Below are positions 1 to 64,000 of a DNA stretch of 64,000 nt, piece after piece. The notes under the pieces were generated by a model that was not told the origin of the DNA, ran no database searches, and saw only the letters and a program-made list of their open reading frames with translations. Both the position numbers and the translations under genes were made by a program. Numbering within the stretch: position 1 is the stretch's first letter; each line of letters opens with the position of its first letter. The stretch is from Desulfobotulus alkaliphilus (GTDB lineage: Bacteria > Desulfobacterota > Desulfobacteria > Desulfobacterales > ASO4-4): the NCBI RefSeq assembly GCF_007830435.1, contig NZ_VLLC01000006.1, positions 96,029 to 160,028 on the forward strand. Direction: 5' to 3'.

Positions 1-1
1 G

Positions 2-547
2 ATGTTTGCATCCATGTTCCGGGAAAGCAGCCAGCGCATGAGAAACCTGATTGAGGATGCAGAGCTCATCGTTTCCATGGACATGGCGGTCTGCAACGGC
101 AAAGGAAACATTCTCTTTCCGGAGCTCATGGCAGAGGTAGAGGCATCGCTTCCGGAAATTTCCATGGATATGACACTTTCCCCCAGCCTTTCCTCACGCA
201 TTCTGCATATGGACAGGGACCTTCTGCAAAAAACCATGACTACCCTGATGTGTCTTGCCGCATCTTTTTCAAAAAACCGACAATGTGTAAAAATTTCTGT
301 CACCGATACGGAAAATGGCATCAACCTGACATTGCCCATGGACACAGTGATGCTCAGCCAGAATCAGGCAGCATCATTTTTTGACCTCCCATCCCCCGTC
401 CGGGGGGCATCCCAGGCCCAGGAGCTGGGACTTGCACCTGTTGTGGCCCACAGGGTCATAGAAACCTTTGGCGGCAGCCTGCATCTTGTCAAAACCGGGG
501 AGCTTTCCGGTGAAATCCGGGGCTTTCTCCCCTACCCCAAGTGTTGA
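2..547 (+). CDS. C-terminal part of a sensor-kinase-like protein (partial at window edge)
   Basis: The open frame enters from the left edge, so the first ATG at base 2 may be internal. The residues resemble a degenerate histidine-kinase ATPase domain. DRDLLQKTMTTLMCLAASFS lies where the N-box helix would be, but without its Asn. Near the end, LGLAPVVAHRVIETFGGSL matches the GLGLaiv...GG.l segment, and GFLPYPKC is the final strand. The DxGxG box is not recognisable, so ATP binding is doubtful. It could be the inactive C-terminal half of a larger hybrid protein. The call rests on motif resemblance only. A truncated chemoreceptor follows on the same strand. Confidence 0.5.
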   Translation: MFASMFRESSQRMRNLIEDAELIVSMDMAVCNGKGNILFPELMAEVEASLPEISMDMTLSPSLSSRILHMDRDLLQKTMTTLMCLAASFSKNRQCVKISVTDTENGINLTLPMDTVMLSQNQAASFFDLPSPVRGASQAQELGLAPVVAHRVIETFGGSLHLVKTGELSGEIRGFLPYPKC

Positions 548-715
548 CAGGACCGGAATTTGCATACCCTGCCTCCATAAACACCCTCTGATATACCCGT
601 GGCTCCTGCAGGGTCAAAACCCAAAAAGCCCTTTAAAATGAAGGGGCTCTCAGCCTTAAAGGGGGAGGCTGGACCCGGAAGGCTTCTGTCAACTCTTTCA
701 AAACGGGAAAATTCC

Positions 716-883
716 ATGAAAAAATCCTGGACCATAGGAAAAAAACTCATCACGGCTTTCCTTTCCGTTTCCCCCATTACCCTCTTTGTGGGCCTTGTCA
801 GTTTTGTCAGCATCTTCCGCGTATCCGGTGTGGCAGAAAGCCTTGCCCAAAGCAGCGTACCCGAAATTAAATTCTGCCCATGA
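716..883 (+). pseudogene. N-terminal remnant of a methyl-accepting chemotaxis protein
   Basis: Starting from the ATG at 716, the product begins KKSWTIGKKLITAFLSVS followed by a hydrophobic segment. This is the usual start of a chemoreceptor with a 4-helix-bundle sensor, and it resembles the start of the intact receptor at 62157. Similarity stops after about 50 residues and the frame ends at 883. The stop codon of the opposite-strand aldehyde dehydrogenase lies inside this fragment (867-869). The rest of the receptor is therefore missing, replaced by the dehydrogenase/TetR pair, which suggests a deletion or insertion joint near 865. Confidence 0.6.
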
Positions 884-2243
884 GATTCCTGAACCACCGG
901 GGATAGGGCGGGTAGCGCAGGGGAAGATCCAGCCCTGTACGGGTTTGAACAATGCTTTTGTAATGGGAGAAGGTTCTGAATCCCTCTTTGCCGTGGTAGG
1001 CCCCCATGCCGCTGGGGCCCACACCTCCGAAGGGCAGATGGTGGGAAGACAGATGCACCAGCGTATCGTTGACACAGGCCCCGCCGGAGGTGGTTTCCCG
1101 CAGCACCTTTTCGCAAAAAATTCTGTCTTCGCTGAAAACATAGAGGGCCAGCGGCCTTGGGCGGTTCTGTACAAAGCGGATGGCGCTTTCCATGTCAGAA
1201 ACGGAAACAAGGGGCAGAATGGGTCCGAAAATTTCTTCCTGCATCACAGGGCTTTCAGCAGACACATTTCCAAGTACTGTGGGCGCAAGAAAACGCTCTT
1301 TTCTCTCATGGTTTCCACCCACAAGAACATTCTGATTTTCAAGGAGACCCACCAGCCGGTCAAAGTGCCTTTCATTGATGATGCGGCCATAAAAGGGGCT
1401 TTGGGCCGGGTAATCCCCGTAAAAGGCTGCAAGGTATTTTTTTAAGGCTTTGATGAATCGGGGCAGAATGCCTTCTTCCACCAGCACATAATCCGGGGCC
1501 ACGCAGGTCTGGCCCGCATTCATGAACTTTCCCCACACGATACGCTTTGCCGCCAGTTCCACATGGGCGTCGGCGGCCACAAGGGCCGGGCTTTTCCCCC
1601 CAAGCTCCAGGGTAACGGGGGTGAGATGGCGGCTGGCCGCTTCCATGACAATGCGGCCCACGGCTTCTCCGCCGGTGAAAAAAATATGGTCAAAGGCATG
1701 GGAGAGCAGTTCTGTTGTTTCCGGAACACCGCCTTCCACAAGGGCCACTTCCTCGGGCAAAAAAGCATCCGAAATGATCTTTGCAAGGATGGCAGATGTG
1801 GCAGGAGCCATTTCCGACGGCTTCAGAATCACCGTATTTCCGGCGGCAAGGGCAGGAATGAGGGGCATCAGGGAAAGGTTGAAGGGATAATTCCAGGGTG
1901 CGATGATGAGCACCGTTCCCAAGGGCTGGGGCTGGATGCGGCTTTTTGAGCCAAAGAGGGTAAGGGGGGTTGGCACAGACCGGCTTTTCATCCATGAAGA
2001 AAGATGCTTCAGGGTGAATTCAATTTCCTTTCTCACTTCCCGGATTTCCGTGAGCAACGCTTCTTCCGGAGATTTGCCAAGGTCTGAAGCCAGTGCTTCC
2101 AGAATCTCCCTTTCATGCTGCCTGATACTGTGGCTGAGGGTTTCAAGTCGCTTTTTTCTGGACTGGAGGGTGAGGGTCTTTCCCTCACCAAAGAAAAAAC
2201 GCTGTTTTGCAATGAGATCTGAAATAAAATTCTTATTTGACAT
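867..2243 (-). CDS. NAD(P)-dependent aldehyde dehydrogenase, ALDH3-like
   Basis: A 458-residue class 3-like aldehyde dehydrogenase that would oxidise (fatty or aromatic) aldehydes to acids in the cytoplasm. Visible motifs are APWNYPFNL, the cofactor motif GNTVILKPSE, IFFTGG, the catalytic-base motif TLELGGKSP, the nucleophile motif NAGQTC (Cys near residue 247) and PFGGVGPSGMGAYHG. The hydrophobic C-terminal tail LPLRYPPYPRWFRNLMGRI is typical of membrane-associated ALDH3 forms. The start at 2243 is chosen because GGGAGG lies just upstream on the minus strand. A start at 2279 would run through the operator palindromes. It is divergent from a TetR gene and is probably its regulatory target. 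Confidence 0.9.
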   Translation of the reverse strand: MSNKNFISDLIAKQRFFFGEGKTLTLQSRKKRLETLSHSIRQHEREILEALASDLGKSPEEALLTEIREVRKEIEFTLKHLSSWMKSRSVPTPLTLFGSKSRIQPQPLGTVLIIAPWNYPFNLSLMPLIPALAAGNTVILKPSEMAPATSAILAKIISDAFLPEEVALVEGGVPETTELLSHAFDHIFFTGGEAVGRIVMEAASRHLTPVTLELGGKSPALVAADAHVELAAKRIVWGKFMNAGQTCVAPDYVLVEEGILPRFIKALKKYLAAFYGDYPAQSPFYGRIINERHFDRLVGLLENQNVLVGGNHERKERFLAPTVLGNVSAESPVMQEEIFGPILPLVSVSDMESAIRFVQNRPRPLALYVFSEDRIFCEKVLRETTSGGACVNDTLVHLSSHHLPFGGVGPSGMGAYHGKEGFRTFSHYKSIVQTRTGLDLPLRYPPYPRWFRNLMGRI

Positions 2244-2261
2244 AGAGCCTCCCCATGGATA

Positions 2262-2303
2262 TAAATGACGTTGAGTCATTTATTAAATGACCTCAAGTCA
2301 TTT
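2262..2303. promoter_or_regulatory. Tandem palindromic operators between aldehyde dehydrogenase and TetR genes
   Basis: Two copies of AATGAC-N5-GTCATT occur at 2264-2280 and 2286-2302, 22 bp apart (about two helical turns). The first extends to TAAATGAC-GTTGA-GTCATTTA. They sit between the divergent starts at 2243 and 2349. Position and dyad symmetry are what is expected for autoregulated TetR binding. Binding itself is inferred. Confidence 0.75.
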
Positions 2304-2348
2304 GTCAACACGGAAAACCGACAGGAAAAAAATTTGAAAAAACGTGCC

Positions 2349-2978
2349 ATGAATGATGCGGCCAAGGCAAAGCGGCGTCAGGCCATACTGGATACGGCAA
2401 GGCATCTTTACGGGGATGGACAGGAGCTTTCCGTTCCCATTGCAGACATTGCTGCGGCTGCGGGGCTGGCCAAGGGAACCTTCTATCTTTACTTCAAAAA
2501 CCGTGAAACCCTGGATCTTGCTCTGCTGCAGGAGGCTCTGGGCCGCTGCTTTGACGCCCTTGATCTTGCCCTTGAAAAGGGGCTGGGTGCAGAAGCCATT
2601 CCGGGCCTTCTCTGCGATGCGGCCATGGACTCCCTGCTGGTGCGCCTTGGAAGCCGTTACAACCTCATCCTCGAAGGCTGCGGGGATTATGAAGCCGTGG
2701 TGGATTTCAAGGAGTATCTGAACCTGCGCATGGAAAAAAGTGCTTCTGCCATGGCAGCCATTTTTCCCGGCCTTGGCGAAGCAGCAATCCTTGAGCTTCT
2801 CATCGGCAGCTTTTCCACCATGATCGGACTCTGGCAGATGGCCGAACCCGCAGGAATGGCAAAGGATATTCTGGCCGCAAGGGGCTTAAGGCATCTGCAG
2901 GTGGATTTTGCTTCCCTCTTTCCCCGGCTGGTGCAGGATCTCTGGACAGGGGCCTTGCTGCGCTACAAAAAGCAGTAG
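2349..2978 (+). CDS. TetR/AcrR-family transcriptional regulator
   Basis: A 209-residue repressor-type regulator. The N-terminal helix-turn-helix is clear: RRQAILDTARHLYGDG, then IADIAAAAGLAKGTFYLYF with the typical recognition helix and KNRETLDLALL. The C-terminal ligand domain (about residues 75-209) is poorly conserved, as usual. The ATG at 2349 is preferred over the in-frame codon at 2265 because the longer form would be encoded by the operator palindromes and has no homology there. No strong ribosome site is visible. It probably controls itself and the divergent aldehyde dehydrogenase. The ligand is unknown; an aldehyde or acyl compound is a guess from context. Confidence 0.88.
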   Translation: MNDAAKAKRRQAILDTARHLYGDGQELSVPIADIAAAAGLAKGTFYLYFKNRETLDLALLQEALGRCFDALDLALEKGLGAEAIPGLLCDAAMDSLLVRLGSRYNLILEGCGDYEAVVDFKEYLNLRMEKSASAMAAIFPGLGEAAILELLIGSFSTMIGLWQMAEPAGMAKDILAARGLRHLQVDFASLFPRLVQDLWTGALLRYKKQ

Positions 2979-3441
2979 CCCATGAAAACCGGAAACAGCC
3001 CCATAGCAAAAGTTCCTGCAATACACCCCAAAAAACATGACCATGAACAATTCCCTTACACCCGACCCTGCACATTGCCAAGTGACCGGACAACCCATGC
3101 ATTCTCCAAACACCCGAAACCCTTTATTTTAAGGCCTTAAAAAGCAAAAACAAACCATGGCATCTGCTTTGCAAAAGTACCCCACAGACAAAGACCGCCC
3201 GTTCCATCCAAAAAAACCGGAATCCCTGTCATTTTTTTTAACACCCTGTAAAAGAAGCCCGGAAAAGAAACCAGCATCCTGTAAAAAAACACGCCACCCT
3301 TCTTTTGTTAACATATAAAGAATTCTTCTTTTTACAGCCACAAGCCTAAGCCATAAGACTCCGGCCCCGTATTTGCACAGCACACAGATGAACTGTGCAG
3401 GGGGCAATGGGACAGCCTCCCAGCCAAAGGAAGGAAAAACC
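2979..3441. other. Intergenic region with a perfect palindrome
   Basis: No gene is supported here. A perfect 16-bp palindrome, TTTTAAGGCCTTAAAA, lies at 3127-3142. It has no loop, so it is not a normal terminator. The 3300-3440 stretch is AT-rich and probably holds the promoter of the signalling cluster. Confidence 0.5.
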
Positions 3442-3840
3442 ATGATCCCGTGCCTATACATTCTTTTTGCGGATCCCAACCCCCACATATGCCAGCTTCT
3501 CCAGAGGGAACTCCGCATGCTGCCCTGCAAAGCACTGGCTTTCTGTACAGGATATGCTCTCATGGAAAGAATTCAGCAGGATACAAAAAATGGCATTACA
3601 CCGGATCTTGTGGTACTGGATCCGGATCTGGCGGATATCCGCAGGGAAGACCTGCTGGCAGCCCTGCACATGCAGCTTCCCACAACACCGCTGGTACTGC
3701 ATTCCCTCCATGCAGAACAAAGACACCGCATGGATATGCCCCTGCCGCCCCTCCTGATTTTTATTGAAAAAAACAGCGGCAGCCATATCCGTATCCGCAG
3801 GCTCATTGAAACCCGCATACAATGGCAGGGGGATCATTAA
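3442..3840 (+). CDS. Degenerate stand-alone receiver-like protein
   Basis: A 132-residue protein with the layout of a response-regulator receiver domain: first strand LYILFADPNPH, a central LVVLDPDLADI carrying the probable phospho-acceptor Asp, and LLIFIEKNSG supplying the conserved Lys. The first acidic pair is reduced to one Asp, and the usual MPxMDG turn after the acceptor Asp is replaced by PDLADI, so phosphorylation may be impaired. The ATG at 3442 follows AAGGAAGG. A longer in-frame start at 3373 lacks a site. It heads the kinase/receiver chain, with the kinase gene beginning 2 bases after its stop. Confidence 0.65.
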   Translation: MIPCLYILFADPNPHICQLLQRELRMLPCKALAFCTGYALMERIQQDTKNGITPDLVVLDPDLADIRREDLLAALHMQLPTTPLVLHSLHAEQRHRMDMPLPPLLIFIEKNSGSHIRIRRLIETRIQWQGDH

Positions 3841-3842
3841 AA

Positions 3843-5621
3843 ATGAAAAAAACCAAACCAGACACACTTTCTTTTATACCGTTTCCCTCGGCACATGGAG
3901 AAGCCATAAAACCCCATGATGCCTACGCAAGGCTTGCCCGGCGTATGGTCATCACATCCCTTTTTATCAGCCTTGCCCCCCTCCTCCTGGTGCTGGCCAT
4001 TACCCTGAACAGGTATGACAGCACCACAAGGGAAAAAATATACAATAACCTCAGTGCCGTTGTGGAACACAACCGTGCTGAGATTGATGCTTTTCTAAAG
4101 GAAAAAACATCCAACCTCCAGAGTCTCATCCTTTTTTCACCTCCGGAGGTTTTGCAGGAGCCCGGTGTCATGGAATCCCATCTCCGCAGACTACGGCGGG
4201 TATATGGCCCTGTTTTTGAAGATATCGGCCTGGTCTCCGCAACCACAGGCATCCTTACAAGCTATGCAGGTCCCTTCAGGCTGGGTGCTGCGGATTACAG
4301 TCAGGCCGAATGGTATCTGGAATTTCTTCAGAGCAATCAAACCCATGCCGTAAGTGATGTTTTCCTTGGCCTGCGCGGCATGCCCCACTTCATTATCATG
4401 GTTAAAGCCATTGATAACAATGGAAAGCCATGGATACTCCGGGCCACCATTGATTTTGAATCCTTTAACACCATTGTCCGGAATCTCAGGATCGGCGAAA
4501 GGGGTTTTGTCACCATCCTTAACCGTCAGGGCGAGCTGCAGACCCGGCCCCTTCAGGATATCTCCCCCCACACCGAAGTGTACCAGAAGCTTTTAAACAG
4601 CCCCTCCGGAGATGCTCTCATTTTTCATCAGGCCAAAGATAAAAACGGCCATAACCAGATTTATGTGGCAGGTTTTCTGAAAAACGGTGAATGGATGCTG
4701 ATTTCCCAGCAACCCGAATCCGATGCCTTTTCCGATCTCATCCGGACCCGCAAAATGGGCATTTTCCTCTTTATGGGCTGCACTCTGGTCATTGCCTTTC
4801 TGGCCACCCGTTTTTCTAGGCAACTGGTACACGCCCTCCAGAGAAAGGAAGCAGAAAAACAGATGATGAACCGGCAGGTCATTGAAACGGGCAAGCTGGC
4901 TTCCATAGGGGAACTTGCCTCGGGCATTGCCCATGAAATCAACAACCCCGTGGCCATTATGGTGGAAGAAGCCGGCTGGATAGACGATCTCCTTGCGGAA
5001 GAAAACCCCGATCAGATCAAAAACATGGATGAATTCCGCACCTCCCTCAACCAGATCCGCACCCAGGGCCAGCGCTGCAAGGAAATTACCCGCAAGCTCC
5101 TCACCTTTGCCCGGAAATCCGAATCCAGCAACGAAGCCCTTCTGATCAATGACATGATCCGGGAAGTGCTTCCCCTCTGCGAACCAAGGGCCCGCTATGC
5201 CCAGGTGAGCATAGAAACCCGCCTTGCTCCGGATCTGCACAGGGTCATGGCCTCAAGGACCGAGGTACAGCAGGTGATACTCAACCTTGCCAACAATGCC
5301 ATTGATGCCATGGAAAACGAGGGGGGCAGCCTCTCCTTTGAAACGGTAAATCATGATGATTTTCTGGAGATTCTCATAACAGATACGGGCCCCGGCATAC
5401 CCGAAGCCAACCTGAAACGCATCTTTGATCCTTTTTTCACCACCAAGCCGGTGGGCAAGGGAACGGGGCTGGGCCTTTCCATCTGTTACGGCATCATTGC
5501 CACCATGGGCGGAAAGCTTGAGGTGGAAAGCATGATGGGTGCAGGCACCACCTTCCGGATTCTTCTGCCTGCCATACGGGAAATAAACGTGGATGAAGAA
5601 AATTCCTTTCACGAATCATAA
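3843..5621 (+). CDS. Membrane-bound sensor histidine kinase with extracytoplasmic Cache-like domain
   Basis: A 592-residue kinase. Transmembrane helices lie near residues 36-57 and 303-321, enclosing a roughly 240-residue periplasmic region resembling a dCache sensor ([28 protein letters not shown]). The cytoplasmic part has the dimerisation/phospho-acceptor motif [14 protein letters not shown] (His near residue 363), an N box [17 protein letters not shown] and [10 protein letters not shown]. The HEINNP signature places it with the NtrB/HPK4-type kinases. The ATG at 3843 is chosen because AGGGGG lies 8 bases upstream. An ATG at 3822 would overlap the previous gene. Its partners are likely the adjacent receivers. 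The signal is unknown. Confidence 0.88.
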
Positions 5622-5665
5622 ACAGAGTCAAAAACCTTTAACGCCATCGGCAAGGAGTGAAAATC

Positions 5666-6100
5666 ATGATTAAAAGAAAAGTTCTTCTCACAGATGATGA
5701 AACCGGCTTTGTGGAAACCCTTTCCAAACGACTGGAAAAAAGGGATTTCCGGCTGGCTGCCGCCTTTTCAGGAGACGAGGCCCTCAGGGTTCTGGCGGAA
5801 AACCCCTGGGTGGATGTGGTCATTCTTGACGTAAAAATGCCCGGCATGGACGGCATTGAAACCCTAAGCCGCATCAAGCTGGAGTTTCCCCTGGTGGAAG
5901 TCATCATGCTCACAGGCCATGCCACGGTGGAAACGGCCATCGACGGCATGAAAAAAGGTGCCTTTGATTATCTCATGAAACCCTGTGACATCGATATCCT
6001 CACGGCCAAGGTGGATGAAGCCACCGCAAGGAAAAAGGCCCATGAGGAAAAAATTGTGAGTGCAAAAGCCATGGCCATCGCCAACCAGAGGGGGGACTGA
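5666..6100 (+). CDS. Single-domain response regulator (CheY-like)
   Basis: A 144-residue receiver domain. It has LLTDDE acidic residues, phospho-acceptor Asp55 in VVILDVKMPGMDG, the Thr of MLTGHA and the Lys of YLMKPCD. No output domain follows, only a short Ala/Lys-rich tail. The ATG at 5666 lies 8 bases after AAGGAG. An upstream GTG would overlap that site. The stop codon overlaps the ATG of the next receiver (TGATG), implying translational coupling. It probably takes phosphate from the kinase at 3843 or 6478 and passes it on or acts by protein contact. Confidence 0.88.
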   Translation: MIKRKVLLTDDETGFVETLSKRLEKRDFRLAAAFSGDEALRVLAENPWVDVVILDVKMPGMDGIETLSRIKLEFPLVEVIMLTGHATVETAIDGMKKGAFDYLMKPCDIDILTAKVDEATARKKAHEEKIVSAKAMAIANQRGD

Positions 6101-6474
6101 TGCCTGAAGCCTGCCGTCTGCTCCTCGTGGACGATGAATCCGGCTATGTCCGTGTTCTGGGAAACCGTCTGGAAAAAAGGGGCTTTTCCGTGCTTCGGGC
6201 CACCAGCGGTGCCGATGCCATCCGTCTTCTCCGCCATGATACTGCGGATGTGGCCATACTGGATCTGAAGATGGAAGATATGGACGGCTTGGATGTACTG
6301 AAAATTTTCCAGCGCATGGCCCCGGAAACCGCCGTTATCATGCTCACCGGTCACGGCAGCGAAGAAGCCAGAAAAGAGGCCCTGAAGGCAGGGGCCTCCG
6401 ACTATCTGACCAAACCCTGTGAACTGGAAACCATGCTGGAAGCCATCAACAGAATCCTTGACATAAGGGGATAG
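6100..6474 (+). CDS. Single-domain response regulator (CheY-like)
   Basis: A 124-residue receiver: LLVDDESG, phospho-acceptor Asp55 in VAILDLKMEDMDG, IMLTGHGS and DYLTKPCE. It is clearly paralogous to the receivers on both sides (shared NRLEKRGFSVL-like first helix). Its start overlaps the stop of the upstream receiver and its stop is 3 bases before the next gene, so the three are one translational unit. No output domain is present. Confidence 0.88.
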   Translation: MPEACRLLLVDDESGYVRVLGNRLEKRGFSVLRATSGADAIRLLRHDTADVAILDLKMEDMDGLDVLKIFQRMAPETAVIMLTGHGSEEARKEALKAGASDYLTKPCELETMLEAINRILDIRG

Positions 6475-6477
6475 GCC

Positions 6478-7641
6478 ATGCCCAACACCGGAAGACGTTA
6501 CCATGATGTTTCCCTTGTGCTGGTGGACGATGAACAGGCCTTCCGCGAAGCCCTGGCCAGACGCCTTGAGAAACGAAATCTGAAGGTTTTCCCCACGGGT
6601 TCTGCCCGTGAGGCCATGGCCCTGCTGGAAACAGAAAATGCGGACGTGGTGGTTTCCGACATACGCATGCCGGAACAGGACGGGCTCAGTCTCATGGCCC
6701 GAATCCGGGAGATTTACCCTGACATGGAGGTGATTCTCTTAACGGGTCAGGGGGATATCCGGGAGGGGGTTGAGGGGATCAGGGCCGGTGCCTTTGACTA
6801 CATCACCAAGCCTGTGGAGATCGACCACATAGAAAGCAAGATCTTTCAGGCTGCGGCAGCGGTGCGCCGCCGCAGGGAAAGGAAGGCCGAAGGTGAAATC
6901 CGCAAAGAGCTTGAGGAAAGGGCCATTCAGGCAGAAAAACTTGCCACCGTGGGCACCCTTGCCACGGGCGTTGCCCATGAGATCAACAATCCCCTTGCCA
7001 TCATCAATGAAGCGGCAGGGTGGATAGGGCAGGTGATGGACCGGCCTTCCATGCAGGATCTTCCGGAAAAAGCCAGCCTGAAACGGGCCTCGGATGTCAT
7101 ACAGACCGCCGTGGAAAGGGCAAGGCGCATTACCCACCAGCTTCTGGGCATGGTCCGCAGGGAGGCCGAAGCCCCCGGACCCTGTGACATGCCTGCCTTT
7201 CTTCAGGAAGTGGCCTCCCTGAGCCGTACCATCCATCCTGAAAGTGAAGTCACCATTGTGGTGGAAAACGGTCCGGAACTCACCCTTTTTACCGATCCCC
7301 ACAGGCTTCGGCAGATCCTTGTAAATCTTGTGGAAAACGCCATACAGGCCATGCCAAAAGGCGGCTGCGTCAGTCTTTCCGCCTTTGCACCGGAAAAGGA
7401 AAAAATATCCATACAGATCAAAGACACGGGCCCCGGTATCCCTGAAAGCGTAAAAAAGAGAATTTTTGATCCCTTTTACACCACAAAGCCCCAGGGCAAG
7501 GGTACGGGTCTTGGCCTTTACCTCTGCCGGGATCTGGCCCATCAGCTGGGCGGAGAGCTTGTGGTTTCCAGTCGGCCCGGGGAAGGAGCCTCCTTTATCC
7601 TCACCCTTCCCGGAGTACTGCCAAAAACGGCATCCACCTGA
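6478..7641 (+). CDS. Receiver-histidine kinase fusion (soluble)
   Basis: A 387-residue cytoplasmic protein. The N-terminal receiver covers about residues 12-125 (LVDDEQAFREALARR, Asp61 in VVSDIRMPEQDG, LLTGQG, YITKPVE). It is followed by a helical linker, a phospho-acceptor segment TLATGVAHEINNPLAI (His167) and an ATPase domain ([27 protein letters not shown]). There are no membrane helices. The kinase core resembles that at 3843, including a shared E-A-G-W-I stretch after the H box. A receiver placed before the kinase suggests a phosphate-gated kinase within the chain. The SulP-receiver fusion starts 70 bases downstream. Confidence 0.88.
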   Translation: MPNTGRRYHDVSLVLVDDEQAFREALARRLEKRNLKVFPTGSAREAMALLETENADVVVSDIRMPEQDGLSLMARIREIYPDMEVILLTGQGDIREGVEGIRAGAFDYITKPVEIDHIESKIFQAAAAVRRRRERKAEGEIRKELEERAIQAEKLATVGTLATGVAHEINNPLAIINEAAGWIGQVMDRPSMQDLPEKASLKRASDVIQTAVERARRITHQLLGMVRREAEAPGPCDMPAFLQEVASLSRTIHPESEVTIVVENGPELTLFTDPHRLRQILVNLVENAIQAMPKGGCVSLSAFAPEKEKISIQIKDTGPGIPESVKKRIFDPFYTTKPQGKGTGLGLYLCRDLAHQLGGELVVSSRPGEGASFILTLPGVLPKTAST

Positions 7642-7711
7642 CAAACCTCACCCATAAAAAAACACAGGGAGGTTTCCTTATCCCCTGAATAACGAAATAA
7701 CCGGAGGATTC

Positions 7712-9763
7712 ATGATTTCCACCTTATCCATGCCCCGCATCCGGGGAGATCTTTTCGGAGGACTGACCGCAGGAGTTGTGGCCCTTCCCCTGGCCCTGGC
7801 CTTTGGTGTGGCTTCGGGAGCCGGAGCTGCAGCAGGCTTATACGGAGCCATCATGCTGGGCCTGATTGCTGCTCTGGCGGGCGGAACGAAAATGCAGATC
7901 TCCGGCCCTACCGGCCCCATGACCGTGGTTTTTGCTGCCATTCTCATATCCATGGAGGGAAACATTGCCATGGTCATGGGTGCCGTTCTTGTCTGTGGTG
8001 TGGTACAGATCCTGCTTGGCCTCAGCAAGACCGGAGCCCTTGTCAAATTTATTCCCTACCCGGTGGTATCGGGTTTCATGAGCGGCATCGGGCTCATCAT
8101 TATCCTTCTTCAGATTGCTCCGCTGCTGGGCGCACCCTCACAGGCTTCACCCACGGGTGCAATTTTTGCCATACCTGAAACCTTAATGTCCATTAATTTT
8201 CAGGCGGCCTTTCTATCCCTCCTTACCCTGCTCATTGTTTTCCTGACTCCCATGAGCATCAGCCGTATTCTCCCCTCTCCCCTGCTGGCCCTCATCAGCG
8301 TAACCCTCATCTCCATTGCAGCGGGCTTCAAAGTGCCTGTCATAGGAGAAATTCCCATGGGGCTACCGGACCTCACCCTGCCTCTCTTCAGCATGGAAAC
8401 CCTGAAGCCCGTGATTGTTGCAGGCGTTACCCTTGCCCTTCTCGGCAGCATAGACAGCCTTCTCACCTCCCTTGTGGCGGACTCCGTAACAGGTACCCGC
8501 CACAACTCCAACCGGGAGCTTGTGGGGCAGGGCCTTGGCAATACCCTATGCGCATTTGTGGGGGGGATTCCCGGAGCCGGAGCCACCATGCGCACAGTCG
8601 TGAATATCAAAGCAGGGGGAAGTACACGCATCAGCGGCGTCACCCATGCGGTTTTTCTTCTGATTCTTCTTCTGGGCGCCGCACCTCTGGCCCAGAACAT
8701 TCCTCTGGCCGTTCTTGCAGGCATCCTCATCAAAGTAGGACTGGATATTCTGGACTACCGTTTTATCAAACTTCTTAAAACAGCCCCCAAAGATGATCTC
8801 ATGGTCATGACCGCAGTCTTTGTACTCACGGTTTTTGTGGATCTCATCATTGCCGTAGGAGTGGGGGTTCTCTTTTCCATGGCACTGATCACCAAAAGGG
8901 TCAGCAGTCAGGCCCGCGTCAGCATCTGGCCCGATGACGAGAGTGCCACCAGCCGTATGCAGGGACAAGTAAGGGTACTTGAAATTCAGGGAGCTTTTTT
9001 CTTCGGATCCACCAGTCGCCTCACGGACAATGTGGATCAGGTAATGGGTACAAAGGTCATCATTTTCAACTGCAGTCGCATCCCCTTCATTGACCTGAGT
9101 GCCGTTTTTGCGCTGGAGGAAACCATTGAACGGCTCAAAGCCTCAAAAATCACCTCCCTTGTGGTCATGCCCCCGCAAATCAGGGCACAGCTCATCAACC
9201 TGAACCATGAAGGACTTCCATCCCAGATAATATTTCCGGACCTTAAAAGCGCACTCATGGAAGCAGAAATCTTTACGCAGCCTGAAAAAAGCCCCAAAGC
9301 TCTGGTCCCCGGTGCCCGTATTCTGCTGGTGGATGATGAAAAGGACTTCACGGAAATGCTTGCTCTGCGCCTTGAAGAAAGGGGACACATTATTTCCCTT
9401 GCCCACGACGGCAGGGAAGGACTGAACCTTCTTAGGGAAAAGCCACAGGATGTGGTTGTACTGGATCTCCGCATGCCCGGGATGGGCGGACTTGAGGTAC
9501 TGGCAGAGTTGAAAAAAGAGTTTCCCTCCGTAGAGGTTATTCTTCTCACAGGCCACGGAAGCGAAGAAAGTGCCGTTCAGGGTATGCGCATGGGAGCCTT
9601 TGACTACCTCCTTAAACCCGCAGAATTTTCAGAACTTCTGGATAAAATCAAGGCCGCCCGAAGGCGCAAGGTCAGCCAGGAAGAGCGTATACGTCAGGCA
9701 GAAGCAAGACTTATATCTCCCCGGACTCCCCAAAGTACGGATCTGCAGCATCAGGAAAACTAA
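7712..9763 (+). CDS. SulP-family anion permease with STAS domain and C-terminal receiver domain
   Basis: A 683-residue three-part protein. Residues 1-400 form a SulP/SLC26-type membrane domain: GGLTAGVVALPLALAFGVAS, the QISGPTGPMTV motif, GIPGAGATMRTVVN and about 12 hydrophobic segments. Residues 415-520 form a STAS domain (VRVLEIQGAFFFG, VIIFNCSRIPFIDLSAVFAL). Residues 535-650 are a complete receiver (ILLVDDEKDF, Asp585 in VVVLDLRMPGMGG, LLTGHG, YLLKPAE). SulP proteins move sulfate, bicarbonate or other anions by symport or exchange; the substrate here is unknown. CGGAGG precedes the ATG. Lying directly behind a kinase/receiver chain, its transport is probably phospho-controlled. The fusion is seen in the sequence; the control is inferred. 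Confidence 0.92.
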   Translation: MISTLSMPRIRGDLFGGLTAGVVALPLALAFGVASGAGAAAGLYGAIMLGLIAALAGGTKMQISGPTGPMTVVFAAILISMEGNIAMVMGAVLVCGVVQILLGLSKTGALVKFIPYPVVSGFMSGIGLIIILLQIAPLLGAPSQASPTGAIFAIPETLMSINFQAAFLSLLTLLIVFLTPMSISRILPSPLLALISVTLISIAAGFKVPVIGEIPMGLPDLTLPLFSMETLKPVIVAGVTLALLGSIDSLLTSLVADSVTGTRHNSNRELVGQGLGNTLCAFVGGIPGAGATMRTVVNIKAGGSTRISGVTHAVFLLILLLGAAPLAQNIPLAVLAGILIKVGLDILDYRFIKLLKTAPKDDLMVMTAVFVLTVFVDLIIAVGVGVLFSMALITKRVSSQARVSIWPDDESATSRMQGQVRVLEIQGAFFFGSTSRLTDNVDQVMGTKVIIFNCSRIPFIDLSAVFALEETIERLKASKITSLVVMPPQIRAQLINLNHEGLPSQIIFPDLKSALMEAEIFTQPEKSPKALVPGARILLVDDEKDFTEMLALRLEERGHIISLAHDGREGLNLLREKPQDVVVLDLRMPGMGGLEVLAELKKEFPSVEVILLTGHGSEESAVQGMRMGAFDYLLKPAEFSELLDKIKAARRRKVSQEERIRQAEARLISPRTPQSTDLQHQEN

Positions 9764-9773
9764 TATTCTGACC

Positions 9774-9815
9774 TGCCGTTTCTTGAGTACCTGAGGCATT
9801 GCTCAAGAAACGGCA
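9774..9815 (+). terminator. Stem-loop terminator after the SulP-receiver gene
   Basis: A perfect 14-bp inverted repeat (TGCCGTTTCTTGAG at 9774-9787, complement at 9802-9815) with a 14-base loop begins 11 bases after the stop codon. There is no long T run, so termination may be only partial. Confidence 0.6.
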
Positions 9816-10572
9816 CTGATTTATCGGGACAGGTCGAAGCAGCTCAAAGTACAATTTTTGCACTGTCCTGGTATTTTACTGGAGTTTTTCCGCTTTTTCT
9901 CTGCTTCCCTTCCTGCAATTCTATCCGTCATACATTCCTCAAAGACATAATGAAACATACCTGTTTCTTTCGCCATCCACCTTTACAGCCCGGGCCGTGT
10001 CGATAAAAATGAATACTGCAATACCCTTAGCCCTCACAGACAAAACCCCATTCGCCTGTCCTGAACAGCATTTATAAAAAAATAGACTTCCTTATTTTTC
10101 CGTGCTATCAGATTTTCCTAACCTGATCATGAAATGTTCTTATCAAATTAAATATAGCCAGATAAGACGCTTCATATGCAGATGAACTATAGGCATCTTT
10201 CCTTCAGAGGAAGCATGCCTGTATGTATTTTATTTCAACTTTTTTCAAAAGGAAACCTTGATATTTATGAAAAAAACCTTTTTAAACCAAGCATCCCCCA
10301 CACAAGGGCGCAATTCTTTTCACAGAAAAATCTGTATTCCCGAAATGCCATTCCGTAAAACCAAAGGAATGTCTTTCGGTAATTTAATCATTCATGCCTG
10401 AGCTAAAACCGCCTTTTTTGCCCCTTTCGTCAGGCCCGAATTTATCCCTTTCATGCCACTGTGCAAAATAGGATCAAAATTCCCGCCTCCCCTGAACGGA
10501 ACAAAAAATCCTGGTTTTCATCCGGGCACCCTGTACTCATACAACATTGATGAAGGATTCGGAGAGAACACC
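9816..10572. other. Long intergenic region upstream of second SulP gene
   Basis: About 750 AT-rich bases with no convincing gene. A 60-codon frame at 10176-10358 has no homology or ribosome site and is judged spurious. The region probably holds the promoter for the second SulP gene. No known riboswitch motif was recognised. Confidence 0.5.
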
Positions 10573-12147
10573 ATGACTAACACCTTTTCCACCAAAACCC
10601 TCCGGGGAGATCTTTTCGGCGGACTCACCGCCGGCATTGTCGCCCTCCCCCTTGCCCTTGCCTTTGGCGTTGCTTCCGGTGCAGGAGCCGCCGCAGGCCT
10701 TTACGGAGCCATCATGCTGGGCATGGTGGCCGCCATTTTTGGCGGTACCCGCACCCAGATATCCGGCCCCACAGGCCCCATGACCGTTGTATTTGCATCC
10801 ATTCTCGTGGCTGTAGGCGGTGACCTTGCCACGGCCATGTCTGCTGTACTCATTGCCGGACTTATCCAGATCATCATGGGCTGCGTAAAGGTTGGCGGCC
10901 TCGTGCGCTTTATCCCCTACCCTGTGATATCCGGTTTTATGAGCGGCATCGGCATTATCATCATTCTGCTGCAGATAGCCCCTCTAATGGGAACATCTCC
11001 CAAAACGTCACCCTTCCTTGCCATCATGACACTGCCCTCCACCCTTATGGCCCTTAATTTTCAGGCACTGATACTGGGCGGGCTGACCCTGCTCATCGTT
11101 TTTTTTACTCCCATGCGCATCAGCCGGATAATTCCATCCCCTCTGATTGCCCTGATCGCCATAACCCTTCTCTCCATGGGACTGGGCTTCAAGGTTCCCG
11201 TCATCGGTGAAATTCCCCTTGGACTTCCTGAATTTATCATGCCAGCCTTCTGTCTCCAGGCATGGACCACCATCCTTGTTCTGGGCATTACCCTTGCCCT
11301 TCTGGGAAGCATTGACTCCCTGCTTACTTCCCTTGTGGCAGACTCGGTCACAGGCACCCGCCATAAACCCAACCGGGAACTGATCGGTCAGGGTCTGGGA
11401 AATATGATGTGTTCCTTTGTGGGGGGCCTTCCCGGCGCAGGCGCCACCATGCGCACGGTGGTCAACATCAAGGCAGGTGGACAGACAAGAATCAGCGGTG
11501 TCACCCATGCAAGCCTTCTGCTCATCCTTCTTCTGGGAGCCGCGCCCCTGGCCACCAACATCCCCATGGCGGTTCTTGCGGGTATTCTCATCAAAGTCGG
11601 CGTTGATATTCTGGACTACAAGCTCCTTCGCCTCATAAAAACCGCTCCACGGACAGACCTTTCCGTTATGGCCGTGGTTTTCGGACTCACGGTGTTTGTG
11701 GATCTCATCATTGCCGTGGGCGCAGGCGTTTTCATGTCTATGGGTATGATCATCCACCGTATGGTCCGGCAGGCCAACTTCAAAATTTACCCTCTGGATA
11801 ACACCCGATCCGATGCCATGGAAGGCAGAATCCGTATCCTTGAAATAAACGGCCCCTTTTTCTTCGGTTCCATGAGCAAGCTTGTGGATGAAGTGGACAC
11901 GGTACTGGATACAAAGGTAATTATTTTTGATTGCCGCAAGGTTCCCTTCATTGACCTGAGTGCTATTTTTGCTCTGGAAGAAATTATTCTCCGCCTTAAG
12001 AGCTCGCACATTCAAACCTTCATTGTACTAAGTGAAGTACTCCGAAATGAACTTGTGCATCTCCACGACAAAGATCTTCCCGAAGAAATTCTCTTTGTGG
12101 ATTTTGAAAACGCACTGGAAGAAGCAAGAAAAATAGATAAAAAATAA
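10573..12147 (+). CDS. SulP-family anion permease with STAS domain
   Basis: A 524-residue paralogue of the permease at 7712, matching it almost throughout the membrane domain (GGLTAGIVALPLALAFGVAS, QISGPTGPMTVVFA, GLPGAGATMRTVVN, NIPMAVLAGILIKVG) and the STAS domain (IRILEINGPFFFG, FIDLSAIFALEE). It ends after the STAS domain and has no receiver. The ATG at 10573 follows GGAGAG by 6 bases. An upstream in-frame ATG at 10453 adds a hydrophilic stretch without homology and is rejected. It likely arose by tandem duplication, with gain or loss of the receiver in one copy. Substrate unknown. Confidence 0.9.
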   Translation: MTNTFSTKTLRGDLFGGLTAGIVALPLALAFGVASGAGAAAGLYGAIMLGMVAAIFGGTRTQISGPTGPMTVVFASILVAVGGDLATAMSAVLIAGLIQIIMGCVKVGGLVRFIPYPVISGFMSGIGIIIILLQIAPLMGTSPKTSPFLAIMTLPSTLMALNFQALILGGLTLLIVFFTPMRISRIIPSPLIALIAITLLSMGLGFKVPVIGEIPLGLPEFIMPAFCLQAWTTILVLGITLALLGSIDSLLTSLVADSVTGTRHKPNRELIGQGLGNMMCSFVGGLPGAGATMRTVVNIKAGGQTRISGVTHASLLLILLLGAAPLATNIPMAVLAGILIKVGVDILDYKLLRLIKTAPRTDLSVMAVVFGLTVFVDLIIAVGAGVFMSMGMIIHRMVRQANFKIYPLDNTRSDAMEGRIRILEINGPFFFGSMSKLVDEVDTVLDTKVIIFDCRKVPFIDLSAIFALEEIILRLKSSHIQTFIVLSEVLRNELVHLHDKDLPEEILFVDFENALEEARKIDKK

Positions 12148-12183
12148 ACGCTTCATATTTTTTTCTGACCCCTCCTTTTAAAA

Positions 12184-12237
12184 CACGGAGCAGATCGTGC
12201 AAAATATGCACCCGGATATTCTGCCTTCTGCTCCGTG
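12184..12237. terminator. Possible stem-loop downstream of second SulP gene
   Basis: CACGGAGCAG at 12184-12193 is complementary to CTGCTCCGTG at 12228-12237, with a 34-base loop. It lies 36 bases after the stop codon. No T run follows on the plus strand, so this is a weak terminator candidate. Confidence 0.35.
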
Positions 12238-12707
12238 CTCCTCCCATGTCCTTTCATTTTCAGGCCTGCTATCCCTTAGCGCCATTTATCAGACACCCAG
12301 CAACCACTGCATGAACTACAAGCATTCTTTGCACACCATATAAGCCGGAGGTCTTCTCCAGTCTCTGATACAAAATCCCTTTACCTTTGGTGCAGTAAAT
12401 CAGCCTGAATGACTCCTGCACTGATCCGACAGCTTATCGGCCTGCGGCAGCCACTTCCGCTCATTAGAAAAAACTGCAGTCCTGTTCCGGCACGGAAAAA
12501 AACATCAAAAAATACTTTGTTTACAACAAAACCATGGTATAATGATCAGAATTCCGGTTTACGGCAACGGATCTGTATTTGACAGCATGATATCAAAATA
12601 CTAAAGATGTGCGTCGCATGACAACATCCCCGTTGATACCGATGACGGAAATTCATCCGGCCGGTGTCATTTCCGGGGCGAAAAGCATTATATAAGGAGG
12701 ACGTACA
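12238..12707. other. Intergenic region upstream of OFA transporter
   Basis: No gene is supported. The last 200 bases are AT-rich and probably contain the transporter promoter. A strong ribosome site, AAGGAGGA, lies 7 bases before the ATG at 12708. Confidence 0.5.
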
Positions 12708-13997
12708 ATGACTGAAGGGAAGGTCATGAACCGGTGGCTTGTGGTGATGGGTGCCATCATGGTTCAGATGTGTCTGGGGGCAATCTACGCCTGGTCCGTG
12801 TTCACGGGAGCACTGCAGGATGCCGGTTGGACGGCGGCCCAGACACAGGTGGTATTTTCCGTGGCACTGGTTTCCTATGCCCTGTCCATGGTGGGTGCAG
12901 GCTTCAAGCTGAATACGGTGGGCCCCCGAAATATGGCCATACTGGGCGGTCTGATTCTCGGTACCGGCTATGTGATTGCAGGCCTTTTCGGTGGCACAAA
13001 CTTCTGGATACTGCTGATTTTCATCGGTATTGTGGGCGGTACAGGTATTGGTGTAGGCTATGTGGTACCCATTGCCGTGGGCATGCGCTGGTTTCCCGAT
13101 AAAAAGGGTCTCATCACTGGCCTTGCCGTAGCAGGCTTCGGCCTCGGTGCCATGCTCTGGGTCAAGCTTGCGGGAAGCATGGGTAACCTCATTGCCAATT
13201 TCGGCTTAGGCACCACTTTCATTATTCTCGGCATCACCTTTGCCGTTTTTGTTACCATCGGCGGGATGTTCATGGTCTTCCCTCCCGAAGGCTGGCTGCC
13301 CGCAGGCTATACACCTGAGACCAGCTCTGCCGGAGGAACCAGCAGTGTGGCTGTGGAATTCGGTGCCGGTGAAATGGTAAAAACCCCGCAGTTCTGGATG
13401 ATCTTTTTCACCTTTGCCTTCCTTGCCAGTGCAGGCCTCATGAGCATCGGCCTCATGCAGCTTTATCCCATGGAAGCCCTCATGGCCAATGGCATGGACA
13501 GGGTTTCGGCCATGGCCGTTGCGGGAACCGCCATGGCTGTCTTCTTTTCCATCGCCAATGCCGCAGGCCGCGTGGTATGGGGCATGATCTCCGATGTTCT
13601 GGGCCGTAAAAACTCCATGGTCATCCTTGCCTTCTCCCAGGGTCTCGTGGTCATGGCCTTTACCTATATGGCCGGAACACCGGCCCTTCTCTACCTCGGC
13701 GCCACCCTCATCGGTTTCAACTTCGGTGGCGGTCTTGCCCTCTTCCCCACCCTGACAGCGGACACCTTCGGTACCCAGAGTGTGGGCAGAAACTACCCCC
13801 TCATTTTCCTTGCCTATGGCGCAGGCGCCCTGCTGGGTCCCAACCTCGGCGGCATTCTGGGGGGCATGGGGAAATTTGGAATGGCCTTCACCATCTGCGG
13901 TATCCTCTGTCTCATGGGCGGTATCCTTACCATGATGCTGCGCGCCCCTGAAAAAAAAACGGATGAGGCCGTAGAAGCCGAAATGGAAGCCGCATAA
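12708..13997 (+). CDS. OFA-family (oxalate/formate antiporter-like) MFS transporter
   Basis: A 429-residue inner-membrane carrier with about 12 hydrophobic helices. The N-terminal signature QMCLGAIYAWSVFTGAL with GWTAAQTQ shortly after it, the GTGIGVGYVVPIAVGMRWFP stretch and WGMISDVLGRKN are characteristic of the OFA subfamily. OFA members exchange small monocarboxylates or dicarboxylates such as oxalate and formate, but many in sulfate reducers have unknown substrates, so the substrate is left open. The C-terminal tail is acidic (EAVEAEMEAA). It is monocistronic: strong ribosome site AAGGAGGA upstream and a clear terminator downstream. Confidence 0.9.
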   Translation: MTEGKVMNRWLVVMGAIMVQMCLGAIYAWSVFTGALQDAGWTAAQTQVVFSVALVSYALSMVGAGFKLNTVGPRNMAILGGLILGTGYVIAGLFGGTNFWILLIFIGIVGGTGIGVGYVVPIAVGMRWFPDKKGLITGLAVAGFGLGAMLWVKLAGSMGNLIANFGLGTTFIILGITFAVFVTIGGMFMVFPPEGWLPAGYTPETSSAGGTSSVAVEFGAGEMVKTPQFWMIFFTFAFLASAGLMSIGLMQLYPMEALMANGMDRVSAMAVAGTAMAVFFSIANAAGRVVWGMISDVLGRKNSMVILAFSQGLVVMAFTYMAGTPALLYLGATLIGFNFGGGLALFPTLTADTFGTQSVGRNYPLIFLAYGAGALLGPNLGGILGGMGKFGMAFTICGILCLMGGILTMMLRAPEKKTDEAVEAEMEAA

Positions 13998-14090
13998 AAG
14001 ATGGATTCATCCGTAAGATAATTTTCATAAAAACAAGACCTAATGCCTCCTTCTCCACCGGGAAAGGGAGGCCGGGTGAAGATTCAAAGC

Positions 14091-14132
14091 AAACGGTCAG
14101 CCTCCCCTGAAAGGGAGACTGACCGTTTGTTT
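14091..14132 (+). terminator. Rho-independent terminator of the OFA transporter gene
   Basis: AAACGGTCAG/CTGACCGTTT arms (14091-14100 and 14119-14128), one mismatch, then a CTCCC/GGGAG inner stem with a 6-base loop, followed by GTTTAT. The tail of this terminator is the insertion site of the element at 14136. Confidence 0.8.
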
Positions 14133-14135
14133 ATG

Positions 14136-14478
14136 CGTAACTGTTCAGCACAGTTTTCCAAAACTACGCAAGCCAGATGCACAGGCTCCAGGCTATTTGC
14201 CCGTGACGCAATCTTATTCGGGAGCTTCTTGCCCTGTGCGGAAGCGGCAAAAACTCGCCGCCACAGGCAGGATAAGCTTTTTGATTACCATGGCAGGCTT
14301 AAGCACGCTGCCTTTGTGGCGGCTCAGACAGTTTGCCGCTTCTTTCGCACAGGCCTGCAAAGCTCTGATCCGAAACGATTGCAATGTCACTTGCAAATAG
14401 CCACGGAGCCTTGCAGCAGTACGAAGCTGCTGCAATTTTAGCATCGGCAGTTCGGAATAAACCATGCTGAATAATTAG
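14136..14478. mobile_element. MITE-like element with a large internal hairpin, first copy
   Basis: A non-coding element of about 340 bp. The left end GTAACTGTTCAGCA (14137-14150) and right end TGCTGAATAATTAG (14465-14478) form an imperfect terminal inverted repeat, 11 of 14 matching. The flanks repeat as GTTTATGC (14129-14136) and GTTTATGT (14479-14486), a probable 8-bp target duplication. Ends starting GTAA with 8-bp duplications are known for the IS66 family, so a non-autonomous IS66-type derivative is plausible. The interior (about 14220-14370) folds into a long imperfect hairpin with arms of roughly 60 bases. The same left end recurs at 63924. Confidence 0.65.
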
Positions 14479-14514
14479 GTTTATGTTTAACAAGCCTGCC
14501 CAGATACAGAACTG

Positions 14515-15333
14515 TCAGATCTCAGGAACAAAGGGCAGGGCAAAGGTCATGGTGGCCGTGTAGCTGATGCTCTCACATTTTAAAGCCTTCTCACCCGTGG
14601 CGGGAAAACTCCGGCTGGCCGTTACGATCCAGGGACCGTAAAATTCTTCCAGCGTCAGCTTTGCCATGCCTGCGGCATTGGAGCGGGTTTTTTCTGTCCG
14701 GGCATTGGGCGCCACAAGGTTGCTTGCCGTCACTTCATAATCCGCTGCGGGCTTGCCATCCACCAGCACCCTGACCTCAAGGCTGTCCCCCGGCTGCAGG
14801 CGGTTGGGATTGACCATGGGCACAATTTCCACCTTCTGCCCTATGGGTGTTGCAAAGGGATTGCTGTCCGGTCCGTCTAAGGGAAGGGTCCGCTGGGGCA
14901 GAACAGAAACCAGGGCCTTGGCATATTTTTCATAATAGATCTGGTGAAAATCCTTTTTCCCTTCCACAGGACCATAAAAGGCTGGTTTTGTATGGGCCGC
15001 AAAAACCCTGGCTCCCGGCGTATGCATATCCACACGCAATGCCCGGAAACCCTCACTGCCCACCTCCATGGGAATACGGCTGCCATCGGGCTCTATGCGC
15101 TCCAGCCCGCCCCAGACCCTGTCCGAGATAAAATCCGCCACCGGATAACTGTGGCCCCACCCGAAATAAACAACGGTCTTGGCCCTTGGCGTGGGTGCAT
15201 ACTTGGCGTGCTGCCAGAGGGCAGGCGTATAATCGGTCATATTGATCCACAGATCATGGGCAAAAACCTGGGATACCATCAGGCCCAGTCCCATAAATAT
15301 GCCCGCCATCAACTTTCCTGCTTTTTTCTTCAT
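14515..15333 (-). CDS. Periplasmic DUF4198-like protein
   Basis: A 272-residue exported protein. The N-terminus MKKKAGKLMAGIFMGLGLMV...VFA is a signal peptide, and the mature part begins HDLWINMTDY, the His-rich start typical of DUF4198 / NikM-like proteins. Those proteins are often encoded next to nickel or cobalt uptake genes. A C-terminal immunoglobulin-like segment, LQPGDSLEVRVLVDGKPAADY with SNAAGMAKLTL, is also typical. The ATG at 15333 follows AAGGAG; the codon just before it is a GTG. It is divergent from the metal/redox locus starting at 15773 and probably belongs to it functionally. A metal-related role is inferred from family and context. Confidence 0.75.
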   Translation of the reverse strand: MKKKAGKLMAGIFMGLGLMVSQVFAHDLWINMTDYTPALWQHAKYAPTPRAKTVVYFGWGHSYPVADFISDRVWGGLERIEPDGSRIPMEVGSEGFRALRVDMHTPGARVFAAHTKPAFYGPVEGKKDFHQIYYEKYAKALVSVLPQRTLPLDGPDSNPFATPIGQKVEIVPMVNPNRLQPGDSLEVRVLVDGKPAADYEVTASNLVAPNARTEKTRSNAAGMAKLTLEEFYGPWIVTASRSFPATGEKALKCESISYTATMTFALPFVPEI

Positions 15334-15772
15334 CACCTTCTCCTTTTTTAGTTTAAGCGAAAAATCTAAAACAATGCCTACATTTCTGTTTTTTAAAAGT
15401 CAATTTGTTTTTGAATTGTAAAAATAAACTTTACACATACAAATTCTTTCCCCAAACCAATATTTTCAGCCATGGAAACCTGAATCAGAAAGATGACAGG
15501 AAGAGGCCCTGTGCCTTTGGCGGTCTCCCCTGAAGGACTCCTTCCCCATATCTTCCGGCTTTTCATCCAGTGATTTTGTAAACCGGATCTTTGCAAACTT
15601 AAACAATCTTTACAGATATAAATTATTTAGCCTAGACAAATTTTATTCTTGACTTCGCATACCACCCCGACTATCTCTTCCCGAATTGACAGAGGGATTT
15701 CCACGGCTCCCCATTCCGGGGCCTGAGCACAGGCAAAAAAATGACCCACATTTTTAAAAGGTTTTTTTACCC
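15334..15772. other. Divergent promoter region
   Basis: No gene is supported. The AT-rich segment 15355-15460, on the side of the DUF4198-like gene, likely holds its promoter. A second AT-rich stretch at 15600-15660 precedes the plus-strand gene. No regulator box was identified with confidence. Confidence 0.4.
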
Positions 15773-16999
15773 ATGAAAAAACGATGCCCCGCAGCAAGTC
15801 TTCCGCCCATGCAAAAATCCCGCAGGGGCAGGTGCTTTTTTCCACTGCTGCTTGCCCTTATCTTTTTTCTTCCCATGGCAAGCCCTGCAGACCCCGGCTT
15901 TCTTTTCCTTGAACCCGGCCCTGAAATGCGACGTTCCGGTGGGGGCAATACCCAGGGGGGCGGCCATGGTACAGGTATGGGTATGCAGAGAAAAAAAGAG
16001 GGGCAGGAAGCATCGGAAAATGAAAGGCAGGCCGACAGCAAAAAAACGGGAATGGAGGAAAAGGAAGAAAAAAGCGCCATGAAATCCAAGGGAAAGGGGC
16101 ATCCCGGATCAGCGGCTCCGGAATCGGAAAAAGGAGAAAAAAAAGAACGGGAAAAAAGGGCAGCCATGTCCCACCCCGCCCACTATACCCTGCTTCTGGG
16201 CTGGCCACCTGCCATGAAAGCCCAAGCCCCGGAGGATCTTCTCAGGGCAGAGACGGCCATCCTGAGACCGGATCTTTCCAGAGAGATTCTTACACCACAG
16301 AAAGAAGGCCCCGCCATCCGCATCCGGGATGCGGCCCTGATTCAGGGGACCTACCACATCAGCGCATCACTGGAAAAAACCGACGATGAGGGCAGGATAT
16401 TCAGGCTTTTCACCACAGCTTCCATGCGCAACACAGGAGAAAAGACAGATCCTCCCGAAAAAAATCCGGAAACTGCCCTTGAAGCCCATCTGCCATGGTT
16501 TTCCATGGAAGACCTGAGTCCGGATCCCGGCAACAACTTTGCAAGAATTCACAGAAAATATACGGGCGACACCCTGCCCCTGAGAATCCGGCTGGGGGGC
16601 ATGCCCGTACCGGACCTTCCCGTTACCCTCACCACGGCAGAGGGCTGGCAGCAGACCCTGCACACGGATGAGGCCGGTCAGGTCAAGTTCATCCTGATCA
16701 AAGAACGCTTCCATGACAAAGGTGTGAACAAAGCCCCCATTACCTTTTATGCAAGGGCAGAACTGGACAGCCGTTCCGAAAAGCATCTGGAGATCATAAA
16801 AAGCGTCCGACCGGATGCCGGTGACAATCCCCCCGCTGGAACAGAGATTCTACGCACCTCCCTTGCCCTGACCGTTCATCCCACGCCCCTGGACTGGGAA
16901 AGCCGGGCCGCAGGATTTTACACCCTGATTCTCACGGGCCTTGTCATCGGGCTGGGTACGGCCATCCGGAGAAGAAAACGGAGGGGAAGATGGTTCTGA
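15773..16999 (+). CDS. Exported, C-terminally membrane-anchored protein with Lys/Glu-rich linker and DUF4198-like fold
   Basis: A 408-residue protein of unknown function. Its N-terminal signal sequence is RRGRCFFPLLLALIFFLPMA. A low-complexity Gly, then Lys/Glu/Ser-rich linker spans roughly residues 50-128. The next region contains MSHPAHYTLLLGWPPAM. A domain resembling the C-terminal half of DUF4198/NikM-like proteins follows (DTLPLRIRLGGMPVPDLPVT, TDEAGQVKFILIKE). One transmembrane helix near residues 376-395 ends in RRRKRRGRWF, placing the bulk outside the cytoplasm. The ribosome site is weak, and an ATG 36 bases further down would give a more standard signal peptide. It lies 70 bases upstream of the membrane ferredoxin gene. 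Confidence 0.6.
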   Translation: MKKRCPAASLPPMQKSRRGRCFFPLLLALIFFLPMASPADPGFLFLEPGPEMRRSGGGNTQGGGHGTGMGMQRKKEGQEASENERQADSKKTGMEEKEEKSAMKSKGKGHPGSAAPESEKGEKKEREKRAAMSHPAHYTLLLGWPPAMKAQAPEDLLRAETAILRPDLSREILTPQKEGPAIRIRDAALIQGTYHISASLEKTDDEGRIFRLFTTASMRNTGEKTDPPEKNPETALEAHLPWFSMEDLSPDPGNNFARIHRKYTGDTLPLRIRLGGMPVPDLPVTLTTAEGWQQTLHTDEAGQVKFILIKERFHDKGVNKAPITFYARAELDSRSEKHLEIIKSVRPDAGDNPPAGTEILRTSLALTVHPTPLDWESRAAGFYTLILTGLVIGLGTAIRRRKRRGRWF

Positions 17000-17069
17000 T
17001 ACGGCCCCCATCAAGTGCTTGTCTCTGCAAGGAAATACCTGTTTTTTCGATTGTCCGGAGGAAAAAACC

Positions 17070-18092
17070 ATGCGCGTAGACCGTATCCGCCTCTTTGTTC
17101 AGGCCCTGTGTTTTGTTTTTCTCATCTATGGCGGCCTTACCATATTCTCCATTGGCACTGCCATTCCCACCATGGCCTGCATTTATGCGGAAAACCGGGG
17201 AGGCTCCTGCTTTCTTTATCCTTTTCAGCGCTTTCTCTCCATGCCCTGGGCCATGCTCTTCGGCAGTGCAGCCACAGCCTTTCTCATCTATCTGGGCACC
17301 TTTTTCCTGTGGGCGCTGGTTTTTGGTAAAACCTTCTGCGGCTGGATATGCCCCTTGGGTTTTCTTCAGGATCTCATCACAAAAATCCGGGAATGGGTGG
17401 GCATTGACGGCTCCCGCTTTGCCTGGAAAACACGGGACCGCTTCCAGTGGGTGAAGTATGCCCTTCTGGCACTGCTCATCCTTTTACCCATGGGCATAGG
17501 AAACAGCCTCCTCGGGCTGCCCAGATTCACGCCGGATCTGGCCGTTCCCTTCTGCCAGATCTGTCCGGGTAAACCCCTCATCCCCCTCTTTGAAGGCGAC
17601 CTCAGCCATCTGATCATTGATTTTTCCAGCACCACAAAACTTGTTCTCTCAAGCCTTTCCATGCTCATTGCAGGACTTTTCCTTGTGGGAGGCTTTGTCA
17701 AACGCCGCTACATCTGTGCCTTCTGCCCCATGGCGGCCCTGCTCTCCCTCTTTGACCGTATCGGCTTTGTGGGACTTAAAAAAAAAGGAGAAGCCTGCAC
17801 CTGCTGCGGCAACTGCTTCAGGGCCTGCCCCATGGAAATCCGGGAGATCGCCGAGCTCCGGGACAAAAAACACATGGTCACCCAGGACTGCATGCTCTGC
17901 ATGCGCTGCATTGAAGTCTGCCCGGAAAACAAGGCACTGACGGCCACCATCATAGGACTGCCCGTTTTTTCCGCATCCGCCGAAGGCTTCCTGAAACGCC
18001 AGAATAAAACAGCTTCAGCAGGAGGCCCCTTCCATGGGGAGACCCCGGCCCTGCAAGATACCGCCACAGACCCAGAAAGTGCTTCCAAATGA
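17070..18092 (+). CDS. NapH/NosR-type membrane 4Fe-4S protein
   Basis: A 340-residue inner-membrane iron-sulfur protein. About five hydrophobic helices carry the paired Cys motifs FCGWICPLGF and CAFCPMAALLS typical of NapH/CcoG/NosR (Fer4_5), plus FCQICPG. The C-terminal part is a two-cluster ferredoxin: CTCCGNCFRACP and CMLCMRCIEVCP. Such proteins pass electrons from quinol or ferredoxin across or along the membrane. CGGAGG precedes the ATG at 17070. Its stop overlaps the dehydratase-type gene by 4 bases (ATGA), suggesting it supplies electrons to that protein or its activase; this is inferred. Confidence 0.85.
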   Translation: MRVDRIRLFVQALCFVFLIYGGLTIFSIGTAIPTMACIYAENRGGSCFLYPFQRFLSMPWAMLFGSAATAFLIYLGTFFLWALVFGKTFCGWICPLGFLQDLITKIREWVGIDGSRFAWKTRDRFQWVKYALLALLILLPMGIGNSLLGLPRFTPDLAVPFCQICPGKPLIPLFEGDLSHLIIDFSSTTKLVLSSLSMLIAGLFLVGGFVKRRYICAFCPMAALLSLFDRIGFVGLKKKGEACTCCGNCFRACPMEIREIAELRDKKHMVTQDCMLCMRCIEVCPENKALTATIIGLPVFSASAEGFLKRQNKTASAGGPFHGETPALQDTATDPESASK

Positions 18093-19453
18093 AATCTGCC
18101 ATCATCAAAAAACTGTCTGCCATTTCCGGAAAAAAAAGCCCTGAGGCTGCGGGAAGTCCTGAAGGTTCTTCAAAGGGCTCTCCCGAAGACCGTGTGGCCA
18201 GACGCCTGTCCCTGCACATGGCCATGGCCGTGCGGGAAATTTATGACGCCATTGCCATGGAAAAAAACCGGCCCGTATCCATGACCCCCTTTGACACCCT
18301 TTTTAAAAACTTTGCCGATGCACCGGAAAAAATTCTGCCCACAGGTCCCAGAAAAAAAATCGGCATCTACTGCATGGCCGTGCCCGAAGAGCTGATCTAC
18401 GCCGCAGGTGCCCTTCCCGTAAGGCTCTGCGCGGGCAGCGGCGATGCCGCAGAAGCCGGAGAAGCCCTTTTTCCGGACGTCTCCTGCCCCATGGTCAAGG
18501 CGGCCACGGGCTTCACCCGCACAGGTGTTCTGCCCATGTACAGGGAATGCGATCTCATCATCATTCCCACCACCTGCGACTGGAAGGTCAAACTGGGGGA
18601 GCTGATCTCCCGCCATGTTCCCGTAATGATGCTCTCGGTCCCCAAGTTCAAGGCAGCGGAAAGCTCCCGCAGGTTCTGGTACGCAGAAATCCGCAGACTG
18701 ATGCATGCACTGGAAAAGGTTACCGGAAAACGCATCACCAGAAAAAAACTGAGGGCCGCCATGGATATGATGCACAAGGCCCAGCAGGAATTCAGAAGGC
18801 TGCAGACCCTGCGCATGGATGACCTTTCCCTTATCCGGGGCAGGGATGCGGCTGCCGTGGCCAATGCCTGGTTCTATATGGACGGAGCCGACTGGACCCT
18901 TGCTGCAAGAAATCTCAATGAAGAGCTTCTGGAAAGAAAAGAAAAGGGCATCGGCACAGCTCCCAGAACGGCCCCCCGCATTCTGCTCACCGGCTCCCCT
19001 GTGATTTTTCCCAACTGGAAAATACCGGATCTCATTGAAAATGCAGGCGGCACCCTCACCTGTGACGAGTTGTGCAGCTCCGGCAGGCTGCTCTGGGACA
19101 TGGCCTGCATCGACGAACCCCTTTTTGACGATATGCTGGATGCTCTGGCGGACCGCTGTCTCCTGCCCTGCACCTGCCCCGTGTTCACGGACAGGGAAGA
19201 CCGTAAAACCAGACTTTTCAGAATGATCAAAGACTACCGGGTGGAAGGGGTGGTGCATCACGTACTGAAAGGGTGCCATCCCTATGACATGGAACTGCGG
19301 CCCTTAGAGGCGGAGCTTGCTGCGGCAGGGGTTTCACAGCTCAAGATAGAAACGGACTACAGTCCCGAAGATACGGAACCCCTGCGCACCCGTGTGGAAG
19401 CCTTTGTGGAAACCCTTAAGGGCAGACGGCTGCGCATGGGAAAAAGCGCATAA
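18089..19453 (+). CDS. 2-hydroxyacyl-CoA dehydratase D-family (double-cubane-type) iron-sulfur protein
   Basis: A 454-residue member of the HgdB/FldB/DCCP family. Conserved Cys contexts appear in family order: GIYCMAVPEELIYAAGALP, FPDVSCPMVKA, IIPTTCDWKVK, TCDELCSSGR, LPCTCPVF and VLKGCHPYD. True 2-hydroxyacyl-CoA dehydratases need two such subunits. Only one is present here, together with one activase. This is the arrangement known for double-cubane [8Fe-9S] cluster proteins (DCCP), ATP-dependent reductases of small molecules. The first roughly 40 residues are a Ser/Gly/Glu-rich extension. It overlaps the membrane ferredoxin gene by 4 bases. The substrate cannot be told from sequence. Confidence 0.85.
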   Translation: MKSAIIKKLSAISGKKSPEAAGSPEGSSKGSPEDRVARRLSLHMAMAVREIYDAIAMEKNRPVSMTPFDTLFKNFADAPEKILPTGPRKKIGIYCMAVPEELIYAAGALPVRLCAGSGDAAEAGEALFPDVSCPMVKAATGFTRTGVLPMYRECDLIIIPTTCDWKVKLGELISRHVPVMMLSVPKFKAAESSRRFWYAEIRRLMHALEKVTGKRITRKKLRAAMDMMHKAQQEFRRLQTLRMDDLSLIRGRDAAAVANAWFYMDGADWTLAARNLNEELLERKEKGIGTAPRTAPRILLTGSPVIFPNWKIPDLIENAGGTLTCDELCSSGRLLWDMACIDEPLFDDMLDALADRCLLPCTCPVFTDREDRKTRLFRMIKDYRVEGVVHHVLKGCHPYDMELRPLEAELAAAGVSQLKIETDYSPEDTEPLRTRVEAFVETLKGRRLRMGKSA

Positions 19454-19629
19454 CCCAAGTCCACCAGAATAGTGACCATACTTCTGAAGGCTTCGTTTAA
19501 ATGGCTGCAAAATGGATATGTAGTACCCATAAAAAATCACTTCGCTTGATTTCATTGGATTTTCATAAAAAAAATGACGGGCTTGGGATAGAAAAAATGC
19601 ATAGAGAGGACGCATAGAAAGGAGGACAT

Positions 19630-20430
19630 ATGGATCTTTACCTTGGCATAGACATCGGCTCCACCACCACCAAAATTGCCCTCATGGATACCGAAGGCCT
19701 TATGGGAAGCCGGGTGCAGTCCACGGGAGTACACTGCGGTGACACCGTGGAAACCGCCCTGAAGGATCTTCTCCGTGAAACCGGTCTGCGGCGGGAAGAC
19801 ATCCGCAAAACCGTGGCCACGGGCTATGGCCGCCGCCTCATTCCCTTTGCCGATGAGGTGATCAGTGAAATTACGGCCAATGTCCGGGGAACCTCCTGGA
19901 GCTGCACGGATCTGGATACGCCGGTACGCACCATCCTCAACATCGGTGGGCAGGACAGCAAGGTCATTGCCGTAGACAGTTTCGGGGTTACGGAAAACTT
20001 TGCCATGAATGACAAGTGCGCCGCAGGAACGGGCCGTTTTCTGGAAACCGTGGCAAGGATACTGGAAATCAACATGACAGACTTAGGCCCCCTTTCCATG
20101 GAAGCGGAGATCCCCCTGAAAATCAATGCCACCTGTGCCGTGTTTGCGGAATCCGAAATCATCTCCCTCATTGCCCGTAAAAAAGCCCCCTCGGAAATTG
20201 CCGCAGGAGCCCACTATGCCATTGCAAGGCGGCTTTCCCGCATGGCACGGCGGGTGGGTGTGACGGAACCCGTGGCCTTTGACGGCGGCCCTGCCCTGAA
20301 CCGGGGCCTTGTAAAGGCCATAGAAGATGAGCTGGCCCTGGATATCCATGTCCCGGCATGGCCCCAGATCACAACGGCCATCGGTGCCGCCCTTCTGGCA
20401 AGGGATGCCCACATGGCGGCCGCCGCATGA
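19630..20430 (+). CDS. Acyl-CoA dehydratase activase / DCCP reductase (BadF/BadG/HgdC ATPase)
   Basis: A 266-residue ASKHA-fold ATPase. It has the phosphate-binding motif YLGIDIGSTTTKIAL, NIGGQDSKVIAV, the cluster-binding Cys in NDKCAAGTGRFLE and a second Cys in INATCAVFAESE, FDGGPALNRG and a C-terminal ITTAIGAALLA. As a homodimer such proteins hold one [4Fe-4S] cluster and drive ATP-dependent electron injection into their dehydratase-type partner, here the protein at 18089. AAGGAGGA precedes the ATG. A 176-base gap separates it from the partner gene, and the next gene overlaps by 4 bases. Confidence 0.92.
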   Translation: MDLYLGIDIGSTTTKIALMDTEGLMGSRVQSTGVHCGDTVETALKDLLRETGLRREDIRKTVATGYGRRLIPFADEVISEITANVRGTSWSCTDLDTPVRTILNIGGQDSKVIAVDSFGVTENFAMNDKCAAGTGRFLETVARILEINMTDLGPLSMEAEIPLKINATCAVFAESEIISLIARKKAPSEIAAGAHYAIARRLSRMARRVGVTEPVAFDGGPALNRGLVKAIEDELALDIHVPAWPQITTAIGAALLARDAHMAAAA

Positions 20431-21074
20431 GTGCTCTGCCTGCACTTCCCATGGAATTCCCCGCCCTTTTTCTGGCGGGTCTGGCCTTTGGCCTTGGCAT
20501 CTGCAGCACCTCCTGCCTTCCCCTGATGGGAACCTGCATTCTGGGAAACAGCAGGAAAGCTTCCGATGGCATACTGGCCCTGCTGAGCTTTGTCTGCGGC
20601 AGACTGTTCACCGCAGGCCTTATCGGTGCCATTTTCGGCAGGCTGGGGCAGGCGGCCATGGCCCGGCTGGAAACCCCGTCCATGGCACTGGCTTCGGGCC
20701 TCTTCACCCTTCTGGCGGGACTCTTTCTCCTGTTCCGGCCACGGTGCAGCGGATGTGCCAGCAGGAAAAGGGCGGCTGCCCCTCCCCTGCTGCTGGGTCT
20801 GGCAAGCCCTCTGGTGCCCTGCCTGCCCTATGCGGCCATGATGGCGGCAGCGGCGGCCTCGGGTTCCGCCATGAAGGGTGCGGGCCTTGCCGTGGTTTTC
20901 ACCCTTGGCACCAGCCTTTCTCCCCTGATTCTGGCCTGCATGGCCATGGGTTGGGTGGGAGCAGGCATGGCCGGAAAACTTCCCCGGCAGATTGAAGGCT
21001 TTTCAAGGGCTGCCGGACTGGTGGTGGCCATTTTCGGCATCAAAACCCTGCTGCTGGGTCTGGGGATGGCCTGA
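20427..21074 (+). CDS. CcdA/UreH-like membrane protein (DsbD/TauE-SafE superfamily)
   Basis: A 215-residue protein with about six hydrophobic helices. The first contains GICSTSCLPLMG, and a later one contains ASPLVPCLP, resembling the paired Cys/Pro motifs of CcdA/DsbD thiol electron carriers and of UreH-like sulfite-exporter family proteins. A cytoplasmic-loop Cys pair, RCSGCASRKRAA, follows helix three. The ATG at 20427 overlaps the activase stop (ATGA). A longer in-frame start inside the activase gene is rejected. It probably moves reducing equivalents or a metal across the membrane for the locus. The family assignment is approximate. Confidence 0.65.
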   Translation: MSALPALPMEFPALFLAGLAFGLGICSTSCLPLMGTCILGNSRKASDGILALLSFVCGRLFTAGLIGAIFGRLGQAAMARLETPSMALASGLFTLLAGLFLLFRPRCSGCASRKRAAAPPLLLGLASPLVPCLPYAAMMAAAAASGSAMKGAGLAVVFTLGTSLSPLILACMAMGWVGAGMAGKLPRQIEGFSRAAGLVVAIFGIKTLLLGLGMA

Positions 21075-21541
21075 GTGCAGAAGCAGGGACCAGATCATCC
21101 CTTGCAGGGGCAGGCCCCTGTGCCTCCCCTTCTCCCCTCTTCTGTCGGCGGGTACCCGTAAAGGGTTCCCCTACAAAAAGGGACCATAAAAAACATCCGT
21201 AGGGGCACCCCCCCTTGCCTGCCCTACCTGCTCCTTTATGGCGTTGAGGCTGGTTGTGGGTATTGTCCTTAAGGGCTTTAAGGTCGTTAAGGACTTTAAA
21301 GAAGATGAGGGTAAAAGCGCATTGCCGAACCCTCAAAACGATATTTTTACACCCCAGTGATCCTTGCGGCCATGGAAGTTCATGCCCTGCATGAACAGCC
21401 ATCGCCCAGGGTTTTAGTCGCAACTAAACCATTAAGCATGACAAAATTATTTTACATAAAATCTTTAACCTTTCTGATGACCAGCAAGGCTCAGACTGCG
21501 TGGTTATCAGATTCACTTTTAAGATATAAAGGAGATGTGGC
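21075..21541. repeat. Intergenic region with a degenerate copy of the dispersed repeat
   Basis: About 21148-21228 resembles the interior of the MITE copies at 23831 and 31355: GGGTACCCGTAAAGGGTTCC then CATCCGTAGGGGCACCC. No inverted ends remain. At 21262-21305 there is a CTTAAGG/CTTTAAGG-rich stretch similar in wording to the 67-bp tandem repeat at 24.6 kb. No cobalamin or other riboswitch was recognised before the TonB receptor gene. Confidence 0.5.
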
Positions 21542-23386
21542 ATGCATTGCAGCAGTTTGAAAAAAACCTTCTTTCCATTTCTGGCAGCAGGTCTTCTGGC
21601 CCTGCCCGCCCATGCCTTTCACCCGCCCGAAAGCGAGCTGGAGCAGATTGTGGTCAGTGCCAGCCGCAGCGAACAGCGGGTGGAAGACGCCATCAGTCAG
21701 GTTCATGTCATCACCGCAGCGGATATTGAAGCCCGGCAGATCAAAAATGTTCAGGGGCTTTTAAGGGATATCCCCGGCGTTCAGATCAGACAGAACACCG
21801 GCTCATGGGGCAATGGCGGCAATGTGCAGCTCATGGGCATGAACCCGGACCAGACCCTTATCCTTGTGGATGGACAGCGCTTCACGGGTGGGCACGGCAG
21901 TGTGGATATTTCCTCCATCCCCGTAGAAAACATTGAGCGCATCGAAATCGTCAAAGGCCCCGGTTCCGCCCTCTATGGCTCCGACGCCATGGCCGGTGTC
22001 ATCCATATCATCACAAAAAAAGCAGGAACAGGAACAGACTTCCGCACCGGCCTCAGCGCAGGCAGCCGGAACCGCTCCCTTGCCACGGCAGGGATGAGCA
22101 CGGGCAATGAAAACATGGGGCTTCGTCTGGATTACTCCCGCAGCCGCACCACCGGCGTTGATAAAGATGAAGACACCATGGAAAACGAAACCCTTGCCGC
22201 AAGCCTCGATTACCGGCCCACAGAAAGGTTCTCCCTGCGTATCCAGCCCTTTTTTTCCCGGCAGACCAATGAAGTTACAGGAGAAGCCAACCGCATTCAG
22301 GAACGCAGCCGCCTCAATGCCAGTGCGGATATCCGTCCCGATGCCCTTTCAAAGCTTCAGGTCCGGGGCAGTTATTTTTCCCATGACCACAAAAAAAAGG
22401 ACAAAAGCTTTGATTCCGTGTCCACCCTCCATGAGTTTGAAACCGCCTATTCCCGCATGGTGGGCCTCCACACCCTGAGTGCAGGCTATGCCTATACGGG
22501 GGAGTCCATTGACGACAAACACAAGAATTACACAAAAGACTCCCAGGATACCCATGCTGTTTTCCTGCAGGATGAAATGGACTTCGGCAGGCTTTCCCTC
22601 ACGGTGGGGGGCCGTGTGGACCACCATGATGAGTGGGGCACAGAGGCCCATCCCAGGGCAGGCCTCCTTTTCCGGGCAACGGACAATCTTCGGTTCAGGG
22701 CTTCCGCAGGCACGGCCTTCATGGCCCCCACCCTCCTGAAACTCTATGCCGACGGCTGGCGTATGGGCCCGTGGACCATGCATGCCAACCCCGACCTGAA
22801 GCCGGAAAAATCCCTCTCCTATCAGGCAGGCATGGACTATCAGATCCATGAAAGCCTTCTGGTACGGGCAGGCCTCTTCCGCAATGAAATTGATGATCTT
22901 GTTGAAACCTTAAGAAACACCCAGGCAAGGACCATGACCTACCGCAACATCAGCGAAGCCCTCACCCAGGGAGCAGAAACCAGCATCATCTGGCGGCCCG
23001 TATCCTCCTTTGCCGCCACCCTTGGCTACACCTGGACGGATACGGAAAACAAAGATACGGGAAAAAAACTTCTCGACCGGCCCGAACACAGGGCAACGCT
23101 GGATCTGGACTACCATCTGGCACGGCCCGACCTGCGTTTCCGCCTCACCACGGCATGGACAGGGGAACGGGAATATGAAGAACAAATGGCTCAGCACGGC
23201 CAGACCCTGACCATAAGAAAAACCCGCAGCGCCTACACCATGGTGGATCTGGCCATTACCCATCATGTCACAAAAAATCTTGAAATATTTACCCGCCTTG
23301 AAAACCTCACCAATGAAAAAGACGTTAGCGATGAGCCGGACATCGACGGTACGGAGTGGATGGCGGGCATGAATTTCAGGTTCTGA
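21542..23386 (+). CDS. TonB-dependent outer-membrane receptor
   Basis: A 614-residue receptor. It has a signal peptide (FFPFLAAGLLALPAHAF), a TonB-box-like EQIVVSASR, a plug domain (VHVITAADIEARQIKNVQGL, GPGSALYGSDAMAGVIHIIT), a 22-strand-type barrel and a terminal aromatic, NFRF. The size and plug suit the vitamin B12/catecholate/metal receptor group (BtuB/CirA-like). The ligand is unknown. AAGGAG lies 8 bases before the ATG. Placement behind the metal/redox genes suggests uptake of a metal or metal complex needed by that locus. A strong terminator follows. Confidence 0.88.
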   Translation: MHCSSLKKTFFPFLAAGLLALPAHAFHPPESELEQIVVSASRSEQRVEDAISQVHVITAADIEARQIKNVQGLLRDIPGVQIRQNTGSWGNGGNVQLMGMNPDQTLILVDGQRFTGGHGSVDISSIPVENIERIEIVKGPGSALYGSDAMAGVIHIITKKAGTGTDFRTGLSAGSRNRSLATAGMSTGNENMGLRLDYSRSRTTGVDKDEDTMENETLAASLDYRPTERFSLRIQPFFSRQTNEVTGEANRIQERSRLNASADIRPDALSKLQVRGSYFSHDHKKKDKSFDSVSTLHEFETAYSRMVGLHTLSAGYAYTGESIDDKHKNYTKDSQDTHAVFLQDEMDFGRLSLTVGGRVDHHDEWGTEAHPRAGLLFRATDNLRFRASAGTAFMAPTLLKLYADGWRMGPWTMHANPDLKPEKSLSYQAGMDYQIHESLLVRAGLFRNEIDDLVETLRNTQARTMTYRNISEALTQGAETSIIWRPVSSFAATLGYTWTDTENKDTGKKLLDRPEHRATLDLDYHLARPDLRFRLTTAWTGEREYEEQMAQHGQTLTIRKTRSAYTMVDLAITHHVTKNLEIFTRLENLTNEKDVSDEPDIDGTEWMAGMNFRF

Positions 23387-23425
23387 TACTAAAAAATCAG
23401 ACCCCGCACAGCAGCCCAAAAACAT

Positions 23426-23469
23426 AAAAGGGCTGAATCCCGTTAATTATTGAGGGGTTCAGCCCTTTT
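23426..23469 (+). terminator. Rho-independent terminator after the TonB receptor
   Basis: AAAAGGGCTGAATCCC (23426-23441) pairs with GGGGTTCAGCCCTTTT (23454-23469) over an AT-rich loop, followed by a CT/T-rich tail. It ends the metal/redox locus. Confidence 0.85.
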
Positions 23470-23484
23470 CCTTTTCTTTCCCCT

Positions 23485-23540
23485 GCTTCGGCTCAGCCAG
23501 AGTTTACTGTTCCGGTTGTTGTCAGGTCGAAAGGCATGCG
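23485..23540 (+). repeat. Partial copy of the dispersed MITE-like repeat (left part)
   Basis: GGCTCAGCCAGAGTTTACTG and GGTTGTTGTCAGG match the left part of the copy at 23831, but no inverted end is present. The sequence from here to 23830 holds no supported gene. Confidence 0.5.
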
Positions 23541-23830
23541 GAGAGGTTATGGTGTCATCACTTGCAGAGGGGATGAAATGACCGGATACTTCCAACAGGC
23601 ACTGTGGGTCTCTTCCTCCCACAGGATCTGCATGAAGGCCCCTTCAAGGCTGTGTTCCGGGGCTTTCCGCCCCATCTGTCCGTTCAAAACCGGACATATC
23701 CATACACTTGGGTACAATAATATGATAAGAATTTTTGTGAATATTCCTTTTTCTGTCAAGGGACAAAAATCCCGCAGACGCTTTAAAGGAAGCCACTAGG
23801 GGGCATGAAAAATCTTTTTACCAAAACTCT

Positions 23831-24055
23831 TCTGATTACTATTCTGACTCAGCCACAGCTTGCTGGTCTGGTTGTTGTCAGGCCCATGGTGCGAGCTTTA
23901 ATACGGGCAGGCGCAAGGCCTGCCCCTACGAATGGTTTTTACGGCCCTGTTTTTTGTAGGGGCACCCTTTACGGGTGCCCGCAAACAAGCGTAAAATCTG
24001 GTCATATAATTTCCATGATTAAAGTTCGCATGGCTGAAAGACAGTGGTAATCAGA
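23831..24055 (+). mobile_element. MITE-like element, copy A
   Basis: A 225-bp non-coding element with perfect 9-bp terminal inverted repeats TCTGATTAC (23831-23839) and GTAATCAGA (24047-24055). It is flanked by a perfect 8-bp duplication, AAAACTCT, at 23823-23830 and 24056-24063. Internally it has two palindromic blocks, GGGCAGGCGCAAGGCCTGCC and GGGGCACCCTTTACGGGTGC. Copies occur at 31355 (direct) and 55134 (inverted), with fragments at 21.15 and 23.49 kb. No transposase is encoded. Confidence 0.85.
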
Positions 24056-24102
24056 AAAACTCTTGTTTAAAGGGATGATTTTTTAACCCATACGGAGAAG
24101 TT

Positions 24103-24615
24103 ATGAACCCAGAAAAGGATGAAAAGAAAAAGCAGGATGCCATGCTCCAGCAGGAAATACGGAGCAGCAGGAAGTTCTCCATGGCAGAAGCCATAGGCAG
24201 GGAGGGAGGACATTTTATGAAGGGCCACAATCCTGTGCCTGCCATTGATCAGCTTGTGGCTAAACTCAATGATTTTATCAGGGATCACACCCCTGACGCC
24301 TCAAGAATACTCATATCCGTGCTTCAGGAAAGGGTAAAAAACAACAGCCTTGCCCTTTCTGAGCAGTCAGAAAAACCCTTTGGCTTTCTTCACGGGCTGA
24401 TCCGATCCTGTCTGGATCACCCCGAGCGCCTCTATGAACTCACCCGTCAGGCAGACATCAGGTGGGGACAGATCAACAAGGAAAAACCCTATTTCCAGAA
24501 ACCCGGTGAGCCGCCCCACCCCGATGATGAGTATTCCCATGAAAGCGTAGCTGCAAGGCTTAGGGATCTGCTGGAAGCCATTGAAACCCGCATGGACGGG
24601 GAGGATGACGGCTGA
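24103..24615 (+). CDS. Conserved-looking hypothetical protein, 170 aa
   Basis: A soluble, highly charged 170-residue protein with no recognised family. The N-terminus is rich in Lys/Glu/Gln (EKDEKKKQDAMLQQEI). The middle is predicted helical, and the C-terminus contains HPDDEYSHESVAARLRDLLE. There is no signal peptide or membrane segment. The ribosome site CGGAGAAG precedes the ATG, and base composition matches the neighbours, which supports a real gene. It starts 48 bases after MITE copy A and ends before the tandem repeat. Confidence 0.6.
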   Translation: MNPEKDEKKKQDAMLQQEIRSSRKFSMAEAIGREGGHFMKGHNPVPAIDQLVAKLNDFIRDHTPDASRILISVLQERVKNNSLALSEQSEKPFGFLHGLIRSCLDHPERLYELTRQADIRWGQINKEKPYFQKPGEPPHPDDEYSHESVAARLRDLLEAIETRMDGEDDG

Positions 24616-24640
24616 GCAGGCAAAAAAACAAAAATACAAA

Positions 24641-24996
24641 GGACTTTAAAGACCTTAAAGGCATTAAGGACACAGACCTAAGAAACAGATAAGTCAGTTT
24701 TCCCTAAAGACCTTAAGGACTTTAAAGACATTAAGGACACAGGCCTAAGCAACAGATAAGTCAGCTTTACCTAAAGACCTTAAGGACCTTAAAGACATTA
24801 AGGACACAGGCCTAAGCAACAGATAAGTCAGCTTTACCTAAAGACCTTAAGGACCTTAAAGACATTAAGGACACAGGCCTAAGCAACAGATAAGTCAGCT
24901 TTACCTAAAGACCTTAAGGACCTTAAAGACATTAAGGACACAGGCCTAAGCAACAGATAAGTCAGTTTTCCCTAAAGACCTTAAAGACATTAAGGA
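24641..24996. repeat. 67-bp tandem repeat, about five units
   Basis: Successive units begin at 67-base steps (for example TAAGGACCTT at 24781, 24848 and 24915). The first and last units are partial or diverged. Each unit contains a 9-base sub-repeat, GACCTTAAG-GACCTTAAA-GACATTAAG, then GACACAGGCCTAAGCAACAG and a spacer. It lies between two convergent genes (24103 plus, 25045 minus). There are no unique spacers, so this is not a CRISPR array. Confidence 0.9.
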
Positions 24997-25044
24997 AACA
25001 AGCACAGAAGCCTGCCGCCCCCTGAAAGACCCGCAGCACCTTCT

Positions 25045-26172
25045 TCAGGAAAGAAAACTCCACAAAACCCCGGCGGCAATGGCAGAACCGATTACCCCTG
25101 AAATATTGGGGGCCATGGCATGCATCAGCAGAAAATTACCGGGATCTTCCTCTTGGGCCACATGATGCACCACACGGGCGGAATCCGGCACGGCCGACAC
25201 TCCCGCAGCGCCAATCAGGGGGTTGATTTTGGTTTTCAGAAAAAGATTCATGAACTTGGCAAAAAGCAGACCACAGGCCGTTGCCACGGCAAAACTCGCC
25301 GCTCCCAGCACAAAAATCCCTATGCTTTTTGCATTGAGAAACACATCCGCCTGGGTGCTGGCCCCAACGGTTACCCCCAAAAGAATGGTCACCGTATCAA
25401 TGATCACCGTACGGGCTGCCACAGCCAGACGATCCGTGACCACGGCCTCCTTGAGGAGATTCCCCAGAAAAAGCATACCCAGCAGGGGAAGGGCCGCAGG
25501 GGCTATGAAACAGCACATGAGAAGCCCTGTAATGGGAAAGAGAATTTTCTCCCTCTGGGAAACCTTTCTCGGCTCTTCCATGCGGATGCGGCGTTCTTTT
25601 TTCGTGGTGAGCAGCTTCATGACGGGTGGCTGGATCACTGGCACCAGCGCCATATAGGAATAGGCGGCAATGGCAATGGGTCCGATGAGATCAGGGGCAA
25701 GCATGGACGTAAGGAAGATGGCCGTGGGGCCATCCGCACCACCGATAATGCCTATACTGGCTGCCTCAAATGGAGAAAATCCGATGGCCAGAGCACCAAG
25801 AAAGGTAAGAAAAATACCCGTCTGGGCCGCAGCCCCCAGCAGCATCAGGGAGGGTCTTGCCAGAAGGGTGGAAAAATCCGTCATGGCTCCGATGCCAAGG
25901 AAAATCAGGGGCGGATAAATGCCGTGGGTAACGCCCATATAAAGGTAACCCAGAACGGAGCCTTCTTCATAAATGCTCAGGCCCAGCCCATGGAAGACCG
26001 GGATATTTCCCATGAGAATGCCAAATCCGATGGGCACCAGCAAAAGGGGTTCATAGCGTTTGACGATCCCCAGATAAATAAATACAAGCCCCACACAGAT
26101 CATGAAAACATGGCGGATATCAACCATATAAAAGCCGGTATTGGTTAAAAAATCCTGCAGCAGCGGGATCAT
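25045..26172 (-). CDS. Sodium-pumping decarboxylase beta subunit (OadB/MmdB/GcdB family)
   Basis: A 375-residue integral membrane protein with about nine hydrophobic helices. Diagnostic motifs are GIYPPLIFLGIGAMTDFS, the ion-site loop GIIGGADGPTAIFL with its essential Asp, and NPLIGAAGVSAVPDSARVVH near the end. The beta subunit carries out carboxybiotin decarboxylation coupled to export of Na+ in oxaloacetate, methylmalonyl-CoA or glutaconyl-CoA decarboxylases. The length is normal for the family. It is the last gene of the minus-strand operon that starts at 30949, 46 bases after the gamma-like gene. Confidence 0.93.
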   Translation of the reverse strand: MIPLLQDFLTNTGFYMVDIRHVFMICVGLVFIYLGIVKRYEPLLLVPIGFGILMGNIPVFHGLGLSIYEEGSVLGYLYMGVTHGIYPPLIFLGIGAMTDFSTLLARPSLMLLGAAAQTGIFLTFLGALAIGFSPFEAASIGIIGGADGPTAIFLTSMLAPDLIGPIAIAAYSYMALVPVIQPPVMKLLTTKKERRIRMEEPRKVSQREKILFPITGLLMCCFIAPAALPLLGMLFLGNLLKEAVVTDRLAVAARTVIIDTVTILLGVTVGASTQADVFLNAKSIGIFVLGAASFAVATACGLLFAKFMNLFLKTKINPLIGAAGVSAVPDSARVVHHVAQEEDPGNFLLMHAMAPNISGVIGSAIAAGVLWSFLS

Positions 26173-26218
26173 GTCTCTTCTTTCATGGTCAGTCGTTTCT
26201 GGTGTTCCTGCCGCCCGA

Positions 26219-26716
26219 TCAGGCCGGCAGGGCTCTGGACCCCTTTTTTACCTGAGATTCTCCGCCTTCAAAAAGCCCTTCAAAGGCTGCCTTTTCCCAG
26301 ACATAAAAGCCTCTTCCATCGGGCTTCAGCACGCCGGTACGCACAAGGTCTGCCAGAATGGCATGGGAGCGGGCAATCCCCCTTTTTTCCGCCTGTTCCA
26401 GAAGGCCCGGCAGAGACAAGGGAGATCCCATCTTTTCCGCCAGAAGGGCGTAGCTGCCGCAGGCTTCCTGAAAACCCGCAAAGCCTTTCAGAGCCGGAGT
26501 TTCAGGCCGGTCAGAAACAGACGCCCCCTCCGTGACAGGCCCCCCCTTCTTTACGGACTTACGGTCTTTCCGGGCGTCAAAAAAGGCAAGGATGCGGTGC
26601 AGACGGGAAATGCTGAAGGCCAGAAGACTCAGACAGGTGAAAACAATAAGAATACCAAGAAAGGCCATTTCCCAGCCATTGTGGCTGGCAATGGCATCCA
26701 GACCGTACTCAGGCAT
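26219..26716 (-). CDS. Sodium-pump gamma-like subunit with extra C-terminal domain
   Basis: A 165-residue protein with an N-terminal transmembrane helix (MAFLGILIVFTCLSLLAFSI) and an OadG-like juxtamembrane stretch. A roughly 90-residue soluble domain follows with winged-helix-like features (GSPLSLPGLLEQAEKRGI, ILADLVRTGVLKPDG). OadG proteins hold the alpha and beta subunits together and are usually shorter. The C-terminal domain is unusual. The ATG at 26716 has GGGGGAGG just upstream. A longer frame starting at 26887 lies inside the neighbouring gene and is rejected. It overlaps the cNMP-binding gene by 8 bases. Confidence 0.65.
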   Translation of the reverse strand: MPEYGLDAIASHNGWEMAFLGILIVFTCLSLLAFSISRLHRILAFFDARKDRKSVKKGGPVTEGASVSDRPETPALKGFAGFQEACGSYALLAEKMGSPLSLPGLLEQAEKRGIARSHAILADLVRTGVLKPDGRGFYVWEKAAFEGLFEGGESQVKKGSRALPA

Positions 26717-27188
26717 CTTTCCTCCCCCTGCTGAAATCCTCTTCCACAAAAATTCTTCCGCTGTTTTTCTTCGCCTGCCTCTGGTGCAGATAGGCCTGAA
26801 TGCTGCGGTGAATCCTGTCCGCAAAACGGGGGTGTTCTTCCAGCATACGATCCCTGCCGGAACGGTAGAGGGCCATGAGGGAACCATCGGTCAGGGCAAG
26901 GGCTCTGGCCGTATAACGGCCCTGATTCAGCATGGCGTTCATGCCGATCACCTCGCCACTGCCATGGAGGGTAAAGGCACTTCCGTCGGGAAAGGCCATG
27001 AGATAGTCACCGGAGATGGTGATATAAAGGGTTTCTGCCCTTCTTCCCCAACGGATAATCTCCTCGCCTTCCCGCACCCGGAAAACCTGCATATAGGCCG
27101 CAAGGACTTCAAGGGATTCCGGACTGACCCGCTTTAAAAGGGGCAGGGTTTTCAGAATACGCACCATGGTATCAGAAAGCGTATGCAC
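26709..27188 (-). CDS. Cyclic-nucleotide-binding domain protein without output domain
   Basis: A 159-residue CRP/FNR-fold ligand-binding domain: LKTLPLLKRVSPESLEVLAA, VREGEEIIRWGRRAETLYIT, GSGEVIGMNAMLNQGRYTAR-type phosphate-binding cassette and a C-terminal helix. No helix-turn-helix follows. The usual cNMP Arg-Ala/Ser pair appears as YTARAL. The start is a GTG at 27188, 7 bases after AAGGAG. It is embedded between the alpha and gamma genes of the sodium pump, 11 bases after the alpha stop and overlapping gamma, so it may be a regulatory subunit. The ligand is unknown. Confidence 0.75.
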   Translation of the reverse strand: MHTLSDTMVRILKTLPLLKRVSPESLEVLAAYMQVFRVREGEEIIRWGRRAETLYITISGDYLMAFPDGSAFTLHGSGEVIGMNAMLNQGRYTARALALTDGSLMALYRSGRDRMLEEHPRFADRIHRSIQAYLHQRQAKKNSGRIFVEEDFSRGRKDA

Positions 27189-27199
27189 AAAAAATCTCC

Positions 27200-29143
27200 T
27201 TATCCGATACGGCAGAGAACCGCATCCTTGGCAACGGAATCCCCGCTTCGTACAGAGAGGGTCAGAATTACCCCTGAAACCGGAGCCACAAGGGCATTTT
27301 CCATTTTCATGGCCTCCAGAATCACCACGGTTTCTCCGGCTTTCACACTGTCCCCCTCCTTTTTCCGGAAGGAAACCACCATTCCGGGCATGGGCGCCAC
27401 AAGGGGAGTTCCCTCATCCCCATCATTTGCAGGGGCAGGAATGGAAGCCTGGGCTTTTTTGACGGGGCCTGCATCATCTGCTTCCCTGAGCGTCTTTTTT
27501 TCCGCAGCAGGCGGGGTCAGGGGAAAGGCATGGCGGATCACCGGAGCCCCTCCCACCTCGTCCACACCCACCTCATAATAGGTGTCGTCCACAAAGACAT
27601 TGAAGGTGCGGATATAGGGACTTTTTTCCGGCACTTTCTCAGGCTCTGTGATTTTATGCTCCCCTGCCAGAATCCGGATCATCCGCTCCCGTATTTTCAT
27701 GGCCTCTTCCAAGGTCCGGGGAAGGGTGTATTCCGGAGGCGTTTCCTTGCCGTATTTCCAGCGCAGAAAACGTTTACCTGTCACAGGAAAAAGGGCACAG
27801 AGCAGTTCATCTTCAATATCCGCAGCCAGCCCCCGCAACTCTTCCCGCACCCCCGGCAGTTCAGGCTTCAGGGCTTCTCCGGGCCGTTCCCGCAAAGGAC
27901 GCACACCCCTTGGATGGCCCTCAAGGGCTTTTTTTCTTAAGGCAGCGTCCAGGGGGCCGGGAGGCTCGCCGTGAAGGCCAGCGCAGAAATCCCTTATCTG
28001 GGAAGAAATCATACGGTAGGATTCCCCTTCCGTATCAAACAGCACATTGTTCACGGCCTGGGTTCCCAGAATGCGGATCAGGGGCCTGACCAGAGGCGGA
28101 TTGCCCAGATCCCTGCGCACCCTTTCCAGTTCTTTGAAAACCGCATCCAGCCTGTCTTCGGCCCCGGTTTCTTCCAGCTGACGCTTCAGGTCCGCTTCCA
28201 TGCCTCCGGGAAGGCTGTGGATCAGTGCCGTGGTGTCCATGGGTGTTGTGCTGCCGCCATAGAAATGCCAGTATTTGGGAAGAATTTCCTCTTCGCTGAG
28301 CCGGTTCAGAGGAGCGATTCTTTCAAGATCAAGGCCCGTATCCCGATCGCCTCCCTTCAGGGCTGCAATCAGGGGCTCCACGGCACCATGGCTGCTTCGC
28401 ATGGCAAAGGGAGCAAGGCAGGTGTCCGCACCGTCAGCGCCTGCCTCCACAGCGGCAAAAAGGGAAAGGGGACCAAAGCCTGCCGTGGCATGGGTATGAA
28501 TATGAAGGGGCAGAGATACGGCCGCTTTCAGACCCGCAACCAGTTTCCGGGCCTCTCCGGGCATGAGAAGCCCTGCCGTGTCTTTGATCAGCAGGGAATG
28601 GGCACCCATATTTTGCAGGGCAATGGCTTTTTTCACATAATATTCCAGCGTATACAGGCTTTCTTCCTCCGGAAAGGCTGCCGTCCGGCTGTAACAGATA
28701 CATCCCTGAAAATGGGCGCCTGCCTGTAAAACACTTTCTCCGGCAACCTGAAGATTGCGCAGATCATTCATGGGATCAAAGAGCCTGAAAACCCGTATTC
28801 CGTTCACATGGCTCCGCTCCACAAAGGCCCGGACCACATCATCCCCATAACAGCGTTCCCCCACAAGGTGCTGGCCCCTGAGCATGCAGGCCATGGGGGT
28901 TTTTGTGAAATACCGTTTCAGGCTGCGAATGCGCTCCCAGGGATCTTCATTCAACTCCCTGTGCATCACATCAAAGCCCGTTCCGCCCCAGACCTCCACG
29001 GCCCAGAAGCCCACATCATCCATCAGTGCTGCCATGCGTACCATATCCGCCGTACGGCCCCGTCCCGCATAAAGGCACTGAAAGCCATCCTGCAGGCTCA
29101 CATCACAGATCGCCAGAGGTTTCTGATTCATCACCGGTTCCAT
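27200..29143 (-). CDS. Carboxyltransferase-biotin carrier protein (OadA / PycB-like alpha subunit)
   Basis: A 647-residue protein. The N-terminal TIM-barrel carboxyltransferase domain has FRLFDPMNDLRNL, LLIKDTAGLLMPG with the active-site Lys, and metal ligands in LHIHTHATAGFG. A PYC/OADA helical domain is followed by a linker and a biotinyl domain with EAMKMEN (Lys613). Canonical family members read RDAHQ at the first metal-ligand strand; here the sequence is LQDGFQ, so Arg becomes Gln and His becomes Phe. It may decarboxylate oxaloacetate, act as the 5S-like part of a transcarboxylase, or serve mainly as biotin carrier for the MmdA-like subunit at 29396. AAGGAG precedes the ATG. Confidence 0.85.
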   Translation of the reverse strand: MEPVMNQKPLAICDVSLQDGFQCLYAGRGRTADMVRMAALMDDVGFWAVEVWGGTGFDVMHRELNEDPWERIRSLKRYFTKTPMACMLRGQHLVGERCYGDDVVRAFVERSHVNGIRVFRLFDPMNDLRNLQVAGESVLQAGAHFQGCICYSRTAAFPEEESLYTLEYYVKKAIALQNMGAHSLLIKDTAGLLMPGEARKLVAGLKAAVSLPLHIHTHATAGFGPLSLFAAVEAGADGADTCLAPFAMRSSHGAVEPLIAALKGGDRDTGLDLERIAPLNRLSEEEILPKYWHFYGGSTTPMDTTALIHSLPGGMEADLKRQLEETGAEDRLDAVFKELERVRRDLGNPPLVRPLIRILGTQAVNNVLFDTEGESYRMISSQIRDFCAGLHGEPPGPLDAALRKKALEGHPRGVRPLRERPGEALKPELPGVREELRGLAADIEDELLCALFPVTGKRFLRWKYGKETPPEYTLPRTLEEAMKIRERMIRILAGEHKITEPEKVPEKSPYIRTFNVFVDDTYYEVGVDEVGGAPVIRHAFPLTPPAAEKKTLREADDAGPVKKAQASIPAPANDGDEGTPLVAPMPGMVVSFRKKEGDSVKAGETVVILEAMKMENALVAPVSGVILTLSVRSGDSVAKDAVLCRIG

Positions 29144-29164
29144 GGTTCTCCTTAAAAATTACGG

Positions 29165-29362
29165 TCAGGATTTCCGCTGCATCCACTGAGCCGTCTGCAT
29201 CTGATCCATGCGTCCGGCCGTACTCCAGATATTTTTGGGCTGCTTTCCGGCAGCACGATGGGGACTGGCCCCCAGCCGCCGGAGAGCCGCCGCCTCTCCG
29301 TCCCGGATAAAGGCCATCACCGCTGCCATGGCCGCAGCCATCTTCTTCTGTTCTTCCATCAT
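29165..29362 (-). CDS. Small carboxylase-operon protein, 65 aa
   Basis: A 65-residue protein lying 33 bases after the carboxyltransferase gene and 21 bases before the biotin-carrier gene. It starts MEEQKKMAAAMAAVMAFI and ends with NIWSTAGRMDQMQ...WMQRKS. This pattern (short Ala-rich helix, then W-x-x-x-G-R) resembles small unnamed subunits in acyl-CoA carboxylase and sodium-pump operons. It is soluble with no signal peptide. The start is one of two adjacent ATGs (29362 or 29359) after AAGGA. Function unknown; an accessory subunit is inferred. Confidence 0.6.
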   Translation of the reverse strand: MMEEQKKMAAAMAAVMAFIRDGEAAALRRLGASPHRAAGKQPKNIWSTAGRMDQMQTAQWMQRKS

Positions 29363-29395
29363 GGGCAAAAATCCTTCAGATGAGGGTTTCCCACT

Positions 29396-30949
29396 TTACA
29401 AGGGGATATTACCATGCTTTCTGGCAGGCTTCTGCACCCGCTTGGAACCCAGGGCTTCCAGGGCACCAATGATACGGGGCCGGGTTTCCGAAGGCTGGAT
29501 CACCGCATCCACATAGCCTCTGGACGCAGCAATATAGGGGTTGGAAAAAAGAGCTTCGTAGGCCTCCTTTTTCTCCCGGCGGGTTCTGGCGGGGTCCGGT
29601 GCCTCCCTGATTTCCCTGCGATGGATGATATTGGCCGCACCTTCGGCTCCCATCACGGCAATTTCCGCCGTGGGCCAGGCAAAAACCATGTCTGCCCCCA
29701 GATGTTTGGAGCTCATGGCAATGTAGGCCCCGCCATAGGCCTTGCGGGTGATGAGCAGAATTTTAGGAACCGTGGCTTCCACATAACTCCAGAGGAGTTT
29801 GGCTCCGTGCCGGATGATGCCACCCCACTCCTGACTGCTGCCCGGAAGAAAACCCGGTACATCGGCAATGGTGATGAGGGGAATGTTAAAGGCATCGCAG
29901 AAGCGGATGAACCGGGCGGCCTTGTCCGAAGCATCAATGTCCAGACATCCCGCCATGACAGCAGGCTGGTTGGCAATCACACCGGTGCTTCTTCCGTTCA
30001 TGCGCACAAAGCCCGTCACAATATTGGGAGCAAAAAGGGGCTGGGTTTCAAACATCTCACCGCCATCGGCCAGAAGCTTTATCAGGGTGCGCACGTCATA
30101 GGCGGCATTGGCCGCATCGGGGATGAGGCTGTCCAAGGCCGGTTCCACCCGGAAGGGATCATCCCCCAGATCCTTTACCGGCGGATCTTCCATGTTGTTG
30201 GACGGAAAATAGGTGAGAAGCTCCCGGATGCCCTCAATGGCGGCCATATCCGAATCCACGGCAAAATGGGCCACCCCGCTTTTCACCGCATGGGTCATGG
30301 CCCCGCCAAGACTTTCAAAATCAATGACTTCACCGGTGACGGAACGGATCACGTCCGGACCCGTGATGAACATATAGCTGGAATCCTTCACCATGAAAAC
30401 CCAGTCCATCATGCCCGGAGAATAGACCGCCCCGCCTGCTGTGGGCCCCATGATGGCGCAGATCTGGGGAATGACGCCGGAAGCATCGGCATTACGGGTA
30501 AAAATCTCCCCGAAACCCGCCAGCGCATCCACCCCTTCCTGAATCCGGGCACCGCCGGAATCATTCATCCCCACCACGGGTGCTCCAGCCTTCAGGGCCA
30601 GATCCTGCACCTTGGTAATTTTTTTGGCATGCATTTCCCCAAGGCTGCCCCCCCTTGCGGTAAAATCCTGGGCATAGGCAAAGACGGGACGGCCATCCAC
30701 CAGACCGTGGCCTGTGATCACGCCATCTGCCGGGATAAAGGTATCTTCCATGCCAAAATGGGTACAGCGGTGGGTGACCAGAGCATCCAGTTCCTGGAAG
30801 GTGCCGGGATCGAAAAGGTGAAAAAGCCTCTCACGGGCCGTGAGTTTTCCCTTTTCCTGATGCTTGCGTACCGCATCTTCTCCACCCATTTTCAAAACTT
30901 CATTTTCACGGAGCTTCAGCTCACGCAGTTTTTCAACGGTACGGCTCAT
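29396..30949 (-). CDS. Acyl-CoA carboxyltransferase (MmdA / propionyl-CoA carboxylase beta-like)
   Basis: A 517-residue crotonase-fold carboxyltransferase. It has KLTARERLFHLFDPGTFQEL, the N-lobe oxyanion region MNDSGGARIQEGV, GPTAGGAVYSPGMMDW and the C-lobe KAYGGAYIAMSSKHLGAD with WPTAEIAVMGAEGA. The size is right for MmdA or the 12S transcarboxylase subunit, which transfer the carboxyl of (S)-methylmalonyl-CoA to biotin. First gene of the sodium-pump operon, with GGAGAA before its ATG. With the biotin carrier, beta and gamma genes it points to a Na+-exporting methylmalonyl-CoA decarboxylase or a coupled transcarboxylase, used in propionate metabolism. Confidence 0.9.
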   Translation of the reverse strand: MSRTVEKLRELKLRENEVLKMGGEDAVRKHQEKGKLTARERLFHLFDPGTFQELDALVTHRCTHFGMEDTFIPADGVITGHGLVDGRPVFAYAQDFTARGGSLGEMHAKKITKVQDLALKAGAPVVGMNDSGGARIQEGVDALAGFGEIFTRNADASGVIPQICAIMGPTAGGAVYSPGMMDWVFMVKDSSYMFITGPDVIRSVTGEVIDFESLGGAMTHAVKSGVAHFAVDSDMAAIEGIRELLTYFPSNNMEDPPVKDLGDDPFRVEPALDSLIPDAANAAYDVRTLIKLLADGGEMFETQPLFAPNIVTGFVRMNGRSTGVIANQPAVMAGCLDIDASDKAARFIRFCDAFNIPLITIADVPGFLPGSSQEWGGIIRHGAKLLWSYVEATVPKILLITRKAYGGAYIAMSSKHLGADMVFAWPTAEIAVMGAEGAANIIHRREIREAPDPARTRREKKEAYEALFSNPYIAASRGYVDAVIQPSETRPRIIGALEALGSKRVQKPARKHGNIPL

Positions 30950-31354
30950 ATATTCTCCGGATCAGATGATTTTGAAAGCTTTCTTCCCTAAGCCCGTCCG
31001 TACATACCATGACAAGGCTTCTGTCATCTACTGCATTCCAGCAAAAGCACAGAAGAAAAATGCATGGTTAAACCCGCCTCCCTGCAGGATCAGGAACCGG
31101 AACAGGGCATAAAGCAGAATATGTGCCATAATCAGCAAAACAAAAAAAGGAAAACCGGAGCAAAATGTCCGGGTAGGGCCTAAGCACCCAAAAAAATATG
31201 GATCATGCGCCCGTATTTTAAAAAAATGCGGCATGACAGGAAAGCCATCCCTCCCGGAACAACATACACAAAAAGTACAGACCCATGCCTTGCATGCACA
31301 GCCCAGCCCTTTGCGCCATTTATGACAGACCCTTGCTGCCCGATCTTTCCATAA
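30950..31354. other. Intergenic region upstream of the carboxylase operon
   Basis: No gene is supported. The stretch should hold the minus-strand promoter of the operon. Its left flank ends with TTCCATAA (31347-31354), one half of the target duplication of MITE copy B. Confidence 0.45.
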
Positions 31355-31564
31355 TCTGATTACTACCCTGACTCAGCCACAGTTTGCTGGTCAGATTGTT
31401 GCCAGGTCTATGGTGCGGGCTTTAACACGGGCAGGCGCAAGGCCTGTCCCTACGAATGGTTTTTACGACCCTGTTTTGTGTAGGGGCACCCTTTACGGGT
31501 GCCCGCCAACAATCGTACAATCTGGTCATGTAATTTCCATGGCTGAAAGAGAGTGGTAATCAGA
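31355..31564 (+). mobile_element. MITE-like element, copy B
   Basis: A 210-bp element, same family and orientation as the copy at 23831. It has 9-bp terminal inverted repeats TCTGATTAC (31355-31363) and GTAATCAGA (31556-31564), and a perfect 8-bp flanking duplication TTCCATAA (31347-31354 and 31565-31572). The interior carries the same GTAGGGGCACCCTTTACGGG palindromic block. Confidence 0.85.
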
Positions 31565-31730
31565 TTCCATAATGCCGGGAAAATCCACCACTTCAAAAGC
31601 GGACTGAGCCATGACGCAAGCCAAAAAAATCTTTGCCAAGACAAATAGTTTGTTTACAAAAAACAAACCTGTTCGATATCCTTATTTCTGACGTAAAAAC
31701 AGCCAATGCATTTCATAAGGATTTCAGACC

Positions 31731-32045
31731 ATGCCTTACAAAAGCTTTCTTTTTACCCTGATGCTTCTTGCTTCAGCCCCCCTTGCCCATGCCCACAGGG
31801 CCATGGTGCTGTGCAGTGACAACGGCGACAACACCATCACCTGTCAGGGTGGTTTTTCCGACGGCTCTTCCGCCGCAGGTGTGGCCATGCGCATTGAATC
31901 CACGGACAAGCGGGTGCTCATGCAGGGACGCATGGGCGAAGACTCCGAATTCACCTTTGAAAAACCCCGCATCCCCTTTGTGGTGGTCTTTGACGCAGGC
32001 GCCGACCACCGCGTCACCCTTCCCGGAAGGCAGATTTCCCGATAA
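31731..32045 (+). CDS. Small exported protein, NikL/DUF4198-like
   Basis: A 104-residue protein with a signal peptide (FLFTLMLLASAPLAHAH). The short beta-rich mature domain contains NTITCQGGFSDGSSAAGVAM and TFEKPRIPFVVVFDAGADHR. This resembles the small periplasmic NikL-like partners of nickel/cobalt transporters and the C-terminal domain of DUF4198 proteins. It holds two Cys that could form a disulfide. AAGGAT precedes the ATG. The stop overlaps the ABC ATPase start (TAATG), so it is the first gene of a four-gene membrane locus. A ligand- or metal-binding role is inferred. Confidence 0.55.
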   Translation: MPYKSFLFTLMLLASAPLAHAHRAMVLCSDNGDNTITCQGGFSDGSSAAGVAMRIESTDKRVLMQGRMGEDSEFTFEKPRIPFVVVFDAGADHRVTLPGRQISR

Positions 32046-32923
32046 TGAACGCCATCGAAGTACAAAACCTCTGCCACCGCTACAAGGGGAAAAGCGTTTA
32101 TGAGGATCTCAGCTTTTCCGTTCCCAGAGGCTCCGTATGCGGGCTTCTCGGCAAAAACGGTCAGGGCAAAACCACCCTTGTGAACATCCTCATGGGCTTT
32201 CTCAAACCCGTATCCGGCCGCTGTCTGGTCCTTGGAGAAAATTCCCACAACCTTTCTCCTTCCTTAAGAAAACGGGTGGGCCTTCTCCATGAAGGACATC
32301 AGGCCTATGAATTCATGACCATCGCCCAGACGGAAACCTTCTTTTCACGGTGGTATCCGGACTGGAACCGGGACATCTTCTATGACCTTGTGAACCGGAT
32401 GGGCCTTTCGCCCGGCCACAAGATCCGCCAGATGTCCTGTGGCCAGCGCTCTCAGGTGGTGCTGGGGGTAATCATGGCCCAGAACCCCGACCTCCTGATC
32501 CTCGATGACTACAGCATGGGGCTGGATGCGGGCTACCGCCGTCTTTTTCTGGATGTTCTCCACGACTTTGTGGCTGCCGGGGATAAAACCGTTTTTGTGA
32601 CCAGCCATATTGTTCAGGATTTAGAGCAGCTGGTGGACACCCTGCTGTTTCTGGATCAGGGCCGCATCACCCAAACCCCCCTCAAAGACTTCATGACCTC
32701 CTTTAAAAAATTCACCTTTACCGCAGAAAAGGGGCAGGTGCTCCAAAAAGATACGGTCATCACCGGCCTTGAGCAGCGGGGAAACCGGATCACCCTCTAC
32801 ACCTATGGGGAGATGGACGATCTGAAAAGCCACCTTGCGGGGCTTGGCATCCGCCCTAAAGATCTGCAACAAAGCCCCATGAGCCTTGAAGACGGCTTCA
32901 TCGGACTGATGGGAAAATACTGA
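32045..32923 (+). CDS. ABC transporter ATP-binding protein
   Basis: A 292-residue ATPase of the ABC-2/YtrB type. It has Walker A GLLGKNGQGKTTLVN and an atypical signature MSCGQRSQVVLG in place of LSGGQ. The Walker B reads LLILDDYSMGLD, with Asp in place of the usual catalytic Glu, and the switch His is in VFVTSHIVQDLEQL. A C-terminal extension of about 80 residues follows. It overlaps the upstream exported protein and is followed immediately by the membrane subunit, with which it should form an exporter or lipoprotein/metal handling complex. The substrate is unknown. Confidence 0.85.
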   Translation: MNAIEVQNLCHRYKGKSVYEDLSFSVPRGSVCGLLGKNGQGKTTLVNILMGFLKPVSGRCLVLGENSHNLSPSLRKRVGLLHEGHQAYEFMTIAQTETFFSRWYPDWNRDIFYDLVNRMGLSPGHKIRQMSCGQRSQVVLGVIMAQNPDLLILDDYSMGLDAGYRRLFLDVLHDFVAAGDKTVFVTSHIVQDLEQLVDTLLFLDQGRITQTPLKDFMTSFKKFTFTAEKGQVLQKDTVITGLEQRGNRITLYTYGEMDDLKSHLAGLGIRPKDLQQSPMSLEDGFIGLMGKY

Positions 32924-32924
32924 T

Positions 32925-33596
32925 ATGTGGCAATCTCTCTTTATGAAGGAGTGGCTCAAGCTCCGCTGGTACTTTACGGCGGCCTTTCTGGTTCATCTGG
33001 GCGCAGCCTTGAAAATCCTCCTCGATATCCGCCAGATCATCCTGATGGAGCACGGGGAAATGGTCTGGTATCAGGCCATTCACCTGCACACCCTTTTTTA
33101 TGGGCCCCTGCGTTATCTGCCCCTGATCACGGGCCTTGTGCTGGCGGCAGCCCAGTTCATGCCGGAAGTTTCCGGCCGGAGAATGCGGATTTCCCTGCAC
33201 CTTCCCATGGATCAGAACCGTATGCTTTTTTTATGTCTCCTTGCGGGTCTTTTCCACCTCGGAGTCCTTGCGGTGCTGGATCTGCTGCTCACGGCAGCAA
33301 TCCTTCTCTGGTATTTCCCCCACGAGCTGGCGCTGGCTTCTCTCCCCACCCTGTTGCCATGGATCAACGCCGGATTCATCGCCTATCTTGGGGCCGTGCA
33401 CCTTCTCCTTGAACCTTCCTGGCCCCGCAGGGTTTTTTATGCCCTTGTTTTCACGGCCCTTAGCTCCCTGCACTTTGCAGGCAGCGGCTATGGCTGGCTG
33501 ACACCGGCCCTGCCCTTTTTCCTGCTGCTTTCGCCGCTGGCCCTTCTGGGCGTTCTTGATACGGGCCGCAGATTCCGTCAGGGAGGTGTATCATGA
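32925..33596 (+). CDS. ABC-transporter-associated membrane protein
   Basis: A 223-residue polytopic protein with about six hydrophobic segments, starting MWQSLFMKEWLKLRWYF, a start typical of ABC-2-type permeases (cytoplasmic amphipathic stretch, then the first helix). It begins one base after the ATPase stop and overlaps the DUF4857-like gene by 4 bases. It is most likely the permease of the ATPase at 32045. No substrate-defining motif is visible. Confidence 0.7.
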   Translation: MWQSLFMKEWLKLRWYFTAAFLVHLGAALKILLDIRQIILMEHGEMVWYQAIHLHTLFYGPLRYLPLITGLVLAAAQFMPEVSGRRMRISLHLPMDQNRMLFLCLLAGLFHLGVLAVLDLLLTAAILLWYFPHELALASLPTLLPWINAGFIAYLGAVHLLLEPSWPRRVFYALVFTALSSLHFAGSGYGWLTPALPFFLLLSPLALLGVLDTGRRFRQGGVS

Positions 33597-34834
33597 CGCT
33601 GAATCCTCTTTCCCGATGGGCTGCCCGCATACTGGCCGTGATTGCCATCTTTTTCATCCTTCCCGCCCTTTTTGATAAAATCTGGACCCGGAAGAGTGAG
33701 GCTCCCCTTGTCTTTTTCAGCCCTGTGCAGAAGGCGTTTGTCTATCAGAAGTCCCTCGGCGGCCATCAATTTATCTATGCGGATGAAAGGGGCAGGGAGT
33801 TTGACCGCGGGGCCTTTGAGGATCTCCTGCCCTTTGTCTATTTCCGCAATTACGAGCTGAGAAACGAAGGCCCCCTTGAGCTTGAAGGCAGAATCTTTGA
33901 CCGGGAAACCATCCGCAGCCAGCGCCAGTCCTTTGAGATCAAAGCCAGAGATCTGAAGGGCAGCCGGCCGCAGATTGCCCTTTATCCCCTCTTCAACAAC
34001 GATCCCGGCATTGCCATGATCCCCTTTCCCGAAGATGTTTTCCGCTTCACGGAAAAGGGCATGGAATTTATCAATGCCGACACCAACCGCAAAGACGAGG
34101 CCCTGTCAAAGCGTTTTACGGAAAGCCTGAAGGAAAAGGGCTTTACCTTCCCCGCCACCCTCATCAGCGGCAATCCCACCAACCTCAAGCCCTTTGATGA
34201 GGGATACTTTGTGAAGGACAGCCAAGGCGGGGTTTTTCATATCCGAAGGGTAATGGATCAGCCGGACATCCGGAAAACGGGCATTCCGGCGGATATGGGG
34301 ATTCTTGACATTGCGGTATCGGAAAACCAGCGGCGGGAATTCTACGGCATTCTCATCACAGAAAGGGGCGGGCTTTTTCTCATTGCCTGGGACAGCTATG
34401 AATTGATTCCCCTGCCCTCCGACGGCTTTGACCCTCGGCGCATGGACGTGAAACTTCTCGTCAATCCCCTTTACCGTACCCTGATCCTCACAGGGGAAGA
34501 CAGGGTGCATGCCACGGTCATGGATACGGAGTATCAGCCCCTGAAATCCTTTACCCTGCCCTTTTCCCAGACGGGCTCTGGATTGGCCGGGAATGTAAAG
34601 GACTTTCTTTTTCCCTTCACCTTAAGCCTTGAAAGCCCCTGGCAGAATCAGGCCAGCTTGCAGCTTCAAAAGGGCAGCTTCTGGTCCTTTGGGGGGATTG
34701 TCCTTGCCATGATTCTTTATCTCATTTTTTTAAGAAGAAAAGGGCCTTTCTACCGCAATGTGGGGGAGTTTGGCTTTCTCATGCTTACGGGGCTTTTCGG
34801 GCTGCTTCCCCTGCTTTTTGTAAGGAAAAATTGA
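33593..34834 (+). CDS. DUF4857-like membrane protein
   Basis: A 413-residue protein: N-terminal helix (AARILAVIAIFFILPALF), a large extracytoplasmic beta-rich domain (about residues 30-355) and two C-terminal helices (GGIVLAMILYLIFLRR and FLMLTGLFGLLPLLFV). Architecture and position behind an ABC ATPase and permease fit the DUF4857 family. Function is unknown. Its last roughly 40 codons are duplicated 500 bases downstream (35211-35385). The start overlaps the permease stop (ATGA). Confidence 0.65.
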   Translation: MTLNPLSRWAARILAVIAIFFILPALFDKIWTRKSEAPLVFFSPVQKAFVYQKSLGGHQFIYADERGREFDRGAFEDLLPFVYFRNYELRNEGPLELEGRIFDRETIRSQRQSFEIKARDLKGSRPQIALYPLFNNDPGIAMIPFPEDVFRFTEKGMEFINADTNRKDEALSKRFTESLKEKGFTFPATLISGNPTNLKPFDEGYFVKDSQGGVFHIRRVMDQPDIRKTGIPADMGILDIAVSENQRREFYGILITERGGLFLIAWDSYELIPLPSDGFDPRRMDVKLLVNPLYRTLILTGEDRVHATVMDTEYQPLKSFTLPFSQTGSGLAGNVKDFLFPFTLSLESPWQNQASLQLQKGSFWSFGGIVLAMILYLIFLRRKGPFYRNVGEFGFLMLTGLFGLLPLLFVRKN

Positions 34835-34879
34835 AAAAACGATTCCATGAAAAAAAATGGTCAGAGAGAAACCTTTGCA

Positions 34880-35205
34880 TTATTAAGGAAAATCAGGAAC
34901 ATTCTAATCAAAAGGTGTATGTTTTGGAAATATGCAACTATACCATCATTGTACCTTGCATGGAAAATGATGAAGGAATATTTTTAAAGGCAGCTTTTCC
35001 GAGCCATAAACACACAAAAAAAATACGGTTTAAAGGGGGAATGATGAATAAAAACGATAAAAAGACTTTTGAGCCAGTCGATCAGGAAGAAAAAGACCTG
35101 ATGGAATCAATTGAACATGACGAATGGCAACCAGTCAAAAATTTTGATCGGGAAAGAAAAAAAGCAATCGAAGCTGCAAGAAATACATTGAAAAAAGACA
35201 GATAA
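34880..35205 (+). pseudogene. Decayed toxin-antitoxin fragment
   Basis: One open frame holds the tail of a toxin-like protein (KVYVLEICNYTIIVPCMEN, then FLKAAFPSHKHTKKI) running straight into the N-terminal half of a CopG/BrnA-like antitoxin (MNKNDKKTFEPVDQEEKDLM, then EHDEWQPVKNF). A ribosome site, AAAGGGGGA, precedes its ATGs at 35041/35044. The antitoxin frame ends after NTLKKDR, where family members continue into the ribbon-helix-helix. The cut coincides with the start of the duplicated segment at about 35211. The toxin lacks its N-terminus. Confidence 0.55.
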
Positions 35206-35210
35206 CACTG

Positions 35211-35385
35211 GCCCTGATGCTTTATCTCATTTCTTTCAGAAAAAAAGGGGCTTTCCACCGCCATGCAGGGCCGCTTGGCTTTCTCATGCTTACGGGGCTT
35301 TTCGGGCTGCTTCCCCTGCTTTTTATAAGGGAAAACTCAAAAAAACGAATCCATGAAAAAAAGATGGTCCGAGAGAAACCTTTGC
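35211..35385 (+). repeat. Direct duplication of the DUF4857-like gene tail
   Basis: About 174 bases match 34705-34878, including the block coding GFLMLTGLFGLLPLLF and the non-coding bases after the stop, as far as GAGAGAAACCTTTGC. The copy has several substitutions and a shifted end, so it is not recent. It flanks the toxin-antitoxin fragment. From 35386 to 35632 no gene is supported. Confidence 0.85.
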
Positions 35386-35632
35386 TTTCAGGCCCTGTCG
35401 TTACCTTGGCGGTGGTAGCGCAGCAGAACCGCACAAACCTGAACCATAAGCGTAAGATTCGGGACAGGTCTGAAATTCGTCCCTTTTTCCATGTTTTGGC
35501 CTCTGATATCAGGATAAATGGAAAATTTGATTTTTTTCTTGATAGACGGACAAAGACGGGATACGGTTTTCCATATTTTGCCCTTGAACACCAGAATAAA
35601 AGGAAAATTATCCGGATATAAGGACGGATAAC

Positions 35633-36178
35633 ATGGAAAATTTTGTTAAAATAATGAAACAGATGTCAACTGCAATCAGTGGTTGCATATCAAATGATCT
35701 CGGTCTTCCTGCACTTACTTTAATTTATTGTTCTATAGATATAGTGAGTTATTTAAACAAAGAAGATGATGAGGGGAATAAGGCGTATTTTACAAAATGG
35801 GTAGATATATATTTAATCCCTAAACTTGAAGGGGATGTTACAAGTATTGATATTTATGCTTCAAGATGTGGAATTGTCCATCGAATGAGTAGTGAATCTG
35901 ATTTAAGCTCAAAGGGTAAAGCGAGACAAATCGTTTATACTATGGGAAAAAAAGCAATAAATATTCAAGATCAAATTGATAAAAATGATAAAGAACATTT
36001 GTATACGACCCTTCATATCGACGAACTTTTTGATGCATTCATGCAAGCTGTAGAGAAATTTAGGTCGGATTTAATAAAAAATGATGAAAAAAAAGTCATT
36101 GCGGTCAAACGAGCGAAAAGAGTATACGGTTATTGCAATGTCGATAAAGATCAAGAATATGATATTACAATAACATAA
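35633..36178 (+). CDS. Hypothetical protein of a probable integron gene cassette
   Basis: A 181-residue soluble protein of unknown family. It has LPALTLIYCSIDIVSYL, WVDIYLIPKLEG and a conserved-looking DIYASRCGIVHRMSSESDL segment, with a Lys-rich C-terminus. Base composition is visibly more AT-rich than the surrounding genes, a sign of transfer. AAGGA precedes the ATG. Its TAA stop lies in the left arm of an attC-like site, as is usual for cassette genes. Confidence 0.65.
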   Translation: MENFVKIMKQMSTAISGCISNDLGLPALTLIYCSIDIVSYLNKEDDEGNKAYFTKWVDIYLIPKLEGDVTSIDIYASRCGIVHRMSSESDLSSKGKARQIVYTMGKKAINIQDQIDKNDKEHLYTTLHIDELFDAFMQAVEKFRSDLIKNDEKKVIAVKRAKRVYGYCNVDKDQEYDITIT

Positions 36179-36244
36179 CATGTCAGTTCACCGGATTGAA
36201 TTACGCTGACGCTTCATGGCAACCGGTGAACGACGGCGTTAGCT
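36173..36244 (+). other. attC-like integron recombination site
   Basis: Outer pair TAAC (36176-36179) with GTTA (36238-36241), 6-base spacers, then inner pair GTTCACCGG (36186-36194) with CCGGTGAAC (36223-36231) around a 28-base loop. This is the R''-L''-loop-L'-R' layout of attC sites, at the 3' end of a gene. The core GTTAGCT departs from GTTRRRY at one position. No integrase is in the window. Confidence 0.6.
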
Positions 36245-36283
36245 TGCCCAAGTCTCAGCTAGACAAAAGAAGGAGAAGAGCAA

Positions 36284-36703
36284 ATGGATAGTTTTGTTAT
36301 AATTTCAATCATTGCTGTTATTATTGGTATTATTCCTGCTTTTATTGCGTCAAGCAAGGGAAGAGATTTTGTTCTTTGGTGGATTTATGGTGCATCATTG
36401 TTTGTATTTGCTATGATTCATGCAATTTTATTGAAACCAAACGAAGAGCAGCTAATTAGAGAAGGAAAAAAACATTGCCCCTACTGTGATGAATTGATAA
36501 AGCCCAAAGCAACTGTATGTCGATACTGCAGCAGAGAACTACCATCAGAGCAGGAAGAATTTCCAGTATCAACTAAAGAAACAAAATTTTGTCACAATTG
36601 TGCAAATAATAGATACCATGGGTTTTCGGGGTATAAATGTAAATTAACAAAAAATAAAACAGACACGTTTGAAACATGTGGCAACTGGATTCAAATAAGT
36701 TAA
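36284..36703 (+). CDS. Membrane protein with zinc-ribbon domain
   Basis: A 139-residue protein. Two N-terminal transmembrane helices (FVIISIIAVIIGIIPAFIA and WWIYGASLFVFAMIHAILL) are followed by a zinc ribbon with two CxxC pairs (HCPYCDEL and VCRYCSREL). A second Cys cluster (FCHNCANN, YKCKLT, ETCGNW) resembles a small treble-clef. The sequence is AT-rich like the preceding gene. AGAAGGAG lies 8 bases before the ATG. It starts 39 bases after the attC-like site and could be a second cassette. Function unknown. Confidence 0.7.
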   Translation: MDSFVIISIIAVIIGIIPAFIASSKGRDFVLWWIYGASLFVFAMIHAILLKPNEEQLIREGKKHCPYCDELIKPKATVCRYCSRELPSEQEEFPVSTKETKFCHNCANNRYHGFSGYKCKLTKNKTDTFETCGNWIQIS

Positions 36704-36880
36704 ATCCATGAGCCTATCATTATTACAGGCAAAAGAGGAAACGCTGTGCTTCTCTCAGAAGAAGACTGGAAAGCAGTTCAAGAGACCCTGTTTCTTCTGA
36801 ACATTCCAAATATGCGTGAATCGATTCGGGAAGGGCTTGAAACTCCAATAGGCGATTGTAATGAGGAACTTGACTGGTGA
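36704..36880 (+). pseudogene. Beheaded Phd/YefM-family antitoxin
   Basis: Reading from a stop at 36701-36703, the frame encodes HEPIIITGKRGNAVLLSEED, then WKAVQETLFLLN and REGLETPIGDCNEELDW, the C-terminal two thirds of a YefM-type antitoxin. The N-terminal DNA-binding part (about 25-30 residues) and any start codon are missing. The break lies at the end of the zinc-ribbon gene. The stop overlaps the toxin start (GTGA). Confidence 0.75.
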
Positions 36881-37140
36881 GCTGGAAGGTCGTCTTTACA
36901 AAACAAGCTCAGAAAGATGCTAAAAAAATTTCCTCATCTGGCCTGAAATCAAAGGCAGAAGATATTCTTGGGATATTGAAACAAAATCCATATCAAACGC
37001 CACCGTCTTACGAAAAACCTGTAGGTGATTTATCCGGTGCCTGTTCACGAAGGCTGAACATACAACACAGAATTGTCTACCAAATCCTCACCGATGAAAA
37101 AACAGTCACAGTCATTCGAATGTGGACCCACTACGAATAA
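36877..37140 (+). CDS. yoeB: YoeB/Txe-family ribosome-dependent mRNA interferase toxin
   Basis: An 87-residue toxin of full length. It starts WKVVFTKQAQKDAKKI and contains ILKQNPYQTPPSYEKPVGDL, SRRLNIQHRIVYQIL and the C-terminal MWTHYE with the catalytic His-Tyr of the YoeB family. The start is a GTG overlapping the antitoxin stop by 4 bases. YoeB cleaves mRNA in the ribosomal A site. Its cognate antitoxin is truncated here, so the toxin is probably silent, inactive or neutralised by another antitoxin. Confidence 0.85.
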   Translation: MSWKVVFTKQAQKDAKKISSSGLKSKAEDILGILKQNPYQTPPSYEKPVGDLSGACSRRLNIQHRIVYQILTDEKTVTVIRMWTHYE

Positions 37141-37262
37141 ATGGAAGAACAATGGGTTGCAGGCGATTGCATCCGATGTTACTCCTGCAAGCCCTGAACC
37201 ATGCCTTGGGCAACCCGACACAGACGTGAATACCCCCAGAGAAATCCATCAAGGAGGATCAA

Positions 37263-37712
37263 ATGAATCCTTATAAGAAATCCGATGCTGCCATCGCCGC
37301 CCTGACTCCGGAACAGTTTCGTGTGACCCAGCAAAACGGCACCGAGAAACCAGGATCGGGCGAGCATCTTGATAATACCGAGCCGGGTATCTATGTGGAT
37401 GTCGTGTCGGGCGAACCACTGTTTGCGTCATCAGACAAGTTTGAGTCGGGTTGTGGTTGGCCAAGCTTTACCAAACCCATCGAGCCTGCGTATATTCAGG
37501 AGCTGCAGGATGTCAGCCATGGCATGGTGCGAACCGAAGTTCGGTCGGTTCATGGCGACAGCCACCTGGGGCACGTGTTTCCCGACGGCCCCAGGGATCG
37601 CGGTGGTCTGCGTTACTGCATCAATTCGGCTTCGCTGCGCTTCATCCATCGCAAAGACATGGAAGCAGCGGGCTATGGGGACTACCTCAATCAGGTGGAG
37701 GACAGGTCATGA
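37263..37712 (+). CDS. msrB: Peptide-methionine (R)-S-oxide reductase MsrB
   Basis: A 149-residue enzyme that reduces the R form of methionine sulfoxide in proteins. It has [34 protein letters not shown], the [18 protein letters not shown] block and catalytic Cys in [12 protein letters not shown]. The structural zinc CxxC pairs found in many MsrBs are absent, which is a known variant. AAGGAGGAT precedes the ATG. It overlaps msrA by 4 bases. Confidence 0.93.
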
Positions 37713-38215
37713 CACAGGAACGCGCTGTTCTGGCGGGCGGCTGCTTTTGGGGGATGCAGGATCTGATTCGCAAGTTACCGGGGATTGAGGCCACCCGGGT
37801 GGGTTACACCGGCGGCGATGTCCCCAACGCCACCTACCGCAACCACGGCACCCACGCCGAGGCCCTTGAGATTCTTTTCGATCTGGAGAAAATTTCCTAT
37901 CGCCGCATTCTGGAATTCTTTTTCCAGATACACGATCCCACAACCACTCACCGGCAGGGCAATGACCGGGGACCGTCCTACCGATCGGCAATTTACTATG
38001 TGAACGAGACGCAGAAAAAAGTTGCCCTTGACACCATCATGGATGTGAATGCCTCGGGATTATGGCCGGGCAAGGTGGTAACGGAACTCGAACCTGCAGG
38101 GGATTTCTGGGAAGCAGAGCCCGAGCATCAGGATTATCTTGTGCATTATCCCAACGGCTACACCTGCCATTACCCACGTCCGGGCTGGGTACTGCCAAAG
38201 CGTGAACGTGGGTGA
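37709..38215 (+). CDS. msrA: Peptide-methionine (S)-S-oxide reductase MsrA
   Basis: A 168-residue enzyme reducing the S form of methionine sulfoxide. The catalytic motif is AGGCFWGMQ; other family motifs are [31 protein letters not shown] and [20 protein letters not shown]. The C-terminal [10 protein letters not shown] may hold the resolving Cys. Its start overlaps msrB (ATGA), so the two form a repair operon covering both sulfoxide isomers. Confidence 0.93.
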
Positions 38216-38274
38216 GCAGTTTTCTTTTGTATGAAGATCAGAAAGAAAATTATCCACCAGATCATCCAGATGGA

Positions 38275-38628
38275 GCATTACTTATGGAAACTCCGAACGC
38301 CTTTTTGATAAACTCCCGAATCATTTCAAGGGTCCACAGCGCAATGGAAATCCGTAGTCCATAGGATTTTTTCCGCAATCTTCCAGAAAAGCTCATCAAA
38401 ATCTTTGGTCTGGAACTTAACGGGCCGACCTGGAATCGATTTCGTCTTTAAAGCGTCAAGGCCGCCTTTGCGGTATTTGGCTATCCACTGGTAAATTGCG
38501 GATCGATGGTAACCCAGAGCCCTGGCGATTACCTCTGGGCTTTCACCCGATTCAATCTGCTGCACGGCGCGTATGCGGATAGCCTCACGGGTCTTATGAT
38601 CGAGTTTTCTAGCGTCTTGTTTTTTCAT
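38275..38628 (-). pseudogene. Truncated IS630-type transposase
   Basis: From the ATG at 38628 the frame encodes KKQDARKLDHKTREAIRIRA, then a helix-turn-helix (SPEVIARALGYHRSAIYQWI) and KYRKGGLDALKTKSIPGRPV, the N-terminal domains of IS630/Tc1-like transposases. A frameshift near 38340 moves the match to another frame (WTLEMIREFIKKAFGVSIS), after which it stops. The DDE catalytic domain is absent. Confidence 0.75.
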
Positions 38629-39319
38629 AAGCAGCAATATACATCATGTCGAGTGGGATTTGAACTTCTGAGCAACTTGAATTTAGTTCTTTTAATTCAA
38701 AAGCTTAAAAAATGGCCAATTATCCATCACTGATCGAAATTAGTTTGAATCCTGCACAAGTTACTCTATGACAAGACGCCCTGGCAGGGCGTGAGCTGCT
38801 TTTTAGTAAGTGGGGTATACCAGTTATTCTATCTGAGAATCTATAATCCTCAATGGCGACAATAATGGCAATGCTATTACCTTTAGTAATTATTTTCATA
38901 CGCCATCCCTGAAGTGATGACGGTAAATTTATAGAGCAGAAGTTATTATACAGATCCGTATAATTCCAGGAAAGTATTTAAATCCGAGAATACAAGCCTA
39001 CCCAAGAACAACTTTTCTATCCACATAATCTGCAATCTCTCATGATAAGCAGAAAACCTCATATCTTTGATTTTTCAGTTCCCGCCTAATTGCTTTCAAA
39101 AAATACTCAAACCCACGGCAACCAGAAATCATTCAAATTTTTTAAACCAGCTTTTCTTTCATGAAAAGTCGTTCTTTACGTCAAGGCAGACTGCCAGCCA
39201 CTTGGCTTACCGAGTCCTTTTTTCTGTCTGGTTTCTGACCAAGCACCTGTAAAACGCTCATGGAGCTGAAAAAACTGGATAAATCCCAGCGCTGATCTGA
39301 AATTACCCGCTTTTTCTTT
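38629..39319. other. Gene-poor AT-rich stretch with possible antitoxin remnant
   Basis: No intact gene is supported. On the minus strand from 38899 a short frame begins MKIITKGNSIAIIVAIEDYR, resembling the start of a Phd-type antitoxin; it then loses similarity. A hairpin ACGCCCT-GGC-AGGGCGT at 38776-38792 is followed by a short T run, a possible plus-strand terminator. Confidence 0.35.
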
Positions 39320-39637
39320 TCAGTAATGCACGGCCAGCCAGATGGTTTCCACATCCGGAGCCGTCCATTCCACCCTGTGCCCGGAACGGGCGGGAATAAC
39401 CAGATAGTCCCCCGGCTCCAGAATAACGACGGATTCGGGATCTTTGAAACGTATCCCGGCCCGGCCCTGCACCACAAGTACAAATTCATTTTTTTCCTGA
39501 TCATACCAGAAACCCTCGGGGGAGGCATGGCCCTTGGACAGAATGCGTTCAATCACAAGCCCCTGATGCCTTACAAGGGGCTCAAAAACTTCTTTTTCCA
39601 GCTTATCAGGCAGATTGGCAAAGAGAGATTGTTTCAT
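39320..39637 (-). CDS. Small cupin-domain protein
   Basis: A 105-residue single-domain cupin. It has GHASPEGFWYDQEKNEFVLV as motif 1 (with fewer His than usual), ILEPGDYLVIPARSGHRVEW as motif 2 and a terminal ETIWLAVHY. Motif 2 retains one His. Small cupins of this type may bind metal or small acids; no reaction can be assigned. The ATG at 39637 is chosen after AAAGGAA; a frame starting at 39682 runs back toward the previous gene. It follows the CydD-like gene by about 50 bases on the same strand. Confidence 0.78.
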   Translation of the reverse strand: MKQSLFANLPDKLEKEVFEPLVRHQGLVIERILSKGHASPEGFWYDQEKNEFVLVVQGRAGIRFKDPESVVILEPGDYLVIPARSGHRVEWTAPDVETIWLAVHY

Positions 39638-39691
39638 GGTAATTCCTTTTTTCTGGCTCAGATTCGCTGAATGGGGAATCAAAAGAGTATT

Positions 39692-41401
39692 TTATAAGAT
39701 TTTCCCGACCCGCACCATGCATCCCTTATCCATGTGTACAAGAAAGTCCAGCCAGTCCAGCCCCTCCAGATGGTGGGTGGCAAGGATCAGAGTTTTTCCG
39801 GCACTGACCCTGCCAAGGGCCATGCGCACGGCCTTTGCGGTTTCAGGATCCAGATGGGCTCCCGGCTCATCCAGAATCCAGAGGGGCGCATCCTGAAGGA
39901 TGGCCCTTGCCAGAGCAAGGCGCTGGAGCTGTCCCCCGGAAAATCCCAGACCGCCTTCACCCATGGGGCTGCTCAGGCCCATGGGCAGGGCTTTTATAAA
40001 ATCAAGGGCTCCGGCTTCACCCAAGACCCGCAGAAGTTCCGCATCCGATGCATCGGGACGGCCAAGGCGCAGGTTTTCTTCAAGGGTTCCGGAAAACCAT
40101 TCCGGCTTCTGCCCCATCCAGGCGATTTTCTTTCGGAAGGAGTTCATATCCAGCGTTTCCAAGGGCTGATCATCCACAAAAATCTGCCCCTGAGAGGGCC
40201 TGTCAAAGCCCAGAAGAAGGGTGAGTATGCTACTTTTTCCTGCTCCGCTGGGCCCCACCAGCCCCACCCGCTGGCCTGCCCGAATGTGAAGATCCACATC
40301 CCTGACCACGGCATTTCTTCCATCGGGACGCCAGCTCACTTTTTCCATGCGGATGGAAGGTGCTCCTTCCGGCTGCCATTTCAGAGAACCGGAAACAGGA
40401 CGCAGACTTGCGGCCTTCACAAGGGGCAGCAGGGAAGAAGCCGCTGCCATGGCCTGGGCCTTTGCATGGTAGTCTGCCCCCAGACGGCGAAGGGCCATGT
40501 AGTATTCCGGAATCAGCAGCAGAATGAAAAGGCCGGACAGCAGAGGAACCGGAACCGTGCCCCTGGCCCATGGCACATGGCCCAAAAGCCCCATACCCAG
40601 ATACACGGCCACCAGTGCGATGGACAAAGAGGCAAAAAGCTCCAGTACGGCGGAAGAGAGAAAGGCCAGCTTCAGTACGGAAAGGGTTTTCTTTCTGTAG
40701 CCTTCCGCAGCCAGATTCAGTTTTTCGCGGGCCGGTTCCACGGCATTGAGCTGGCGCAGAACCGGGAGCCCCCGCAGAAGATCCCGTATGCGTCCTGCCA
40801 GAAGGGATAAGGCCTGAAACTGTTTTCGTCCGGCCCGGGCCGCCTCGTTTCCTACCAGAACCATGAAAAAAGGAATGAGGGGGGCAGTGACCAGAAGAAG
40901 CAGGGCCACAAGGCGGCTGTGGGGCCATACGGCAGCAACAATGACAAGGGGGGTGACCACGGCCAGAATTTTCTGGGGAAGATAGCGTACAATATAATCA
41001 TCCATGGCATCCACCTGCTCAAGAACCATGGCGGAAAGAACGCCGTCTCCTGCAATACGGCTTCGGTGGGGGCCTGCATCGGTAATTCTGTCCAGAAGTT
41101 CCCTGCGCAGCCGACGGCGAAGGCCGAGGCCAGCCCGGAACCCGAAGCCATCCTTTGCCGCCAGAAAGAGGGGCCGCAGCAGCAGGCAGAGCCCCAAGAG
41201 CCAGAAGGAAGCCATGTCAAACCGGTTTTCCAAGGCCAGCCCCACCAGAAGATCCGCCAGAAAAAAACACTGAAACACCATGGCAAGGGCGGCCATGCTT
41301 CCCGCAAGGGCGGATATAATGAGCAGGCCCTGCACCCGTTTCACCTGTTCCTTAAGCCAGAGATCTGCTTTAACCTCCGTATCTTTGCCTGTTTCCTTCA
41401 A
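39692..41401 (-). CDS. CydD-like ABC exporter half-transporter
   Basis: A 569-residue fusion of a six-helix exporter domain (about residues 20-320) and an ATPase domain. ATPase motifs are VGLVGPSGAGKSSILTLLLG, Q loop at KIAWMGQKPEWF, signature LGFSGGQLQRLALARAI and Walker B WILDEPGAHLDPETA. The domain order, RSRIAGDGVLSAMVLEQVDA and ARAGRKQFQALSLLAGR-like stretches match CydD of the CydDC cysteine/glutathione exporter needed for cytochrome bd assembly. No cydC or cydAB is nearby, which is odd. The start appears to be TTG at 41401 with AAAGGA 8 bases upstream. Confidence 0.8.
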   Translation of the reverse strand: MKETGKDTEVKADLWLKEQVKRVQGLLIISALAGSMAALAMVFQCFFLADLLVGLALENRFDMASFWLLGLCLLLRPLFLAAKDGFGFRAGLGLRRRLRRELLDRITDAGPHRSRIAGDGVLSAMVLEQVDAMDDYIVRYLPQKILAVVTPLVIVAAVWPHSRLVALLLLVTAPLIPFFMVLVGNEAARAGRKQFQALSLLAGRIRDLLRGLPVLRQLNAVEPAREKLNLAAEGYRKKTLSVLKLAFLSSAVLELFASLSIALVAVYLGMGLLGHVPWARGTVPVPLLSGLFILLLIPEYYMALRRLGADYHAKAQAMAAASSLLPLVKAASLRPVSGSLKWQPEGAPSIRMEKVSWRPDGRNAVVRDVDLHIRAGQRVGLVGPSGAGKSSILTLLLGFDRPSQGQIFVDDQPLETLDMNSFRKKIAWMGQKPEWFSGTLEENLRLGRPDASDAELLRVLGEAGALDFIKALPMGLSSPMGEGGLGFSGGQLQRLALARAILQDAPLWILDEPGAHLDPETAKAVRMALGRVSAGKTLILATHHLEGLDWLDFLVHMDKGCMVRVGKIL

Positions 41402-41929
41402 AAAAGAGATCCTTTATTTTTTTATTCATGTTCAGTAACATGTTAGCATACTTTCAAGGAGCCAAAAAAACAGATTTTTTTAATTTTATTCTCAGCAGAT
41501 ATTCAGTAATCGAGGATAGGGTTCAAATCAATGTCTCACAAGAAAACGATACACCCAAGACTAAAACTATTTTCCATTCCCACCTTCTCCTCTTTCATCT
41601 TGCACCGCAGCCAGACTGCATGATATGATTTAATTTATCTTTGCATACTATTCTGTTGCAAATTTAATATTTTTTTCACACAAAAGTCTCCTGAACATTC
41701 TTTTTCCCACTGTACAGACAAAAGCTCCGCTTTATTTTAAACCAGTTTTTTTATGTCTCAGGTTTTCCATGAAAAAGCGATCAGAAACACAAACCCGGAA
41801 CCAGCAACAAGCCTGTTATGAAAATACGGATTCTTCTTCCATACCTTCCCCCCAATTCTGCTGTTGTGCATCAGGCTTCTTTTTCACACACCCCTTACCG
41901 GTCTTTCCCCACCTCCAGAGGAGTATGCC
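41402..41929. other. Promoter region between CydD-like gene and kinase block
   Basis: AT-rich, no gene supported. It should contain divergent promoters for the CydD-like gene and for the kinase gene at 41930. A 76-codon frame at 41769 has no homology. Confidence 0.45.
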
Positions 41930-44767
41930 ATGCCCAGTCCTTTTCCCTCCCCCACGGATACAGGGATCATCCCCGGCCTTGATGCCTCAGGCATCCTGAA
42001 CCACGCACCCATTGGTATTTTCTCTTCCACACCCCAAGGGCGCTTTATCTCCGTCAATCCTGAGATGGCCCGCATATGCGGCTATGAATCCCCCAGGGAT
42101 CTGATTGATTCCATAAAAGATATTGAAACACAGCTTTATGTAAATCCCGAAGAAAGAAGAAATTTTTTACATATTCTGAAAAACAGGGAAGACAAGGCAG
42201 CCTTTGAATGCTCCTTCCGCCGAAAAAACGGCAGCCCCTTTCAGGTTTCCCTCATCGCCAGCATCATCCGTGACCATGAAGGACGGACACTTGCCATCCA
42301 TGGCTTTGCCACAGACATTACAGCCCAGAAAAAGGCTGAGGCCGAAACCCTGATCCAGAAAGAAAAACTTGAGAGCATTGCGGCCAATGTTCCCGGAGTC
42401 CTTTTCCGTTTTGACGTCTTATCCGATGGCCGATATGAGGTTCCCTATGTGAGCAAAGGCTCGGCGGACGTTCTGGAACTGGAGCATCAGCGAGAGGATT
42501 TTTTCACAGCCTTTCTCAAAGGCGTCCACCCTGAAGACCGGAACGCCTTTCTGGATTCCATTGAAAAGGCCGTCACAGAGGTCCAGCCCTGGCGTTTTGA
42601 GGGCCGTTATACCAAGCCCTCCGGTAAGACCATCTGGTGCAGCGGGGCATCAAGCCCCACCCGCCATGAAAACCGCCTTGTTTTCCATGGCATCATGCTG
42701 GATGTCTCCGACCGCAAACTTGCTGAAATCCAGAGTGCTAAATCCCATAAAAACCTGCTCACCCTCATGGATGCCATGGACGCCCTGATCTACATTGCAG
42801 ATATGGACACCCATGAACTGCTTTTCCTTAATGCCTACGGCCGAAGGCTTTTCGGCAATGCCACCGGCACCAAATGCTGGGCAAGCCTTCAGGCAGACCA
42901 GACCGGACCCTGCTCTTTCTGTACAAACAAAAAACTGATCAATGGGGAAGGAATGCCTGCGGGAATTTATCAGTGGGAATTCAAAAATACGGTCAGTGGC
43001 AGGTGGTTCGACTGCCGGGATCAGGCCGTACCATGGACCGACGGACGGCTGGTGCGCATGGAAGTTGCCACGGATATCACCATGCGGAAGGAGGCTGAAA
43101 AAAAACTGCTTGCGGCCAAAGAAGAGGCGGAAACCGCCGCACGGACCAAAGCGATGTTTCTGGCCAACATGAGCCATGAAATCCGCACACCCATGAACGC
43201 CGTTCTTGGCATGACCCATCTTCTCATGGATACGGAACTTTCCGAAGAGCAGCACCGGTATATCGAAAACATCCAGTCGGGCGGCCAGTCCCTTCTGGCT
43301 CTCATTAACGATATCCTCGATTTTTCCAAAATCGAGGCGGGAAAAATGCACCTTGAACGAATGGATTTTGACCTGCAAGGTCTCATGGATGATTTCAAAA
43401 AAACCATGGACCTTCTGGCCAGTGAAAAGGGGCTTGCTTTTTCAATCCGGATTTGGCCGGAAACGCCCCTTCTTCTCCGTGGCGATCCTGCAAGGCTCCG
43501 TCAGATACTGATCAATCTTGTGGCCAATGCCCTGAAATTCACCGAAGAGGGTGCCATAGAAGTCTCCATTGCCGTTGAAAATGCAGACAGCCACAGCGCC
43601 CTGCTGCGTTTTACCGTACAAGATACGGGTATTGGTATCCCTGAGGACAAAACGGAGTTTATTTTCCACAAGTTCAGCCAGGTGGATGCATCCGTCAGCC
43701 GCAGATTCGGAGGTTCCGGCCTTGGCCTTGCCATATGCAGGGAACTTGCGGGACTGATGGATGGAAAAACGGGCGTGGAAAGTGTGGAAGGAAAAGGTTC
43801 CGCTTTCTGGTTTACGGCACGATTCCTGAGGCAGGAGGCTTCGGAAAAAACCCCATCCCCCATACATGAACCCGGTGAGACGGAAAGCGGCGGGCAGAAA
43901 AAAATGGCCCTCCCACAGTTTTCCGGCCGTGTCCTCATTGCAGAAGACAATGCCACCAACCTTGAGGTGGCCATGGGCCTTCTCAAAAAATTCGGCATCA
44001 GGGCAGACAGTGCAGGCAACGGCCTTGAAGCTCTGCAAAGTCTGAAAAACCAGAGTTATGACCTTGTTTTCATGGATGTGATGATGCCGGAAATGGATGG
44101 CCTTACGGCCACGGAAGAAATCCGGAAACAGGAGTTGCAGGGATGGCTTCCCGTTAAGGAAATCCCCGGTACAGACCTGCCCTTCTCCTTTCCCTTAAAA
44201 AAAATCCCCATCATTGCCATGACCGCCGGAGCCATGCCCGAAGACAGGGAGCGCTGCCTTGAAGCGGGCATGGACGACTACATTGCAAAGCCTGTTCATC
44301 CCGATGAGCTTTCAAGGGTACTGGTAAAATGGCTTGGGAAAGAAAATCCTGAGGATACTCCTGACACATCATCCGGCACTTTCCTGTATCCTCCGGAAGA
44401 CAATGGGAGCGCCCACCTCTCTGGCATAAAAGGCATTCCCGTATTCAACCGCAGCGCCCTGCTGAACCAGCTCATGTATGATGAAAATTTATTAAAAAAA
44501 ATCATCAAAATATCCGTTGGTTCCCTTTACCTGCTCATTCAGGAACTGCAAAAGGCCCTTGAGACGGATAACAGTCCGGCTGTCCATCTGCAGATCCAAA
44601 CGGTCAAGACCATGGCCAGCAGCATCAATGCCGATGCCCTCTGTGTGCTGGCAAAAAAAATGGAAAAAGCTGCAAAGGACGGAGACATGGACACCGTGCG
44701 TAAAGGTGTGGCAGCACTGGAAAGGGAATTTGAAAAGCTGTGCAGGGCCTTTGGAAAGGATCTGTGA
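41930..44767 (+). CDS. Soluble hybrid histidine kinase: PAS-PAS-PAS(Cys)-HisKA-HATPase-REC-Hpt-like
   Basis: A 945-residue cytoplasmic protein. It has three PAS-type domains (about 15-140, 150-275 and 285-400), a phospho-acceptor motif MSHEIRTPMN (His416), ATPase motifs (NLVANALKFTEEG, DTGIGIP, GSGLGLAI), a receiver with Asp716 in VFMDVMMPEMDG, and a C-terminal Hpt-type helical domain. PAS3 carries Cys316, 328, 331 and 362 (C-x11-C-x2-C-x30-C), shared with the kinase at 48185. In the Hpt domain the expected phospho-His is Gln890 (LQIQTVKT), so the last relay step looks lost. ATG chosen after AGAGGAG. The next kinase starts 28 bases later. Confidence 0.88.
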   Translation: MPSPFPSPTDTGIIPGLDASGILNHAPIGIFSSTPQGRFISVNPEMARICGYESPRDLIDSIKDIETQLYVNPEERRNFLHILKNREDKAAFECSFRRKNGSPFQVSLIASIIRDHEGRTLAIHGFATDITAQKKAEAETLIQKEKLESIAANVPGVLFRFDVLSDGRYEVPYVSKGSADVLELEHQREDFFTAFLKGVHPEDRNAFLDSIEKAVTEVQPWRFEGRYTKPSGKTIWCSGASSPTRHENRLVFHGIMLDVSDRKLAEIQSAKSHKNLLTLMDAMDALIYIADMDTHELLFLNAYGRRLFGNATGTKCWASLQADQTGPCSFCTNKKLINGEGMPAGIYQWEFKNTVSGRWFDCRDQAVPWTDGRLVRMEVATDITMRKEAEKKLLAAKEEAETAARTKAMFLANMSHEIRTPMNAVLGMTHLLMDTELSEEQHRYIENIQSGGQSLLALINDILDFSKIEAGKMHLERMDFDLQGLMDDFKKTMDLLASEKGLAFSIRIWPETPLLLRGDPARLRQILINLVANALKFTEEGAIEVSIAVENADSHSALLRFTVQDTGIGIPEDKTEFIFHKFSQVDASVSRRFGGSGLGLAICRELAGLMDGKTGVESVEGKGSAFWFTARFLRQEASEKTPSPIHEPGETESGGQKKMALPQFSGRVLIAEDNATNLEVAMGLLKKFGIRADSAGNGLEALQSLKNQSYDLVFMDVMMPEMDGLTATEEIRKQELQGWLPVKEIPGTDLPFSFPLKKIPIIAMTAGAMPEDRERCLEAGMDDYIAKPVHPDELSRVLVKWLGKENPEDTPDTSSGTFLYPPEDNGSAHLSGIKGIPVFNRSALLNQLMYDENLLKKIIKISVGSLYLLIQELQKALETDNSPAVHLQIQTVKTMASSINADALCVLAKKMEKAAKDGDMDTVRKGVAALEREFEKLCRAFGKDL

Positions 44768-44795
44768 TAAAAAACTTTATATTGCGGGAGCCTGA

Positions 44796-47700
44796 GTGAT
44801 AAAAAATCAGAAAGCCGGGCAAAATAAAAGAGACAAGGCAGACAAGACTTCCCAGACAAGACTTTTCAGGCTGAGATATTTTCTTCTGCTTCCTGTGGTA
44901 CTGGCCTTTGTTTTTTCATCTGCCCTTTATATCTATCTGAGTTACCAGACCAGCCACAATACCATCTCCGGCTCCCAGAAAAAACTTGCCCATGAAATCG
45001 GCTCCGGCGTGGCACTTTCCCTTAATCGCCTTCTCAATACGGTAATCACCGTTGCCAGAATCAATCAGGACATGCTGAACGAAGAGATGCTGGAAAATAC
45101 AGAGCTCATTGCACGCTATTTTGCATCACAGCTCTGGAATATACCCCTTTTGACCTTTGTTTCTGTAGGCAAGGCAAACGGAGAATATATCGGGGCAAGG
45201 CGCAGCTTTGATAATGATGAAATTCAGATTTCAACGGTGCTGAAAAATGAGGGAAGTATCTGGAAAACCTTTGCCCTGAATGCAAAAGGCCAGCGTGGGG
45301 AGCGTATCATGGGCGGAGAATTTCCATTTGATTCAAGGTCAAGGCCCTGGTTTCAGCACGGAGCCAAAGCCGGTGTTCTGTCCTGGTATCCGGTGTACAG
45401 ATATGCATCCTTTGATGAATTGGGCATGGGCGTCAGCATTCCCTTCTATGACAGCCAAAGAAGACTCCTTGGGGTACAGACCGTAGATTTTTCTTTACGC
45501 CATCTTTCGGATTTTCTCAAAAAAAACCACCGGCGGGGCCAGAGCCTTATTTTCATATCGGAACCCGATGGAAAGCTGCTGGCCACATCCGCAGACTTTC
45601 CGGTACATTTTGAAGAAAAGGGAGAGTTCATCCGCTACGGCCTGAATGATTATCCCATGGATATCCTGCAGGTAATTTTCAATGACCCGGCCCATGAACC
45701 CGAAGATCTCACGCCCCGTTTTCTGAAAAAAAAGGGGCAGAACTACCTGCATCTGCGCCTGCCTTTCAGCGATGACCATGGTCTGAAGCTGAACATTGAC
45801 ATCATACTTACAGAAGATGACCTTACAGACCTTATTACCAGAAACATCTGGAAACAGGCGGGTTTACTTTTTCTCTTATCCCTTGTCATTGCATTCTGGA
45901 TAGGAAGATTTACCCATTCCATCATCCGATCCGCCGAAGAAACAACAGCCCACGCCCTGCGCCTGTCAAGGGGAGATTTTTCAAGTCGGAGCGCGTTTAA
46001 AAGCCCTGTTCTGGAATTTTTCCAGCTCACCTTTGCCGTCAATGCAATGGCAAAAAAGGTTCAGGAGCTTGTAAGGGATCTTGAATACCAGATTGCCGAA
46101 AGAACGGCACAGCTTATGGAAAGCGAAGCCCGATACGCAAGCCTGTTCAAGGATTCCCCCTCCCCCTGCTTCATAATAGAAAAAAACAGATACACAGACT
46201 GCAACCATGCAGCCGAAGCCATGTTCAATGAAACCCGGGAAACCATACTCCAGCACAGCCCTGATTTCTTTTCCCCTGAATTCCAGCCCTGCGGCAGCTT
46301 ATCTTCCATACTGGCCGAAAAGAAGATTCATGCTGCCCTTGAACAGGGAAAACAGCAGTTTGAATGGCTCCACAGTCGGCGGGGCAGCGGCGATTTCTGG
46401 GTACTGGTTTCCCTTTCCGCCATCCGCCTTTCTGAGCGGATGGTGCTTATGGCCGTATGCCGTGATATTACAGAACTTAAAGGTGCCTACCACCAGCTTG
46501 AAATCCGCAGCATGGAAGCAGAGGAGCTGGCTGCAAAAGCCGAAGCCGCCACAATGGCCAAGGGCGAATTTCTTGCCAACATGAGCCATGAGATCCGCAC
46601 ACCCATGAACGGTGTCATCGGTATGACAGGCCTTCTTCTGGATACACATCTCAGCGGTATTCAGCGCCATTATACGGAAACCATAGCGTCCAGCGCAAAA
46701 TCCCTTCTGCAGATTATCAATGATATTCTTGATTTTTCCAAAATTGAGGCAGGCAAGCTGGAGCTGGAAATTCTGGATTTTGATTTAAACCGGCTCATGG
46801 AAAGTTTCTCCGATGCCATGTCCCTGCGGGTGCATGAAAAAAAACTTGACTGGATTTCCGCCATTGATCCGGATGTACCCTGCCTTCTCAGGGGAGATCC
46901 CGGAAGACTGCGTCAGATTCTGACCAATCTTGCGGGCAATGCCTTAAAGTTTACGGAAAAAGGGGAAATAAAGCTATGGGTGAGTCTGCAGGAAAAATGT
47001 GAAAACAGGGTCGTCTTACGCTTTACTGTGGAAGACACAGGCACAGGGATTCCGGCAGAAAGAATCCCCCTTCTTTTTGATAAGTTCACCCAGGTGGATG
47101 CAACCATAAGCCGCAAATTCGGTGGTACCGGGCTTGGCCTTGCCATCTGTCGTCAGCTTGCGGAACTGATGCAGGGTCAAATCGGTGTGGAAAGCAGGGA
47201 AAAAGAAGGTTCCATCTTCTGGTTTACCGCAGTCTTTGGGCTGCAGACTGAAAGACAGACAGAGTCCCATAATATTCCCCTTGAAAGGGATTACAGGCAA
47301 ACCCTGCCTATGCCTTCTTTTTCCGGCCGCATCCTTGTTGTGGAAGACAACATCACCAATCAGGAAGTGGCCTTAGGTATTCTACAAAAAATCGGGCTCC
47401 GTGCAGATACGGCGGCCAATGGGCTGGAAGCCCTCCATGCCCTGAAAATTCTGCCCTATGATCTGGTTTTCATGGATGTGATGATGCCGGAAATGGATGG
47501 CCTTGAAGCCACACGCCGCATCCGGAACCTTGAAGTGGCGGCCGATGGATTATGTGAAGATGGGGTATCAGGAATCAGAAGACCAGGGATTCCCATTATC
47601 GCCATGACCGCAGCAGCCATGGAAAGGGATAAAGAACGCTGCCTTGAAGCGGGTATGGATGACTACATCCCCAAGCCACTGGAACCAATGGATCTTGTGC

Positions 47701-48188
47701 AGGTACTGGAAAAATGGCTGCCCGATGCCACATGCAAAAAAGTTTCAGAATCTTTCCATCCAAAACAGAAACTGGCATCATCTTTTCCGGACAGTGGTCA
47801 GCAGGAAACAAAGCGCCCTTCAGTCTGGAATCATGAGGCCCTTTTAAAACGGCTCATGGAAGATGAGACCATTGTCCGGAAAATCGTAGGAATCTGCATG
47901 GATACCCTTCCCCAGCGTCTGGAGGAACTTAAAAAAGCACTTCGTGCAAAGGATCTTCAGGCTGTTTTGTTTCAGCTCCATACCATCAAGGGTAAGGCGG
48001 CCAACATCAATGCCGAAGCCCTCAGCCTTATTGCCGGAGAAATGGAAAAGAGTGCCGAGGCCGGAGATCTGGCTACTGTTTTAAAAAAGATGAAAGACCT
48101 TGAAATAAGCAATCAGGAGCTCCGTAAAGAAGTGAGGCAGATATTTCCGGAAATTGTAAAAGATGACATCAGGGAATTAAATGAATGA
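44796..48188 (+). CDS. Membrane hybrid histidine kinase: Cache-HAMP-PAS-HisKA-HATPase-REC-Hpt
   Basis: A 1130-residue protein. Membrane helices near 28-50 and 355-372 bracket a Cache-like sensor (SVGKANGEYIGARRSFDND, FDSRSRPWFQHG, MGVSIPFYDSQRRLLGVQTV). A HAMP region, one PAS domain (about 450-560), MSHEIRTPMN with His598, ATPase motifs (NLAGNALKFTEKG, GTGLGLAI), a receiver (VVEDNITNQEVAL, VFMDVMMPEMDG) and an Hpt domain with intact His1062 in HTIKGKAANINAEAL follow. GTG start after GGGAG. The stop overlaps the next gene by 4 bases. Likely a ligand-sensing four-step phosphorelay kinase; signal and final acceptor unknown. Confidence 0.88.
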   Translation: MIKNQKAGQNKRDKADKTSQTRLFRLRYFLLLPVVLAFVFSSALYIYLSYQTSHNTISGSQKKLAHEIGSGVALSLNRLLNTVITVARINQDMLNEEMLENTELIARYFASQLWNIPLLTFVSVGKANGEYIGARRSFDNDEIQISTVLKNEGSIWKTFALNAKGQRGERIMGGEFPFDSRSRPWFQHGAKAGVLSWYPVYRYASFDELGMGVSIPFYDSQRRLLGVQTVDFSLRHLSDFLKKNHRRGQSLIFISEPDGKLLATSADFPVHFEEKGEFIRYGLNDYPMDILQVIFNDPAHEPEDLTPRFLKKKGQNYLHLRLPFSDDHGLKLNIDIILTEDDLTDLITRNIWKQAGLLFLLSLVIAFWIGRFTHSIIRSAEETTAHALRLSRGDFSSRSAFKSPVLEFFQLTFAVNAMAKKVQELVRDLEYQIAERTAQLMESEARYASLFKDSPSPCFIIEKNRYTDCNHAAEAMFNETRETILQHSPDFFSPEFQPCGSLSSILAEKKIHAALEQGKQQFEWLHSRRGSGDFWVLVSLSAIRLSERMVLMAVCRDITELKGAYHQLEIRSMEAEELAAKAEAATMAKGEFLANMSHEIRTPMNGVIGMTGLLLDTHLSGIQRHYTETIASSAKSLLQIINDILDFSKIEAGKLELEILDFDLNRLMESFSDAMSLRVHEKKLDWISAIDPDVPCLLRGDPGRLRQILTNLAGNALKFTEKGEIKLWVSLQEKCENRVVLRFTVEDTGTGIPAERIPLLFDKFTQVDATISRKFGGTGLGLAICRQLAELMQGQIGVESREKEGSIFWFTAVFGLQTERQTESHNIPLERDYRQTLPMPSFSGRILVVEDNITNQEVALGILQKIGLRADTAANGLEALHALKILPYDLVFMDVMMPEMDGLEATRRIRNLEVAADGLCEDGVSGIRRPGIPIIAMTAAAMERDKERCLEAGMDDYIPKPLEPMDLVQVLEKWLPDATCKKVSESFHPKQKLASSFPDSGQQETKRPSVWNHEALLKRLMEDETIVRKIVGICMDTLPQRLEELKKALRAKDLQAVLFQLHTIKGKAANINAEALSLIAGEMEKSAEAGDLATVLKKMKDLEISNQELRKEVRQIFPEIVKDDIRELNE

Positions 48189-51100
48189 AAAAAACACGGA
48201 TAAAAACCCTGCTTCCGGTGATCTTCTTTCTGCTTTTTTTGCTTGTGCTAAGTGGTGCCGGTCTTTTCTGGCAGCAACAGAAGGACAGTCTGAATGAAAA
48301 AACGTCTATGAATGCGAAAGCACTGGCAGAGCTTTTTCACCAGAGCCTTGAAATTCAGGCGGACGGTCTTCGTGCTGCGGCCCGGATCATTGCCATGGAT
48401 AAGGGGGTTCACATGGCAATGAAGGCAGAAGATGGAGTAAAGCTGCTTTCGGACTGGCGGGAGCCCGGGGCCATACTTTCAGAGGAAAATGGCATCACCC
48501 ATTTTTACTTCTGGAATGCAAAGCGCGAATCCCTCGTCCGCATCTATAATCCGGACAAACGGGGGGGCATGAACAAGCGTTATACGGCACGTCAATCTGA
48601 AAAAAGTGGAAAAGCCGTCTCAGGTCTGGAGCTGGGTTCCCTTGGAACCTTCACCCTCAGGGTGGTGCAGCCCGTGTTCAGCAGAGGTGAACTCCTTGGT
48701 TATGTGGAACTGGGTAAGGAAATTGAGGACATCCTGAAAGCCCTTCACAGGGACAGCGCCACCACAGAAATTGCCGTAAGCATATGGAAGTCTGCGCTGA
48801 ACAGGGAGGCCTGGGAAAGGGGCATGGAATTGTTAAAGCGGGAGGCGGACTGGGACAGGCTGCCCCACAGTGCTCTGATCTATGCTTCCATGGGCCGCTT
48901 GCCTGATATTTTTAACGGCTTTGCAGACCACAATCCCGCAGAAGGCCATGCCCACAAAAGGACGGATGAGGAAGTCTTTTCAGGGGATAAAAGCTGGCGG
49001 GTGACGGTTCTGGGGCTTGAGGAGGCTTCCGGCAGGGAGGTGGGGGATCTTCTGATCCTGAAGGATATCACCGCCATGAAGGCGGCTTTCAGGAACACTA
49101 TGGTCTGGGGAGCCATGGTGGCGGTCTTTCTTCTTGCGGCTCTTCTGGGGCTTTTGATTTTTATGCTGCGCAGAACGGAGAAGAGGCTTTTTTCTCAGCA
49201 GACGGCTCTGATACAGAGCGAGGAAAAGTTTCGCCACATCACAGAAAGTATCGGGGATGTGGTCTGGCTGCGCTCCCATGACAACAGTGCCATACTCTAT
49301 GTCAGCCCCGCCTATGAGACCCTCTGGGGCCGAAACTGCCAGAGTCTTTATGAAAATCCCCAAGGCTTCATGGAGGCCGTGCATCCTCTGGATAAAAATG
49401 CTGTTTGCAGTGCTTTTGAGCTTTACGCCTCATCTGGTCGTTTTGACATGGAATACCGCATTCTGAGGCCAGACGGTTCCCTGCGCTGGGTCCATGCACG
49501 GGCCTTTCCTGTGCGGGGTGAGGACGGAAGCCTGCTGCACCATGCGGGCATTGCCACGGATATCACGGCAAAGAAACTTACGGAACAGCAGAAAGAAGAA
49601 TTCCATGAACGTTTGCTTACGGTGCTGGATGCCATGGATGCCCTCATCTATATCGCGGACATGGAAAGCTATGAACTTCTCTTTCTCAACGCCTTTGGTC
49701 GCAGAGCCTTTGGGGAAGTGGATGGCAGAAGGTGTTGGGAGGTTCTCCAGTCCGGACAAAAGGGCCCCTGTACCTTCTGCACCAATTCAAGGCTGCTCAG
49801 GTCCGACGGCACGGCTACGGGCATCCATCACTGGGAGTTTCTGAATACGGCCAACGACAGGTGGTATGACTGCCGGGATCAGGCCATTCCCTGGGCTGGG
49901 GGCCGCATGGTGCGCATGGAAGTGGCCATAGATATCACAGAACGCAGGCAGGCCGAAGAAGAAAGCCGCAGGATGCTGTCTTTGCTGGACAGCATTCTCG
50001 ACTCTCTGGAGGAGGGCATTCTTGTTGTTGACGGCAAAGGGGGGATCAGTCGCTTGAACAGGGCCTTTTTTGATCTCTGGCGCATTCCCCCGGACATTGC
50101 CGGGGCGGGTGAGGAGAGCCTTCTGAATTATGCCCTTTCCCAGCTTGCTGATCCGGACACCTTCCTTGCAAAGGTGAAACACCTTTACAAAAGTCCTGAA
50201 GCCAGCAGTTTTGATGAGATCCATTTTTCCGATGGCCGGGTTTTTGACCGCTACTCCCAGCCCCAGTGGCAGGGCTCTCAGGTGATCGGGAGGGTCTGGT
50301 GTTTCCGGGACATCACCGCCCGTAAAAAAGCGGAAAACGAGCTCCGCAGGCTGTCCAGAGCCGTGGAGCAGAGCCCTGCCAGCATCATTATAACAGATCT
50401 TGAAGGCACCATCGACTATGTCAACCCGGCCTTTACCAAGGTAACGGGGTACTCCTTTGAAGAGATAAAGGGACAGAACCCCAGAATCCTGAAATCTCCG
50501 GACAGGCCTTCCGAGGCCTACAGGGAGATGTGGGATATTCTTTCTTCCGGAGGGGAATGGCGGGGGGAGTTCAAAAACATCCGGAAAAACGGGGAGCTAT
50601 TCTGGGAAGCCGCCTCCATCACCCCGATTTTCAATGAAAAGGGGGAGCCCACCCATTATCTGGCGGTAAAGGAAGACATCACGGAGCGCAAGCGTGCCGA
50701 AGAAGCCCTGCTGGAAAGCAACCGCCAGTTGGAAACCGCCATCACCCATGCCAGTGAGATGGCCCTTAAGGCGCAGGCGGCTGCAAATGCCAAGGGGGAG
50801 TTTCTTGCCAATATGAGCCATGAAATCCGGACACCCATGAATGGTGTCATGGGCCTGACCAGCCTGCTTCTGGATACAAAACTGGATGCAAGCCAGCGCC
50901 GCTTTGCGGAAACCATCTATTCAAGTGCCCGATCCCTTCTCGGAATCATCAATGATATCCTTGATTTTTCCAAGGTTGAAGCCGGAAAGCTGGATCTGGA
51001 AATTCTGGCCTTTGATTTGGAAAAGCTCATGGAGGATTTCAGCTCTGCCATGGTAACAAGGGCAGAGGAAAAGGGGCTTGGCTGGCAGACCGCCATTGAT

Positions 51101-52432
51101 CCCGATGTGCCCCGTCTTTTGCGGGGCGATCCCGGTCGTCTGCGGCAGATTCTGACCAATCTTGCGGGCAATGCCCTGAAGTTCACGGAAAAGGGAGAGG
51201 TGCAGGTGCGGGTGGCGCTTGAAGATAAGGACGGACACGGGGTAAGGCTTCGTTTTGAGGTGGAGGACACGGGCATGGGTATTCCCGAAGACAGGATTCC
51301 CCTTCTTTTTGACAAGTTCAGTCAGGTGGATGCCTCCATGACCCGGAGGTTTGGCGGTACAGGCCTTGGCCTTGCCATCTCCCGCCAGCTTGCCGGGCTG
51401 ATGGGCGGGGAAATCGGCGTGGAAAGCCTTGCAGGGAAGGGTTCCACCTTCTGGTTTACGGTCCGTTTCGGTCTGCTGACGGAAGGTGAGCAAGACAGGC
51501 TCCAGACCCGTGAAAGGCGGCACTCCCTTTCGGAACTGCCATCTTTGTCCGGCCGCATTCTCCTTGCAGAGGATAACAGCATCAATCAGGAAGTGGCCTT
51601 AGGCATTCTTTCAAAATTCGGGCTGCACACGGATACGGTGGCCAATGGCCTCGAAGCCCTGGAAGCCGTAAAAAGCCTTCCCTACGATCTTATCCTTATG
51701 GATGTGATGATGCCGGAAATGGATGGCCTTGAAGCTGCACGCCGCATCCGGAAAATGGAAACCGAAGAAGGAGGCCATGGTGGTGGGCTCACCCCATCTG
51801 CCAAAGGGAGGATTCCCATCATTGCCATGACCGCCGGTGCCATGCAGCAGGACAGGGATCGCTGCCTTGAAGCGGGAATGGATGATTTCGTCCCAAAACC
51901 TGTGGAGCCGGAGGGCTTGGCCGAGGTACTGGGGAAGTGGCTTGCCATTCAAAAAAACGGGGATAAGGAAAAAAAGGGTTCTTCCACCTCTTTGCCCGAA
52001 GATGGAAGGGGGACATTTGCTGAGGCAGAAGCCCCCCCTCTCCGGTCTTCTGGTCAGGGGGCCATGGTCTTTGATTCATCCGACCTTATGAAGCGCCTTA
52101 CGGAGGATGAAGATCTGTTCAGGACCGTGTTGAGGCTATCCCTTGAGGTCATTCCCCAACACATGGAAGCACTGCGGCTCTCCCTTAAAAGCCATGACAG
52201 CAAGTCCGTACGCTGGCAGGCCCATACCCTGAAGGGAATGGCTGCGAATATCAGTGCGAATGCCTTTAGTGAGCTTGCAGGGGAAATGGAGGACGCCGCT
52301 GCTTCGGAAAATCTGATCGCCGTTGAGGAAAAAATGGAGGCCTTTGTCAGGTCCTATGAAAATCTTCGGGAGGTTCTGGAGGACTTTTTGGGGGATGATT
52401 TATCTGGGGCATCAGAAAAGGGGAGGCCATGA
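48185..52432 (+). CDS. Membrane hybrid histidine kinase with four PAS domains, REC and Hpt
   Basis: The largest protein, 1415 residues. Membrane helices near 8-28 and 308-330 enclose a sensor of about 280 residues (GITHFYFWNAKRESLVRIYN, a dCache/double-sensor-like region). Four PAS domains follow (about 345-460, 475-590, 600-710 and 725-845). The second has Cys517, 529, 532 and 563 with the same C-x11-C-x2-C-x30-C spacing as the kinase at 41930. Then come MSHEIRTPMN (His879), ATPase motifs, a receiver (LAEDNSINQEV, LILMDVMMPEMDG) and an intact Hpt His1347 (HTLKGMAANISANAF). Overlaps both neighbours by 4 bases. Confidence 0.88.
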   Translation: MKKTRIKTLLPVIFFLLFLLVLSGAGLFWQQQKDSLNEKTSMNAKALAELFHQSLEIQADGLRAAARIIAMDKGVHMAMKAEDGVKLLSDWREPGAILSEENGITHFYFWNAKRESLVRIYNPDKRGGMNKRYTARQSEKSGKAVSGLELGSLGTFTLRVVQPVFSRGELLGYVELGKEIEDILKALHRDSATTEIAVSIWKSALNREAWERGMELLKREADWDRLPHSALIYASMGRLPDIFNGFADHNPAEGHAHKRTDEEVFSGDKSWRVTVLGLEEASGREVGDLLILKDITAMKAAFRNTMVWGAMVAVFLLAALLGLLIFMLRRTEKRLFSQQTALIQSEEKFRHITESIGDVVWLRSHDNSAILYVSPAYETLWGRNCQSLYENPQGFMEAVHPLDKNAVCSAFELYASSGRFDMEYRILRPDGSLRWVHARAFPVRGEDGSLLHHAGIATDITAKKLTEQQKEEFHERLLTVLDAMDALIYIADMESYELLFLNAFGRRAFGEVDGRRCWEVLQSGQKGPCTFCTNSRLLRSDGTATGIHHWEFLNTANDRWYDCRDQAIPWAGGRMVRMEVAIDITERRQAEEESRRMLSLLDSILDSLEEGILVVDGKGGISRLNRAFFDLWRIPPDIAGAGEESLLNYALSQLADPDTFLAKVKHLYKSPEASSFDEIHFSDGRVFDRYSQPQWQGSQVIGRVWCFRDITARKKAENELRRLSRAVEQSPASIIITDLEGTIDYVNPAFTKVTGYSFEEIKGQNPRILKSPDRPSEAYREMWDILSSGGEWRGEFKNIRKNGELFWEAASITPIFNEKGEPTHYLAVKEDITERKRAEEALLESNRQLETAITHASEMALKAQAAANAKGEFLANMSHEIRTPMNGVMGLTSLLLDTKLDASQRRFAETIYSSARSLLGIINDILDFSKVEAGKLDLEILAFDLEKLMEDFSSAMVTRAEEKGLGWQTAIDPDVPRLLRGDPGRLRQILTNLAGNALKFTEKGEVQVRVALEDKDGHGVRLRFEVEDTGMGIPEDRIPLLFDKFSQVDASMTRRFGGTGLGLAISRQLAGLMGGEIGVESLAGKGSTFWFTVRFGLLTEGEQDRLQTRERRHSLSELPSLSGRILLAEDNSINQEVALGILSKFGLHTDTVANGLEALEAVKSLPYDLILMDVMMPEMDGLEAARRIRKMETEEGGHGGGLTPSAKGRIPIIAMTAGAMQQDRDRCLEAGMDDFVPKPVEPEGLAEVLGKWLAIQKNGDKEKKGSSTSLPEDGRGTFAEAEAPPLRSSGQGAMVFDSSDLMKRLTEDEDLFRTVLRLSLEVIPQHMEALRLSLKSHDSKSVRWQAHTLKGMAANISANAFSELAGEMEDAAASENLIAVEEKMEAFVRSYENLREVLEDFLGDDLSGASEKGRP

Positions 52433-54996
52433 TGGGGTATCTCACAGGCAGGACAAAGGCCATAAAGGGGGTTTTCTGTGCCTTCCTTCTGATGATTTTG
52501 CCCGCCCTTTCCATAGGGATGGTCCTGCAGGAAGGGGAGGGGCAGGTGGTGGATGCTGCCCGGCGTACGGATAAGCTCCTTGAAAGTATTCTAAGGAGTG
52601 CCCCTGCGGGTATCGGTATGGTTGAACACCGTTTTATTACGGAGGTGAACGACTACATTCTGGATCTCACCGGTTACTCCAGAGAAGAGCTTATCGGTCA
52701 GAATGCCCGTATGCTGTATCCTTCAGAGGAAGACTATGATTTCGTGGGGCGGGAAAAATACAGACAGATCCGCAAGAAGGGTACAGGCTCTGTTGAAACC
52801 CGCTGGCTCAGAAAAGATGGGGAGATCCGCCATGTCATCCTTTCCTCAACCCCCCTTGACCTTGAAGATCTGGGGGCAGGGGTTACCTTTACGGTTCTTG
52901 ATATCACAGATCGCAAAATGGCAGAGACAAGGCTCCGGAAAAGCGAAGAACGTTTCAGAATGCGTTTTGAGGGAGCTTCAGCCATCATGATGCTGATTGA
53001 TCCTGAAACGGGGAGGGTTGTAGATGTCAACCCCGCAGCCCTTGCCTTTTACGGATGGCCCCGGAAGACACTGACCGCCATGCGTATTCAGGACATCAAT
53101 ACCCTTTCCTCCGAAGAGGTGAAAGTGGAAATGCAGAAGGCTTTTGCCAGTGCACGCAACTATTTTGAGTTTCGTCACAGGAGGGCGGATGGCTCCATCC
53201 GGGATGTGGCGGTTTTCAGCAGTGCCGTTGATGTGGGATCAAAAAAACTTCTTTTTTCCATCATCCATGACATTTCAGAACGCAAGGCAATGGAAGCCTC
53301 CCTTCTGTCCCGAACCCGCTGGTTTCTTTTCGGGCTTTCTCTTTTTATTGTTGTGTTGCTGAGCCTGACGGCAGGGCTTGTTGTCAGCCTCAGGCGACAG
53401 AGACAGGTCCGTCAGGCGCTGGAGGAAAATGAGGCCTCCCTGAAACGCCAGAATGCGGTTTTAAATGCCCTTTTGATCAATCTTTCAAGCGGGGTTTTCA
53501 TGGTGGAAGCCCCCGGCGGAAAGCCAATCATCGCCAACCCCATGGCGGAAAAACTGCTGGGTGTAGGCGTTCTGCCCGAGGCAAGCCGTGATAACCTTTC
53601 TGAAGTGTACAAAGCCCGTAAAGCAGGCAGCGGAGGGCCTTATCCTGTGGAAGAAATGCCCATCATCAGGGCCATGAAAGGAGAAAGTGCTTCCATTGAC
53701 GACATGATTGTGGAGCGTCCCGATGGCAGTGAGGTCTGGCTGGAGATTTTCGGGGTGCCCATCCGCAATGAAGGGGGGGAGGTCTGGGCTGGCCTTGTCC
53801 ATTTTCAGGATATTACGGCCAGAAAGAAGGCGGAAGTAGAGCGGGAAAAGTTGCAGAATCAGCTTTTTCAGGCCCAGAAGATGGAGTCCGTTGGTGTGCT
53901 GGCCGGTGGGGTTGCCCATGATTTCAACAATCTCATCCAGGTGATGCGGGGCAATCTTGAGCTTCTTTCCATGGAAACCTCCCTTGATGTCCGGAGCATA
54001 AAGCGCCTTCACGTGGTGACGGGAGCCATGGACAGGGCGGCAAAGCTGGTGCAGCAGCTTCTTCTTTTCAGCCGAAAGGTGGAGTCCGGCCGGATGAGGG
54101 TGAACCTGAATCAGGCCATCCGGGAAGTAAGCCGCCTTCTGGAACGCACCATTCCTAAAATGATTGCCATGGAGCTGCACCTTGCCTCTGATCTTGGGGC
54201 TGTGTGGGCGGATCCCGTGCAGATGGAGCAGACCCTTCTCAACCTTGCCAACAATGCGGCAGATGCCATGCCCGAGGGCGGCAGGCTTATTTTTGAAACG
54301 GAGAATGTGCTGCTGGGTGAAGACTTTGTCAGAACCCATCCTGAGCTGGGAGCAGGTTTCCATGTACTGCTCACTGTGTCGGATACGGGATCTGGCATGG
54401 ATGCTGCCACCCTCAAGCAGGCCTTTGATCCCTTTTTCACCACCAAGGAGGTGGGAAAGGGTACCGGCCTTGGCCTTGCTTCGGTATATGGCATTGTTAA
54501 AGCCCATGGAGGGCATGTCCTGTGTTACAGTGAGCCGGGTCATGGCAGCACCTTTCGGATCTACCTTCCTGTGCTGGATCAGGAGGTGGTTCAGGAAAAG
54601 AAACAGCCCGATGGGGATTGTTCTGAAAAGGGATACGAAACCATTCTTTTTGTGGAAGATGAAAGGCATCTCCGGGATCTGGGGCAGGAGGCCATGGAAG
54701 CCTTCGGCTATACCGTATTGACTGCCGGAAGCGGGGAAGAGGCTCTGGATCTTTATGCCGAAAAAGGCCCTGAAATTGATCTGGTTCTTCTGGATCTGAA
54801 TATGCCGGGCATGGGTGGGCAGAGGTGCCTGCTGGCGCTTTTGGAAAAAAATCCCCGTGTAAAGGTGCTGGTTTCAAGCGGATATTCGGCCAATGGTCAG
54901 GCCGCAGAGGTTCTGGCCTCAGGCGCAAAGGGTTTTATCGGAAAACCCTGGCAGCTGAAGGATCTGAAACAAAAGATTCGGCAAGTGCTGGGCTGA
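52429..54996 (+). CDS. Hybrid histidine kinase: TM-PAS-PAS-TM-PAS-HisKA-HATPase-REC
   Basis: An 855-residue protein. After a hydrophobic N-terminus (FCAFLLMILPALSIGMVL) come two PAS domains (about 50-165 and 170-285), a second hydrophobic segment (WFLFGLSLFIVVLLSLTAGL, about 297-320) and a third PAS (about 350-465). The kinase core uses GGVAHDFNNLIQ (His497), a different subtype from the three preceding kinases, with NLANNAADAM and [10 protein letters not shown]. The C-terminal receiver has VFVEDE-type acidic residues and VLLDLNMPGMGG. There is no Hpt. If both hydrophobic segments cross the membrane, PAS1-2 would be periplasmic. It overlaps the upstream kinase by 4 bases. Confidence 0.86.
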   Translation: MMGYLTGRTKAIKGVFCAFLLMILPALSIGMVLQEGEGQVVDAARRTDKLLESILRSAPAGIGMVEHRFITEVNDYILDLTGYSREELIGQNARMLYPSEEDYDFVGREKYRQIRKKGTGSVETRWLRKDGEIRHVILSSTPLDLEDLGAGVTFTVLDITDRKMAETRLRKSEERFRMRFEGASAIMMLIDPETGRVVDVNPAALAFYGWPRKTLTAMRIQDINTLSSEEVKVEMQKAFASARNYFEFRHRRADGSIRDVAVFSSAVDVGSKKLLFSIIHDISERKAMEASLLSRTRWFLFGLSLFIVVLLSLTAGLVVSLRRQRQVRQALEENEASLKRQNAVLNALLINLSSGVFMVEAPGGKPIIANPMAEKLLGVGVLPEASRDNLSEVYKARKAGSGGPYPVEEMPIIRAMKGESASIDDMIVERPDGSEVWLEIFGVPIRNEGGEVWAGLVHFQDITARKKAEVEREKLQNQLFQAQKMESVGVLAGGVAHDFNNLIQVMRGNLELLSMETSLDVRSIKRLHVVTGAMDRAAKLVQQLLLFSRKVESGRMRVNLNQAIREVSRLLERTIPKMIAMELHLASDLGAVWADPVQMEQTLLNLANNAADAMPEGGRLIFETENVLLGEDFVRTHPELGAGFHVLLTVSDTGSGMDAATLKQAFDPFFTTKEVGKGTGLGLASVYGIVKAHGGHVLCYSEPGHGSTFRIYLPVLDQEVVQEKKQPDGDCSEKGYETILFVEDERHLRDLGQEAMEAFGYTVLTAGSGEEALDLYAEKGPEIDLVLLDLNMPGMGGQRCLLALLEKNPRVKVLVSSGYSANGQAAEVLASGAKGFIGKPWQLKDLKQKIRQVLG

Positions 54997-55133
54997 AGTC
55001 ACACACCGTATCTGGAGCATAAAGAAACAGAAAAATGGCTGGCCTCCCCTGCCTGACCGAATCTTTAATTTCTTGAATAAAAGCAGGTCTTATGTCATTT
55101 TCAGGTATATCTATATAAATTTTGTTCTGGTTT

Positions 55134-55352
55134 TCTTGATCTTTCAGCCACAAGAGCCTTCAGTCAGAGAAATTACATGCCCAGATTCTGCCCTTGCCTG
55201 CGGGCACCCGTAAAGGGTGCCCCTACACAAAAACAGGGCCGTAAAAACCATTCGTAGGGGCAGGCCTTGCGCCTGCCCGTATTAAAGCTCGCACCATGGG
55301 CCTGACAACAACCGGACCAGCAAGCTGTGGCTGAGTCAGGGTAGTAATCAGA
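55134..55352 (-). mobile_element. MITE-like element, copy C (inverted, one end worn)
   Basis: Inverted relative to the copies at 23831 and 31355. The intact end GTAATCAGA lies at 55344-55352. The other end (about 55134-55150) reads TCTTGATCTTTCAGCC, a shortened and mutated inverted repeat. Interior blocks GCGGGCACCCGTAAAGGGTG and CGTAGGGGCAGGCCTTGCGC are conserved. No target duplication remains. The rest of 54997-55462 holds no gene. Confidence 0.8.
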
Positions 55353-55462
55353 AAAGAGTATAAACAACGGAAGCCTGAATGAATCTGCCTTGTCACAGGT
55401 CTTCCACCGGACGCATCCACTCCCCGGTTCTCAATAAAACTTATTATAGAACAGGACTCCCC

Positions 55463-56683
55463 ATGCGTGTGCTGATAGCAGAAGACGACAGTGTTTCCCG
55501 CACCGTGCTGGAAGCCATTCTCAAAAAAAACAATTACAGCGTCCTTGTCACCGAGAATGGCGTGGAAGCCTTTGAGGCCCTGTGCCAGCCGGATGCTCCG
55601 GCCATTGCCATACTGGACTGGATGATGCCACGCATGACGGGCCTTGAAGTGGTGCAGCAAATACGCCTTGAATACAGGGAACGCTCACCCTACATCATCA
55701 TGCTCACCTCCAGAAAGGATGCTCAAAGTCTGGTACAGGCCCTGGGAAGCGGTGCCGATGATTACCTGGCCAAGCCCTATGGTCCCGAAGAACTTCTGGC
55801 AAGAATCCGCGTGGGAGAGCGCATGGTGCAGATGCAAAATGCCCTTGCCGACCATGCAAGGGAGATGGAGGCACTGGCCGAAGCAAGGGCAAAGCAGCTT
55901 ATCCATGCAGACCGCATGGCCACCCTTGGTGTTCTGTCCGCAAGCATGGCCCATGAAATCAATAATCCCGTCACCTTCATATCCGGCAACACCCAAACCC
56001 TTCAAAGGGCCTGGACAATTCTGACAGAAAACCTGAAAAACAGAAAAGCCCTCCCTCAAGATGATCCCCAGATATCCTTCATTCTGGAAGAAACGCCAGC
56101 CATGCTTGAGGGAATTCTCAAAGGCGTCAACCGGATCACGCAGATTGTAAAGGGACTTAAGCTCTATGCCCACAAAGGTGCCGGAGAAAAAACCATCTGT
56201 TTCATACAGGATATTCTGAAAAACGCCCTTGAGTTCTGCCAGAATATCATACAGCCCCACATGGAAATCCATGTGGATGTGCCTGAAGATCTCCCTGAAG
56301 TTTTTGTCCACCCCCAGCAGATAGAGCAGGTTTTCATCAACCTCATCACCAATGCCGTCCATGCCATGGGTAAAAGCCATTCGGGAGAAATCCGCATAAT
56401 GGCCAGCATCAGAGAAAACCGGATGCGGATTGAAATAAAAGACAAAGGGCCAGGCATTCCTGCAGATGTCCTCCCAAAGATCTTCCAGCCCTTTTTTACA
56501 ACAAAAAAAGCAGGGGATGGTACAGGCTTAGGCCTTGCCATCATCAAAGACATCCTTGAGGAGCATGGGGGGGATCTCCATGCCGCCAATGCTGTGGAAG
56601 GCGGTGCCGTCTTCACCTTTCACCTGCCCCTGAACCAGCCATACGTACAAACCGGCCCCCTTCATTTAAGGAGAAAACCATGA
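55463..56683 (+). CDS. Receiver-histidine kinase fusion
   Basis: A 406-residue soluble protein. Receiver at residues 1-122 (VLIAEDDSVSRTVLEAI, Asp52 in AILDWMMPRMTG, MLTSRKD, YLAKPYG), then a coiled linker. The kinase core has [18 protein letters not shown] (His164), NLITNAVHAMGKS, DKGPGIP and GDGTGLGLAII. The ATG at 55463 directly precedes the first receiver strand and follows AGGA; the longer frame from 55379 adds a stretch without homology. It overlaps the next receiver gene by 4 bases, forming a unit with that gene and CheA. Confidence 0.86.
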   Translation: MRVLIAEDDSVSRTVLEAILKKNNYSVLVTENGVEAFEALCQPDAPAIAILDWMMPRMTGLEVVQQIRLEYRERSPYIIMLTSRKDAQSLVQALGSGADDYLAKPYGPEELLARIRVGERMVQMQNALADHAREMEALAEARAKQLIHADRMATLGVLSASMAHEINNPVTFISGNTQTLQRAWTILTENLKNRKALPQDDPQISFILEETPAMLEGILKGVNRITQIVKGLKLYAHKGAGEKTICFIQDILKNALEFCQNIIQPHMEIHVDVPEDLPEVFVHPQQIEQVFINLITNAVHAMGKSHSGEIRIMASIRENRMRIEIKDKGPGIPADVLPKIFQPFFTTKKAGDGTGLGLAIIKDILEEHGGDLHAANAVEGGAVFTFHLPLNQPYVQTGPLHLRRKP

Positions 56684-57114
56684 AAGGAAACCTTCTGATT
56701 GTTGATGATGAAAAGGAAATCCGTGACATGCTGAGCCGGCACTTCCGCCTCTTGGGTTATGATGTTCTCACTGCGGAGCATGGTCTGGATGCCCTTTCCA
56801 TTCTGCAAAAAAAACGGGTGGATGTGGTCATCAGCGATATCATCATGCCGGAAATGGACGGCGTGGATCTTCTCCGGGAAATCCGGAAACAGTATCCCAT
56901 GGTACGCATCATCATGATCACAGGCTATGTGACCCTTGAAAATGCCCTGGCCTGCATGCGCAATCAGGCGGACACCTGTATTTTTAAGCCCCTCAATGAT
57001 CTCGGCGAACTGGAGGAAGCGGTGCAGATTGCCATTGCGGCCCAGACCCGCTGGACCCGTAAATTCAGAGAACTCAAAGGCATGAAACCCGATACCCATG
57101 GGGGACAGTCATGA
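56680..57114 (+). CDS. Single-domain response regulator, CheY-like
   Basis: A 144-residue receiver: LLIVDDEKEIRDMLSRHFRL, Asp53 in VVISDIIMPEMDGVD, the Thr of MITGYV and the Lys of IFKPLND. The short C-terminal tail has no output fold. It overlaps the kinase upstream and cheA downstream (each ATGA), so it is a likely phosphate acceptor of one or both. Whether it binds a flagellar motor cannot be told. Confidence 0.88.
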   Translation: MKGNLLIVDDEKEIRDMLSRHFRLLGYDVLTAEHGLDALSILQKKRVDVVISDIIMPEMDGVDLLREIRKQYPMVRIIMITGYVTLENALACMRNQADTCIFKPLNDLGELEEAVQIAIAAQTRWTRKFRELKGMKPDTHGGQS

Positions 57115-59255
57115 ACTTTTCAGAAATGGGCATAGACCCTGAACTCCATGCGGAATTCATTGATGAGGCCTTAGATGGCATGGCGCAGATTTCCGATCTC
57201 TTTGTGCGCCTGGAAGCAGACCCGGACAATCAGGAAATCATGGGGGCCATCTTCCGCCCCATCCATTCCATCAAGGGCAATGCCGCCTTTTTCGGTCTCA
57301 TGCAGACCAAGGTGCTGGCCCATGAGCTGGAAACCCTTTTAGACCGCATCCGCAAGGGCGGGGTTGCCGTTACTTCCGGCATCACGGATATTCTGCTCAG
57401 GGGTTCCGATGCCCTCATCGCCATGCTGCAGCGCTCTCGCCAGAATGAAAGGGAAGTGCAGGATGCCCTTGCCTTTGAAAACCTTGTCAATGCCGTCACC
57501 CATGCGGCAGAGGGCGAAGAGGCCAGTGAAAGCATCCTGTGGCGAAAACTCATGGATCAGCTTGGCAGTTTTCCCGATGCCATGGAAACGGCAAGGGAGC
57601 TTGCCGGATTTACCGCAGCAGGCAGGGCCGTACTGGACAACAGGCCTGCAGAAGATAAAGACACCTTTGAAACAGACCGTAACGCTCCTGATTTTACCCA
57701 TGAAATAAGAACCATACTGGAAAACACAGGGGCTGAACCCGATGCCAAAATACTCACAGCGCTTTTTACGGACTGCCTTCACGCTGCCTGTAATGAAGAA
57801 TCAAAGGAATATGCAAAAAAAGCACTGGGGGAAATCCCCATGCTGGATGCCAGTATCGGCCTTGGCGATGAAATCTCAAGGGAATCCCTGCTGGGGCACC
57901 TTGCGGACATGGAAAAATCCGGTGCATGGAACCAGCTCCTGCCGGAGGAAAATCCCAGAGAAAAACCAGAAGAAAAGATCGTAGAAAAAACAGAAAACGG
58001 GGCAGCAGACAAAAAAACCTCCCCGGATCAGACAGAAAAAGAACCGGAGGCAGCTTCACATACTTCCGGCAAAACCATGCGCATTCCCGAAGAACGCATT
58101 GATGCCTTTTTGTCCTATGTGGGGGATCTGGTCACCCTTGGTGAAATGTACCGTCACCTTCAGACGAGAATCACCTCCATTCCTTCAGCCCACGGCGCTG
58201 CCATGGAGCTTCGCCGCACCAATGAGTCCTTTGGCAACCTTTCCATGGCACTCCAGAACAGCATCATGGCCATACGCAAGGTGCCCATGAAATCCCTTCT
58301 GCAACGTTGCCCCCGCATGGTGCGCGACATTGCCACGGTCAGCGGAAAAATCATTGAAACCCAGATACTGGGCAATGAGATCCTTGTGGATAAAAGCCTC
58401 ATTGATACCTTTGAAGCCCCCCTCACCCATATGGTGAGAAACGCCGCAGACCATGGCATAGAAAGGCCAGAAGAAAGGCTTGCTCAGGGAAAACCTGAAA
58501 AGGGCCATATACGCATTGAAGCTTCCGAAGCCGGTGAGGATATCATCCTCAGGGTAAAGGATGATGGCCGGGGCTTAAACCTTGATGCCCTGAGGCTGAA
58601 AGCCCTTGAACTCGGATTTATCTCCCACGATGAAAAGCTTTCGGAAGAAGCCCTTGTATCCCTTCTTTTCCGCTCCGGCGTTTCCACGGCCGAAGAGGTC
58701 ACGGACATCTCCGGCCGGGGTGTGGGCATGGATGTGGTGAAAACCAGCATAGAACAGATGGGCGGCCGCATTGCCGTGGAAACGACAAAGAATCAAGGCT
58801 CTGTTTTTGAAATACGGCTTCCTAAAACCGTAAACACCCAGATACTCACCGGCTTCATTGTGGTCATGGAAAAGACCCGCTACATCTTTCCCATGGAAAG
58901 CATTGTGCGCTGCTTTGCCCCGGAAGAAGGAGAAATTGTCACCATCCCCAGAAAGGGCCGCTGCGTTCAGGACAGGGGCGACTGGATACGGGTCCGCAGG
59001 CTCACGGAATGCTTTCAGCCGCACAAAGAAAAAAACAGGGAAAGTGATCTTCCCGAAGGCATTGTGGTGGTGGTGGAAAGCGACACCGGCAGAATTGCCG
59101 TGCATGTGGATGCCATTGAAGGTGTACAGAAAATGGTTTTAAAGGAAATTCAGGGATTGAATATGAACGACAACTTCTTTGCAGGGGGTGCCCTCATGGG
59201 AGATGGCACGGTTGCCATGATTGTGCATGTGGCCAGCATCACAACAGAAAAATAG
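57111..59255 (+). CDS. cheA: Chemotaxis-type histidine kinase CheA
   Basis: A 714-residue CheA. The N-terminal Hpt domain has IHSIKGNAAFFGL (His52). The linker region lacks a clear CheY-binding P2 domain and contains a Lys/Glu/Pro-rich stretch (about 280-320). A dimerisation domain, ATPase motifs (HMVRNAADHGIERPEERLAQ, VKDDGRGLN, ISGRGVGMDVV) and a C-terminal CheW-like domain (FIVVMEKTRYIFPMESI, IVVVVESD) follow. No cheW, cheR or cheB is next to it. A chemoreceptor C-terminal fragment lies just behind. It may serve an alternative (non-motility) pathway with the receivers at 55463 and 56680; this is inferred. Confidence 0.9.
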   Translation: MNFSEMGIDPELHAEFIDEALDGMAQISDLFVRLEADPDNQEIMGAIFRPIHSIKGNAAFFGLMQTKVLAHELETLLDRIRKGGVAVTSGITDILLRGSDALIAMLQRSRQNEREVQDALAFENLVNAVTHAAEGEEASESILWRKLMDQLGSFPDAMETARELAGFTAAGRAVLDNRPAEDKDTFETDRNAPDFTHEIRTILENTGAEPDAKILTALFTDCLHAACNEESKEYAKKALGEIPMLDASIGLGDEISRESLLGHLADMEKSGAWNQLLPEENPREKPEEKIVEKTENGAADKKTSPDQTEKEPEAASHTSGKTMRIPEERIDAFLSYVGDLVTLGEMYRHLQTRITSIPSAHGAAMELRRTNESFGNLSMALQNSIMAIRKVPMKSLLQRCPRMVRDIATVSGKIIETQILGNEILVDKSLIDTFEAPLTHMVRNAADHGIERPEERLAQGKPEKGHIRIEASEAGEDIILRVKDDGRGLNLDALRLKALELGFISHDEKLSEEALVSLLFRSGVSTAEEVTDISGRGVGMDVVKTSIEQMGGRIAVETTKNQGSVFEIRLPKTVNTQILTGFIVVMEKTRYIFPMESIVRCFAPEEGEIVTIPRKGRCVQDRGDWIRVRRLTECFQPHKEKNRESDLPEGIVVVVESDTGRIAVHVDAIEGVQKMVLKEIQGLNMNDNFFAGGALMGDGTVAMIVHVASITTEK

Positions 59256-59309
59256 ATTTTCATCCCCCATTTATCCAGTCTGCAACCAGAGCGCAGCCCG
59301 GTTTTTTTA

Positions 59310-59474
59310 ACCAGTACCTCCCTTGCCGAAGGTGCCAGCGAGCAGGCCCAGAGCATTGAGCAGATCAACAAAGCGGTTGCTGAAATGGACAAGGTGGTAC
59401 AGCAGAATGCGGCCAATGCAGAAGAATCCGCATCCGAAGAAATGAGCGCTCAGGCTGAACACCTGATAAGCTGA
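59310..59474 (+). pseudogene. C-terminal remnant of a methyl-accepting chemotaxis protein
   Basis: An in-frame stretch of 54 codons reads SLAEGASEQAQSIEQINKAV, then EMDKVVQQNAANAEESASEE and SAQAEHLIS before a stop at 59472. This is the distal cytoplasmic helix of a chemoreceptor. There is no start codon, and the rest of the gene is missing. It lies 55 bases after cheA on the same strand, suggesting that cheA once had a receptor gene next to it. Confidence 0.8.
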
Positions 59475-59515
59475 AAGAGAATAGAAAAGAACATGCAAGC
59501 AGATACGCAGCTCGT

Positions 59516-61060
59516 CTATTGAGCAAGCTCCCATTCAAAACCACTGATATTACGTTCGTCTCTGCTGAAAGCCACGGCAATGAGGTAAACGGCTTCTGAG
59601 TCAGCCATATATTTTTTTGCATATCCTTTATTTTTGATCTGGCTCAGTGCTTTTCCAGATGCATGGTCGCTCATTTTAAACTCAAAAATATAAGCCTTCC
59701 CCTCAAAAAGCACTGTCATATCCATATTGCCGTGGCTGCTCACGTCTTCAGCCCTTACTTCCAGACCAAGGGCACTGAAATAGCAGTAAAAAACAGAGCA
59801 ATAATACCCTTCATAGGCAGCCATGCTGTTTTTTCTATACCAGTCATGGAGAATGGCTGCAAAAAAACTGTAGAAAACTTCTTTCAATGCATCGGGCTGG
59901 CCATGGCGCAGGCATTGAATCACGGTTCGTATGGACTTTTTCATTTCCGCAGGCTGCTGGGTAAAACAGGTGAGCAGATACTCTGTAAAACTTTTTTTTA
60001 CCTCGAAATTGGGATAATTCAGACGATAGAGAACCTCGCCGGGAAGCACTTCCTCATGGGCAGTAATGGTAAGATAGCCCGTCTGAAAGAGCAGGGTTTC
60101 CACAAAAATATTATCCAGCTCAAAGCTGCCAAGGAGTTCCGCTCCCACTTCAAGCTTCTCAATGCCCGGAATGGGATAATGCCGCTCCATAAGAAGCTGA
60201 AGAAGAAAAGCGGGTGTGCCGCTTTCAAACCAGTAGTTTCTGAAAAGTCCTTCTCTGAAAAAATTCAGGATGCTGAAGGGGTTATAAACCTTCTTTCCTA
60301 ACCAGGAATAACCATTATACCAGCGCCGTATATCATCAAGGTTTTGTCCTTTCAGATGCTCTTCAAAAACACAAACAAGCTCCGATTCTGTAAGTCCGCA
60401 GATGGTTGCAAACATGGGGGAAAGGGTAATATCCACAAGATTGTTAAGCCCGGAAAACAGGCTTACCTTGGAAAACTTTGACACCCCTGTGATAAAAACA
60501 AAGTGAAGATGGGCATCACTGTCTTTAATTACAGAATAAAAGTTTTTCAAGCCATCCCGGATCTCCTCAACCCTGTCTCTGTGTATAATGTTATCCAGAA
60601 TGGGCTTGTCGTATTCATCCACAAGAAGCACAACCCGTTGATTATACTTCATGGACACAGACTCTATCAGCTGGGCAAAACGGCCTGAAATACTCTTAAA
60701 ATCAGACACAACACCAAATTTTTGTTCATAAAAATACAATATTTCAGCTATTTTTTCTTCCAGCTCACTCCGGCTTCCAATAATACCCTGCCCAAAGGAT
60801 ACACGAATCACAGGATAAACCTGTTCCCAGTCCCGCTTATTTTCCAGCCACAGCTCCTGAAACAGCCTACGGTTTCCCTCAAAAGCTTCTTTTAATGTAT
60901 CGACCATCAAAGACTTACCAAAACGCCTCGGCCTGGAAAGAAAATAGTATTTGCCTGTTTCTTCAAGATCATGCACGAATATGGATTTATCCACATAGGC
61001 ATACCCATTCTCGATGATCTCCCGTAAATTACTGATTCCGACGGGTAGTTTTTTCATCAT
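59516..61060 (-). CDS. AAA-ATPase-like / PD-(D/E)XK nuclease-domain protein (DUF1703 type)
   Basis: A 514-residue protein. The N-terminal AAA-like domain begins LPVGISNLREIIENGYAYVD, has a P-loop variant SRPRRFGKSLMVDTL and Walker B VVLLVDEYDKPILDN. The C-terminal domain has a nuclease-like core, HGNMDMTVLFEGKAYIFEFK, with D and E-x-K, as in the PDDEXK_9/DUF1703 family. The family occurs in many copies in anaerobes, often in variable regions; its role is unsettled. The ATG at 61060 follows GGAGA by 4 bases. A longer frame from 61105 is less likely. Confidence 0.85.
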   Translation of the reverse strand: MMKKLPVGISNLREIIENGYAYVDKSIFVHDLEETGKYYFLSRPRRFGKSLMVDTLKEAFEGNRRLFQELWLENKRDWEQVYPVIRVSFGQGIIGSRSELEEKIAEILYFYEQKFGVVSDFKSISGRFAQLIESVSMKYNQRVVLLVDEYDKPILDNIIHRDRVEEIRDGLKNFYSVIKDSDAHLHFVFITGVSKFSKVSLFSGLNNLVDITLSPMFATICGLTESELVCVFEEHLKGQNLDDIRRWYNGYSWLGKKVYNPFSILNFFREGLFRNYWFESGTPAFLLQLLMERHYPIPGIEKLEVGAELLGSFELDNIFVETLLFQTGYLTITAHEEVLPGEVLYRLNYPNFEVKKSFTEYLLTCFTQQPAEMKKSIRTVIQCLRHGQPDALKEVFYSFFAAILHDWYRKNSMAAYEGYYCSVFYCYFSALGLEVRAEDVSSHGNMDMTVLFEGKAYIFEFKMSDHASGKALSQIKNKGYAKKYMADSEAVYLIAVAFSRDERNISGFEWELAQ

Positions 61061-62156
61061 TTTATCTCCATTATACGCCCATGCCTGCTTTTTCAACACA
61101 GACATCAGAAATCCATAAAAACCTTGAATATAAAAAGAAAGTCTCCCTTCCAGAACCGCTCAAAGCTCTATAAAAGGAGACTTTCCATGTTCAAACACCA
61201 GCATCAAATATTAAGCCACCCGCATTGGGATTGCAAGGATAAGGTATTGGATTGTGTTTTTCACGGGCAGGATAATACATTCCCCAATCCGTGAAGCTTT
61301 TGCACCCTAAAAGCCCTGCTTCTTTTATTGCTGCTGCAATTATACACACAGGCTTTCACTTTACTTAAATCCATAAAAACCCTTCTTGCCATTGCCCACC
61401 CGGATTTCCGGGTAGAACTGGCCCGTTCTGCCGTAAAAGCCGGACTCTTCCGTGCAGAGGATCTGTCTTTTCTCAAAACCGAAGCCTGTTGTTTAATGTT
61501 TTTTTCTGGAACATGAGTTCAAAGGGCTGAAGTTGATAAGTAATATGATTTTTTTGATCTTGCATTTAATACCGACTGCATGATAAAAGATGTCTATATA
61601 TTTTTTCAGATACGTTTTTGTAATTATTTGACAATTAAACCCCAGAACACCTCCATTTTTACCACATGTCAGATGGAGCATATAAAAAAATTCTGACTCT
61701 CCTAAGGATAAGTGCGTACCCCTTTCATCTGCTTCTAAATAAGAATGAGAAAGCTGTGAAGATAAAAAATTTTTACATGGCTAAAATATTGCGGGGGGGG
61801 GTAGGCGTTCTGGCAGAGCCCCTCTTTTCTATACCTTCCAAAAAATGGACCCCTTACTTAAAAAAAACATCCTTGTCCTCCTGTCCTGCTTCAATTTTTT
61901 TTCACTCCACAATTCAGCTCTTCCCTGTGGCTATACCGGGTAATGGCAGAAACTTCTTACCTTCACCCATTCTTTTGCTTTCATAAACGTTCAGAAAATA
62001 AGAAATTAAAAAATACCGTTTCTATCGCTCAAATAAAATTATTCAAAACCCATAAGTTCCATAACACAAAGAAATAATACCTGATCTATTATTATTTATT
62101 CAAATCAAAAACAAAAAAGCAGGCTGAAGCAAAAAACCATGGGAGGAGATTTCATT
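61061..62156. other. Gene-poor region with remnants
   Basis: No intact gene. An inverted repeat AAAGTCTCC (61138-61146) / GGAGACTTT (61176-61184) lies upstream of a short frame at 61187 with a good ribosome site (AAAAGGAG) but no recognised homology. A CoA-transferase fragment is described separately. A run of eight G at 61794-61801 and AT-rich sequence fill the rest, with the chemoreceptor promoter probably after 62000. Confidence 0.45.
61355..61498 (+). pseudogene. C-terminal fragment of an acetyl-CoA hydrolase/CoA-transferase
   Basis: The frame reads SIKTLLAIAHPDFRVELARS then AVKAGLF, matching the last helices of acetyl-CoA hydrolase/4-hydroxybutyrate CoA-transferase family proteins (IAHPDFR is characteristic). 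Nothing upstream continues the match, so only the tail remains. Confidence 0.5.
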
Positions 62157-63878
62157 ATGAAAAATATCCGTATCGGCATGAAACTGACTGCGGGATTTCT
62201 GGCTGTAACTTCCATTGCCCTTGTCATAGGGCTGATGGGCTGGAATGCCATCGGCAAACTGGAAAAAGGGATCATCAACATGGCAGACAACCGCATTCCG
62301 GATCTACTGGCTTTAAGCAATCTGAACCGGGAACGCATGGCCATCCGGGCACAGACACTGGATATCTGGATTGAAGAAAATTCTGACCATGCAGTTGCGG
62401 TGGCCTCCTACCGCCGCATCCAGCAGCAGCGCAGGGCAAGCTGGGCTGAGGTTGACGAAGCCATGAAAACCCTCAAAAGCATCCCTCGGGCAATGCCCAG
62501 GGGCCGTGAACTCCTTGCATCCGTTGAAAAGGAGCATGATGCATGGCGCAGGATCTATGTGGAGCTGGACAGCCTGATAGACCGCTTCGTCAACAGCAGG
62601 AATTCAGAAGAACGTGCAGCCCTTTACCTTGAATATCGTGCAACAACGGACCGGATGATTCCTGCTTTCGAAGCCATGGGTGCAGCCCTGGAAGCACTCA
62701 TTGAAAACAACAAGACCAACACAGGCAGAATGGCTGCCGCACAGGTGGCACAGGCAGAACGGATGAAAGGAATGATCCTGATTTTTATTGCACTGGGCAT
62801 GGTGTCTGCCCTTGCCGTCAGCCTTCTTATCACCCGCAGTATTACAGGCCCTCTGAAAGAAACCGGCATAATTTTTAAAGCCATTTCCACAGGCGACATG
62901 ACGTGCAGCGTACCCGAAGGACTGCTCAACAGAAAAGATGAGCTGGGGGCCATGGGTAGCCGCATTAACGAAATGCTCACTTCCCTGAAGGAAGTTTTTT
63001 CCACCATGAACAATGGCGTCAGCACCATGGCTTCCTCTTCCACGGAACTTGCCGCCATTTCCGAGCAGACAAGTCAGGGAGCGGAAGAGTCCAGTTCCCG
63101 TGCTGAAACCGTAGCTGCGGCAGCCGAAGAAATGACCGTTTCCGCAAGAAACATGGCAGAAAAAATGGTTCATTCCTCAGAAAGTATCGGCAGTGTGGCT
63201 GTGGCCATGGAAGAGATGAGCAGTACCATTTCAGAAATTGCAGCCAGCACAGCCAAGGCCAGCAGGAGTACGGAAACATCCGTAGAGGAAACAGAAGGCT
63301 TTGCCTCCATCATGGAAGAACTTGGTCAGGCAGCCAGAGAAATCGGCAGAGTCACGGAAGCCATCAGTGAAATATCCGAACAGACCAATCTCCTTGCCTT
63401 AAATGCCACCATCGAAGCGGCAAGGGCCGGAGAAGCAGGAAAAGGTTTTGCCGTCGTTGCCGGAGAAATCAAGGCACTGGCCCAGCAGACCGCTTCTGCC
63501 ACAGGGGACATCCGCCAGCGCATTGAAGGTATCCAGCAGGTTTCACAAAAAGCCCTGACGGATGTACAGAACATTGTATCAAGCATACGGGGAGTCAATG
63601 AAATTGTGACAGGCATTGCCTCAGCAACGGAAGAACAGTCCGCTGCCATTCATGAAGTAAACAGCAGCCTTACCAGAGCTTCTGCCATGGTAAATGAGGC
63701 GGATGCCCAGAGTACGGAAATGACATCTGTATCCGAGGAAATAGCCAAAGACATGGCTTCCGTAAGCATGGCAGCCTCAGAGGTAAAAAGTGCCAGCAGT
63801 CAGGTAAGACAGACGGTGCAGGAGCTTTCAGGTCTTTCCGAGGAAATCCGGACGATGATGCTGCGCTTTAAAATTTGA
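62157..63878 (+). CDS. Methyl-accepting chemotaxis protein
   Basis: A 573-residue chemoreceptor. Transmembrane helices near residues 10-30 and 204-226 enclose a four-helix-bundle-type sensor. A HAMP domain (about 227-280) and a signalling domain follow, with the hairpin tip [20 protein letters not shown], then [20 protein letters not shown]. The frame ends ...MMLRFKI without the pentapeptide tether found in some receptors. The ATG at 62157 follows GGGAGGAG by 6 bases; an in-frame ATG at 62139 overlaps that site. It lies about 2.9 kb from cheA and may signal to it; the ligand is unknown. Confidence 0.92.
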
Positions 63879-63923
63879 ACACTCACCCCGGTATTCAGGC
63901 CAACAGGCTTCAGTACATTGGAC

Positions 63924-64000
63924 GTAACTGTTCAGCACCGTTTTCCAAAGACCATACCTGCAAGACAGATGCACAGGCCCCAGGCTATTTGCCCGTGACG
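63924..64000 (+). repeat. Second copy of the GTAACTGTTCAGCAC mobile element (cut by window end)
   Basis: Begins GTAACTGTTCAGCACCGTTT and continues with GATGCACAGGCCCCAGGCTA and TTTGCCCGTGACG, matching 14137-14210 with a few substitutions and small length differences. The right end lies outside the window. It follows the chemoreceptor stop by 45 bases, where a terminator would be expected. Confidence 0.85.

Follow-up and report, generated by a model that had tools for sequence, protein, structure and literature searches.

What might a double-cubane-cluster-family protein do when it is encoded next to a membrane ferredoxin and upstream of an outer-membrane receptor? This question is raised by a locus of Desulfobotulus alkaliphilus (GCF_007830435.1, contig NZ_VLLC01000006.1), which we analyzed within a 64-kb stretch of DNA, hereafter the window, whose coordinates are used throughout. 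The genes are arranged in the order exported protein, NapH-like ferredoxin, DCCP-like protein, activase, DsbD_2 (CcdA-like) protein and TonB receptor, and all of them lie where a first-pass annotation of the sequence had placed them (Table 1).

Table 1. Features of the locus in window coordinates
Product	Position	Strand	Domains and scores
DUF4198 exported protein	14515..15336	-	PF10670 85.8 bits, cut-off 34
Exported protein with C-terminal membrane anchor	15773..16999	+	predicted Zcp/DUF4198-like periplasmic metal-binding fold
NapH-like membrane ferredoxin	17070..18092	+	PF12801 (Fer4_5), PF13237; two C-terminal [4Fe-4S] motifs
Double-cubane-cluster-family protein (HGD-D)	18089..19453	+	PF06050 325 bits
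ATPase activase, BcrAD/HgdC type	19630..20430	+	TIGR00241 249 bits, cut-off 125; PF01869
DsbD_2 / CcdA-like membrane protein	20427..21074	+	PF13386 59.3 bits, cut-off 24.9
TonB-dependent outer-membrane receptor	21542..23386	+	PF00593, PF07715

A single double-cubane-type protein and its activase

The NapH-like and DCCP-like genes overlap by four bases (ATGA, 18089-18092), as had been noted before, and a second 4-base overlap, which the earlier reading missed, joins the activase and DsbD_2 genes (20427-20430). The CcdA/UreH-like protein and the outer-membrane receptor expected downstream are borne out by their Pfam matches; the receptor gene starts 467 bases further downstream on the same strand. 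Upstream, a 436-base intergenic region separates the module from the divergent DUF4198 gene. The most likely start of the NapH-like protein is ATG 17070, which stands behind GGAGG and gives a product of 340 aa. The Rfam scan of the window returned no riboswitch or other family, no tRNA genes lie within the window, and the scan of eight related loci yielded only two tRNA-type genes.

The locus had been proposed to encode one dehydratase-family subunit in a DCCP/DCCP-reductase arrangement, not a true 2-hydroxyacyl-CoA dehydratase. The HGD-D domain (PF06050) has exactly one match in the genome (4.0 Mb, 98% complete), thus no second dehydratase subunit was found. Activase domains of the BcrAD type occur at three places in the genome, of which one adjoins the DCCP-like gene and two are on contig 10; the latter both fall in 1412-codon frames on the same strand and are probably a single frame. 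Relatives of DCCP/DCCP-R include YjiM/YjiL of E. coli. The pair of different HGD-D subunits by which 2-hydroxyacyl-CoA dehydratases and class I benzoyl-CoA reductases are recognized is absent; one HGD-D subunit accompanied by one activase is found instead, likewise as in DCCP/DCCP-R (PDB 6ENO, 7YYL).

Model scores agree with this assignment. The DCCP-like protein reached 335.1 bits against NF040772, just under the curated cut-off of 350, versus 113 bits against the HadC model and at most 85 bits against benzoyl-CoA reductase subunits, and it matched PDB 7yyl and 6eno with E-values of 5e-68 and 1e-67. Judged by sequence, its closest family is DCCP, not the catabolic dehydratases, as the first-pass annotation had held. 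Membership of the HGD-D family would also suit a remnant of a catabolic 2-hydroxyacyl-CoA dehydratase or benzoyl-CoA reductase; with one subunit in the genome, these scores, and conserved neighbors foreign to an acyl-CoA pathway, this origin is extremely improbable, and a catabolic dehydratase identity was rejected on the single subunit and the model scores.

Six cysteines of the DCCP-like protein (C95, C133, C163, C329, C363, C396), at positions common to 6ENO and BzdN, are kept in all 25 controls and, depending on the position, in 86-89 of the 91 module proteins; the alignment suggests that they are the cluster ligands. An additional cysteine, C361, is present in 75/91 module proteins versus 0/25 controls. 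In the activase, the two presumed cluster cysteines are invariant (82/82 and 81/81). In an unrooted tree of 116 DCCP-type proteins, built by a quick method, the NapH-linked label changes 4 times versus 25.3 in shuffles, and the canonical DCCP proteins may branch from within the NapH-linked group.

Conservation of the gene set across genomes

The gene set is widespread in bacteria of many phyla, several records being metagenome bins of doubtful taxonomy. We compared 87 loci, for which similarity to DCCP was the sole criterion of retrieval; the nine query proteins all came from NapH-linked loci, and counts were made both with and without the ten seed loci. The set comprises 80 loci kept of at least 165 confirmed relatives, nine of twelve other regions and the window, less duplicates (L051, L060, L107); L044-L046 were left out as canonical DCCP, and near-copies such as L087/L109 and L119/L120 were retained. 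The 20 canonical DCCP controls were hand-picked from among the remaining hits, all of the window's class. The module loci themselves supplied the sequences for the profiles, of which the DCCP profile found 20/20 and the activase profile 19/20 controls. Other neighbor clusters were named after one scanned representative per cluster.

Among loci with room for the respective gene, NapH lies upstream of the DCCP-like gene in 77/79, an exported protein upstream in 64/73 and DsbD_2 downstream in 59/73 (14/73 are without it); each of the three counts is 0/20 in the canonical DCCP loci, of which one has a weak NapH match elsewhere in the locus, not upstream. A TonB receptor, counted on either strand and at any place in the stretch retrieved (median 16 kb for the clade, 12-17 kb for controls), is present in 51 and missing from 12 of the 63 loci with enough room, versus 2/19 controls. 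The conserved neighbors claimed earlier thus stood up to this survey: neighbor sharing, tested statistically, is far higher in module loci than in canonical DCCP loci, from which the module proteins mostly also differ by C361.

Same-strand ExbB/ExbD/TonB genes occur in 21-22 of the 87 loci. In Acetobacterium, Oscillospiraceae and Coriobacteriales the core is present and the TonB receptor absent, therefore outer-membrane uptake is not intrinsic to the module. A CobN-like gene is found in 12/87 loci versus 0/20 controls, a difference that is not significant (p 0.12); 8 of these 12 loci also carry a MotA/ExbB-family and a DUF2149 gene. MacB-like genes are near six of the 87 loci and membrane-fusion genes near ten.

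Membrane and exported partners and the direction of electron flow

The NapH-like protein falls below the NapH cut-offs (77.3 bits against NF007013, cut-off 234; 76.8 bits against TIGR02163, cut-off 213). It carries four almost invariant extra cysteines, C37, C47, C162 and C165 (77/79, 79/79, 82/82 and 83/83 across loci), which are absent from E. coli NapH and are predicted to lie in periplasmic loops by a topology derived from hydropathy and charge. In two Gram-positive loci a domain resembling the exported protein is fused to the NapH-like protein. The DsbD_2 protein has near-invariant cysteines of its own (C-x3-C, C, PCxP; 62/62, 61/62, 61/61, 61/61).

Both exported neighbors had been called DUF4198-like, and both can be kept as such, on different grounds: the product of 14515-15336 by its Pfam match, and that of 15773-16999, which has no Pfam or NCBIfam match (DUF4198 included), by its modeled fold. 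The model of the latter matches solved Zcp/DUF4198 members, and a metal-binding fold of this type is predicted. An HxCxxGH motif is present in 34/69 module exported proteins and absent from that of the window. In group A3 of the exported proteins, 23 of 34 members match Pfam DUF4198 at E<=0.001 (best E 5e-7), and the one member with a bit score shown is under the Pfam cut-off. The 14515-15336 protein matches Zcp 9mhk/9mhi weakly (E 4e-5); its divergent gene adjoins the module in the window and in both same-genus loci, a DUF4198 match is found in 7/87 loci overall, and the protein is likely an accessory.

The interpretation that we prefer, at slightly better than even chances, is that the gene set forms an ATP-driven reductase sending low-potential electrons across the inner membrane, where they would free metal from a complex imported by the receptor. 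By analogy with known DCCP, the activase would spend ATP to charge an [8Fe-9S] cluster of the DCCP-like protein, which would in turn reduce the NapH-like protein at its cytosolic clusters. The electrons would then cross the membrane by the NapH-like CX2-3CP motifs to the periplasmic cysteine quartet. The exported protein may present the metal complex or take the freed metal, and DsbD_2 may keep periplasmic thiols reduced or help to pass the metal. Where the RegA-type operator occurs, the relatives suggest that the metal would probably be copper, and loci that include a CobN-like gene may handle a metal tetrapyrrole. That the module takes up a metal complex can with good reason be inferred. Ordinary Cu(II) or Fe(III) is reducible without such a low potential, and the expense of ATP would make sense only with a very stable complex. 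According to excerpts of PMC8238504, NapH-like carriers serve extracytosolic reductases, but also take electrons from extracytosolic oxidases.

Inward flow, the reading of the first-pass annotation, would have the activase supplied by the NapH-like protein at the expense of the quinone pool or proton motive force, with the DCCP-like protein reducing a small imported substrate in the cytoplasm and DsbD_2 acting as a UreH-like permease. Gene order and coupling suit both directions equally, and some DsbD_2 proteins are presumed metal permeases; quinol, however, is far too oxidizing to charge the activase without added energy. In part of PMC8238504, NapH is described as a putative subunit for quinone binding, yet the extra outer cysteines and the extracytosolic domain fused in two loci would be needless for an inward donor, and as sequence features they appear to fit outward flow better. 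Inward flow is thus unlikely; of the annotation's interpretation, the single subunit, the DCCP affinity and the kept neighbors hold, and a supply of electrons from the membrane was not established.

Regulation, metal clues and related systems

A RegA/PrrA-type operator precedes the module in 12 genomes, which were selected for carrying the motif, and in 7 of the 12 it also stands at copper-protein genes. The GCG-type inverted-repeat operator scored >=12 in 20/64 regions, the profile being trained on the same regions in which it was counted; the genome-wide scan is the better test, and it covered the 12 motif-chosen genomes, with 38 regions around sites, a subset of the sites, being read. The operator further precedes ccoN and a split-Soret-like cytochrome c (134 bits, cut-off 400) and is close to a cytochrome c' gene. 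Both RegB-like kinases scanned fell short of the family cut-off of 350 (238 and 208 bits), as did the OprC-like receptor of its own (128 bits, cut-off 472). Fur boxes showed no excess, with 0/73 upstream regions at p<=0.05 (60 shuffles per region; ties make the test conservative).

Before the window module the RegA/PrrA-type operator is absent (best score -3.1), and neither CobN (PF02514) nor NosL was matched in the window's genome. Since the HxCxxGH motif is lacking as well, only relatives tie the module to copper or tetrapyrroles. The nearest structures to the window receptor are Cir (PDB 2hdf, E 8e-50) and BtuB (E 7e-41); it scored 254.4 bits against the BtuB model TIGR01779 (cut-off 599.7) and 55.5 bits against the copper receptor model OprC/NosA TIGR01778 (cut-off 472). 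Assignment of a ligand from the models was abandoned: when this receptor was scanned together with 40 of 62 others, nearly all of them matched the models for B12, catecholate, heme and siderophores, which thus do not discriminate.

These data also bear on a general envelope redox module, in which ATP-driven electrons would support disulfide or heme-protein homeostasis at low oxygen and the receptor would be a frequent lodger. The redox-regulator-type operator with its cytochrome-associated sites, the thiol transfer suggested by DsbD_2, and the Gram-positive loci without a receptor are consistent with such a role. The excess of TonB receptors over controls, the same-strand ExbB/ExbD/TonB genes and the predicted metal-binding fold of the exported partner argue against it and make it improbable.

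The metal-releasing reductase that we favor has several partial counterparts. Clusters of PepSY-DUF2271-ApbE-DUF4198 (with or without a TonB receptor) and FpvG, as described in excerpts of PMC8238504 and PMC6954188, likewise combine a DUF4198-type exported protein and a TonB receptor with an electron carrier that spans the membrane and faces the periplasm, as proposed here; the MacB-like and membrane-fusion genes near some module loci recall PvdRT-OpmQ, which serves pyoverdine. In contrast to these systems, the module's electrons would come from the ATP-driven double-cubane protein and Fur boxes are not in excess; neither PepSY nor DUF2271 was found among the ten window proteins scanned. The cupric reductase CcoG (RdxA) of the cbb3 assembly set (PMC7558416, in part) is also a membrane-bound iron-sulfur carrier, and some module relatives are near or co-regulated with copper genes; unlike CcoG, the module has a DCCP-like partner and a TonB receptor, and its four outer cysteines are additions relative to E. 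coli NapH. The MotA/ExbB-family and DUF2149 genes that accompany CobN-like genes near some module loci recall hmuU/hmuV of the hmu heme de-chelation system (excerpts of PMC12583661), whose HmuS the CobN-like proteins may resemble; the window's genome is without CobN. NapH-like systems with an FMN domain (PMC8238504, in part) similarly pair a membrane ferredoxin with an extracytosolic partner, fused in some members, which in the module is Zcp/DUF4198-like instead. The full gene set was not found described in the open-licence literature searched, in line with what had been claimed for it.

In the part of PMC11971306 drawn on here, double-cubane proteins are reported to reduce acetylene, hydrazine and azide, but what they do in the cell is described as unknown. 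Their conserved association with a membrane ferredoxin, a TonB receptor and a protein predicted to have a metal-binding fold points, in many genomes, to a definite role that experiments can address. Two problems meet here: the purpose of double-cubane clusters, and the route by which reductant is delivered to the periplasm so that imported metals are freed. An example of the latter is the path of NADH-derived electrons to HmuS, whose activity depends on the membrane fraction and NADH (excerpts of PMC12583661). More tentatively, electrons of very low potential from an ATP-charged double-cubane cluster, delivered by a membrane ferredoxin built for the purpose to a periplasmic Zcp-like site, might prise copper or other metals from otherwise unbreakable TonB-imported complexes, in a system spanning phyla. 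If true, the double-cubane family would gain a function in the cell, and the machine, hitherto undescribed, would be a metal reductase that is driven by ATP and faces the periplasm.

The DCCP-like protein and its gene array

The first-pass annotation had described the array as encoding a lone dehydratase-family subunit of the double-cubane cluster protein (DCCP) type, not part of a true 2-hydroxyacyl-CoA dehydratase. Both points held: the protein is the single HGD-D match in the whole genome (4.0 Mb, 95 contigs, 98% complete), and it scores 335.1 bits with the double-cubane model, below the cut-off of 350, versus 113.5 for HadC and at most 85 for benzoyl-CoA reductase subunits. It matches the solved DCCP at E 5e-68, and six of its cysteines align with those common to DCCP and BzdN; in the DCCP/BzdN-type [8Fe-9S] cluster, six irons are cysteine-bound, according to passages of PMC11971306. 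The sole other PF01869 matches in the genome are two more activase domains on contig C10, apparently in one 1412-codon frame.

ATGA overlaps occur at two junctions (NapH/DCCP and activase/DsbD_2), and the intergenic gaps measure 70 bases (exported protein/NapH), 176 (DCCP/activase) and 467 (DsbD_2/receptor). Among the sodium pump genes of the window, the gamma chain label comes from a PF04277 scan and the other labels were read off the sequence; a cyclic-nucleotide-binding-like protein is encoded amid them.

Coordinates of the module genes and of features in the window, its genome and related loci (L)
Feature	Position	Strand or orientation
Whole module array	window 15773-23386	+
Exported protein with C-terminal anchor	first in array	+
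NapH-like membrane ferredoxin	start ATG 17070	+
DCCP-like HGD-D protein	after NapH-like	+
BcrAD-type activase	after DCCP-like	+
DsbD_2 membrane protein	after activase	+
TonB receptor	last in array	+
DUF4198 gene	window 14515-15336	divergent from array
Oxaloacetate-decarboxylase-type sodium pump genes	window 25045-29143	
Cyclic-nucleotide-binding-like protein	window 26709-27188	
Two activase domains	C10:131239-132969	
Nitrogenase-like set (G226)	L037:11644-16001	
Small anchored exported protein	L089:12997-13506, L092:12816-13319, L097:12858-13358, L098:12587-13105	
CbiK family protein	L042:2733-3617; L107	
Split-Soret-like cytochrome c, under the palindromic operator	L196:3567-4364, L204:3671-4471	

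Distribution and conserved neighbours

A DCCP-type protein was detected at E<=1e-60 in 95 of 291 genomes of the window's class. One group, at 44-94% identity, comprises proteins of same-genus genomes G024 and G025, G226 (twice), G064, G161, G181 and G251, apart from the remaining proteins at 33-38%. The G066 protein shows only 37% identity, yet the array is present there too, and G025 has both DCCP types. The NapH-DCCP-activase order repeats around these relatives. Most also have DsbD_2, and among the 9 module regions that were read first, 8 contain a TonB receptor. Using a profile from nine DCCP-like proteins of the module, we collected 80 named loci, kept from at least 165 confirmed relatives and picked by the DCCP-like protein, neighbours playing no part in the choice. 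Their titles and taxonomy labels include Pseudomonadota, Thermodesulfobacteriota, Nitrospirota, Bacteroidota, Spirochaetota, Lentisphaerota, Bacillota and others.

Profiles were run on all frames of 87 module loci, including the window, and 20 canonical DCCP loci. The neighbours named in the first-pass annotation proved far more common around the module: NapH upstream on the same strand (77/79 loci with 1 kb to spare versus 0/20; Fisher p 5e-19; in L038 and L125 it lies further upstream), DsbD_2 (59/73 versus 0/20; p 1e-11), the exported protein (64/73 versus 0/20; p 9e-14) and the TonB receptor (51/63 versus 2/19; p 4e-8). The downstream activase is found in 75/77 loci (exceptions L115 and L125) versus 18/20 controls (p 0.19). 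With the ten seed loci removed, the counts are 68/69 (NapH), 65/67 (activase), 53/64 (DsbD_2), 55/63 (exported protein) and 42/53 (receptor). All six module parts occur together in 40 of the 87 loci; ExbB, ExbD and TonB genes are present in 23, 21 and 22 of the 87.

Several related loci carry further genes. After the G226 module lie two nitrogenase-component-1-like proteins, a NifH/CfbC-like protein and a NifB-like radical SAM protein, by sequence a putative nitrogenase-like set of no assigned type. In five Gram-positive loci (L089, L092, L097, L098, L114), the stretch upstream of the NapH-like gene encodes a further DCCP paralog that sits on a long branch; this paralog lacks cluster cysteines (C363 missing in 5/5). 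Four of these loci (L089, L092, L097, L098) encode, directly after DsbD_2, a small exported protein that is anchored and has a CGGCGKNCSL-like cysteine motif at its C-terminus; it is perhaps an outer Fe-S carrier. In L042 and L107, the module has beside it a member of the CbiK family that seems to carry a signal peptide, near a fragment reading like a periplasmic binding protein.

Regulation and copper-protein genes

Upstream of the module, Fur-box matches were not in excess (0 of 73 regions at p<=0.05). The palindrome TGYGRCA-AWT-TGYCRCA, presumably a RegA/PrrA-type operator, precedes it in 20 of 64 upstream regions; the palindrome occurs in 0/20 canonical DCCP upstream regions and in 3/320 stretches drawn at random from the module loci. 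Across 12 genomes selected because they have the motif, 62 forward matches (<=1 mismatch) were found versus 3 for the reversed pattern, and we read 38 regions around operator sites. In these regions the operator precedes RegB/PrrB-like kinase genes (G291, G296, G297, G298, G299, G302), NosL with a kinase-like gene after it (G292, G293, G294), OprC-like receptor genes (G297, G298, G299, G300), a PCuAC gene (G298), ccoN (G291) and split-Soret-like cytochrome c genes (G292, G295); copper-protein genes (NosL or OprC-like) bear it in 7 of these 12 genomes. Beside the module itself, NosL and a kinase-like gene adjoin in L075, and upstream lie OprC-like and PCuAC genes in L090 and an OprC-like gene in L093. 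NosL and PCuAC were not found in the rest of the searched loci, nor the operator or NosL in the window.

Proposed function and related systems

The component families are all known already; in open-licence PubMed Central literature we found no description of this gene set or its breadth. A role in the periplasmic reduction of imported iron has been proposed for clusters that combine a TonB receptor with DUF4198 and a PepSY membrane carrier (passages of PMC8238504); DUF4198 genes are reported under control by iron and Fur in Caulobacter (PMC3751524, in part) and beside iron-responsive receptors in Alteromonas (PMC7190382, in part). For pyoverdine, FpvG frees iron and PvdRT-OpmQ recycles the ligand (passages of PMC6954188); similarly, MacB-like genes lie beside 6 of the 87 module loci, and membrane-fusion proteins in 10. 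HmuS activity needs the membrane fraction and NADH (passages of PMC12583661); a CobN-like gene occurs in 12 of the 87 loci (p 0.12 versus controls), 8 of which also hold MotA/ExbB-family and DUF2149 genes.

Extending this periplasmic metal-release logic, the DCCP-like protein and activase would replace the flavin or heme of the known systems, and the module may thus encode an ATP-driven reductase with putative electron direction, cluster type and metal. We conjecture that its low potential would be required for very stable complexes only.
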